Assembly: GCA_947176605.1 (NCBI GenBank)
Contig: CAMWRH010000021.1
Location: 1 to 42,183, forward strand
Length of the DNA stretch: 42,183 nt
Direction: 5' to 3'
DNA from: an uncultured Porphyromonadaceae bacterium
GTDB taxonomy: Bacteria > Bacteroidota > Bacteroidia > Bacteroidales > Muribaculaceae
Both the position numbers and the translations under genes were made by a program. The stretch's first letter is position 1, and every line of letters begins with the position of its first letter. This document shows positions 1 to 42,183 of this stretch, one piece after another. Under the pieces are notes generated by a model. The model made no database searches. It saw nothing but the letters and a program-made list of their open reading frames with translations, and was not told the DNA's origin.

Positions 1-46
1 GGATTGGGGATTTTCGGGGGATAGGACGTTTTTCTGAATAAAGCTG

Positions 47-83
47 AAGGCTGTGTCGCAGATGTGTGCGACACAGCCTTTTT
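47..83 (+). terminator. Intrinsic terminator hairpin
   Basis: A perfect 14-bp inverted repeat (47-60 with 67-80, loop of 6) is followed by TTTTT on the plus strand. It would end transcription of a plus-strand gene lying left of the window. It also sits just past the end of the minus-strand M56 gene, where the tail is less U-rich, so it may work weakly in both directions. Confidence 0.75.
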
Positions 84-119
84 CGTGAGCGGGAGAGTGT
101 GGGCGCCGGGACGGCGGGG

Positions 120-1730
120 TTATTGGGCGGCGAAGTTGATGGGGAGGGTGTAGCTTACGCTGACGGGTCGGCCGTCGACGGTGCCGGGGGTCCAGGCTGG
201 CATGGCAGACACTACGCGGAGCGCTTCGGTATCGAATACCTCACCCCCGCTGCGCACAATTTTGGGATCGGCTACACTGCCGTCGGACTTGACCACAAAC
301 TGCACGATTACACGCACCTTCTCTTTTGGACGGTCGGCTTCGGGGATGTCGGGATAGCGGATGTTCTGCGTGAGCCACGTCATCATAGCCTGCATGCCAC
401 CGGGGAATTCCGGGGATACTTCGGGGTTGGCCCAGGGACTGGAATCATCTGATGCGGCTGCATCCTTAAGCGTGATATGGATCACGGGGCGCGGACCCGA
501 CTTGTCGATTTTCATCGATGCGATTTCCGAGGGGTCGATACGTTCCACCTCCTGCATATCCATTTCCTTGCCATTGACCATGCAGATGGGATCGGCATCG
601 GCTGAAGCCGCAGCATCAGAAGAATCGGTCTGCTGCAGCATATTGCCGTCAGCTTCAGCCGTGGCGGCAGCATCATCAGAGGCCGGGGCTTGCATATGAG
701 CCGGATTTTGACTAATTTTGCCATCAGCCACAGGTGTGGCTGATGCCGCAGCCGGAAGAGAGACTTCGGCAGGGGCGACGGCTACTGCAGCGCCGGGGAT
801 AAGGCGCAGACGTGAGATACTCTCGAGAGAGGCCGATACAGCCGGAAGGGTTGTAGCGGCGAGCGCGGCCAGAAGAGCCGGCGCAAGGGCCAGGGCGCGC
901 AGACGGCGCCGGCCTGTGGTACGGGATTTTAGCATCATAGTGATACGTAGTTTAAGATTACTGTGATTCAGGCTGTTGGCGAGAGCTGCGAAACTTGTGC
1001 CGACAGCCTTTTTTATTAATAGCATCTGATAGTTGCGGGGATCGTGACCCTCGCGGATTACGGCCTCATCGGCCTGATATTCATGCACGTCGCGCAATTC
1101 GGAAATCATGAGCCACGCGGCGGGATTCCACCACCCTACTGTAGCGAAGAGGCGCCCTATGAGCAGGTCGGCTGAATGGTGCAGGCGTATGTGGGCGGCT
1201 TCGTGGGTGAGTATCATGTCGCGGCATGTGAGGTAATCGTCGTGACTGATCACTATCCTGCGCCCTATGCTGAATGGCGCCACCTTGTGGCGGGTGACTG
1301 TCAGGCGGCATCCCGGCAGAGCATCGGCGGAGACCTCCACGCCGGAGGCAATCACCCGGCGGATGCGCACCGACGAGATCAGCGTCCATACCGCCACGGC
1401 CACCATCCCGGCTATCCACACCAGCAGCACCCCGGTAAGGAGATAATGCTGCGTCTCTCCGGCCCGGACGGGAACCGCATCGCCCCATAGTCCGGCTTCA
1501 ATCATGTCTGCCAGGGATATGGCGGGAGCACCCACCGTGTGTACTGCGGCGGCGTAGCGTGCGGCCAGCATCCGGGCGGCTACGGCCAACGGAGCCAGAA
1601 AATAGAACCCCATCAGCATCAGCCGGTTGAACTGCGGCTGTTTTTCCCTGGCCATAAGCCACTTATATACGAGATAGAGCACGGCAAGCAGGAGATTGAC
1701 CTGCAGCACGAAAGCAAACAACTGACCCAT
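120..1730 (-). CDS. BlaR1-like M56 metallopeptidase with TonB C-terminal domain
   Basis: Membrane-embedded sensor protease partner of the BlaI-type repressor next to it, 536 aa. The N-terminal half has several membrane segments and a zinc-peptidase HEAAH motif at residues 176-180, as in BlaR1/MecR1. After a low-complexity Ala/Asp-rich stretch, the C-terminal ~100 residues (SPEFPGG..., VQFVVKSDGSV, TYLPI-like end) form a TonB C-terminal domain instead of a penicillin-binding sensor domain. The start at 1730 is preferred over the longer frame to 1799 because AGGAGG lies 8 nt upstream and the longer form overlaps the repressor gene. The gap to the repressor is 16 bp, so they form an operon. By family knowledge, the protease would inactivate the repressor on an envelope signal; the signal cannot be read from sequence. 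Confidence 0.85.
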   Translation of the reverse strand: MGQLFAFVLQVNLLLAVLYLVYKWLMAREKQPQFNRLMLMGFYFLAPLAVAARMLAARYAAAVHTVGAPAISLADMIEAGLWGDAVPVRAGETQHYLLTGVLLVWIAGMVAVAVWTLISSVRIRRVIASGVEVSADALPGCRLTVTRHKVAPFSIGRRIVISHDDYLTCRDMILTHEAAHIRLHHSADLLIGRLFATVGWWNPAAWLMISELRDVHEYQADEAVIREGHDPRNYQMLLIKKAVGTSFAALANSLNHSNLKLRITMMLKSRTTGRRRLRALALAPALLAALAATTLPAVSASLESISRLRLIPGAAVAVAPAEVSLPAAASATPVADGKISQNPAHMQAPASDDAAATAEADGNMLQQTDSSDAAASADADPICMVNGKEMDMQEVERIDPSEIASMKIDKSGPRPVIHITLKDAAASDDSSPWANPEVSPEFPGGMQAMMTWLTQNIRYPDIPEADRPKEKVRVIVQFVVKSDGSVADPKIVRSGGEVFDTEALRVVSAMPAWTPGTVDGRPVSVSYTLPINFAAQ

Positions 1731-1746
1731 AAGCATCTCCTCCTTT

Positions 1747-2139
1747 CTACGGTTTGCATTTCTGGTTTTCCACCATATCGATAAGCTTGCGGAGCTCATC
1801 GACCGAGATTTTCTCTTCCTCTACGAGGTTGGACACGGCGGCCATATAATTGTCGGAGAAATAGCGCTTTACGAAATTCCCGAACCATCCCGAACGCACA
1901 CTTTCCATCTTCGTCAGAGGGTGGAAACGGTGCGAACCGCCTACTACCTCGTGGGCCACGTGCCCCTTCTGTTCGAGGATGCGCACGGTAGTGGCCACGG
2001 TATTGAAATGCGGTTTCGGGTCAGGATATTTCTCCACGATCTCGCGGACAAACATCGGACCATTCTGCCAGAGAATCTGCATTATCTCTTCTTCCTTTTC
2101 GGTAAGGGCTGATTTCGGTCGCCCGGCTTTCAGTGTCAT
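1747..2139 (-). CDS. BlaI/MecI/CopY-family transcriptional repressor
   Basis: A 130-aa winged-helix repressor with the usual family length. It begins with a helix-turn-helix region (LTEKEEEIMQILWQNGPMFVREIVEKYPD) followed by the recognition segment FNTVATTVRILEQKGHVAHE and a dimerisation tail (VSNLVEEEKISVDELRKLIDMVE). It is first in a two-gene operon with the M56 protease. Two identical half-site dyads in its promoter fit autorepression relieved by the protease (family knowledge plus inference). Confidence 0.9.
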   Translation of the reverse strand: MTLKAGRPKSALTEKEEEIMQILWQNGPMFVREIVEKYPDPKPHFNTVATTVRILEQKGHVAHEVVGGSHRFHPLTKMESVRSGWFGNFVKRYFSDNYMAAVSNLVEEEKISVDELRKLIDMVENQKCKP

Positions 2140-2302
2140 GGTTTTCTGTTTATTTGTTTTTATGGTTGGCCCCGGTTTTTACGGTTGCCCGGAGAATCAG
2201 GAATCCTCCGCGGGTAGGAGTCACCACTCCCCTACGGATCTCCTCCCCCTCTCAGGTTGGAGGTAGCGCCATATCGTGTCCCGGCGGATTACCATCCCTC
2301 CA

Positions 2303-2320
2303 TAACTAAAAAAATAGTTA
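2303..2320. promoter_or_regulatory. BlaI-type operator O1 near the transcription start
   Basis: A dyad TAACTA-A6-TAGTTA. Its core AACTA-N6-TAGTT is repeated 32 bp away in the promoter spacer. It overlaps the predicted start of transcription of the repressor/protease operon (about 2320, minus strand). Binding by the adjacent repressor is inferred. Confidence 0.7.
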
Positions 2321-2326
2321 CGCCTG

Positions 2327-2357
2327 CAAAGTTACAACTATTTTTTTAGTTTGCAAA
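2327..2357 (-). promoter_or_regulatory. Bacteroidota promoter of blaI-M56 operon with embedded operator O2
   Basis: On the minus strand: TTTG (2354-2357), 19-bp spacer, TAACTTTG (2327-2334), an exact match to the Bacteroidota -33/-7 pattern. The spacer contains the second dyad AACTA-N6-TAGTT (2336-2351), so a bound repressor would cover the whole promoter. The operator centres are 32 bp, about three helical turns, apart. Confidence 0.8.
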
Positions 2358-2476
2358 TTTTTTCGAAAAAAATTTCGCAGCGTCCCCTCACCGCACCCGG
2401 GGGATAAGCATAGAATGCATAAGTCACCTATCAGCCGGGATGTCGGCGGGGATGTTGTCGTACCCGCAGTATGTAC

Positions 2477-2520
2477 AAGCGGCTGCATCGCAGTATCTAA
2501 CTGCAACACAGCCGCTTTTA
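2477..2520 (+). terminator. Two-part hairpin, possible terminator without an upstream gene
   Basis: AAGCGGCTG (2477-2485) pairs with CAGCCGCTT (2509-2517), and GCAGT (2490-2494) pairs with ACTGC (2500-2504) inside, followed by TTTTA on the plus strand. No plus-strand gene precedes it; the rest of 2360-2535 shows no coding sequence. It may be a leftover terminator or the end of a small RNA. Confidence 0.4.
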
Positions 2521-2534
2521 ATCAGCTATACCTC

Positions 2535-2606
2535 TAAGTAAGTGTTCAAATTTAGACGATAGTAAATGAAAAGGAAAGTTTTTTGATGTCGCGCAGCTTT
2601 ATAATC
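2535..2606 (+). repeat. Diverged left-end fragment of the 186-bp MITE-like element
   Basis: The first 28 bases match the left end of the element at 16859 with one or two differences (TAAGTAAGTGTTCAAATTTA followed by a CGATAG core). The next ~40 bases keep only a loose resemblance (A-rich, then TTTT, then a GCGCAGCTTTAT core compared with GCGGCTTATT). No matching right end was found, so it is a truncated or much-decayed copy. Confidence 0.6.
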
Positions 2607-2669
2607 AAACGGTAGAGCATATGTTGCTTGAATCGATTTAACTGTTATTTTACAATAGTATCCCCATTA

Positions 2670-2685
2670 TCACCCTAAAGGGTGA
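2670..2685. promoter_or_regulatory. Operator 1, CACCC-N4-GGGTG dyad before the thiF-like gene
   Basis: Perfect 16-bp dyad TCACCCTAAAGGGTGA. Its centre is 30.5 bp upstream of the -7 element TATTTTTG (2708-2715), in place of a good -33 box, as expected for activator-dependent transcription. The same dyad core occurs at 4356 and 4406. Confidence 0.65.
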
Positions 2686-2707
2686 TTTCTTGAAGTCTAA
2701 ATATTTG

Positions 2708-2715
2708 TATTTTTG
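2708..2715 (+). promoter_or_regulatory. -7 element of the thiF-like gene
   Basis: TATTTTTG fits TAnnTTTG. The predicted start of transcription is near 2722, giving a leader of about 16 nt before the ATG at 2738. The -33 region has no TTTG, only TTTC, and abuts operator 1. Confidence 0.5.
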
Positions 2716-2737
2716 TATTCCTAAAAAGAGAACCTAT

Positions 2738-3508
2738 ATGGAAGAACTATATTCAAGAAATCATTTTTACATCACCAGTAAGGAACAGACAGCGCTTCGC
2801 AATACTCGGCTGTTATTTGGCGGAGCCGGCTTAGGGAGCAACATAGCTGAATGTGCCTTGCGTTTCGGATTTGAGAAGATAACGCTCATAGATGGCGACA
2901 AGGTCGAATTGAGCAATCTTAACCGTCAGAATTATCAGAGGTCAGACATAGGAAGATACAAGGCCGAGGCTTTGGCTGAGCGTCTCCTAAAAATAAATCC
3001 TGACGCTGACATCAGGTATCATTGCGAATATATTACAGAGGACAATATTAACAGGCTCGTCGATAATTGCGATATTGCGATAAACGCACTTGATTTCAGA
3101 GACGAGATTCCTTTTAAATTTGATGAAAGATGCCGGTCTATGAACGTCCCTATATTGCACCCGTATAATTTCGGATGGGGAGGACTTCTGATGATTGTCA
3201 CGCAAGAAAGTCTTCCTCTTTCGTCCCTGATGAGAAATTCAGATCCAAAAGGATTTGAATTGGAAATGGCAGAATATGTATCCGGATACAGCCAGTTTTG
3301 GAACATTCCGGAGAATGATTGGTTGCATCCTATTGTAGAAAGATATTCAGAGGAAAATGACAGCAATATTGTGCCACAACTGTCAGTCGGCTCATGGATT
3401 GTGAGTGCTATGTGTGTGGAGGCTATGTTCCGCATTTTGACAGGCAGACCAGTCAAAAAGTGTCCCAAATTTTATCTTACATCAATGGATAAAGTCTCGA
3501 TGTTATAA
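2738..3508 (+). CDS. ThiF/MoeB/HesA-family E1-like adenylyltransferase
   Basis: A 256-aa Rossmann-fold enzyme. The nucleotide loop is GGAGLG at residues 28-33, followed by the family signature DGDKVELSNLNRQ with its adenylate-binding Asp and Arg. Members activate the C-terminus of a small protein or peptide as an acyl-adenylate (ThiS, MoaD, MccA, ubiquitin-like proteins). The CxxC zinc pairs of MoeB/ThiF are not seen. The track's longer form starts at a TTG inside the promoter, so the ATG at 2738 is preferred. No thiamine, molybdopterin or ubiquitin-like gene is nearby, so the substrate is unknown. It ends 21 bp from the convergent LuxR-type regulator and carries the shared dyad in its promoter, which suggests common control. 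Confidence 0.8.
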   Translation: MEELYSRNHFYITSKEQTALRNTRLLFGGAGLGSNIAECALRFGFEKITLIDGDKVELSNLNRQNYQRSDIGRYKAEALAERLLKINPDADIRYHCEYITEDNINRLVDNCDIAINALDFRDEIPFKFDERCRSMNVPILHPYNFGWGGLLMIVTQESLPLSSLMRNSDPKGFELEMAEYVSGYSQFWNIPENDWLHPIVERYSEENDSNIVPQLSVGSWIVSAMCVEAMFRILTGRPVKKCPKFYLTSMDKVSML

Positions 3509-3529
3509 CCAACCAACATACAGAAAGGG

Positions 3530-4278
3530 CTATATAAGCTTATAGTTTGCTGCAAATGCAATCGCCTCACTTATGCTACTGACACCGAGTTTCTCGAATA
3601 TTGCCTTACGCCTTGACTTTATTGTGTCTTTTGCACGATGCACCCTGAGAGCTATATCATCTACCGTCAGTCCTCTTGCAGACAGCATGAGGACTTCTTT
3701 TTCTCTGTCCGTAAGTTTGATGCCTTCCCTTTCAATCCATTGATCAATGTCGGGTTCATAACACCAGTAGTTGGATTGCCCAATTTTGCGAACCTGAATA
3801 TTTCCGGCGCAATCGTTGTGCGAGATGGACACATAACATACGCCAAGCCACATGTGTCCATTTTATCCATCGCAAGAGGTGTAAGCTTGTGGCTAACCAA
3901 TACAGACTCTCCTTTGTTGACAATATGAAAGTCATAGCTTATGCTAAAAAGATGACGTTCTTCCTTTGGTTGCTTGCTGAAGAACTGGAAACCTACCGCA
4001 TTGATTTTCAAAAGCAGTTTCAATTCATCTTTAGGGACATGGGTCGTATAGAAACCATATCCCAACTCCATTACTTCGTCAGGAGTCAATCCGCATAGCA
4101 ACAGCGGATTGGGAGAGACATATAGAAAATTGCCCTTGAAATAATCTATTATATAAATACTTTCGTATGCTATTTGTCCGATTGCCTTTATTGCCTCGAC
4201 ATAGTTGCGAGCCCGCGCATAATCTTCCGGGGTTATACCCTCAGGTTTATTTAACGGAGTTTTGAATCTATCTGGCAT
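3530..4278 (-). pseudogene. PAS-LuxR transcriptional regulator, split by a -1 frameshift
   Basis: The N-terminal part (4278 to about 3866) is a PAS-type sensor (YIIDYFKGNFLYVSPNPLLLCG, then PLAMDK). The C-terminal part, in another frame from about 3860 to 3530, continues as GHMWLGVCYVSISHN and ends in a LuxR helix-turn-helix (LTDREKEVLMLSARGLTVDDIALRVHRAKDTIKSRRKAIFEKLGVSSISEAI). Adding one A to the AAAA tract (plus-strand TTTT, 3861-3864) rejoins the frames as ...MDKNGHMWLG... and gives 249 aa, the usual layout in Bacteroidota. Either the gene is inactivated, the tract is phase-variable, or the sequence has an error. It is the likely reader of the CACCC-N4-GGGTG dyads. Confidence 0.85.
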
Positions 4279-4307
4279 AATATGCTTTATCAGGTCTTTA
4301 ATTTTTG

Positions 4308-4315
4308 CAAAGATA
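4308..4315 (-). promoter_or_regulatory. -7 element of the PAS-LuxR gene
   Basis: Minus-strand TATCTTTG fits TAnnTTTG, about 30 nt upstream of the ATG at 4278. The -33 position shows only TTAC. Operator 2 (4356-4369) lies further upstream, centred about 61 bp before the predicted start. Confidence 0.5.
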
Positions 4316-4355
4316 ATAAAAATACGATTACTGTCGTAACATTTCTATAAATTAA

Positions 4356-4369
4356 CACCCTTTTGGGTG
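4356..4369. promoter_or_regulatory. Operator 2, CACCC-N4-GGGTG dyad
   Basis: CACCCTTTTGGGTG, same arms as operator 1 with TTTT in the centre. It lies between the divergent PAS-LuxR gene and the sigma operon, exactly 50 bp centre to centre from operator 3. Confidence 0.6.
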
Positions 4370-4405
4370 AAATCGTTCGTGGGAAAACCATTGAATATGC
4401 ACTTT

Positions 4406-4419
4406 CACTCTTTTGGGTG
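4406..4419. promoter_or_regulatory. Operator 3, CACTC-N4-GGGTG dyad
   Basis: CACTCTTTTGGGTG, one mismatch from the dyad core. A -7-like TTGTTTTG lies at 4443-4450, exactly the offset (centre +30.5 to +37.5) seen between operator 1 and its -7 element, so it probably activates rightward transcription of the sigma operon. Confidence 0.6.
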
Positions 4420-4442
4420 TTTTTTTTTGAGTTTGGATGATG

Positions 4443-4450
4443 TTGTTTTG
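4443..4450 (+). promoter_or_regulatory. Candidate activator-dependent -7 element of the sigma operon
   Basis: TTGTTTTG differs from TAnnTTTG by one base. It was picked because its distance from operator 3 equals that at the thiF-like promoter. A second -7 match, TACGTTTG, is at 4531-4538, and a GCGACCTTTTT run at 4539-4549 resembles the -35 of ECF promoters in this phylum; either could also drive the sigma gene. Confidence 0.4.
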
Positions 4451-4466
4451 CGAGAAAAAACTAATC

Positions 4467-4565
4467 ATGGAACAATTTTTAATTGCAGGAGAAGGATACA
4501 CTATCTATAAATATTTTAATGATGCGCGGTTACGTTTGGCGACCTTTTTCGTATCTATAATGTAA
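4467..4565 (+). CDS. Possible 32-aa leader peptide upstream of the ECF sigma gene
   Basis: A short ATG-to-TAA frame that begins about 10 nt after the predicted start of transcription from operator 3 and stops 3 nt before the sigma start codon, in the same frame. It has a charged/aromatic middle (YTIYKYFNDARLRL) and a hydrophobic end. It resembles no family I know. It could be a leader peptide, a peptide substrate for the thiF-like enzyme (speculative), an N-terminal extension cut by one stop codon, or chance. Confidence 0.25.
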   Translation: MEQFLIAGEGYTIYKYFNDARLRLATFFVSIM

Positions 4566-4568
4566 GTA

Positions 4569-5048
4569 ATGAAAACAGACAATCTAACATCCTCATTCTT
4601 GGCACTTCGTGACAAGTTGCACAGAAGCGCTCTGGGATTCCTCAAAAACGACGAGGATGCCAGAGATGCTTTGCAGGACACCTTCTTCAATCTTTGGAGA
4701 AATGGAGGTGTCGAAACGGAAACAGAAGCCCGAAACAAACTTTTTACCGTACTTAGGAACATCTGCATCGACAGACTCCGCAGGCCCAGGACTTATTCGC
4801 TCGATGAAACCGATACGGACAGTTTGGAAGTCAAGGCTTTCTCTTTTGAGGACATGGATCACTATGAATCATTGCTTACAACCGGACTCACGGATATTCA
4901 GAGGCATATATACTCTCTCGTCACACATGACGATATGGAGTACGATACAATAGCGGAAACCCTCGGCATGTCGGTCGAGGCTGTTAGAATGAATATGAGC
5001 CGGGCAAGAAGAAAGATACGTGATAACTTCAACCATCTCGAAAAATGA
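4569..5048 (+). CDS. ECF-type RNA polymerase sigma factor
   Basis: A 159-aa group IV sigma factor. Region 2 covers about residues 15-60 (ARDALQDTFFNLW), and region 4 about 105-155 with the helix-turn-helix YDTIAETLGMSVEAVRMNMSRARRKI. It directs RNA polymerase to a small regulon, normally held by an anti-sigma factor; the next gene overlaps it by 4 bp (ATGA), so the two are translationally coupled. No long sensor extension is present. Its likely targets include its own operon, which ends in an outer-membrane barrel gene. Confidence 0.93.
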   Translation: MKTDNLTSSFLALRDKLHRSALGFLKNDEDARDALQDTFFNLWRNGGVETETEARNKLFTVLRNICIDRLRRPRTYSLDETDTDSLEVKAFSFEDMDHYESLLTTGLTDIQRHIYSLVTHDDMEYDTIAETLGMSVEAVRMNMSRARRKIRDNFNHLEK

Positions 5049-5539
5049 AAGAGCAAGACGTAAAACTTACATTACAGGAAACAGAGCAGCTTTGCCGTCT
5101 GTATATGGATTGCAGGCTATCCGTTCTTGAAGAAACCGAACTGCAATATGTCCTCGGGAAATTGCCTTACTCATCGCCTTGCATTGACGAGGCGCGGATG
5201 CTGATGGGACTGACAATCTCAAAAAAAGCCCTAAAGTCATCAAAGAATAAATCCATATTTTGGAGAAGTAGGGCAACCATAAGTATAGCTGCTTCGATCA
5301 CCATTTTGTTGATAGCCGGAATTACTTTGTTCCATAATCAATCTATCAATGAACATAATCCTTCCGAAATGTATATCGCATACGCCGACGGGCATAAAGT
5401 GAGCCAAGAACAGACTATTCGGCAAGTAGAGGCAGATATGAAAACAGCAGAGGATTTTCTGAATCACATCGAAGAACTTGAATCGCAAGAACAAAGAATG
5501 GTCAACAACTTTATAAATCAAATATCCGCTGAACAATGA
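5045..5539 (+). CDS. Single-pass membrane protein, probable anti-sigma factor
   Basis: A 164-aa protein with a cytoplasmic N-terminal ~75 residues (LTLQETEQLCRLYMDCRLSVLEETELQYVLGKL), one membrane helix near residues 78-97 (ISIAASITILLIAGITLF) and a short periplasmic tail that includes a coiled-coil-like end. It lacks the zinc-binding ZAS motif. Identity rests on topology, a 4-bp overlap with the ECF sigma gene and the same overlap with the next gene (5536-5539). By analogy it binds the sigma factor and releases it when the periplasmic part senses a change. Confidence 0.65.
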   Translation: MKEQDVKLTLQETEQLCRLYMDCRLSVLEETELQYVLGKLPYSSPCIDEARMLMGLTISKKALKSSKNKSIFWRSRATISIAASITILLIAGITLFHNQSINEHNPSEMYIAYADGHKVSQEQTIRQVEADMKTAEDFLNHIEELESQEQRMVNNFINQISAEQ

Positions 5540-5916
5540 AACATTTTATAATATTTCTGACTTTGCTGTTTTCGTCTCTCACAGCGATGGCTAAGCCTCC
5601 GCACCTTGCCGCAGAGCAACTGTTTGACGGAAGATATAATACGGAAAAATCCGTCAGGACTTCAATATCAAAAGCCGACGGCTTTTATTATCGAAGCCTG
5701 CATATTACAAATAATCCCGGGATTATCAAGATTATAGAGACTGCCCTGAAAAAAGATGCTCCAAGAGCTTCAAAGTCTTTTGAACAGGAGGGAGAAGGAG
5801 GACGATATACCTCTCTCAAGATAATCAGCAATGGAGAAACCATTGACATCGGATTGCAGCAATATAATGGCTCTGCTTTCTTCTTTATTAAAGGTAAGGA
5901 AAAGGCTTTCAAGTAA
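5536..5916 (+). CDS. Small secreted protein of the sigma operon, DUF6108-like
   Basis: A 126-aa protein with a clear signal peptide (hydrophobic residues 4-18, cleavage near AMA-KPP). The mature part is about 107 residues of mixed alpha/beta character with no catalytic motif I can name. Bacteroidota sigma/anti-sigma operons often carry such a short exported protein of unknown function; the DUF6108 label is from memory and unverified. It overlaps the anti-sigma gene by 4 bp and is followed after 21 bp by the barrel gene, so it acts in the periplasm as part of the same response. Confidence 0.6.
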   Translation: MKHFIIFLTLLFSSLTAMAKPPHLAAEQLFDGRYNTEKSVRTSISKADGFYYRSLHITNNPGIIKIIETALKKDAPRASKSFEQEGEGGRYTSLKIISNGETIDIGLQQYNGSAFFFIKGKEKAFK

Positions 5917-5937
5917 ATAATCTTCACATAAAATTAT

Positions 5938-8076
5938 ATGAACATACTTCGTATGCTGCTCTTAGGAGTGGCGGCACTCCCTATGTGCCTTTTCGCCCAG
6001 GAAGCCAATGATTCAATCCCGGCTGAATGGGAGCGCGAACTTGAACTCAATGAGGTTGTGGTAGTGGCAACCCGTCCGGTTTTGAAACAGTCGCCCGACC
6101 GCATAGTCTACCTTATAAAGAACGACCCCTACGCATTGGGACTGAACGGTGTTCAGGTTCTTGACAGAATTCCCCGCGTCTCCGTGACGAACGATCAGGT
6201 CAGCGTCGCAGGCAAATCCTCTGTAAGATACATCATCGACGGACACCTGCTTGAAATGACCGACGAAGCGATTGCCTTGCGGTTGAAAAATCTCCAGTCT
6301 TCCGGAATTGAGAAGATAGAGCTGCTTACCACACCACCGGCGAAGTATGCCGCCTCCACGAATGTGGCTTACATCAGCATAACCACACGCAACGAGGCTC
6401 TTGGCACACGAGGCAACCTATGGGCCAACGGAACGGTACGCGAGGATTTCAGCTATCTCCTCGGCGGCAACGTCAGCCATACCACCAGAAAGGTGGAGAT
6501 TTCGGCAGATGTTAGCTGGCAAGACATGAAAGGGATTAACGATCTCGACAGGACATATACCTTCTCCGACTATGTGCGTACATCCGACCGCACGAATCAT
6601 TTCACAAACCGTTCCCTTGGTGCAAACGGACTGTTCAAATATAAGTTTAATGACCGTATCAGTGCGGGTGCCATCGTCAACTTCAGTACCATGAGGTTCA
6701 AAAGCAATCTGTTGGATGAAACAATAGATAACGGTGTTGCATATTATTCCCGCAATCTCTCGCCGGCGAAACCGAACAACGCAATCACGCTTACGGCATT
6801 CGGTGATTGGTCTATAGACTCCAAAGGCAAGATGCTGAGCCTTACTTACAATTTCTTCAACCGCCATACCCAGTCATTTTCCGATGTTACGACATGGCAG
6901 AATGAGAGTGACCCCACAAGGCTTACTGATGACGGCACAAACAAGTACCGGATACATTCTGTCAAACTTGATGCCGCCCTGCCATTTACCGCCTTCAGAA
7001 TGGACGCCGGAGCTGCATATACAGGTGTCAATAACAATACAGACCTTAAGGTTTCCGATTTAATGGATGGTAATTGGATAATCAATTCCTTGCAGAGCAA
7101 CACTTTTAAATACGACGAGAAGACAGCCGCCGTCTATGTAAGCGCGGAGAAAAGCTTCTCCAATTCATTCTTTGGTAAACTCGGACTCCGTTATGAGCAC
7201 ACGGATGTCAAGGGAATCCAGATGATTGACAATATGCGCCATGACAAAAGTTACGGCTACCTGTTCCCGTCACTCAATCTTAGCTGGAACTCGCAGAAAG
7301 CAGGACGTTTCTCTCTATCATATTCTATGGGCATAACACGTCCTAACTTCGGTGATCTGAACCCGTTCAGATATTATACCACAGTGAGCGACTGGTTCTC
7401 AGGCAATCCGGATCTTGACCCAAGCATTTCCCATAACGCCGAGATAAACTATAGTTTCAAAGGTGTTTATGCTGTGATTTACAACTCATACAACCATAAT
7501 GCCATCGGCAATATAACAAGATTCAATGCCGACGGAAGCCAATACACCCTTCCCGAGAATTGCCTCAACACCAACAAGACCGGTCTGTATGCCTCTTACA
7601 ACCGTTCGCTGTTCTCATGGTGGAATCTAAAACTCGGTGGAGAAGTGTTTTATTCGTTCGCCAAATCCAAAGTGCCGGATTTCAAGGAAGCGAACGACCA
7701 TGGCTGGAGCGGCAAGCTCGAACTAAACACATCGTGGATGCTGAACAGACAGAAGACTCTTATATTCAATCTCCGTTTCAGCCATTATTTCCCATGGAAA
7801 GACAGGATGATACATTACTCGTCAATATCTCTAATCGGTTGCGACATCCGTTATTCGCTTCTTAACAATCGCCTTAATCTTGCCCTCGCGGTTAATGATC
7901 CTTTCGGCTGGAATATCACGAAATCGAAGGCATACTATAACAATTATGTCGTAAATACTCGAAATGACGTACATTCACATGCGTTCACATTCAGAGTGTC
8001 TTGGTCTTTCGGCGGCAACAAGGTTAACAATGTTTATCGAGACTCCAAGGAACGAGAATCCAATCGTTCCTACTAG
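5938..8076 (+). CDS. Outer-membrane beta-barrel protein, TonB-receptor-like
   Basis: A 712-aa exported protein with a signal peptide ending near LFAQ. An N-terminal plug-like domain (VVVVATRPVLKQSPDRIVYLI..., RYIIDGHLLEMT, IEKIELLTTPPAKYAAS) precedes a ~550-residue barrel rich in alternating aromatic strands (LFPSLNLSWNSQ, INYSFKGVYAVIYN). The final residues after the strand FTFRVSWSFGG form a polar tail rather than ending on a Phe/Tyr. The usual N-terminal carboxypeptidase-regulatory-like domain is absent. It is last in the sigma operon and is probably its main output: an outer-membrane transporter or envelope-remodelling protein. Substrate unknown. Confidence 0.8.
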   Translation: MNILRMLLLGVAALPMCLFAQEANDSIPAEWERELELNEVVVVATRPVLKQSPDRIVYLIKNDPYALGLNGVQVLDRIPRVSVTNDQVSVAGKSSVRYIIDGHLLEMTDEAIALRLKNLQSSGIEKIELLTTPPAKYAASTNVAYISITTRNEALGTRGNLWANGTVREDFSYLLGGNVSHTTRKVEISADVSWQDMKGINDLDRTYTFSDYVRTSDRTNHFTNRSLGANGLFKYKFNDRISAGAIVNFSTMRFKSNLLDETIDNGVAYYSRNLSPAKPNNAITLTAFGDWSIDSKGKMLSLTYNFFNRHTQSFSDVTTWQNESDPTRLTDDGTNKYRIHSVKLDAALPFTAFRMDAGAAYTGVNNNTDLKVSDLMDGNWIINSLQSNTFKYDEKTAAVYVSAEKSFSNSFFGKLGLRYEHTDVKGIQMIDNMRHDKSYGYLFPSLNLSWNSQKAGRFSLSYSMGITRPNFGDLNPFRYYTTVSDWFSGNPDLDPSISHNAEINYSFKGVYAVIYNSYNHNAIGNITRFNADGSQYTLPENCLNTNKTGLYASYNRSLFSWWNLKLGGEVFYSFAKSKVPDFKEANDHGWSGKLELNTSWMLNRQKTLIFNLRFSHYFPWKDRMIHYSSISLIGCDIRYSLLNNRLNLALAVNDPFGWNITKSKAYYNNYVVNTRNDVHSHAFTFRVSWSFGGNKVNNVYRDSKERESNRSY

Positions 8077-8192
8077 GCGATAACTATTTCATTAATAAGC
8101 CTTATATTGGTCTAAATCGTTCTATAATTTATACCTATAAATACCGAATCCCTGATTAAGATCAATCAACAAGCAATTGTTGACGACAGAAA

Positions 8193-8242
8193 TAAAGCCA
8201 TGTTGCATAGATACAAATTTCAATGCAACATGGCTTTAATTA
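8193..8242. terminator. Strong bidirectional terminator between convergent operons
   Basis: A perfect 16-bp inverted repeat (8193-8208 with 8223-8238; loop of 14) flanked by A/T-rich sequence on both sides. It lies between the ends of the sigma operon (plus) and the susC/susD operon (minus). The rest of 8077-8349 shows nothing else. Confidence 0.75.
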
Positions 8243-8349
8243 AATACAGCTCTTAGCTGCCGGGAATACGACGAAACGAACGACAGGAGGATGTTGATTG
8301 TTACTTACCGGCAAGGTCCGCGGATTTGAAATCAGTGATTATTTCGTAA

Positions 8350-10170
8350 TCAGTAATTATAGTTCTGCTTAAGGGTGCCGTTGTAGGCATCAATTTCACA
8401 CTGCGGTATCGGCTGGGCATATGCACGCTCTCCCTGATAGACGAGAGTGCCGTAGCGGGTCTTTCCATATACCTCTATCTCATTGGGGAGGATTTCCCAG
8501 CGGCGCACATCATACCACCACTGCCCCTCGGCAAACAGTTCGGCCCAGCGCTCATAGCGGATCACATCGTGGGCCAGGAGGTCGGAGGGGTTGTTGGCGG
8601 CAGCCGGTGTGGCGGCCGTCAGCGACACATAGTCCACCGGCGACGCCTGGTCGGGAGCGTAGCCGTAGGCACGGCGATGCACTTTGTTGACGTATTCCAG
8701 CGCCGTAGCGGCATCCGTCGGAGCGATGGCCTCGGCATAGAGCAGATAGATGTCGGCCAGACGCACAACGGGGATATTCGCCGGATTCGATGAGCCGATC
8801 ATCAGCTCGGTACCCTGCAGATTGGTAAACTTACGCGGAGAGAAATAATAGTGGGCCGTCACACCGAGGTCAACGGCCTCGGGGGAGCGGTCGTACCATA
8901 CGTCGCGGCCTCGCGGATCCTTGAAGGTATCGAAATAAGGCTGCCCACCGGCTATGAAGAGTCGCGGGTCGCAGAGCTGACGGTCGCGCACCTCCCTGCT
9001 GCGGCGGGTATAGTCCGGGTCGAGGATCCAGGGATAGTTGTCGACTGACATTGCCGCACGACTGTCGTAATCCCCGTTTACCACGCGCACCGGAGGTATC
9101 TCAAGCGGATAACCGAAACGCTGCACGGAATAGTCATGTAGGAAATTGTTACCCCATCCTCCGTTGTTCTGAGTGGCCAGTTCATCGCCCGGTGCGGGAG
9201 GATTCTTCCAGCGCAGGTCGAGGGTGCAGAACCACGGAGCCATCACCAGCTGCATACCGCTCCCCGAAGTAAAGCCGGCCCATGGCCCCTCCTGCTTCGG
9301 ATTGGTGGTCATGTCGATTTCATAGAGGGTCTCGCGGTTGAACTCATGAGCCTCATCGGCAAAGAAGGATTTGCTGTAAGTGTCATAATCCAGCAGCGAT
9401 GCTCCCGAATTGCCGATTATGTCGCGGAGCACCTCCACCGCCTCCTGCGGACGGCGTGCCTGCATCAGCGACTTGGCCAGCATCCCCTTCGCGGCCCATT
9501 CCGTCGCGCGGGTCTTGTCGGAGTTATGCCCGCTCAGAAGTTCGGCTGCCTCGCGGAAAGTGGAGATGGTGAAATCCCAGGTCTCCATCACCCCGGCACG
9601 CTGCGGGCTCATCTCCCCTATCGACTCAGGCACGGCGGATATCAGCGGAAATCCCAGCCCGCCGTCTTTGGATTCCAGTTCGAAAAAGATCTGTGCGTGC
9701 CAATAGGCCAGGCCGCGCATGAAAAGCGCCTGCCCGCGGCGGTAGCGGAGTTCAGGCAGTTCCGTCTCCGCTGCATTCGGTTCGTAGGCGTCGCAGGCCT
9801 GTATGGCCGCATTGGAATACTGAATCCAGTTCATGATGGAGGCATAAGCCTCGCGCAGCTTGGTGCAGGATGTGGAGCCGTCGTTGGCCAGGAGCATAGT
9901 GCGGGAGTCATAGTCACCGTAGAGGTCATGGGTCTTGTCGAGAAGATACATGATCTGCGGAAACCAGTAGAAACCGTATAGCCCGTAGCCGTGACCGCCG
10001 GCATAGGCGGCATTCAGCAGCAGGTCGACATGCTCCATGTTGGTCGGGAAATTATCCGGCGATACGGCGGTCTCGTCGGTCACATCAAGATAGTCGGAGC
10101 ATCCCGTCAGCGACGCCGAGAGCATCGCGGCGCATGAGAGGATTGATATGGATTTTATGATGCGTTTCAT
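8350..10170 (-). CDS. SusD/RagB-family outer-membrane glycan-binding lipoprotein
   Basis: A 606-aa lipoprotein with signal peptide and lipobox LTGC (Cys24) followed by SDYLDV, the usual SusD start. TPR-like helices and the closing signature RYERWAELFAEGQWWYDVRRW near the C-terminus are typical of the family. It forms the lid over its SusC partner, encoded 11 bp upstream, and holds oligosaccharides for import. With GH87 and GH97 enzymes across the intergenic region, the ligand is probably an alpha-glucan (inference). Confidence 0.95.
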   Translation of the reverse strand: MKRIIKSISILSCAAMLSASLTGCSDYLDVTDETAVSPDNFPTNMEHVDLLLNAAYAGGHGYGLYGFYWFPQIMYLLDKTHDLYGDYDSRTMLLANDGSTSCTKLREAYASIMNWIQYSNAAIQACDAYEPNAAETELPELRYRRGQALFMRGLAYWHAQIFFELESKDGGLGFPLISAVPESIGEMSPQRAGVMETWDFTISTFREAAELLSGHNSDKTRATEWAAKGMLAKSLMQARRPQEAVEVLRDIIGNSGASLLDYDTYSKSFFADEAHEFNRETLYEIDMTTNPKQEGPWAGFTSGSGMQLVMAPWFCTLDLRWKNPPAPGDELATQNNGGWGNNFLHDYSVQRFGYPLEIPPVRVVNGDYDSRAAMSVDNYPWILDPDYTRRSREVRDRQLCDPRLFIAGGQPYFDTFKDPRGRDVWYDRSPEAVDLGVTAHYYFSPRKFTNLQGTELMIGSSNPANIPVVRLADIYLLYAEAIAPTDAATALEYVNKVHRRAYGYAPDQASPVDYVSLTAATPAAANNPSDLLAHDVIRYERWAELFAEGQWWYDVRRWEILPNEIEVYGKTRYGTLVYQGERAYAQPIPQCEIDAYNGTLKQNYNY

Positions 10171-10181
10171 CTTTATCGAAT

Positions 10182-13100
10182 TTAGAAATTAAGGTCAAGA
10201 CCGAATGAGTACAGGCGTGAGGGGACATAGCGGTTGTAGGTGTCGACGCCGCGGGCCGTCATCGATGTGCCGGCGTTGCCGGATGTGGCGGTCGAGGTGC
10301 CGCTGATCTCCGGGTCGATACCCGAGTACTTCGTGATGGTAAAGAGGTTCTGGGCCGAGAAATAGACCCTGATCTTGCTTACCACCTTGCGCCAATCGGC
10401 GGGGAGCGGCACGGAATATCCCACCACGAGATTCTTCAGTTTCAGATAGTCGCCCCTTTCCACCCAGAAGGATGAGACGGTGCCGAAGTTGGCGGAGGGG
10501 TCGCCGATCCAAGCTCCGGTCTCGTCGAGGTATCCGCAACGGGGCTGGTCGGTCAGACCGTTGTCGCCGAAGAAGGAGTTCTTATAGATGTCGAGGGTGG
10601 TGTTGCCGTCGGTGCCGAATGTCTGTGTATACTGCTTCACGCCATTATAGATGTCGAATCCCGTGGCAGCCTGAAAGAGTGCGGTCAGATCGAACCCCTT
10701 CCACTGTGCCGAGAGGTTGAGACCCCATGTGGCTTTCGGCCACGGGTTGCCGATATAAGTCTTGCAGTTCTCATCGACGTAACCCTGCCCCATGTCGTCG
10801 AAGATGATATCGCCTACGCCGGTGTTCTGCCGCCAGTAGTAGGGATGTCCGGCGGCCTGGGCCTTGGCATTGTATTCATCCACCTGTTCCTGCGACTGGA
10901 AGAGCCCCAGAGCGCGGTATCCCCAGAGTTCACCCATGGAGCGGCCATTCTCGGTGCGGTTGATTCCGTCCGGACTCATCAGCGGAGCCGCACCTTCGGT
11001 GCCAAGCTCCTTGATTTCGTTCTTGTTGAAGGCCACGTTGAGAGCCACGCTGTAATTGAATCCGCGAAGCTGCTGCTGCCAGTTGAGCGTGAATTCATGA
11101 CCGATGTTCGACACACGGCCGATATTGATCGGCATCGTGTTGGTGGCGCCGTCGTAGTACCAGTTGATACCCGAACCCAGCGGCACGATCTTCCAGTAGA
11201 GCATGTCGCGAGTCTGACGGTTGTAGAAGTCATATGTGAAGCGCAGGCGGTCGGAGAAGAACGCGAGGTCAAGACCGAGGTCGAACTGATGGATTTCCTC
11301 CCATTTGATGTCCTGGTTGGGCACCTTATAGTTGGCCCATCCGGAGACCTCGTTGTTGCCGCCGAAGTTGTACATAATCTGGTCGCCTACGTAGGAGCGC
11401 GTGTACAGGAACTGCGCTATTCCGTCGTTGCCGAGGATACCGTAGCTTGTGCGTATCTTGGCATCGGAGAGCCAGCTGACGTTATCGCGCAGGAATGATT
11501 CCGAGATGGCACGCCACATGACGTTGACCGAGGGGAATGTGCCCCAGCGGTTGTTGCGGCCGAAGCGGTCGGAGCCGTCGCGACGCAGGTTGAATGTCAG
11601 ATAATAGCGGCTGTCAAAATTGAAGTTGATTCGACCGAAGAACGACATCGAGCGACCGACACCCGGAGAGTCCGACGCCTCCTTATTCGTATTCGAAGAG
11701 AGATTGAGCGACCATGCCTCGTCGACCGGGAAATCTATTGCGCGCACATAATTGTAGTAGGCATCGTAGGATGTGGCTTCAGAGCCGATCATCGCCTTGA
11801 GGTAATACTTCTCCGCAAATGTCTTCTCAAATGTGAGGGTGGCATTGTAGGTGAGTTCGCGCGAATGCCCGGCACGCGATTCCATGTAGGCGCTCTCTTT
11901 GACTGCGCGGAAGTCAATGGCCTCGGAAAATATGCGTGTGGCCAGTGAAGAGATTTTGGCGGCACCGTTGACGTGGAGAGTCAGCTCCGGGATGAAGCGC
12001 ACGTCGAGGTATCCGAGCAGGTCGAATCCATAGGTACTCCCCTTCTGATGATACGACATCTCATTGCCATAGAGGTTTGGGCCGTTGAGATAGAACGGGG
12101 TCTGGGCGAAATTGCCGTCCTCATCGAGAGGATTCATTGTCGGGACCGTGCGGAACGGGACGGCGTTAGTATATATCGAATATACCTTCGTAGGATTGGT
12201 ATTGATGAAATTCGCGTAGGAAGAAGTGCCTACGGATATCCATTTGTTGATATCCCAGTCTACATTGGTGCGGAATGAGAAGCGCTGCGCCTTCGAATCG
12301 AGGTATACACCCTTCTCATCGTAGAAGCCACCCGAAAGATAATAGCGCAGAGCATCCGAGCCGCCGGAGAGGGAAAGATTGTACTCCTGCTCGTGTCCGT
12401 TGCCGTACATCACGTCCATCCAGTCGCAGTCCGGGAGTTCGGAAGCCGATTCCACGGCATCCTGGGCGAGGATGTCGACCCCCATCAGTCCTTTGACGGC
12501 AATGAATTCATCGCGGTTAAGAAGCCTTATTCCCGACGACTGCCGGCGTATGCCGTATCGTGCTGTGATGTTGAGGTTTGTGCGCCCTTTCGAGCCTCGC
12601 TTAGTAGTGACGAGGATCACGCCTCCGGCAGCCTCGGCACCGTAGATGGCGCATGATCCGGCATCCTTGAGCACCTCGATGCTCTCGATGTCGTTGGTAT
12701 TGAAACTGAAACCGGTGGCCTGCTTCACACCGTCGACGATGTAGAGCGGAGCCATACCGTTGACCGATCCGGCTCCACGGATGATTATATCCGGGGCCTC
12801 GCCCGGATTGCCGGTGGATTTAGTGACCGACACACCGGCCGCCATTCCGGCCAGGGCATCGGCTACGGATGATGTCGAGAAATCCTTGATTGATTCTCCC
12901 TTGACTGTAGAGATAGCGCCCGTGATTTCGGAGCGCTTCATTGTGCCATAGCCCACGACCACAAGTTCATCGAGATTTCTTGAATCTTCGCGGAGAGTGA
13001 AGTCGTAGACCTTTCTGTCTTTTGAAACCGGAAGGGATGCCGACGTGAAACCCACGTAGGATACCTTGATTGACTTGCCGCCGTCGGTGTCGATCGAAAA

Positions 13101-13274
13101 TTTACCGTCGATATCGGTAGATGTGGCTTTCGAAGTCCCGGCTACGAATACCGTGGCCCCGATCAGGGGTTCGCCTGACTCGTCGAGCACGGTTCCGGTC
13201 ACCACTTCAGCCAGCATGGCCGATGGCACTGCGGCCATAGTGGCGGTCAGAAGAAGTTGTTGCAAGCGTTTCAT
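10182..13274 (-). CDS. SusC/RagA-family TonB-linked outer-membrane transporter
   Basis: A 1030-aa exported transporter. After the signal peptide comes a carboxypeptidase-regulatory-like domain (GTVLDESGEPLIGATVFVAGTSK, about residues 25-95), then the SusC signature with TonB-box-like segment (LDELVVVGYGTMKRSEITGAIS), the plug (DIIIRGAGSVNGMAPLYIVDGVK, IESIEVLKDAGSCAIYGAEAAGGVILVTTK) and a long 22-strand-type barrel ending in YSFGLDLNF with terminal Phe. It imports oligosaccharides using TonB energy, with SusD as lid. Confidence 0.96.
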   Translation of the reverse strand: MKRLQQLLLTATMAAVPSAMLAEVVTGTVLDESGEPLIGATVFVAGTSKATSTDIDGKFSIDTDGGKSIKVSYVGFTSASLPVSKDRKVYDFTLREDSRNLDELVVVGYGTMKRSEITGAISTVKGESIKDFSTSSVADALAGMAAGVSVTKSTGNPGEAPDIIIRGAGSVNGMAPLYIVDGVKQATGFSFNTNDIESIEVLKDAGSCAIYGAEAAGGVILVTTKRGSKGRTNLNITARYGIRRQSSGIRLLNRDEFIAVKGLMGVDILAQDAVESASELPDCDWMDVMYGNGHEQEYNLSLSGGSDALRYYLSGGFYDEKGVYLDSKAQRFSFRTNVDWDINKWISVGTSSYANFINTNPTKVYSIYTNAVPFRTVPTMNPLDEDGNFAQTPFYLNGPNLYGNEMSYHQKGSTYGFDLLGYLDVRFIPELTLHVNGAAKISSLATRIFSEAIDFRAVKESAYMESRAGHSRELTYNATLTFEKTFAEKYYLKAMIGSEATSYDAYYNYVRAIDFPVDEAWSLNLSSNTNKEASDSPGVGRSMSFFGRINFNFDSRYYLTFNLRRDGSDRFGRNNRWGTFPSVNVMWRAISESFLRDNVSWLSDAKIRTSYGILGNDGIAQFLYTRSYVGDQIMYNFGGNNEVSGWANYKVPNQDIKWEEIHQFDLGLDLAFFSDRLRFTYDFYNRQTRDMLYWKIVPLGSGINWYYDGATNTMPINIGRVSNIGHEFTLNWQQQLRGFNYSVALNVAFNKNEIKELGTEGAAPLMSPDGINRTENGRSMGELWGYRALGLFQSQEQVDEYNAKAQAAGHPYYWRQNTGVGDIIFDDMGQGYVDENCKTYIGNPWPKATWGLNLSAQWKGFDLTALFQAATGFDIYNGVKQYTQTFGTDGNTTLDIYKNSFFGDNGLTDQPRCGYLDETGAWIGDPSANFGTVSSFWVERGDYLKLKNLVVGYSVPLPADWRKVVSKIRVYFSAQNLFTITKYSGIDPEISGTSTATSGNAGTSMTARGVDTYNRYVPSRLYSFGLDLNF

Positions 13275-13302
13275 GTGGATGATAAGGTTTTGATTAAAGA
13301 GA

Positions 13303-13341
13303 TGCCGGGGCGGGATTGCTGAGCACCAACCCGCCCCGGCA
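13303..13341 (-). promoter_or_regulatory. GC-rich hairpin between the secreted-protein gene and susC
   Basis: Perfect 12-bp inverted repeat (13303-13314 with 13330-13341, loop of 15) in the 87-bp gap. On the minus strand it is followed by TCTCTTT, a weak U-tail, so partial termination or protection of the upstream message end is possible, setting different levels for the secreted protein and for SusC/SusD. Confidence 0.5.
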
Positions 13342-13361
13342 AAGGTGAAATGTATTATCGA

Positions 13362-14234
13362 TTACTTCAGCACCACCTTGCGGGCCTTCGCCCCCTGGCG
13401 CACAATGTAGAGACCCTGAGCGGGATTCTCCACACGGATACCCTGGATATTGTAGTATTCCACGGGAGCGTCGGCATCGTCGCCGCCGATAATGCTCACG
13501 CCGTTTGTGCCGATGAGCTGATCCCAGAACTGCGGCATGGCGTACCCTTTGTCGGCGATTTCGGCATCATTGCCTTCGAATGGTACGCACTCGAAGTCGT
13601 CGAAGTAGAAATCGGCTCCGGTCTTGGTGCCGGTGTAGGGAGCGGTGCGGAACCATAGGTTGGTGATCGGAGCGGCGATGGCATCCCACCATTCCTCACC
13701 GATGTTGTCGGCCGACCAGCCGAAACCGAAGTGGTTGGCACCGAAGGTCACTGTGGCTCCGGGCTGCATGGCATCGTATCTGTCGGCACCGTCTTCGGTG
13801 TAGAGTCCGAAACAGGTATCCTTGTAGCGTCCCTGCGCGAGCTGGAAGAGATTGAACACGGCACCGTAGATGTTCCCCTCGATGTGGAAGAGGCGTCCGT
13901 CGAGGTTGCCGCCGTTGGAGTAATGCTCGAATCCGGTCACGTCGTTGTTGACGTAGAAGTCGTGGGCCATGCCGCGGCCGAGCACATTAGGATTGCGCGA
14001 AGGATTCTTGAGGGCTGTCTCATATTCAGTGCCGGTCACGTCGATTGCGAAGACGAAAGTCTCGTCGATCTCGAAGTCGTTGTCGGCTGCGAAGCAGTGG
14101 TTGGCCATGTCGTATTTCACGATGAACGAACCGTCTTCGAGTGTCGGGTTGGCCAGGACCACATCGTCCTGCGCCTGAAGTGCGGGAGTTGCCAGCAGAG
14201 CTGCTCCGAGCAGCATAAGGGTAGATTTTTTCAT
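13362..14234 (-). CDS. Secreted beta-sandwich-like protein with C-terminal sorting-like tail
   Basis: A 290-aa protein, first gene of the susC/susD operon. It has a signal peptide (LMLLGAALLATPALQA) and a mature domain of beta character including YFDDFECVPF, a pattern common at the end of jelly-roll carbohydrate-binding modules. The C-terminus (YYNIQGIRVENPAQGLYIVRQG...KVVLK) matches the short beta tail found on many secreted Bacteroidales proteins and shared in form with the GH87 protein here. No catalytic motif is recognised. A surface glycan-binding role, like SusE/SusF, is an inference. Confidence 0.6.
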   Translation of the reverse strand: MKKSTLMLLGAALLATPALQAQDDVVLANPTLEDGSFIVKYDMANHCFAADNDFEIDETFVFAIDVTGTEYETALKNPSRNPNVLGRGMAHDFYVNNDVTGFEHYSNGGNLDGRLFHIEGNIYGAVFNLFQLAQGRYKDTCFGLYTEDGADRYDAMQPGATVTFGANHFGFGWSADNIGEEWWDAIAAPITNLWFRTAPYTGTKTGADFYFDDFECVPFEGNDAEIADKGYAMPQFWDQLIGTNGVSIIGGDDADAPVEYYNIQGIRVENPAQGLYIVRQGAKARKVVLK

Positions 14235-14308
14235 GATTTAAAATTTTAAGTTATGGATGTGTCGGGTCTGATATGAAAATCCGATGCCCGGTCCGTGAAT
14301 CGGACGCT

Positions 14309-14340
14309 CAAAATTACTATTATGCCGCGGGGAGGCGAAA
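14309..14340 (-). promoter_or_regulatory. Promoter of the secreted protein-susC-susD operon
   Basis: Minus-strand TTTC (14337-14340), 20-bp spacer, TAATTTTG (14309-14316). The predicted start is near 14302, leaving a leader of about 68 nt that contains a small hairpin GTCCG-N5-CGGAC (14291-14305). Confidence 0.65.
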
Positions 14341-14621
14341 CGTTATTCCGATAATATAGCCAAGTATAGCGTTATATTTTGCGATGATGCTGATATTCAA
14401 CATAATGACATGTGCGGCTTATGTAAAAAATATAAGTGATTTCAGATAATACCGATGCCCTGTGCGGCATGTGCCAAGCGAGGCGGCATTCCGGAGGATG
14501 GCAATATTTATGTTACCCCTCAAGGAAGCTATAATTCAATAAATCAGGCAATTGATTTTGCAATCTACTATATTGCGCCCACAGGGAGGGTGAAAAGGTG
14601 ATTTTTCAGCTAAAAATCATT

Positions 14622-14629
14622 TATTTTTG
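14622..14629 (+). promoter_or_regulatory. Candidate -7 element for the GH87 gene
   Basis: TATTTTTG matches TAnnTTTG but the -33 region is poor, as expected for a promoter needing an activator. It predicts a leader of about 205 nt, which holds the repeats at 14734-14830. Confidence 0.4.
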
Positions 14630-14733
14630 TAGAGCCGCCCGGCAGCCCGCCGGTGGGGATGAAGGTTACATTCCCTCTCCACGACCCCCGATTCCGGCGG
14701 CACTTCAGCATCAAATCCCAACTCCAAATTCCC

Positions 14734-14830
14734 AATTCCTCCCTCCTCATTCCTCCTGCGGCGGTCGCGACAGGTCGCGACCCTACAACAGAATTCCTAA
14801 TTCCTACCTCCTCATTCCTAATTCCTAATT
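14734..14830. repeat. AATTCCT-type heptamer repeats and palindrome before the GH87 gene
   Basis: A 21-bp unit (AATTCCT, one variable base, then CCTCCTCATTCCT) occurs at 14734-14754 and 14799-14819, with extra AATTCCT units around the second copy. Between them lies a palindrome, GGTCGCGAC (14763-14771), AG, GTCGCGACC (14774-14782). The stretch is non-coding. The remainder of 14341-14620 is AT-rich with nothing else recognised. Confidence 0.7.
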
Positions 14831-14842
14831 ATTACCATCATC

Positions 14843-16786
14843 ATGCAGACTACATCATCATCACGATTACTTAAGACAATCATCCCGGTGGCCGCAATCA
14901 TGGGCGCCGCTTCCGTCGCGTCAGCGCAGACGCTTGATTTCACTGCCGAGGATTCGCTCCAGCGGGGGTATTACGACCGACCGTGGCAGCGTTACGAGGC
15001 CGAGCCGGGACTCTGCGCCACCAACGGACTCTTTCTCCTCCCCGAAGATGAATATTCACAAGTGCCGCTTCAGGCCGAGGCCAGCCGGCTCACAGCCCTC
15101 TCCCTCTGTAAAAAGGGGGATTATGTGAGCTGGACTGTGGATCGTCCGGGGCGCGGAGTGACACTGCGGTTCTCACTCCCCGATTCCTCCGACGGGAAAG
15201 GGATGAAGGGGGATCTGATACTTTCCGTGGCCGACGGGCGCCCCGACGTGAGGCTCACGCTCAATTCCTACTGGGCATGGCAATACACCGCCATAGCCCA
15301 TTCCGATGAGAAATATCCCGACAACACTCCATCCGACAGCAAATTCGCACGTATGCGTTTTGATGAAACATCCCTGCTGCTCGATGCCGATATCCCCTCA
15401 GGCACGGAAGTGACCCTCACCAAGGCCGATGACAACGACATACCCTATACCATCGATTTCATGGAACTTGAACCGGTGGCTCCGGCGCTGAGATTCGAGG
15501 ATGTGGAGTATGCCGACAAAGTGCTCTACGATGGCAGCGAACTTTCGGGATTCGTGGCCGCCAATGCCGGACGGGCCATATTCATCCCCGAAGGGGTATG
15601 GAATGTAAGCCGGCCGATCAATATCACGGCTCCCGACACACGCATCATCGGCGCCGGGATGTGGTATACGACAGTGAATTTCACCGCCTCCAGCGATGAC
15701 CGATCGCAGTATGCGGCCCGCGGATTCCATTCGCAGCAAAGCCGCACCGAACTGCGCGGAATGAGCATAAACACAGTCAACAACAAACGGTACTTCCGGA
15801 ATAATCCGTCATTTCAGGTAGGCAAGGGGCTAAACGGTTCATGGGGAGAGGATTCAAAGGTAAGCGATGTCAGGATCGAGCATTTCGAATGCGGCGCATG
15901 GATTACCGGAGGGAGGCGCCTTACCGTGGAACACTCGCGGCTGCGCAACAACTACGCCGACGGGATCAACCTCGCCAACAACTCCACCGACTGCCGCGTA
16001 AGCCACTGCTCATTCCGCAACAATGGCGACGACGACATGGCCTCATGGTCGACCGGAGACTTCGCCACCGGCAACGAATTCGCCTACAACACAGCCGAAA
16101 ACAACTGGAGGGCCTCGTCGCTGGGCATCTTCGGCGGATGCCGCCAGCGAGCCCACCATATCGCCGTATACGACGGCATGGAGGCCGGAGTCAGGGTGAC
16201 TTGCGATTTTCCCGGCACGGGCTTCTCATCGGAAGGGGAAATTCTTCTTGAAGAGATCTCAATCTACAGATGCGGTGCGCTACGCGGCACTCCGGGTCAA
16301 CAGGGTGGCTTCTGGGGTGGCTCTGACGCATCGCTCGAACTACGTGCCGGATATGCCTACGACCTCAGAAACGTGAGCGTACGTAAGGTGGATATCCATG
16401 ACTCGCGCTATGACGCGGTATCAATCGAGGCCCAGTCAGGCAAGCGTGTAGAGAATCTGGAACTTCATGATATCGGCATACACGGAGTCGGCGGATATGG
16501 CTACGGAGTCAATATCCAGACAGCCGTGCGCGGCAACGGACATTACAGCGGCATAAGCGCCGAGGATGTGCAGGAACCTGTGATGGCACCCGTCCCCGCC
16601 GGATTCGACTTTACAGAAAGCACCGACGGCATCAACTCCCCAAGCGATGCCGACATGCATTCCGCCCCGACCGACGGATACTACGACCTTTCGGGGCACC
16701 GTGTGGATGCGTCCAGCGTCCCGGCCGGGGTATACGTGCGCTGCCTCGGAGGAGAGGCCACGAAAGTAGTTATCAGCGGCAGATAA
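14843..16786 (+). CDS. GH87-type alpha-1,3-glucanase (mutanase-like)
   Basis: A 647-aa secreted enzyme with a signal peptide (cleavage near SASA/VASA-QTL). Residues ~45-215 look like a carbohydrate-binding beta-sandwich (YEAEPGLCATNG..., SLCKKGDYVSWTV). A right-handed beta-helix follows (FIPEGVWNVSRPINI, ADGINLANNSTDCRVSHCSFRNNGDDD). Asp373, Asp396 and Asp397 reproduce the spacing I recall for the catalytic Asp residues of GH87 alpha-1,3-glucanases (D1067/D1090/D1091 of a Bacillus enzyme; not re-checked). The C-terminal tail (YYDLSGHRVDASSVPAGVYV) is a sorting-like strand. Role: endo-cleavage of alpha-1,3-glucan (mutan, fungal wall glucan) at the cell surface. Confidence 0.72.
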   Translation: MQTTSSSRLLKTIIPVAAIMGAASVASAQTLDFTAEDSLQRGYYDRPWQRYEAEPGLCATNGLFLLPEDEYSQVPLQAEASRLTALSLCKKGDYVSWTVDRPGRGVTLRFSLPDSSDGKGMKGDLILSVADGRPDVRLTLNSYWAWQYTAIAHSDEKYPDNTPSDSKFARMRFDETSLLLDADIPSGTEVTLTKADDNDIPYTIDFMELEPVAPALRFEDVEYADKVLYDGSELSGFVAANAGRAIFIPEGVWNVSRPINITAPDTRIIGAGMWYTTVNFTASSDDRSQYAARGFHSQQSRTELRGMSINTVNNKRYFRNNPSFQVGKGLNGSWGEDSKVSDVRIEHFECGAWITGGRRLTVEHSRLRNNYADGINLANNSTDCRVSHCSFRNNGDDDMASWSTGDFATGNEFAYNTAENNWRASSLGIFGGCRQRAHHIAVYDGMEAGVRVTCDFPGTGFSSEGEILLEEISIYRCGALRGTPGQQGGFWGGSDASLELRAGYAYDLRNVSVRKVDIHDSRYDAVSIEAQSGKRVENLELHDIGIHGVGGYGYGVNIQTAVRGNGHYSGISAEDVQEPVMAPVPAGFDFTESTDGINSPSDADMHSAPTDGYYDLSGHRVDASSVPAGVYVRCLGGEATKVVISGR

Positions 16787-16842
16787 CCCCGTAATGCCGA
16801 GCATATGTCGAATTTTTGCTTGTAAATACAGTGAAAAATGAT

Positions 16843-16850
16843 TAAATTTG
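16843..16850 (+). promoter_or_regulatory. Candidate -7 element of the SusR-like gene, upstream of the MITE
   Basis: TAAATTTG fits TAnnTTTG with a weak CTTG 20 bp upstream (16819-16822). The predicted start, near 16857, falls at the left edge of the MITE-like element, so the entire element would be transcribed as leader RNA. The same octamer also occurs in the element's right end (17025-17032), which could act as an outward promoter instead. Confidence 0.4.
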
Positions 16851-16858
16851 CGATGAAT

Positions 16859-17044
16859 TAAGTAAGTGTTCAAATTTAAACGATAGGAAGTTAAAAGAAA
16901 TCTTTTATACAATCTGCGGCTTATTTTTTGCCACTTTCGGCTTGTCGTTCAGTCGCATAGCCCGCTATGCTCCTTCACTCCGCACCGAAATCGACTAAAA
17001 AATAAGCTCGCAGATTATATAAATTAAATTTGAACACTTACTTA
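16859..17044. mobile_element. 186-bp MITE-like palindromic element
   Basis: Perfect 21-bp terminal inverted repeats (16859-16879 and 17024-17044, beginning TAAGTAAGTGTTCAAA). Inside is a long imperfect stem: an ATCTGCG-GCTTATTTTTT arm at about 16912-16929 pairs with AAAAAATAAGC-TCGCAGAT at about 16997-17016, with a CATAGC-CC-GCTATG hairpin near the middle. It has no coding capacity. A diverged left end lies at 2535, so the element is dispersed. It occupies the leader of the SusR-like gene. No certain target duplication is seen because the ends are themselves repetitive. Confidence 0.8.
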
Positions 17045-17071
17045 CCGGAAATACCTAACAAACCTGAATAA

Positions 17072-18742
17072 ATGAGGAGCCTGATAGTATCGTTATTACT
17101 CGTTTTCACTGTAGCCGCCGGCTTCGGACGCAAGGATGTGCCCCATGATCCGGCTCTTCGGGAGAAACTTGAGCAGCTCGACCGCGTGATAGAGCGACGT
17201 GACACCTATTATATGGGGCATGAGCACATGATCGACAGCCTGAAGCGTGTGGAATCGGCCATGGACAGGGATGCCGATGCTGAGAAACGGTTTGATATCG
17301 TAAATAAGATCTATCAGGCTTACAAGAGTTTTCAGAATGACTCCGCCCGCGAATACTGTGACCGCGAGCTTTCGATAGCCCGGGCAGCGGGCGACCGAGT
17401 ACTCATGGCCCGCGCACAGACCGACAGGCTCTTCACCTATATGTCGAGGGGCGACTTCACCAATGCCGTCGATGTGCTCCGGCAGATAGATCTGGTTGGA
17501 GTCAACGATTCGGTCAAGGCTGATTTCTACGTGCAGGTGGTAAGACTATACTCTGATCTCTCCAACTTCACCTCGGCCAAATGGGAAGATGACTATGCCA
17601 AACTCTCCCGGGCCTACTCGGATACGGTGATTAAATATGCCTCGAAAGGGAGCTACGCCTCGCAGTTTGCCTCCAACTTCCTTTACGACTATAAGTCGGA
17701 TACGGAGCAGCGTATCTCCACCTTCGAATCGATGCTCCGCCGGGGAGACGTGCCCAATTCAATCAAGGCAATGCTGCATTCGATGCTCGGCGATGTGTAT
17801 ATCGCCAACGGCAACGAGACTGCAGGTCTCATCCACAAGGCCGAATCCGCGATACTCGACGTGAAGGAATCCACCCGCGAGACGACATCGAAGCATTTCC
17901 TCGCCTACGAGCTCTATGAACGCGGCGACATCGACCGGGCCTCGCGGCTGATTCATGCCGCTCAGGAGGATGCCGAGGCCTACAACGCGCCGCAGCGCAA
18001 GGCCGAAATCGGACGCGCGCTATCGCTGATTGAAGCGTCGCGCTACGAATCGGTAGACAGTCAGCGCAATACGCTGTGGATACTGCTCGCCACACTGCTG
18101 ATCCTGCTCGGCGTGATAGCAGCGGCATTCATACTGATACACCGCCGCAACAAGCGGCTGCGGGCGCAGAAACAGATAATCGAAGAGAAAAACGAGCAGA
18201 TTACCTCAGCCAATACCAAACTCTCCGAACTCAACTCGCAACTGTCGGAACTGAATTCAAAGCTGCGCGAGAGCATACGCATCAAGGATGAGTATATCGG
18301 CTACGGTTTCTACCTGAATTCGGAATATATCGAGAAGATTGAGTCTATCTATAAACTCGTGAGCCGCAAGGTGTCGGTAGGTCAGGCCGACGATCTGAGG
18401 AATCAGCTCAAACTATCCGACATAAAACTTGAGAAGAGCCGTATGCTGAAGGATTTCGACAAGACGTTTTTGCGCCTCTTCCCGACGTTTATCGACCAGT
18501 ACAGCCAGCTCTTCCCTGCCGACGATCCGGTGCTCAACGATGTCGAAGAGGGTATCCTTACCCCGGAGATGCGCATCTTCGCCCTGATACGCCTCGGCAT
18601 CACCGACAATAATGCGATAGCCCGGTTCCTCAACTATTCCATAAATACGATCAATACCTATAAGACGAAGGCCAAGAAGCGCTCCATTGTGGCCAATGAG
18701 GAGTTTGAGGAGAGGATCATGCAGATCCGGAGTGTGCGTTAG
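17072..18742 (+). CDS. SusR-like membrane-tethered transcriptional regulator (DUF6377-type)
   Basis: A 556-aa one-component sensor. Order: signal peptide (residues 1-18), periplasmic TPR-like helical domain (about 25-330), one membrane helix (about 334-357, WILLATLLILLGVIAAAFIL), a coiled coil (IIEEKNEQITSANTKLSELNSQL) and a C-terminal LuxR-like helix-turn-helix (LIRLGITDNNAIARFLNYSINTINTYKTKAKKRS, about 508-545). This is the layout of SusR of Bacteroides, which senses maltose-type oligosaccharides in the periplasm and activates the sus operon (family knowledge). Its place between GH87 and GH97 genes points to control of this glucan locus. Confidence 0.85.
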   Translation: MRSLIVSLLLVFTVAAGFGRKDVPHDPALREKLEQLDRVIERRDTYYMGHEHMIDSLKRVESAMDRDADAEKRFDIVNKIYQAYKSFQNDSAREYCDRELSIARAAGDRVLMARAQTDRLFTYMSRGDFTNAVDVLRQIDLVGVNDSVKADFYVQVVRLYSDLSNFTSAKWEDDYAKLSRAYSDTVIKYASKGSYASQFASNFLYDYKSDTEQRISTFESMLRRGDVPNSIKAMLHSMLGDVYIANGNETAGLIHKAESAILDVKESTRETTSKHFLAYELYERGDIDRASRLIHAAQEDAEAYNAPQRKAEIGRALSLIEASRYESVDSQRNTLWILLATLLILLGVIAAAFILIHRRNKRLRAQKQIIEEKNEQITSANTKLSELNSQLSELNSKLRESIRIKDEYIGYGFYLNSEYIEKIESIYKLVSRKVSVGQADDLRNQLKLSDIKLEKSRMLKDFDKTFLRLFPTFIDQYSQLFPADDPVLNDVEEGILTPEMRIFALIRLGITDNNAIARFLNYSINTINTYKTKAKKRSIVANEEFEERIMQIRSVR

Positions 18743-18752
18743 CGGGAAGGTT

Positions 18753-18849
18753 TTTTAGGCTTTAGGTTTTAGGCTTTAGGCTTTAGGTTTTAGGTTTTAG
18801 GCTTTAGGTTTTAGGTTTTAGGCTTTAGGTTTTAGGCTTTAGGTTTTAG
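18753..18849. repeat. Heptamer tandem repeat (Y)TTTAGG, 13 full units plus a partial
   Basis: Thirteen exact heptamers, TTTTAGG or CTTTAGG, followed by TTTTAG, beginning 10 bp after the SusR-like stop codon. The first base of each unit alternates irregularly T/C; all other bases are invariant. It is non-coding and not CRISPR-like, since there are no spacers. Confidence 0.95.
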
Positions 18850-18864
18850 CCGCGCACAGGATGC

Positions 18865-18958
18865 GGGGAGGAGCGATAACCGCTCCGCGGTTGAGAGGTA
18901 GGGAGGGGCTTTGTCTGCAGGGAGGGCTGTGGGGAGGAGCGATAACCGCGGAGCGGTT
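18865..18958. repeat. Pair of direct repeats whose hairpin loops are inverted relative to each other
   Basis: GGGGAGGAGCGATAACCGC occurs at 18865-18883 and 18931-18949. The first copy ends in AACCGC-TCC-GCGGTT (18878-18892), the second in AACCGC-GGA-GCGGTT (18944-18958), so each hairpin is the reverse complement of the other while the flanks are in direct orientation. The rest of 18960-19195 holds only candidate -7 elements (TATATTTG 19062-19069; TAATTTTG 19104-19111) and a small CCCTC/GAGGG hairpin (19143-19156). Confidence 0.8.
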
Positions 18959-19103
18959 AGAGGCTACCGGCATGGCACGGAGGAGATAACCGGGTTATAT
19001 TCCGCACACTATGACAGTACTGAAAATCAATACTTTAAGACCAATATAAGCGGCATCAGCCTATATTTGGGCGATAAAGATTCCGTTTCATCGACCGATT
19101 TGA

Positions 19104-19111
19104 TAATTTTG
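19104..19111 (+). promoter_or_regulatory. Candidate -7 element for the GH97 gene
   Basis: TAATTTTG fits TAnnTTTG; an alternative is TATATTTG at 19062-19069. Neither has a convincing -33 box, which fits activator-dependent expression. The leader would be about 78 or 120 nt. Confidence 0.35.
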
Positions 19112-19195
19112 TGTCAGTAAAAAAACGACTGGGCTGCGCATACCCTCATCCGAGGGGGCATGGCCGGAAAGAAAGCCTACATCAAATCCAATCGT

Positions 19196-21217
19196 ATGAA
19201 ACGACTATTACTACTCCCCTTAGCCGCAATATGCGCCGTCACGGCGGGGCATATTCTCACATCCTGCACGGATGGCAATGCAATGGATATCAGTAGCCCG
19301 GACGGCAGGCTGCAATTCTCGCTGCATCTTGATCAGGATGGGGCTTTGTACTATACGGTGAATCGCGACGGTCAGGCAGTGGTGGATTCCTCCGGCATGG
19401 GAATCGCCTGCAAGGAGGTATCGCTCGGCCGCCACGCGAAGGTAAAAAAGATTGAGAAGAGTTCTGCCGACGAGACTTGGAGCCCGGTGTGGGGCGAAGA
19501 GAGCCGGATCCGTAACCATTACAATGAGATGGCCGTCACTTTTGAGGAGCAGCCTGAGGGTGATGCCCTACCGGTGGCCTACACGCTCCGGGTACGCGTG
19601 TTCCCGGATGGAGTGGGATTCCGCTATGAGGTGCCGGGGCAAACGGGGGTGGATTCGCTCACGGTGATGGATGAGCTGACGGAGTTTGCGCTCGCCGAGG
19701 ATGGGGTGGCATGGTCGATTCCATGGGATCATGAGTATTACGAGCATCTTTATGAGCCGTCGCTCGTGAGTCGGCTCGACACGGTATGCTCGCCACTTAC
19801 GATCAAGATGACCGACAGTCTCTACGTCAGCATCCATGAGGCGGCCCTTGAGGATTACGCCGCCATGAATCTGCACCCCGCCGGGGGAACACGCCTCAAG
19901 AGCTGGCTCACCCCCTGGTCGAGCGGCGAGAAGGTGTTTGCCTCCGCTCCGATGAAGACTCCATGGCGCACGCTGACGATTGTATCCACACCCGGCGAAC
20001 TTCTCCTTTCGCGCCTGATGCTCAACCTCAACGAGCCATGTGCCATCGAGGACACATCATGGATCGTGCCCTCCCGCTATATCGGGATATGGTGGGGGAT
20101 GCACCGTAAGGTCTACACCTGGGGACAGGGAGACAGCCACGGCGCCACGACCGAAAACACGAAACGCTATATGGATTTCGCGGCCGACAACGGTTTCGGC
20201 GGTGTGCTCGTTGAGGGATGGAATTACGGATGGGACGGCGACTGGAGCGCCAACGGCAATCTGTTCTCCTTCACCCGCGCCTATCCTGATTTTGACATGG
20301 AGGAGATTACCGATTATGGCCGGAAGAAAGGGGTGCGCCTTATCGGACATCATGAGACCGGCGGAGCCACTCTCAATTATGAGGCGCAGCTCGACTCGGC
20401 GTTTGCGCTCTATGAGCGTCTGGGAGTGAATGCCGTCAAGACGGGGTATGTCAATCCGCGGCTCGACGGGAAGGAGTATCACTCCGGCCAGTATGGCGTG
20501 CGCCATTACCGTAAGGTAATCGAGGCGGCGGCACGCCACCATATAATGATCGACAATCACGAGCCCGTGATGCCCACGGGATTGCAGCGCACGTATCCCA
20601 ATCTTATGACTCAGGAGGGTGTGCGCGGCTGCGAGTATGATGCCTGGAGTCCCGACGGGGGAAACCCTCCGGAGCATACGGTGACGATACCTTTCACCCG
20701 CTGTCTGGCAGGTCCGGTGGATTACACGCCCGGCACATTCAACTACGACAATCCAGTGCCTCCGTACACGCGTCCGCAGGCCACGATAGCCAAGCAGCTG
20801 GCTATGACGGTGGTGCTCTACAGTCCGCTGCAGATGGCATCCGACATGATCGAGAATTACGAGGGGCGTCCGGAATTCGAGTTCCTCAGGGAGTGCCCCA
20901 CCGACTGGGATGCCACGGTAGTGCCCGAGGCCCGCATAGGAGAATACCTCACCGTGGCCCGCAGGGATAAGGATAAGGGTAACTGGTACATGGGATCCAT
21001 GACCAACGCCAATCCCCACAACAGCCGGATTCCGCTTGATTTCCTTGAGCCGGGGCTGCGCTACCGCGCCACGATTTATGCCGATGGGAAGGGTGCGCAT
21101 TACAGGGAGAATCCGATGGCGGTGGAGATTCAGTCGCAGGAGGTGGACCACGAGACGACACTCAATCTCAACCTTGCCCCGGGAGGAGGTGCGGCGGTGG
21201 TATTCACGAAAATATGA
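19196..21217 (+). CDS. GH97-family alpha-glycoside hydrolase, lipoprotein (SusB-like)
   Basis: A 673-aa enzyme; the start at 19196 gives a proper lipoprotein signal (MKRLLLLPLAAICAV... LTSC), while the longer frame adds a charged lead. An N-terminal beta-sandwich (ISSPDGRLQFSLHLDQDGALYYTVNRDG) is followed by a TIM barrel with GH97 signatures: YIGIWWGMH, GVLVEGWNYGWDGDW, GVNAVKTGYV, DNHEPVMPTGLQRTYPNLMTQEGVRG (Glu456) and PFTRCLAGPVDYTPG. The conserved HExxxPTG Glu suggests the inverting, SusB-like branch. It would split alpha-glucan oligosaccharides into glucose in the periplasm, completing the GH87/SusC/SusD pathway. Exact linkage preference cannot be read. Confidence 0.9.
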   Translation: MKRLLLLPLAAICAVTAGHILTSCTDGNAMDISSPDGRLQFSLHLDQDGALYYTVNRDGQAVVDSSGMGIACKEVSLGRHAKVKKIEKSSADETWSPVWGEESRIRNHYNEMAVTFEEQPEGDALPVAYTLRVRVFPDGVGFRYEVPGQTGVDSLTVMDELTEFALAEDGVAWSIPWDHEYYEHLYEPSLVSRLDTVCSPLTIKMTDSLYVSIHEAALEDYAAMNLHPAGGTRLKSWLTPWSSGEKVFASAPMKTPWRTLTIVSTPGELLLSRLMLNLNEPCAIEDTSWIVPSRYIGIWWGMHRKVYTWGQGDSHGATTENTKRYMDFAADNGFGGVLVEGWNYGWDGDWSANGNLFSFTRAYPDFDMEEITDYGRKKGVRLIGHHETGGATLNYEAQLDSAFALYERLGVNAVKTGYVNPRLDGKEYHSGQYGVRHYRKVIEAAARHHIMIDNHEPVMPTGLQRTYPNLMTQEGVRGCEYDAWSPDGGNPPEHTVTIPFTRCLAGPVDYTPGTFNYDNPVPPYTRPQATIAKQLAMTVVLYSPLQMASDMIENYEGRPEFEFLRECPTDWDATVVPEARIGEYLTVARRDKDKGNWYMGSMTNANPHNSRIPLDFLEPGLRYRATIYADGKGAHYRENPMAVEIQSQEVDHETTLNLNLAPGGGAAVVFTKI

Positions 21218-21228
21218 CCATAATCAGG

Positions 21229-21277
21229 GATAATCCCCCTCATCCACAGCTGCGGATGAGGGGGATTATCTTGTTGT
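21229..21277. terminator. Bidirectional terminator between GH97 and kbl
   Basis: Perfect 17-bp inverted repeat (21229-21245 with 21254-21270; GATAATCCCCCTCATCC arm) followed by TTGTTGT on the plus strand. It lies between convergent stop codons 79 bp apart and probably serves both. Confidence 0.8.
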
Positions 21278-21295
21278 ATCGGGGGTGGAATCCTG

Positions 21296-22495
21296 TTATT
21301 TGATTACGCCGAGTTTTTTGCCTACCTTGATGAAGGCGGCGATGGCGCGGTCAAGGTGCTGGCGCTCGTGGGCTGCGGAGAGCTGCACACGGATGCGGGC
21401 CTGCCCTTTGGGCACTACAGGGTAGTAGAATCCGGTGACGTAGATACCCTCTTTCTGCATCTCGGCGGCAAATTCCTGCGAGAGTTTGGCATCGTAGAGC
21501 ATCACGGCGCAGATGGCGCTCTGGGTGGGCTTGATGTCGAATCCGGCCTCGAGCATGCGGTCGCGGAAGTAGCTGACGTTCTCCATCAGGCGGGTGTGGA
21601 GGTCGTCGTTCTCCTTGAGCATCTTGAACATTTCAATCGATGCGCCTACGATCGAGGGAGCCACTGAGTTGGAGAAGAGGTAGGGGCGTGAGCGCTGGCG
21701 GAGCATGTCGATCACCTCTTTGGGACCTGTGGTGAAACCGCCCATGGCGCCGCCGAAGGCTTTGCCGAGGGTGCCGGTGAAGATGTCGATCTTGCCGTAG
21801 CAGTCAAACTGCTCGGCCACGCCGTGACCTGTCGGGCCTACTACTCCGGCGGAGTGACTCTCGTCAACCATTACCAGTGCGCCGTATTTGTCGGCCAACT
21901 CACAGATACGGTCCATCGGTGCCACGTTGCCGTCCATGGAGAATACGCCGTCGGTGGCGATGATCATATGGCGCGCTCCGGCTTCTGTGGCTTCCTTGAG
22001 GCAGCGCTCGAGGTCGGCCATGTCAGCGTTGGCGTAGCGGTAGCGCTTGGCCTTGCAGAGGCGCACGCCGTCGATGATGGATGCATGGTTGAGTGAGTCG
22101 GAGATGATGGCGTCTTCCTCGGTGAAGAGGGGTTCGAACAGACCGCCGTTGGCATCGAAGCAGGCGGCGTAGAGGATGGTATCCTCGGTATGGAAATATT
22201 CGGAGATGGCTTTTTCGAGCTCCTTGTGGAGGTCCTGTGTGCCGCAGATGAAGCGCACCGACGACATGCCGTAGCCTCTTTCATCCATGGCGCGTTTTGC
22301 GGCCTCGATGAGGCGGGTATTGTCGGCCAGACCGAGGTAATTGTTGGCACAGAAGTTGAGCACTTCTCCGTCGGCCGAAGCCACACGGATGTCGGCACTC
22401 TGGGGGGTTGTGATCACACGCTCGCTCTTATACAGACCGGCTTCGCGGATGGAGTCGAGCTCCTTGTTGAGATGTTCCTGAAATTTGGTATACAT
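21296..22495 (-). CDS. kbl: Glycine C-acetyltransferase (2-amino-3-ketobutyrate CoA ligase)
   Basis: A 399-aa PLP enzyme of the alpha-oxoamine synthase family that converts 2-amino-3-ketobutyrate and CoA to glycine and acetyl-CoA in threonine breakdown (the reaction is reversible). The PLP lysine is Lys245 in TGTLGKAFGG, matching the known position in the ~398-aa E. coli enzyme; other signatures are FCANNYLGLADN, SVRFICGTQDLHKELE and MVDESHSAGVVG. The start at 22495 (MYTKFQEHLNKELDSI) matches family length; the 60-residue upstream extension runs through the promoter repeat and is rejected. No threonine dehydrogenase gene is in the window. Confidence 0.95.
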   Translation of the reverse strand: MYTKFQEHLNKELDSIREAGLYKSERVITTPQSADIRVASADGEVLNFCANNYLGLADNTRLIEAAKRAMDERGYGMSSVRFICGTQDLHKELEKAISEYFHTEDTILYAACFDANGGLFEPLFTEEDAIISDSLNHASIIDGVRLCKAKRYRYANADMADLERCLKEATEAGARHMIIATDGVFSMDGNVAPMDRICELADKYGALVMVDESHSAGVVGPTGHGVAEQFDCYGKIDIFTGTLGKAFGGAMGGFTTGPKEVIDMLRQRSRPYLFSNSVAPSIVGASIEMFKMLKENDDLHTRLMENVSYFRDRMLEAGFDIKPTQSAICAVMLYDAKLSQEFAAEMQKEGIYVTGFYYPVVPKGQARIRVQLSAAHERQHLDRAIAAFIKVGKKLGVIK

Positions 22496-22623
22496 TCCCG
22501 TATCGTTTTGATTTAAGGTTAACGGTTTAAGATGGCCTCCCCTCCCCTGCCGGATTGCGTAAGAGGGAGTGAAGGCGTGTGGAAAAATGTGGTGCGGGCT
22601 CCGCAGGCAGCGGCCTGTGGTGC

Positions 22624-22689
22624 AGCACCGCGACAAATTTAACGAATTTTCGCGAAGTGCGGAAATTTTCGGCATTGTTTTTCTGCCTG
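22624..22689 (-). repeat. 66-bp direct repeat copy A, carrying the kbl promoter
   Basis: Identical to 24525-24590 except for one base (22675 T versus 24576 C), offset 1901 bp. On the minus strand it contains TTTC (22662-22665), a 20-bp spacer and TAAATTTG (22634-22641), a full Bacteroidota promoter. The predicted start near 22627 leaves a leader of about 132 nt before kbl. Weak similarity continues beyond the repeat on the kbl side. Confidence 0.85.
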
Positions 22690-22726
22690 AATCCCTATGT
22701 TCAATCGCTCTGCATGCACTCCATTT

Positions 22727-23215
22727 TCAAGGTATGAGGTCGGGCTGATTGGTAGAGACCTGCTTAAATGAGCAGTTATGATATTTTCTCTTAAATTCGC
22801 GTCTGGCCTTCTCATATGCGGTATTTGCATTATTGGCGGGAAATGATTTTGCCACGATTCTTGCATGAACCTCGTTGACTGACGGATGCTGGAAAATTCG
22901 GTTGTCGAGGGTAGCATCGAGTTGCTTCAGTGCATGAAGCACATCCTTACCCTTCAGTTCCACAAAAATGGATTTCCAGAATTCCACGTCACCATCATCT
23001 GCAGGTTTGTCCTGACGTGCAAGTATCAGGTAATCACACTTATTGCCTGCAGTGATTATTTTGCCGTCAATCTGATAAACCACCGACTGACGGCGGTGGC
23101 CAAATTTCAACTTATAAGTGGTATTCGTCTCCTTGATTGACAGGTTTTCTCTTTCTGTTAATGGCTGTGCAGGTGCATACGACTTTGACAGCACTGTGTG
23201 CAGCGATTCCGGCAT
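22727..23215 (-). CDS. Small PD-(D/E)xK nuclease-like protein paired with an ATPase
   Basis: A 162-aa protein I cannot place in a named family. It shows a restriction-nuclease-like pattern: Asp61 in CDYLILAR on a strand, then Glu86-Leu-Lys88 in SIFVELKGKD, followed by a helix with a Gln (DVLHALKQLDATL), as in PD-(D/E)xK enzymes. The Lys/Arg-rich C-terminus (YEKARREFKRKYHN) could bind nucleic acid. It starts 2 bp after the ATPase gene ends, so the two are surely co-translated partners. Base composition is more AT-rich than flanking genes. Most likely the effector of a two-gene defence-type cassette; a non-defence DNA-processing role is also possible. Confidence 0.6.
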   Translation of the reverse strand: MPESLHTVLSKSYAPAQPLTERENLSIKETNTTYKLKFGHRRQSVVYQIDGKIITAGNKCDYLILARQDKPADDGDVEFWKSIFVELKGKDVLHALKQLDATLDNRIFQHPSVNEVHARIVAKSFPANNANTAYEKARREFKRKYHNCSFKQVSTNQPDLIP

Positions 23216-23217
23216 AC

Positions 23218-24441
23218 TTATTGGCAGATTATATCATTAAGACGGTCAAGATTATCTTCCACATACTGCGACACACTGTCGAGGTTCATTCCGCTGACCA
23301 TATATAGTTCGGAATCCACAATATTGACGGCGTGTCCGTCGGGTGTGAGATAGTAGGCCGATATACTTCCTTTGGGAAGTATATACTCTTCAGGCACGAT
23401 ATCCGCAGTGGCCTCCGGATCTATATCATATGCCAGAGAGGCAGCCATCAATACGTTCAGCGCCGACAGTATATACGGACTGTGGGTAGTGGTCAGCACC
23501 ATAGAGCGGCTGCCGCCGTATTTTATGTTTGCGGATTTTATTGCCGCCACAATGTGTCGGAGCAGATTGGCCTGCGACTCCGGGAAGAGGTTCTGCTCTA
23601 TCTCCTCAATAAAGAACACAGCTCCCTGATATGTCATCAGATTCTTGTTCAACTTACTTTCCGCCACCACCTTGTCGATATCTGTGTCATCATTAAGCAG
23701 CGAACTTACGATATCCATAATATCGCTTTTACTCATGTTGGCTTTTGTACCCACGGCATTTGTAATGGCATTTACCATTACTTCAAGGGGCAATGCCGAC
23801 TGGACTCCGCTTGAAGCATAGAATGGTGAGATCTCCTTCTGGCGGCTGGTAAGACGCACCTGCTCGCCACGCGACTTATCGTAATAGAACTCCATGTCGG
23901 GAGCTACTACAAGTGGCAGCGGATTCGACGGACTGTATGATTCGCGCACCTCATCCCACTCGAAAATAAAATTGAAGAGCAAATCATAATCCTTCGGGCG
24001 ATACCAGGATTCTATATCCTTTATGGCCGATATGAGGTTTCTCTCGGATGGTATGAAACTTAATTTCGCGTTATAAGGTGCCGCGCCTGGGATAGATTCG
24101 ATTCTTGCATTGGATTTATGATTACCCTTAAGCTCTATCCTGTAGGTATCGCCGATATAGATAATCTCACTGTCGGTGGAGAAGAATTTGGGATCAATCC
24201 TGTAGAATTTAATCAGGTCCTGCACAAACCGGTAATAGTGAGTGTAAAGATAGAGGCTTGATTTGCCATCCTTACGGCGTCCTGTGGATATGAGTTTTTC
24301 GACATAACGGCAATGGCTGCATATTTTAAGCAGGGTACTTTTGCCGGTGCTCTGTTTACCTATAAACAGGTTGATTGTCTTCAATTCAATGACCCCGGTG
24401 TCTGCAATAGGACCTATTGATTTAATCTGTATGGTTGCCAT
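23218..24441 (-). CDS. AAA/ABC-type ATPase of the OLD/AAA_15 kind
   Basis: A 407-aa P-loop ATPase of the class used in overcoming-lysogeny-defect-like and other phage-defence systems. Walker A is GKQSTGKST (residues 28-36); the ABC-signature-like ASSGVQSALPLEV is near 205; Walker B is VFFIEEIEQNLFPESQ near 274-289 with catalytic Glu; the switch motif TTTHSPYIL is near 315. There is no C-terminal Toprim domain, so any nuclease activity must come from the partner encoded 2 bp downstream. Transcribed from the duplicated promoter repeat at 24525-24590 with a leader of about 85 nt. It resembles PtuA, AriA and GajA-type ATPases in outline, but the partner differs from all of these. Confidence 0.8.
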   Translation of the reverse strand: MATIQIKSIGPIADTGVIELKTINLFIGKQSTGKSTLLKICSHCRYVEKLISTGRRKDGKSSLYLYTHYYRFVQDLIKFYRIDPKFFSTDSEIIYIGDTYRIELKGNHKSNARIESIPGAAPYNAKLSFIPSERNLISAIKDIESWYRPKDYDLLFNFIFEWDEVRESYSPSNPLPLVVAPDMEFYYDKSRGEQVRLTSRQKEISPFYASSGVQSALPLEVMVNAITNAVGTKANMSKSDIMDIVSSLLNDDTDIDKVVAESKLNKNLMTYQGAVFFIEEIEQNLFPESQANLLRHIVAAIKSANIKYGGSRSMVLTTTHSPYILSALNVLMAASLAYDIDPEATADIVPEEYILPKGSISAYYLTPDGHAVNIVDSELYMVSGMNLDSVSQYVEDNLDRLNDIICQ

Positions 24442-24524
24442 TCCGATGTATCCGTATTTTCGAAGATTTACCTATATTTAGGCGAAGAGAGGTGGTGCGG
24501 CATACGGGGGAGCCCCCATGTGTA

Positions 24525-24590
24525 AGCACCGCGACAAATTTAACGAATTTTCGCGAAGTGCGGAAATTTTCGGCACTGTTTTTCTGCCTG
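24525..24590 (-). repeat. 66-bp direct repeat copy B, promoter of the ATPase-nuclease cassette
   Basis: Second copy of the repeat before kbl, in the same orientation, with TTTC (24563-24566), 20 bp and TAAATTTG (24535-24542). The predicted start is near 24528. The repeat and cassette form a 1901-bp unit whose removal would restore a single promoter directly before kbl. Confidence 0.85.
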
Positions 24591-24603
24591 TCCCAATTTG
24601 TAT

Positions 24604-24759
24604 GCCATATGCGCGTCTGCGGAATGTCGAGAAGAATTCAGAACACTTAAAGACCGGGCTGAGGAAACCGATAAGACTCATTGCAACCGCGTATGGGATT
24701 TGCAGCAACTCGAGAGGCAGAAGAAGCACAAGGAAAGTATCGTCAGAGGTTACCAGTAG
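24604..24759 (+). pseudogene. Possible gene remnant upstream of the cassette
   Basis: In the 327-bp stretch 24591-24917 between the cassette and the serine hydrolase, one plus-strand frame without a start codon encodes about 51 charged, coil-like residues (EEFRTLKDRAEETDK... LQQLERQKKHKESI) before a stop. It looks like a decayed coding fragment, perhaps of a transposase or other accessory gene, but I do not recognise it. An antisense frame (SLFFELLEDSLAAKMETVVV at about 24880-24825) is an alternative. Confidence 0.25.
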
Positions 24760-24917
24760 ACCATAGGACTGATCCAACGATTCTTTCCCGGAGTCATCAG
24801 TGCCATGCCTCCCATCGGAGACTGAAAACAACTACCGTTTCCATCTTGGCGGCAAGAGAGTCTTCCAATAGTTCAAAGAAAAGTGACAATCGCTGAAACA
24901 GGCTGTTAAGAAAGGCT

Positions 24918-26111
24918 TTAGAATCTAATTAAAGAATGGAGCCACAGGCTAATCACTTGTGGCTCCCAGTCTAATGTATTTTTAAGTAAATTGCACATAT
25001 CATCAAAAATTAGATGATACTCGCCACCTTTCTTTTCTCCAAGAGTGACAAAAATTAGGTTCTGTTCTGGGTCGCAAAATAAGACCTGTCCATATAGTCC
25101 GATTGCGAAAAAGCGTGGAGTGACAATATCATTACCATCAACTCTTGTAATGATATTATTCCAACCAAATGAATATGCTTCATTATCAAGAGAAGAATGA
25201 GTAGAGCGGTCTATCCATTCCTTATTAACAATTCTTTGATTGTCGTACATTCCTCCATTTAGATAAAGTCGACCAATTTTGGCTAAATCTCTGACATTAG
25301 TCACCAATCCACCATACGCCTTTGCCTGCCTGTGTTTACTATCATCAAGAGAGATCAGGGCATCAGTCTCCATTTCAAGCGGCTCCCATACTTTCTTCTG
25401 TAAGTATAGGGAAAATGGTATTCCTACTGCTCTTTCTATTGCAACTCCCAGTAACGCAGTAGCCATTGAATTATAATAGTGTACTTCATCTGGAGTTGAC
25501 TTGAAATGTAATTTCTTGAACTGTTTGACTACATCTCTGCCATAATACAGTTTTGCCATTTTCGAGAATGGATTCCAGCCATAACTTTCCTCGAAGTCAA
25601 GACCTGTTCGCATATCAAGAAGATGCTCAATTGTAAGTTGTTTAAATAGTGGGTCGGAATTGTCGAGTTCTGGAATATATTTGGTTACAGGGTCTGCGAT
25701 AGATAAATACCCTTCACCCACTGCAATACCACATAATAAGGCTGTAACTGCTTTTGTTATGGAAAAAACATTTGATGGAGACAGCTTTGAAAAATCACCA
25801 TAGTATTTTTCTAATAAAATAGTATCATTGCGGACAATTAGTAGTGCACCGTTCCCTCTTACACGCGAAAAATAATCTCCTATGGTTTCGCTCTTAAAAC
25901 GACCTCCAGAGAATTTTGAGTCTTCAAAATAACGGTCATGATTATCCGTATATACCAAAACATTCTTAACTGTATCTGGAGCAAACACTGTATCAATCGC
26001 GAAATTAAGATAAGTATCGGTCGATGGATTACCACACTTGATAGATTTGAATGTTGTGCAGCTGGAGATTATAACTGATAATATGACGAGAAAGTATGTA
26101 ACTAATTTCAT
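24918..26111 (-). CDS. Lipoprotein serine hydrolase, beta-lactamase/NylB-like
   Basis: A 397-aa exported hydrolase with lipobox ISSC (Cys18). It has the class C penicillin-recognising fold motifs: Ser117-Ile-Thr-Lys120 (catalytic Ser/Lys) and Tyr212-Tyr-Asn214; the third motif region reads AIGLYGQVLF, as in 6-aminohexanoate-oligomer hydrolase-like esterases rather than the KTG of beta-lactamases. It is clearly more AT-rich than the core genes, suggesting transfer. A -7 match TAACTTTG lies at 26116-26123, only 4 nt before the ATG, so the message may be leaderless. The substrate is unknown; amide or ester hydrolysis is inferred. Confidence 0.85.
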   Translation of the reverse strand: MKLVTYFLVILSVIISSCTTFKSIKCGNPSTDTYLNFAIDTVFAPDTVKNVLVYTDNHDRYFEDSKFSGGRFKSETIGDYFSRVRGNGALLIVRNDTILLEKYYGDFSKLSPSNVFSITKAVTALLCGIAVGEGYLSIADPVTKYIPELDNSDPLFKQLTIEHLLDMRTGLDFEESYGWNPFSKMAKLYYGRDVVKQFKKLHFKSTPDEVHYYNSMATALLGVAIERAVGIPFSLYLQKKVWEPLEMETDALISLDDSKHRQAKAYGGLVTNVRDLAKIGRLYLNGGMYDNQRIVNKEWIDRSTHSSLDNEAYSFGWNNIITRVDGNDIVTPRFFAIGLYGQVLFCDPEQNLIFVTLGEKKGGEYHLIFDDMCNLLKNTLDWEPQVISLWLHSLIRF

Positions 26112-26454
26112 TTTACAAAGTTAGCGATTTTTCTCAATGTCCTGTCACTCAGACCCTCAAATCTTCAGCAAATTCTCGCAAAAGAATCGAATTAAATATA
26201 ACCAACACCCTTTAAAAATTTCAAAATCGGCTTTCCATTTTCGATTTATCCAACTAATTAGTACACCATCACTATACCACCAAATTCATAACTACCTGAT
26301 ATTTTGTGTAGTTATCTCGCATAACTCAAGATAAGGCATGTCATTCGGGATATCCTATTGGGGTATTTCATGATATTCATCCCATACGACAGATGCGAGA
26401 TATCTGTCGCTGCGGCACTGTAGGTCACCGACACATCTGATGAATGATATAGTT

Positions 26455-26673
26455 TCATTCAGGCAACACTCCTTTCTCCCTCATGTATTCGGTGAGGTCT
26501 TCCACGAGATAGCGTGAACTGAAAGTGTGCAGTACGTCATACGACGGCACAATATAGTCGTACAATATGCCAGACTGCTTCAGTCGCCGATATACATCTC
26601 GCTGGCTTAGATTCAGCACACTCGCGAGTTTGCAAATGCAGTATGTTACAAATTCAAGAGTTTTAGTATCCAT
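26455..26673 (-). CDS. DUF3791-like small protein
   Basis: A 72-aa protein resembling DUF3791 members, which share a pattern like LEFVTYCICKLASVLNLSQRDVYRRLKQSGILYDYIVPSYDVLHTFSSRYLVEDLTEYMREKGV. A GGAGG ribosome binding site 8 nt before the ATG supports the start. In many genomes this family is paired with a DUF3990 partner in apparent toxin-antitoxin loci; no partner is visible on either side here. The 343 bp between it and the serine hydrolase (26112-26454) is AT-rich and shows no gene. Confidence 0.7.
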   Translation of the reverse strand: MDTKTLEFVTYCICKLASVLNLSQRDVYRRLKQSGILYDYIVPSYDVLHTFSSRYLVEDLTEYMREKGVLPE

Positions 26674-26757
26674 AACAATTCCTCCACCGCTAATTTACAC
26701 ATAAATTTTGATTTTTGCAAATCCGGATGCACATGGCGGCGGTAGCGGCAGCAGGGT

Positions 26758-26853
26758 GACCCGGGCTGCCTGGAGAGAGCCGACCCGGGCTGCCTGTAGA
26801 GGGGCTGACACCAACGCCGGGCGCATCGGCCCAGGGAGGGTCGGTGCGCCCGG
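26758..26853. repeat. GC-rich block: 15-bp direct repeat and a 16-bp hairpin after the acyl-CoA ligase gene
   Basis: GACCCGGGCTGCCTG occurs at 26758-26772 and 26782-26796 (24-bp period). Next to it CCGGGCGCATCGGCCC (26817-26832) pairs with 26838-26853 (two G-U, loop AGGGA). On the minus strand the hairpin follows the stop of the ligase gene by 27 bp, but lacks a U-tract; it may protect the message end or terminate weakly. Confidence 0.6.
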
Positions 26854-26879
26854 GGAGGCGTATTTCAAGAAGCGGCAGA

Positions 26880-28580
26880 TCAGGAGCGCTGGTAGAGGAA
26901 GCGCTTGATGGAGCGCTTGGGGGTCTTTTCGAATTCCGTGTCGCGGAGCTCTACGCGCTTCACCTTGCTGTAGGCGGGCATCTCTTTGTTGAGGGCTGCG
27001 AGATTGTCGGCCATTATCTTTTCGGTCGCGGCGGCATCAAGGTTTTCGGCGGCAAGGAGTTCGAAGTCGGGCACTATAAGCGCCACGAGATCGCCGTGAT
27101 CGTCGATTACGATCGATTCGGCCACGTAGGGGAGATTGTTGAGCTTCTGCTCTATCTCTTCGGGATAGATGTTCTGCCCTGACGGACCGAGGATCATCGT
27201 CTTCGAGCGGCCGCAGATTGTGAGGAATCCGTCGGCATCGATGGTGCACATGTCGCCGGTGTTCATCCACCCCTCCCCCATCATTACTTCGGCGGTGGCT
27301 TCGGGGTTGTTGTAGTAACCCTGCATTACGTTCATGCCGCGCACCCAGAGGTCGCCGGCCACGTTCTGCGGATCGGTGGAGTTGACGCGCATTTCCATGC
27401 GGGTGACGCACCGGCCGCATGTGCCGGGTCGTGTATCGGCCGCGCAGGTATAGGTGATGAGCGGGCCGCACTCGGTCATGCCGTAACCCACGGTGACCGG
27501 AAAACCGATCTTACGCAAGAACTCCCCTACTTCCTTATTAAGCGCCGCGCCGCCGATGATTATCTCGCGCACTTCGCCGCCGAATACGTTCATCAGTCCG
27601 GTCTTCACCTTGGCATACAGCTTGTCGTCGAGGAAGGGGACGTGCATCATCAGCTTCATCATCGGCTTCTCAAGCATCGGGAATACCTTGCTCTTCACTA
27701 TCTTCTCGATGATAAGGGGCACGGTGATGATGAGCTTCGGGCGCACCTCGGCGAAGGCCTGCATTATTACCTTGGGCGACGGCAGACGGGTGAGGAAGTG
27801 GCAGTGCATACCCCGGCAGAAGGGATGGAGCATCTCCACAACCATGCCGTAGAGGTGGGCGAGCGGAAGCATGTTGACCATACCGTCGCCGGGATGGAGA
27901 TAGTCGATATTGTCGAGACAATAGCGCACATTGCTCCATATCGAGCGGTAAGGGAGCATCACCCCTTTCGACATTCCGGTAGAGCCCGACGTATAGTTGA
28001 TAATGGCCAGCTCTTCGGGAGTATCGGAATATGCCTCGAAGTTTTCCTTTTCGTAGGCGTAGGGGAAACGGGCGCCGAAGCGCTCGTTGAGGTTGTTGCG
28101 GGTATCCGTAAGTTTCTTGCTCCGGGAGAGCGGCATACCGAATTCGGCCATATAGATGGCTCCGACGAGGTCGGGCAATTCCTTCTCGTCAAGTTTTTCC
28201 CAGATGGCCTGGTCGACGAAGAGAAGTTTGGCGCCACTGTGATTTACGAGGTGATGCACCACTTCGGGCTTAAACTCATGCAGAATAGGTACGGCCACCA
28301 CACCTGAGGTGATGCATGCCAGGAAAGCCACGGCCCAGCTTGAAGAGTTACGGCCGCAGATGGCCACCTTGTCGCCGGGCACAACGCCTGCGGCATCAAA
28401 AATCAGGCGGAGCTTCTCGATGGTAGCGGCCACGTCGCGGAAGCGGTAGGTCTCGCCCCCCATATCGGAGAAAGCCATAAGTTCCCAACTCTGGCGGATG
28501 CGGTCGGCGATTATCGCGTTGAGCGATATGCCTGTGGCAGCGGTGTCGGAGTTTATATTCTTATTTTCCATATGATTCAT
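26880..28580 (-). CDS. AMP-forming long-chain acyl-CoA ligase/synthetase
   Basis: A 566-aa ANL-superfamily enzyme that activates a fatty or other carboxylic acid with ATP to the acyl-adenylate and loads it on CoA (or a carrier protein). Motifs: phosphate loop YTSGSTGMSKGV (about residue 200), VGYGMTECGPLI (A5), GWMNTGDMCTIDADGFLTICGRSK (A7/A8 hinge) and the C-terminal lysine region ETPKRSIKRFLY. The C-terminal domain is complete. Translation may begin at 28580 or at the second Met (28571). It is transcribed alone from a good promoter just downstream of the rpoC terminator. Fatty-acid activation is the default reading; the true substrate is open. Confidence 0.88.
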   Translation of the reverse strand: MNHMENKNINSDTAATGISLNAIIADRIRQSWELMAFSDMGGETYRFRDVAATIEKLRLIFDAAGVVPGDKVAICGRNSSSWAVAFLACITSGVVAVPILHEFKPEVVHHLVNHSGAKLLFVDQAIWEKLDEKELPDLVGAIYMAEFGMPLSRSKKLTDTRNNLNERFGARFPYAYEKENFEAYSDTPEELAIINYTSGSTGMSKGVMLPYRSIWSNVRYCLDNIDYLHPGDGMVNMLPLAHLYGMVVEMLHPFCRGMHCHFLTRLPSPKVIMQAFAEVRPKLIITVPLIIEKIVKSKVFPMLEKPMMKLMMHVPFLDDKLYAKVKTGLMNVFGGEVREIIIGGAALNKEVGEFLRKIGFPVTVGYGMTECGPLITYTCAADTRPGTCGRCVTRMEMRVNSTDPQNVAGDLWVRGMNVMQGYYNNPEATAEVMMGEGWMNTGDMCTIDADGFLTICGRSKTMILGPSGQNIYPEEIEQKLNNLPYVAESIVIDDHGDLVALIVPDFELLAAENLDAAATEKIMADNLAALNKEMPAYSKVKRVELRDTEFEKTPKRSIKRFLYQRS

Positions 28581-28690
28581 ATCTAATGACTGATCGGCAA
28601 CGGGGTGTATGCCGGGAAAATCCGCAACATTCCCGACAATCTAAACGTGTGCATCAAATCTAAAGTTTGCATTGCCGAAAAACAAGACTA

Positions 28691-28722
28691 CAAAAGTAGT
28701 CAAAAAGCGCCATTCCGGCAAA
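28691..28722 (-). promoter_or_regulatory. Promoter of the acyl-CoA ligase gene
   Basis: Minus-strand TTTG (28719-28722), 20-bp spacer, TACTTTTG (28691-28698): an exact consensus match with a leader of about 104 nt. A second -7 match, TAGATTTG, lies downstream at 28655-28662 and may be a tandem promoter. Confidence 0.75.
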
Positions 28723-28744
28723 CTTTGCGCCATCAAACCCGCAT

Positions 28745-28792
28745 AAAAAGCAAACGTCCGCCCGCTTCCCTCCGGGGGAAGACGGGCGGACG
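28745..28792 (-). terminator. rpoC/operon terminator
   Basis: A 16-bp stem with one bulge (CGTCCGCCCG 28755-28764 and CTTCCC 28765-28770 against GGGAAG 28776-28781 and CGGGCGGACG 28783-28792), followed on the minus strand by TTTGCTTTTT. It lies 77 bp after the rpoC stop. Confidence 0.88.
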
Positions 28793-28868
28793 CCTATTAA
28801 ATAACATGAGATACTATTTTCAGCTTTATCAGCCGCCGTAGCACTCCCCATCCGGAGGGAAGGGGTGA

Positions 28869-33209
<4,341 letters not shown>

Positions 33210-33242
33210 TCTTGGATTATGATTTTTGAAGTGGGGGGAAGT

Positions 33243-33290
33243 GAAGCCCCGGCTCCCGTCCCGGCGTCGGGCCGGGAGCCATGTGGCTTC
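33243..33290 (-). promoter_or_regulatory. Compound hairpin in the rpoB-rpoC gap
   Basis: Nested inverted repeats: GAAGCC (33243-33248) with GGCTTC (33285-33290), and inside them GGCTCCCG (33251-33258) with CGGGAGCC (33273-33280), continued by CCCG/CGGG around GCGT. There is no U-tract on either strand, so it is more likely an RNA-processing or stability element than a terminator. Confidence 0.65.
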
Positions 33291-33299
33291 AGTTATAAA

Positions 33300-36200
33300 T
33301 TAGTCGAGAGTGATGCTCAGACCCAGACCGCGCAGCTCGTGGAGCAGCACGTTGAGAGATTCGGGGATACCGGGAGTCGGCATTGCGTCGCCCTTCACGA
33401 TAGCCTCGTAGGCCTTGCTTCGGCCTGTGACATCGTCGGACTTGATGGTCAGGATCTCCTGCAGGATATGGCTGGCGCCGAAAGCCTCGAGCGCCCACAC
33501 CTCCATCTCACCGAAACGCTGGCCACCGAACTGGGCCTTACCGCCGAGCGGCTGCTGCGTGATCAGAGAGTAGGGACCGATCGAACGTGCGTGCATCTTG
33601 TCCTCGACCATGTGACCGAGCTTAAGCATGTAGATTACACCCACGGTAGCGGGCTGGTCGAAACGGTCGCCCGTGCCGCCGTCGTAGAGGTAGGTCTTAC
33701 CGTAGCGGGGCACACCGGCCTTGTCGGTCCACTCGTTGAGGTCGTCGAGCGTAGCGCCGTCGAAGATCGGGGTAGCGAACTTCTCGCCCAGCTCGCGGCC
33801 TGCCCATCCGAGCACGGTCTCGAAGATCTGACCGAGGTTCATTCGCGAAGGCACACCCAGCGGGTTAAGCACGATGTCGACCGGAGTACCGTCCTCAAGG
33901 AACGGCATATCCTCCTGGCGCACCACGCGGGATACGATACCCTTGTTGCCGTGGCGGCCTGCCATCTTGTCGCCCACGCCGATCTTACGCTTCTTGGCGA
34001 TGTAGACCTTGGCGAGCTGCATGATTCCGGAGGGGAGCTCGTCGCCGATGGTGATGTCGAATTTCTTGCGGCGCAGTTCGGAATCGATTTCCTTCGACTT
34101 GCGGAGGTAATTGGTGATCAGCTTCGGGATCATCGCGTCGACACGTGCGTCGCCTGTCCATCCGGAGAGGTTGACCGTCTCGAAATCGATCGAGCCGAAG
34201 ATAACGTCGTCAAACTTCGCACCCTTCGGCACGATGTCGGCGCCGATGAAGTCGGTGACACCCTCAGAGGTCATGCCGGCGAGCAGAGTGGAGAGCTTGT
34301 CGAGCAGGATGGCCTTCAGCTCGGCCTGCTTCTCTTCGTACTCCTCGTCGAGCATGGGGAGCTGCGCGTTGGCGCTCTTCTTCGAGGTTTTCTTCTTTGT
34401 GGCGCGCGAGAAAAGATTGGTGCCGATTACCACACCCTTCAGCGAGGGTGAAGCCTTGAGAGAGGCGTCCTTCACATCGCCGGCCTTGTCGCCGAAGATG
34501 GCGCGGAGCAGCTTCTCCTCGGGAGTCGGGTCGCTCTCACCCTTCGGGGTGATCTTACCGATCATGATGTCGCCGGGCACCACGTGGGCGCCGACGCGGA
34601 TAATGCCGCGGTCGTCGAGGTCCTTGGTGGCTTCCTCGCTGACGTTGGGTATGTCGGAAGTGAGTTCCTCCATGCCGCGCTTCGTCTCACGCACTTCGAG
34701 TGTATACTCGTCGACGTGTACCGAAGTGAGGATATCTTCCTTGACCATGCGCTCATTGAGCACGATGGCATCCTCATAGTTGTAACCCTTCCAGGGCATG
34801 AACGCCACTTTCAGGTTGCGTCCCAGGGCGAGCTCACCCTTCTCGGTGGAATAACCCTCGGTGAGGATATCCCCCTTCTCGACGCGCTGGCCGACGTTGC
34901 AGATGGGTCGCAGGTCGATTGTGGTGCCCTGGTTGGTGCGGCGGAACTTGGGTATCTTGTATTCCTTGACAGCCGATTCGAAGGATACGAATTCCTCGTC
35001 GTCGGTGCGGTCGTAGCGGATAGTGATCTTTGTAGCGTCGACATATTCGATCACACCGGCGCCTTCGGCCATGATCTGAGTGCGGCTGTCGCGGATCAGC
35101 TGACCCTCGATGCCGGTGCCCACGATCGGGGCCTCGCTGCGGAGCAGCGGCACGGCCTGGCGCATCATGTTGGATCCCATGAGCGCACGGTTGGCGTCAT
35201 CGTGCTCAAGGAACGGGATGAGCGAAGCGGCGATCGAAGCGATCTGAATCGGAGCCACGTCCATAAGCTCCACATCCTGCGGGGGCACGATGGGGAAGTC
35301 GGCATCCTTGCGGGCCTTGACGGTGGGATTGATGAATGTGCCGTCGTCGTTGAGCGGAGCGTTGCCCTGGGCGATTGTCTTACCCTCCTCGATTTCGGCT
35401 GTGAGATAGATCACGTCGTTGTTGTCGAGGTCAACCTTGCCGTCCTTCACCTCGCGGTAGGGAGTCTCGATGAAGCCGAGCGAGTTGATCTTGGCATATA
35501 CGCAGAGCGAAGAAATCAGACCGATGTTGGGGCCTTCAGGGGTCTCGATCGGACAGAGACGGCCGTAGTGTGTATAGTGCACGTCGCGCACCTCGAAACC
35601 TGCGCGCTCGCGCGACAGACCGCCGGGGCCGAGTGCCGACATACGGCGCTTGTGGGTGATTTCGGCCAGAGGGTTGGTCTGGTCCATGAACTGCGAGAGG
35701 GCGTTGGTGCCGAAGAACGTGTTGATGACCGAAGAGATGGTCTTGGCGTTGATAAGGTCGATCGGAGTGAACACCTCGTTGTCGCGCACGTTCATGCGCT
35801 CGCGGATGGTGCGCGACATGCGCGACAGGCCCACACCGAACTGGTTGTAGAGCTGCTCGCCTACGGTGCGCACGCGGCGGTTGGAGAGGTGGTCGATATC
35901 GTCGACGTCGCTTTTCGAATTGATAAGCTCGATGAGATACTTGATGATCGAGATGATATCCTCACGGGTAAGCACCTTGACATCCATCGGAGTGTCGAGC
36001 TCGAGTTTCTTGTTGATTCTGTAGCGGCCCACCTCGCCCAGGTCGTAACGCTTGTCGGAGAAGAAGAGGTTCTGTATCACCTCGCGTGCCGACTGCTCGT
36101 CGGGTGCCTCGGCGTTGCGGAGCTGGCGGTAGATGTAGAGCACGGCGTCGCGCTCGTTGTCGGTGGGGTCCTTGCGGAGTGTGTTGTAGATGATGCTTGA

Positions 36201-37115
36201 ATCGATGGCCGAAGCGTTCTCGCTTTCGAGCATGATGGTCTTCTCGCCACTCTCCAGGATAGCCTCAAGGGCATCCTCGGTAAGTTCGGAGCCACGCTCG
36301 AGCACAATCTCGCTGCGCACGATTGATTCAACCTCGCCTGTATCGACGTCGGCGATATCCTCGTGCCATGTCTTGGAGATACGTCCGGCGACTACGCGAC
36401 CGAGCGAATTGCGGAGATTTTCGGGAGTGACAGCCACTTCCTCGGCCAGATTGAACACCTGGAGGATATCCTTATCCGACTCCATGCCGATGGCGCGGAG
36501 CAGAGTCGACACGGGAAGCTTCTTCTTACGGTCGATGTAGGCATACATCACATTGTTGATGTCTGTGGCGAACTCGATCCAGCTACCGCGGAAGGGTATG
36601 ATACGGGCCGAGTAGAGCTTGGTGCCGTTGGCATGTACGCTCTGACCGAAAAACACACCGGGCGAGCGGTGAAGCTGCGACACGACAACGCGTTCGGCAC
36701 CGTTGATCACGAAAGTGCCCTGCTCGGTCATATAGGGTATAGTGCCGAGATAGACATCCTGGATCGTGGTGTCGAAGTCCTCATGGTCGGGGTCGGTGCA
36801 ATAGAGTTTCAGCTTGGCCTTGAGGGGCACACTGTAGGTCTGGCCACGCTCGAGACACTCCTCGATCGAATAGCGGGGAGGATCGATATAGTAGTCCAGG
36901 AACTCCAGCACGAAATTGTTGCGCGTGTCGGCAATCGGGAAATTCTCCGCGAAGACCTTGTAGAGTCCCTCGTTCTTACGGTTCTCCGGGGGAGTGTCGA
37001 GCTGCAGGAAATCGCGGAACGACTTGAGCTGCACGTCCAGGAAATCCGGGAACGGAAGCGGATTCTTGATTGACGCGAAATTCACGCGTGGTTTTTCGGT
37101 TAAATTTACAGACAT
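33300..37115 (-). CDS. rpoB: DNA-directed RNA polymerase subunit beta
   Basis: A 1271-aa subunit forming, with beta-prime, the active cleft of RNA polymerase. Recognisable segments include the rifampicin-pocket region ([68 protein letters not shown]), the DNA-contacting [16 protein letters not shown] and the C-terminal [24 protein letters not shown]. Rifampicin-pocket residues appear wild type (DQTNPL, HKRR, LGPGG). It lies 404 bp downstream of rplL, separated by an attenuator-like terminator. Confidence 0.98.
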
Positions 37116-37450
37116 TGTATGAAATTTATTTTGTGTCTGATTATTGACGCTCGACTATATCACACTGTGGTTCATCAATCCGTCTGAGTCGACAAAATCA
37201 GTCAGTTCAAAACAAAATTGGAGATAAAGGGGGTTATAAGCCGCACGCTTCAGGCGCAGGAAGCAGCGGGAATATACGACACAAAAACCGTGCCCGGCTT
37301 AGTTATCAGACTATAAAAAAAGTAAATGATATCAAAGCGGACAGCAGAAAGTGGCGCACGTAGCGGCGGAGAAGAGGAGCGAAAAGCGAGAGAAAGAGAG
37401 GCTATGGCGCGGGGAGAGGATATGGCAGGAGAGAGAGAATGGCCGGATAT
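37116..37450 (-). promoter_or_regulatory. Long rpoB leader region
   Basis: About 335 bp between the rplL-distal terminator and the rpoB start with no gene. No exact TAnnTTTG element was found on the minus strand. A purine-rich run (GAG/GAGA) covers about 37365-37440 on the plus strand. It probably contains an rpoBC promoter or leader control site, which I cannot pinpoint. Confidence 0.35.
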
Positions 37451-37498
37451 GAGAAAAAAGGTTAAGACACCCGCACCTTGCGGGCGGGGTCTTAACCT
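37451..37498 (-). terminator. Attenuator/terminator between rplL and rpoB
   Basis: AGGTTAAGAC (37459-37468) pairs with GTCTTAACCT (37489-37498), continued by CCCGC/GCGGG; on the minus strand the stem is followed by a T-run (TTTTTTCTC). It ends part of the ribosomal-protein transcripts before rpoBC, as the rplL-rpoB attenuator does in enterics (by analogy). Confidence 0.85.
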
Positions 37499-37519
37499 AT
37501 GATTTTCTATGAAGAGATC

Positions 37520-37894
37520 TTATTTGAGCTCAACTTCGGCACCAGCCTCTTCGAGCTGCTTCTTCAGACCCTCAGCCTCAGCCTTGGGCAGACCCTCTTT
37601 GAGGTTGCTGGGAGCGTTGTCAACGAGCTCCTTAGCCTCCTTCAGGCCAAGGCCAGTGAGCTCCTTCACGAGCTTCACGACAGCGAGCTTGCTTGCGCCG
37701 GCTGCTTTGAGGACAACGTCGAAGTTAGTTTTCTCTTCAGCGGCTGCTGCACCGGCGGCGGGACCGGCAGCAACTGCTACAGCTGCAGCGGCGGGTTCGA
37801 TGCCATACTCATCCTTCAGGATCTGAGCGAGTTCGTTAACTTCCTTAACGGTGAGGTTTACAAGCTGTTCTGCAAATGCTTTCAAATCTGCCAT
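37520..37894 (-). CDS. rplL: 50S ribosomal protein L7/L12
   Basis: A 124-aa stalk protein. The N-terminal dimerisation domain ([26 protein letters not shown]) is joined by an Ala-rich hinge ([22 protein letters not shown]) to the factor-binding C-terminal domain ([39 protein letters not shown]). It binds L10 in multiple copies and recruits elongation factors. It lies 35 bp after rplJ. Confidence 0.98.
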
Positions 37895-37929
37895 TTCTGT
37901 ATATGTTTTTTTGTTTTTTTAATTGTAGA

Positions 37930-38451
37930 TTATTCTTTGTTGGAGAGAGTCTCCAGAATGCCGTGGAGCTTGTTGGCACCACTCTGAAGGCCAGAGATAA
38001 CGTTCTTGGCCGGGCTCTGCAGGAGAGCCACAACGTCGGCGATAAGTTCGTTCTTGCTCTTGATATTGGCCAGGGTCTCCAACTGGTCCTCGCCAACGTA
38101 AGCAGTCTCCTCGACATAAGCGCCCTTGAGCATGGGAAGCGTGTCGTTTTTGCCACGGAACTTCTTGATGAGCTTGGCCGGAGCGTTGCCGGTGTTGCTC
38201 AGCAGGAGAGTTGTCTCACCATGCAGGAGGTCGTAGAGGTCGGAATAGTCGGTCTCGGCAGCCTCAAGCGCCTTGTGAAGAAGAGTGTTCTTCACGCAGA
38301 GCATCTTGATGTCTTCCTGGAAGCAAGCGCGACGAAGAGCGCTTGTCTTCTCGGCATCGAGACCTGCAGTCTGTACCAGATATACGCAGGCATACTCGCC
38401 GAGCGTATTTCCGATCATATCTATGATAAGTGCTTTATCTTCCTTTTTCAT
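37930..38451 (-). CDS. rplJ: 50S ribosomal protein L10
   Basis: A 173-aa protein that anchors the L7/L12 stalk to 23S rRNA. The N-terminal RNA-binding domain (MKKEDKALIIDMIGNTLGEYACVYL... KMLCVKNTLLHKALE) and C-terminal helix that carries L7/L12 are both present. The length agrees with the family. It sits 23 bp after rplA. Confidence 0.97.
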   Translation of the reverse strand: MKKEDKALIIDMIGNTLGEYACVYLVQTAGLDAEKTSALRRACFQEDIKMLCVKNTLLHKALEAAETDYSDLYDLLHGETTLLLSNTGNAPAKLIKKFRGKNDTLPMLKGAYVEETAYVGEDQLETLANIKSKNELIADVVALLQSPAKNVISGLQSGANKLHGILETLSNKE

Positions 38452-38474
38452 GTCGTTTAGTCGGTGTTAAAGAA

Positions 38475-39170
38475 TTATTCCGCCACAGACTTGGCGTCAA
38501 CTTTCACGCCCGGGCTCATGGTGCTTGAAAGATAAATGCTCTTGATATATGTGCCCTTGGCAGTAGCCGGTTTGAGTTTGATCAGCGTGTTGATGAACTC
38601 CTTGGCATTGTCGCGCATCTGCTCGGCAGAGAAAGAAACCTTACCGATAGAAGCGTGTACGATACCGGTCTTGTCGACCTTGAAGTCAATCTTACCCTGC
38701 TTAACCTCCTTGACAGCCTTGGCGACATCCATAGTCACAGTGCCGCTCTTGGGGTTAGGCATCAGACCGCGGGGGCCGAGGATACGACCCAGAGGGCCGA
38801 GCTTACCCATTACAGAGGGCTGAGTGATGATGACGTCAACGTCAGTCCAGCCACCTTTGATTTTGTCGAGATACTCATCGAGACCTACATAGTCGGCACC
38901 TGCCTCCTTGGCGGCAGCCTCGGCGTCGGGGTTGCAGAGCACGAGGACGCGCACCTGCTTACCGGTACCGTGAGGGAGCGAAACCACGCCACGCACCATC
39001 TGGTCGGCCTTGCGGGGATCGACACCCAGACGCACGTCGATGTCGAGCGAAGAGTCAAACTTAGTGAAAGTAATTTCCTTTACCTTCTCAGCAGCCTCAG
39101 CGAGCGTATATGCCTTCCCAGCTTCAATCTTCGACAAAGCCAACTTTTGATTTTTTGTCAGTTTTCCCAT
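38475..39170 (-). CDS. rplA: 50S ribosomal protein L1
   Basis: A 231-aa protein of the L1 stalk, with the two-domain layout and typical segments ([60 protein letters not shown]). L1 commonly represses its own rplK-rplA message (family knowledge); no leader site was identified. It is 15 bp downstream of rplK. Confidence 0.98.
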
Positions 39171-39185
39171 TTTAATTGAAGAGTA

Positions 39186-39629
39186 TTAGTTAAGTTCAGG
39201 GAACGCCCCTTTTACGGTTATACCCATGCTTCTGGCTGTGCCGGCAACCATACGCATTGCCGAGTCTAAAGTAAAACAGTTCAAATCGGGCATTTTGTCT
39301 TCAGCGATAGCCTTCACCTGATCCCATGTGATTTCAGCAACCTTGTTACGGTTAGGCTGTGCAGAGCCGCTTTTCAGCTTTGCCACCTCCTTAAGCTGAA
39401 CTGCCACAGGCGGGGTCTTGACGATAAAGTCGAAGCTCTTGTCGGTGTAGTAAGTGATTACTACCGGAAGAACCTTACCGGCCTTATCCTGGGTGCGGGC
39501 GTTGAATTGCTTGCAAAACTCCATGATATTGATACCCTTCGAACCCAGAGCAGGTCCTACGGGAGGCGAGGGATTGGCCGCACCGCCTTTAATCTGCAAT
39601 TTGATCTGTCCAGCAATTTCTTTAGCCAT
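39186..39629 (-). CDS. rplK: 50S ribosomal protein L11
   Basis: A 147-aa protein of the GTPase-associated centre. It has the Pro-rich N-terminal start ([31 protein letters not shown]) and the rRNA-binding C-terminal domain ([26 protein letters not shown]). It is separated by 112 bp from nusG; that gap shows no clear promoter or strong hairpin. Confidence 0.98.
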
Positions 39630-39741
39630 TGTTCAGAATTTTAAAAATGTTGTTGCAAGAAAAAACCTCACCGTCATCCTCCCCTCCTTTCGGCTGAAGC
39701 GTAACAAACATCAGCAGAACGGAAGAGCCTCACGACAGTGA

Positions 39742-40293
39742 TTATTCCTTCTCGACTTGGGAATAATCCAACTCAAGCTCCGTGCCTCGGCCAAAAATCT
39801 TGACCTCGACCTTCAATTTACGTTTCTCAGTATTAACCTCGCAGATTACCGCAGAGAAACCGCTGAACGGGCCGGCGAGCACCTTGACAGCCTCACCCGG
39901 CTCGAAATCGGCGAGCACCTCATCGACCGGCTGCTGCAGGTCGTCGGCACGTCCAAGCATACGCATCACCTCAGACTCCCTGAGGGTCTCCGGCTTGGCA
40001 CCCTTGGCACGACCGCGTAAAAAATCAATGACATTTGTAGTGTTGCGGAGCTCATATTCCACTTCACCGGTAAGATTTGCCTGAACAAATACATAGCCGC
40101 TGTAGAGAGTGCGCTCCTTGACCACCTTCTTGCCATTGCGCGTAGTCAGGACCTTTTCTGTGGGTATCAACACCTGGAAAACGTAGTGGCCAAGATTCGT
40201 ATTGCGGATCTGTGCGTCGAGCACCTCCTTCACCTTAGCCTCCTTACCGGAAATGGCACGCAGCACGTACCACTCTTTCTTTTCGTTAGCCAT
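39742..40293 (-). CDS. nusG: Transcription termination/antitermination factor NusG
   Basis: A 183-aa factor that binds RNA polymerase and Rho or ribosomal S10. The NGN domain occupies about residues 5-120 (WYVLRAISGKEAKVKEVLDAQI...). The KOW domain follows (FEPGEAVKVLAGPFSGFSAVICEVNTEKRKLKVEVKIFGR). It follows secE by 18 bp, the standard arrangement. Confidence 0.97.
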   Translation of the reverse strand: MANEKKEWYVLRAISGKEAKVKEVLDAQIRNTNLGHYVFQVLIPTEKVLTTRNGKKVVKERTLYSGYVFVQANLTGEVEYELRNTTNVIDFLRGRAKGAKPETLRESEVMRMLGRADDLQQPVDEVLADFEPGEAVKVLAGPFSGFSAVICEVNTEKRKLKVEVKIFGRGTELELDYSQVEKE

Positions 40294-40311
40294 GTCGCTG
40301 ATACTGTAGAA

Positions 40312-40497
40312 TTATAAACCGTAAATGAATTGCATCAGGAGCTCAAAAATCTTATCGACAGCCCAGATAAAGACAGCGATGATGATGGAAGCTATCAGCA
40401 CCAGCACCGAACTGTTGATAAGCTGCTTTTGAGTCGGCCAAGAAACCTTATAGACGAGTTCGTCATAAGATTCCTTTATGTCCTTAGTTAATTTCAT
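40312..40497 (-). CDS. secE: Preprotein translocase subunit SecE
   Basis: A short 61-aa SecE with an amphipathic helix (DELVYKVSWPTQKQLINSS) and one membrane helix (VLVLIASIIIAVFIWAVDKIFELLM). It clamps SecY in the Sec translocon. The ATG at 40497 is chosen because the longer frame would begin inside the tRNA-Trp gene. Confidence 0.95.
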   Translation of the reverse strand: MKLTKDIKESYDELVYKVSWPTQKQLINSSVLVLIASIIIAVFIWAVDKIFELLMQFIYGL

Positions 40498-40512
40498 ACT
40501 TGATTTTTTTGG

Positions 40513-40585
40513 CACGGGAAGAGAGGCTCGAACTCCCGACACCTGGTTTTGGAGACCAGTGCTCTACCGACTGAGCTATTCCCGT
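40513..40585 (-). tRNA. tRNA-Trp (CCA)
   Basis: A complete 73-nt cloverleaf on the minus strand: acceptor ACGGGAA/TTCCCGT, D-arm AGCTCAGTCGGTAGAGC, anticodon loop CTCCAAA (CCA), T-loop GTTCGAG. CCA is not encoded. It lies between tuf and secE, 15 bp before the SecE start codon. Confidence 0.97.
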
Positions 40586-40590
40586 ATATA

Positions 40591-40617
40591 GAGGGGCCTT
40601 GCGAGGCAAGACCCCTC
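40591..40617 (-). promoter_or_regulatory. Hairpin between tuf and tRNA-Trp
   Basis: GAGGGG (40591-40596) and CTTGC (40598-40602) pair with GCAAG (40606-40610) and CCCCTC (40612-40617), one mismatch. It has no U-tract on the minus strand. It sits immediately before the tRNA 5' end and could be a processing signal. Confidence 0.5.
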
Positions 40618-40683
40618 ATGAGTCTTAAAGCGAGATATTCACTTGATGTCTAACCGTAGAGGTCAGCCAGGGGCGATGGACTA

Positions 40684-41871
40684 TTAGTCCTCGTATACCT
40701 GAGTGATCTGGCCGGAACCTACTGTGCGGCCACCCTCACGGATTGCGAAACGCAGACCCTGATCGCAAGCCACCGGAGTGATGAGCTTAACGTCGATCTC
40801 AACGTTGTCGCCGGGCATTACCATCTCAACACCCTCGGGGAGAGTGATCTCACCGGTTACGTCGAGCGTACGGATGTAGAACTGGGGACGGTACTTGTTG
40901 TGGAACGGAGTGTGACGGCCACCCTCCTCTTTCTTCAGGATATAAACCTGAGCCTTGAAGTGATCGTGAGGCTTAACCTGACCGGGATGGCAGAGCACCA
41001 TACCACGACGGATTTCGTTCTTGTCAACGCCACGGAGGAGCAGACCTACGTTGTCGCCGGCTTCACCCTCATCGAGGAGCTTGCGGAACATCTCGACACC
41101 AGTTACGGTAGTCTTGCGGTCAGCGCCGAGGCCAAGGATCTGAACCTCATCACCTACCTTCACGATACCAGTCTCGATACGGCCAGTAGCCACAGTACCA
41201 CGACCAGTGATTGAGAATACGTCCTCAACAGGCATCAGGAAGGGTTTGTCGATATCACGGGGAGGCAGCGGAATCCAGTTGTCGACAGCGTCCATGAGCT
41301 CCATTACCTTCTCAACCCACTCGGGCTCGCCGTTGAGGGCGCCGAGAGCTGAACCACGGATGATGGGAGTGTTGTCGCCATCGTATTCGTACTGAGAAAG
41401 AAGGTCGCGCATGTCCATCTCAACGAGCTCGAGCATCTCTTCGTCGTCGACCATGTCGCACTTGTTCATGAACACCACCAGACGGGGTACGTTCACCTGA
41501 CGAGCGAGAAGGATGTGCTCACGAGTCTGGGGCATCGGGCCGTCAGTAGCAGCTACTACGATGATAGCGCCGTCCATCTGAGCAGCACCGGTAACCATGT
41601 TCTTCACATAGTCGGCGTGTCCCGGGCAGTCAACGTGTGCGTAGTGACGGTTCGCAGTCTGATACTCTACGTGAGCTGTATTGATAGTAATACCACGCTC
41701 TTTCTCCTCGGGAGCGTTGTCGATAGAGTCAAACGAACGAGCCTCTGAAAGACCCTTCTCAGCGAGAACCTTTGTAATGGCCGCAGTAAGAGTAGTCTTA
41801 CCGTGGTCAACGTGACCGATCGTACCGATGTTCACGTGCGGTTTGGTTCTTTCGAATTTTTCCTTAGCCAT
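40684..41871 (-). CDS. tuf: Elongation factor Tu
   Basis: A 395-aa GTPase that delivers aminoacyl-tRNA to the ribosome. G1 is GHVDHGKTT (residues 19-27), G3 [10 protein letters not shown]4 NKCD and G5 SALGA. Domains 2 and 3 are complete, ending [15 protein letters not shown]. It lies in the tRNA-tuf-tRNA operon. Confidence 0.99.
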
Positions 41872-41928
41872 TGTTTTGCTATTATTATTTTAATTTTTCT
41901 TTTTCTCTTCGGTTGAAGGAGAGATTGG

Positions 41929-42000
<72 letters not shown>

Positions 42001-42014
42001 GTTGTTTTCCTTTG

Positions 42015-42087
42015 AGCGGAAGACGAGGCTCAAACTCGCGACCCTCAGCTTGGAAGGCTGATGCTCTATCAACTGAGCTACTTCCGC
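42015..42087 (-). tRNA. tRNA-Gly (TCC)
   Basis: A 73-nt cloverleaf on the minus strand: acceptor GCGGAAG/CTTCCGC, D-arm AGCTCAGTTGATAGAGC, anticodon loop CTTCCAA (TCC), T-loop GTTTGAG. CCA is not encoded. It is 14 bp from tRNA-Thr. Confidence 0.97.
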
Positions 42088-42097
42088 ATAATTGATG

Positions 42098-42180
42098 TGG
42101 GCGAAGATGGATTCGAACCACCGAAGGTATAAACCAGCAGATTTACAGTCTGCCCCATTTGGCCACTCTGGTATTCGCCC
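42098..42180 (-). tRNA. tRNA-Tyr (GTA)
   Basis: An 83-nt class II tRNA on the minus strand with a long variable arm (CTGGTTTATACCTTC region), acceptor GGGCGAA/TTCGCCC and anticodon loop CTGTAAA (GTA). It is first of the tRNA-Tyr, Gly, Thr, tuf cluster; the promoter must lie beyond the window. Confidence 0.96.
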
Positions 42181-42183
42181 TTG

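Follow-up and report, generated by a model that had tools for sequence, protein, structure and literature searches.

A conserved gene pair of an OLD-type ATPase and a small predicted nuclease, probably an immune cassette, bracketed by a 66-nt direct repeat in a Muribaculaceae contig

We identified a two-gene unit coupling an ABC/OLD-type ATPase with a small PD-(D/E)xK-type protein in a 42,183-nucleotide stretch of DNA from an uncultured Muribaculaceae bacterium (contig CAMWRH010000021.1; the whole stretch is hereafter called the window). The gene pair is real and conserved and its role is probably immune; we put at about 0.6 the probability that it works on its own as a cassette against phages (or mobile elements), of the type that couples an OLD-ABC ATPase with a nuclease. 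Judged by its sequence, the pair is a diverged variant of the uncharacterized candidate family PDC-M29, with a clade of its own outside the core of that family. What is new here is a 66-nt direct repeat that brackets the cassette; this is also the most surprising part of the analysis and is based on one case, whose uninterrupted counterpart is imperfect, together with two parallel cases.

Both genes lie at the coordinates given in a preliminary description of this DNA, on the minus strand. The first (23218..24441) starts with ATG and encodes the 407-aa ATPase. The second (22727..23215) follows after 2 nt, also starts with ATG and encodes the 162-aa small protein. With GC contents of 45.6% and 45.2%, respectively, the two genes are indeed AT-rich relative to the window (52.7%). 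The Pfam matches of the flanking genes are to an aminotransferase family on one side and to a beta-lactamase family on the other. We refer to the former gene as kbl-like, a name presumed from the aminotransferase match.

The ATPase has the Walker motifs and the THSP switch attributed to it in the preliminary description. Walker A (residues 28-35, GKQSTGKS, 24337..24360, minus strand) is part of a stretch reading GKQSTGKST, and its residues G28, Q30, G33 and K34 are invariant in nine of nine aligned sequences. The same holds for E279 and E280 of Walker B (residues 276-280, FFIEE, 23602..23616, minus strand) and, across the 9 aligned homologues, for the switch T319-H320-S321-P322. A stretch reading SSGVQS resembles the ABC signature. 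The protein matches Pfam AAA_21 and AAA_15 (PF13304/PF13175) above the cut-offs, and no Toprim model of Pfam or NCBIfam matches it, again as described before. Searches of the PDB with the ATPase profile returned weak matches, the best being the retron Eco8 OLD nuclease (2e-5) and an OLD-family entry (6e-5), with RAD50 and OLD sequences among them. The combination of ABC-type motifs and OLD-like sequence marks the protein, at the sequence level, as an OLD-family ABC ATPase. Its AF2 model failed (pLDDT 37).

In the small protein, the predicted catalytic core spans D61 to E86-x-K88 (22952..23035, minus strand). The positions reported earlier for these three residues are exact, and all three are invariant in the nine aligned sequences, as are C60 and Q98. 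The D...(D/E)xK arrangement characteristic of the PD-(D/E)xK superfamily is therefore present in 9/9. Proteins of this superfamily are usually DNA enzymes. A modest AF2 model (pLDDT 69) resembles PD-(D/E)xK nucleases; its fold matches, all with a VIA Z below 8, include XPF/MUS81 and EndoMS, and 11 of the 50 listed are acetyl-CoA carboxylases. Foldseek gave no match to this model at an E-value of 0.001 or better. At the sequence level, no model of PADLOC (0 families up to E 1), NCBIfam or PHROGs matches the small protein, and neither Pfam nor searches of the PDB returned anything credible.

We collected relatives of the pair at several taxonomic levels. ATPase homologues are found in 59 of 397 genomes of the family at 1e-10, and in 11 of those 59 (the window's own included) the homologue is at least 43% identical over most of the protein, one of them being split. 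Searches at the order level gave 26 of 374 genomes at 1e-18, and a search of the phylum with the PDC-M29A model gave 20 of 296 at 1e-15. Another 10 loci came from named genomes and 7 from viral contigs. Viral-contig scans with the ATPase alone, the nuclease alone or the nuclease alignment returned no relative; the scan with the ATPase alignment returned 7 loci. Finally, the nuclease profile matched 4 of 375 genomes of the class, the window's own included, and two distinct loci (L153 and L155) were fetched with this profile itself. The 117 loci with an ATPase reading frame were reduced to 88 distinct ones, 84 of which encode an ATPase of at least 300 aa and 80 of which also have a downstream partner. 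No partner was called at L083 (contig end), L021, L137 and L092, the last having a likely partner with a longer overlap that turned up among the decoys of the clade nuclease profile search.

The pairing of ATPase and ExK partner goes far beyond chance. A strict C[DE]...ExK motif, defined after the partners had been inspected, is found in 67 of the 80 partners (65 of 78 without the two loci fetched by the nuclease profile). Among other reading frames of 130-215 aa it occurs in 1 of 318, and among shuffled partners in 15 of 1600. For a loose form of the motif the counts are 69/80, 7/318 and 68/1600, respectively. The two-gene order proposed in the preliminary description is thus conserved at 67/80 distinct loci, and at 30 of the 80 junctions the ATPase and partner genes overlap by 4 nt.

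The 11 partners that fail the loose motif are of more than one kind. By eye, a variant of the motif is visible in five (L131, L134, L129, L130 and L026) and none in two (L087 and L095). The other four (L040, L045, L066 and L148) share an invariant E10 and D51-x-D53, a Toprim-like pattern for which neither Pfam nor the PDB returned a supporting match. The ATPases of these four loci form one clade (support 100/99), surrounded in the tree by ATPases whose partners are of the ExK type, which suggests that the effector has been exchanged behind a common ATPase.

We then placed the window pair relative to PDC-M29, a candidate family of PADLOC whose name is absent from the literature searched. The PDC-M29A model matches the window ATPase at 6.4e-48 over almost the full length of both (residues 2-385, profile positions 3-383 of 410), and gene order, size class and the kind of ExK partner are likewise the same. 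However, the match scores 164 bits, compared with 589-634 bits for the 12 best loci (L002-L013), and the window nuclease has no match to PDC-M29B, unlike the partners in L002 (5e-62), L010 (2e-59) and L007 (6e-47). Conversely, a nuclease profile built from the window clade is strong for several other partners (L044 at 4e-41, L088 at 1e-14) and weak for partners of the PDC-M29B type (E-values of 0.0003-0.25, with decoys starting at 0.046 once one lower "decoy", the likely true partner in L092, is set aside). A tree of 78 ATPases assigns the window sequence to a clade of 12 members (support 100/100, branch length 0.92), and a clade of 29 rows containing the core PDC-M29 loci stands apart from it. 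The window pair therefore shares the architecture of PDC-M29 and has a related ATPase, but its nuclease does not match PDC-M29B, one of the defining parts. This gives a distinct, well-supported clade beside an uncharacterized candidate defense family; its predicted catalytic residues can be targeted by mutagenesis.

The pair had been presented as a candidate undescribed system, and the word "undescribed" is too strong: its ATPase matches the PADLOC candidate PDC-M29A, whose partner PDC-M29B is a small ExK protein of the same kind, and dyads of OLD-ABC ATPases and PD-(D/E)XK nucleases are already in print (PMC12839542). PMC12839542, a 2026 survey of BREX, reports OLD-ABC ATPases paired with HNH, PD-(D/E)XK or PIN nucleases instead of Toprim in 594 taxa and credits Krishnan et al. 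2020 for the pairing. The PD-(D/E)XK dyads described there near BREX combine an ATPase and a nuclease of the same general kinds as the window pair. In a Pfam scan covering 14 other window proteins, no BREX-type family was named. No experimental report of the window pair was found in the literature searches, several of which were directed at other topics; the systems validated in the DefensePredictor paper (PMC13092281) may include a relative.

Comparison with characterized two-gene systems bore out the earlier view that the partner is of a different type. As in PARIS, the ATPase and nuclease are separate genes and the window ATPase has a partial match to AriA (3e-14); as in Septu, two genes encode an ATPase and a small nuclease, with a partial match to PtuA (3e-8). 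Unlike in these systems, the window partner matches neither an AriB-like Toprim/DUF4435 model nor a PtuB-like HNH model in Pfam, NCBIfam or PADLOC. The pair also differs from Gabija in that the ATPase has no Toprim match and no GajB helicase gene adjoins it.

In PARIS, Septu and Gabija, an ATPase gates the activity of an effector. Because of this analogy, the most likely mechanism for the window pair is that the ATPase restrains the nuclease and, on a phage cue, activates it. The ATPase would dimerize in the ABC manner, keep the small PD-(D/E)xK nuclease inactive and sense a cue of infection. Binding or hydrolysis of ATP would then free or activate the nuclease, which would cleave phage DNA, probably that of the host as well, so that phage spread stops. 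The analogy draws in part on PMC10568477 and PMC12839542.

The genomic settings of the relatives are accessory, in line with the preliminary description: they occur on plasmids, in phage structural modules and at varied sites. In a Muribaculaceae strain, a relative with 68% identity lies on an 18.8-kb mobilizable MOBV plasmid, and a plasmid of Bacteroides finegoldii has one with 44% identity in a polysaccharide locus, where the genes are annotated as AAA family ATPase and hypothetical protein. On the Muribaculaceae plasmid, a gene that by eye resembles a resolvase/invertase starts 9 nt after the nuclease (L157, 6710-7273). In two viral contigs (L089 and L094) the pair directly follows P22-like portal genes; a third (L091) has a Mu F-like gene and a terminase close to it. 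Microcystis phage Mic1 has an ATPase 28% identical to that of the window (L158, 3001-4239), which adjoins a DNA adenine methylase; no ExK partner of at least 90 aa adjoins it. Carriage by phages and plasmids is the setting expected of a defense gene on rival mobile elements, and this evidence is circumstantial. At L079 (82% identity), TmtA-like and MkoA-like genes adjoin the pair, and when 7 neighbor proteins from 6 loci of the clade were scanned with PADLOC, only these two gave strong matches. The neighbors in the clade are otherwise mostly housekeeping-like by eye, as in L081, L063 and L086; this and the lack of an ExK partner in phage Mic1 count against the defense reading.

The same settings bear on other explanations of the pair. 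It may instead be a selfish, toxin-antitoxin-like addiction pair, in which a nuclease toxin restrained by the ATPase maintains the cassette or plasmid and defense is at most a by-product. The compact two-gene unit with its often overlapping genes, the plasmid carriage and the repeat-flanked insertion in the window, of a kind reported for restriction-modification genes, would all suit such a pair, which we nevertheless regard as unlikely: the position beside structural genes on viral contigs and the TmtA-like neighbor in L079 fit defense better. Still less probable is a RecF/SbcCD-style module for repair or recombination, whose ATPase would load a structure-specific nuclease on DNA ends without any immune role. 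The RAD50 and OLD sequences among the PDB matches of the ATPase and the XPF/MUS81 and EndoMS folds among those of the nuclease are consistent with it, whereas the patchy spread (59/397 genomes of the family), the varied sites and the phage and plasmid carriage argue against it. Least probable of all is an RNA-directed effector, in which the released small protein would cleave tRNA or other RNA as does AriB of PARIS, reported to be a tRNA-cleaving Toprim nuclease (PMC12409363); the partial AriA match of the ATPase points this way and the PD-(D/E)xK type of the partner, which has no Toprim match, points away.

The anti-phage cassette, as we prefer to read the pair, is bracketed in the window by two copies of a 66-nt direct repeat that are identical at 65 of 66 positions and found nowhere else in the assembly. 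One copy (24525..24590) is 83 nt before the ATPase gene; the other (22624..22689) is 37 nt after the nuclease gene, between it and the kbl-like gene. Most likely, the cassette came by an event that doubled 66 nt of its target on either side. Around it, 4.4 kb separate the kbl-like gene from a ligase gene. Thirty kbl-like loci, taken as the best from 95 matching genomes and including that of the window, were compared over at most 1.5 kb of upstream sequence. Six of them have a ligase gene at a distance of 45-296 nt, so the window stretch between these two genes is accessory.

A relative, G645, contains a counterpart of the flanks. A stretch of 185 nt (L075, 6216-6400) matches window positions 22534-22689 running straight into 24591-24620, that is, flanking sequence without the cassette and with a single copy of the repeat. 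As an empty site at the corresponding position it is imperfect: the kbl-like gene of G645 is 2.7 kb away, not immediately adjacent, and has a second, diverged repeat copy directly upstream of it (about 60 nt at 85-87%). Identity to the window is 96-99% for the stretch, compared with 87% between the two kbl-like genes. A small repeat element that predates the cassette is a possible alternative. G645 is an incomplete assembly (86% complete), and two pieces of a ligase gene occur on the same contig (L075, 5356-6226 and 9345-9581), the cassette-free flank beside the first and the second at the contig end, reflecting either a rearrangement or an assembly fault. Near the kbl-like gene of this contig is also a PDC-M13B-type gene (L075, 4332-4904).

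To see how common such brackets are, we compared the flanks of the 73 of 80 pairs that have at least 200 nt on both sides, with a cut-off of 50 bits. Repeats were found at 7/73 pairs and at 4/751 size-matched random intervals drawn from 26 loci (Fisher p 8e-6; a first run of the random intervals gave 1/630), and at 0/24 kbl-like control loci, where the best match had 39 bits. The clear cases are the window (2 copies), L088 and L066, the latter two showing the same layout with unrelated repeats. At L088, a 136-nt segment that includes the 5' end of a glycosyltransferase-like gene is present in 2 copies. The L066 repeat measures 199 nt at 94% identity, with two full copies and one weak copy at 76%; in the genome of this locus (G1403), one end of the repeat, about 27 nt long, gives 31 further short matches. 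Four repeats were set aside: that at L087 (G441, contig C118) is a dispersed element, matched 18 times within its genome, that at L007 sits in a repeat-rich stretch, the copies at L014 are no more than 75% alike, and the L010 repeat spans just 33 nt. Counting only the three clear cases gives 3/73 versus 4/751 (p 0.018), the null matches being left unpruned. Because 66/73 pairs have no flank repeat of at least 50 bits and one carrier has a dispersed element, the bracket represents a few cases and not a rule. Even in the window clade, 9 of 10 members tested have none (L079, L058, L081, L084, L063, L089, L127, L128 and L086), and L080 and L078 have too little flank for the comparison.

The repeat bracket links the pair to an old report of restriction-modification insertion with long target duplications (Nobusato et al. 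2000, as cited in PMC3031569). There too a cassette lies between long direct repeats seemingly made from the target; the inserted genes are those of restriction-modification, whereas in the window they encode an ATPase-nuclease pair. More broadly, we consider the following generalization doubtful, in view of the diverged second repeat copy in G645 and of the 9 of 10 tested clade members without repeats: the pairs of this superfamily would be self-contained mobile units of immunity that encode no recombinase, insert with long target duplications and exchange PD-(D/E)xK and Toprim-like effectors behind a common ATPase. If this were true, the duplicated segment could include the promoter or 5' end of the target gene, leaving the target intact and the cassette expressed at once, and recombination between the repeat copies could remove the cassette cleanly. 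With a bracketed cassette and an uninterrupted flank in a relative, it can be tested how such small units are gained and lost.

In the window, the insertion may have duplicated some of the sequence that precedes the kbl-like gene, possibly its promoter. Within the repeat copy upstream of the ATPase, 101 nt before the start codon, the octamer TAAATTTG (24535..24542, minus strand) resembles the Bacteroidota -7 box, and the same octamer is present in the copy upstream of the kbl-like gene (22634..22641, minus strand). The octamer comes from a pattern search that had no control for chance. Searching for -33 and -7 boxes as a pair gave no match, the pattern tried gave no -33 box for the octamer, and scans for sigma-70 promoters and terminators were at chance level (4 versus 4.6 and 2 versus 2.2, respectively).

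Elsewhere in the window, a stretch of lower GC (2001-8000, 40-50%) contains ThiF-family, sigma-70-like and outer-membrane beta-barrel genes and is followed by a SusD-like gene and a TonB-dependent-receptor-like gene. On the minus strand at 26455-26673, a DUF3791 protein, beside which no DUF3990-type partner was noticed, matches the PADLOC candidate PDC-M13A at 3e-25.
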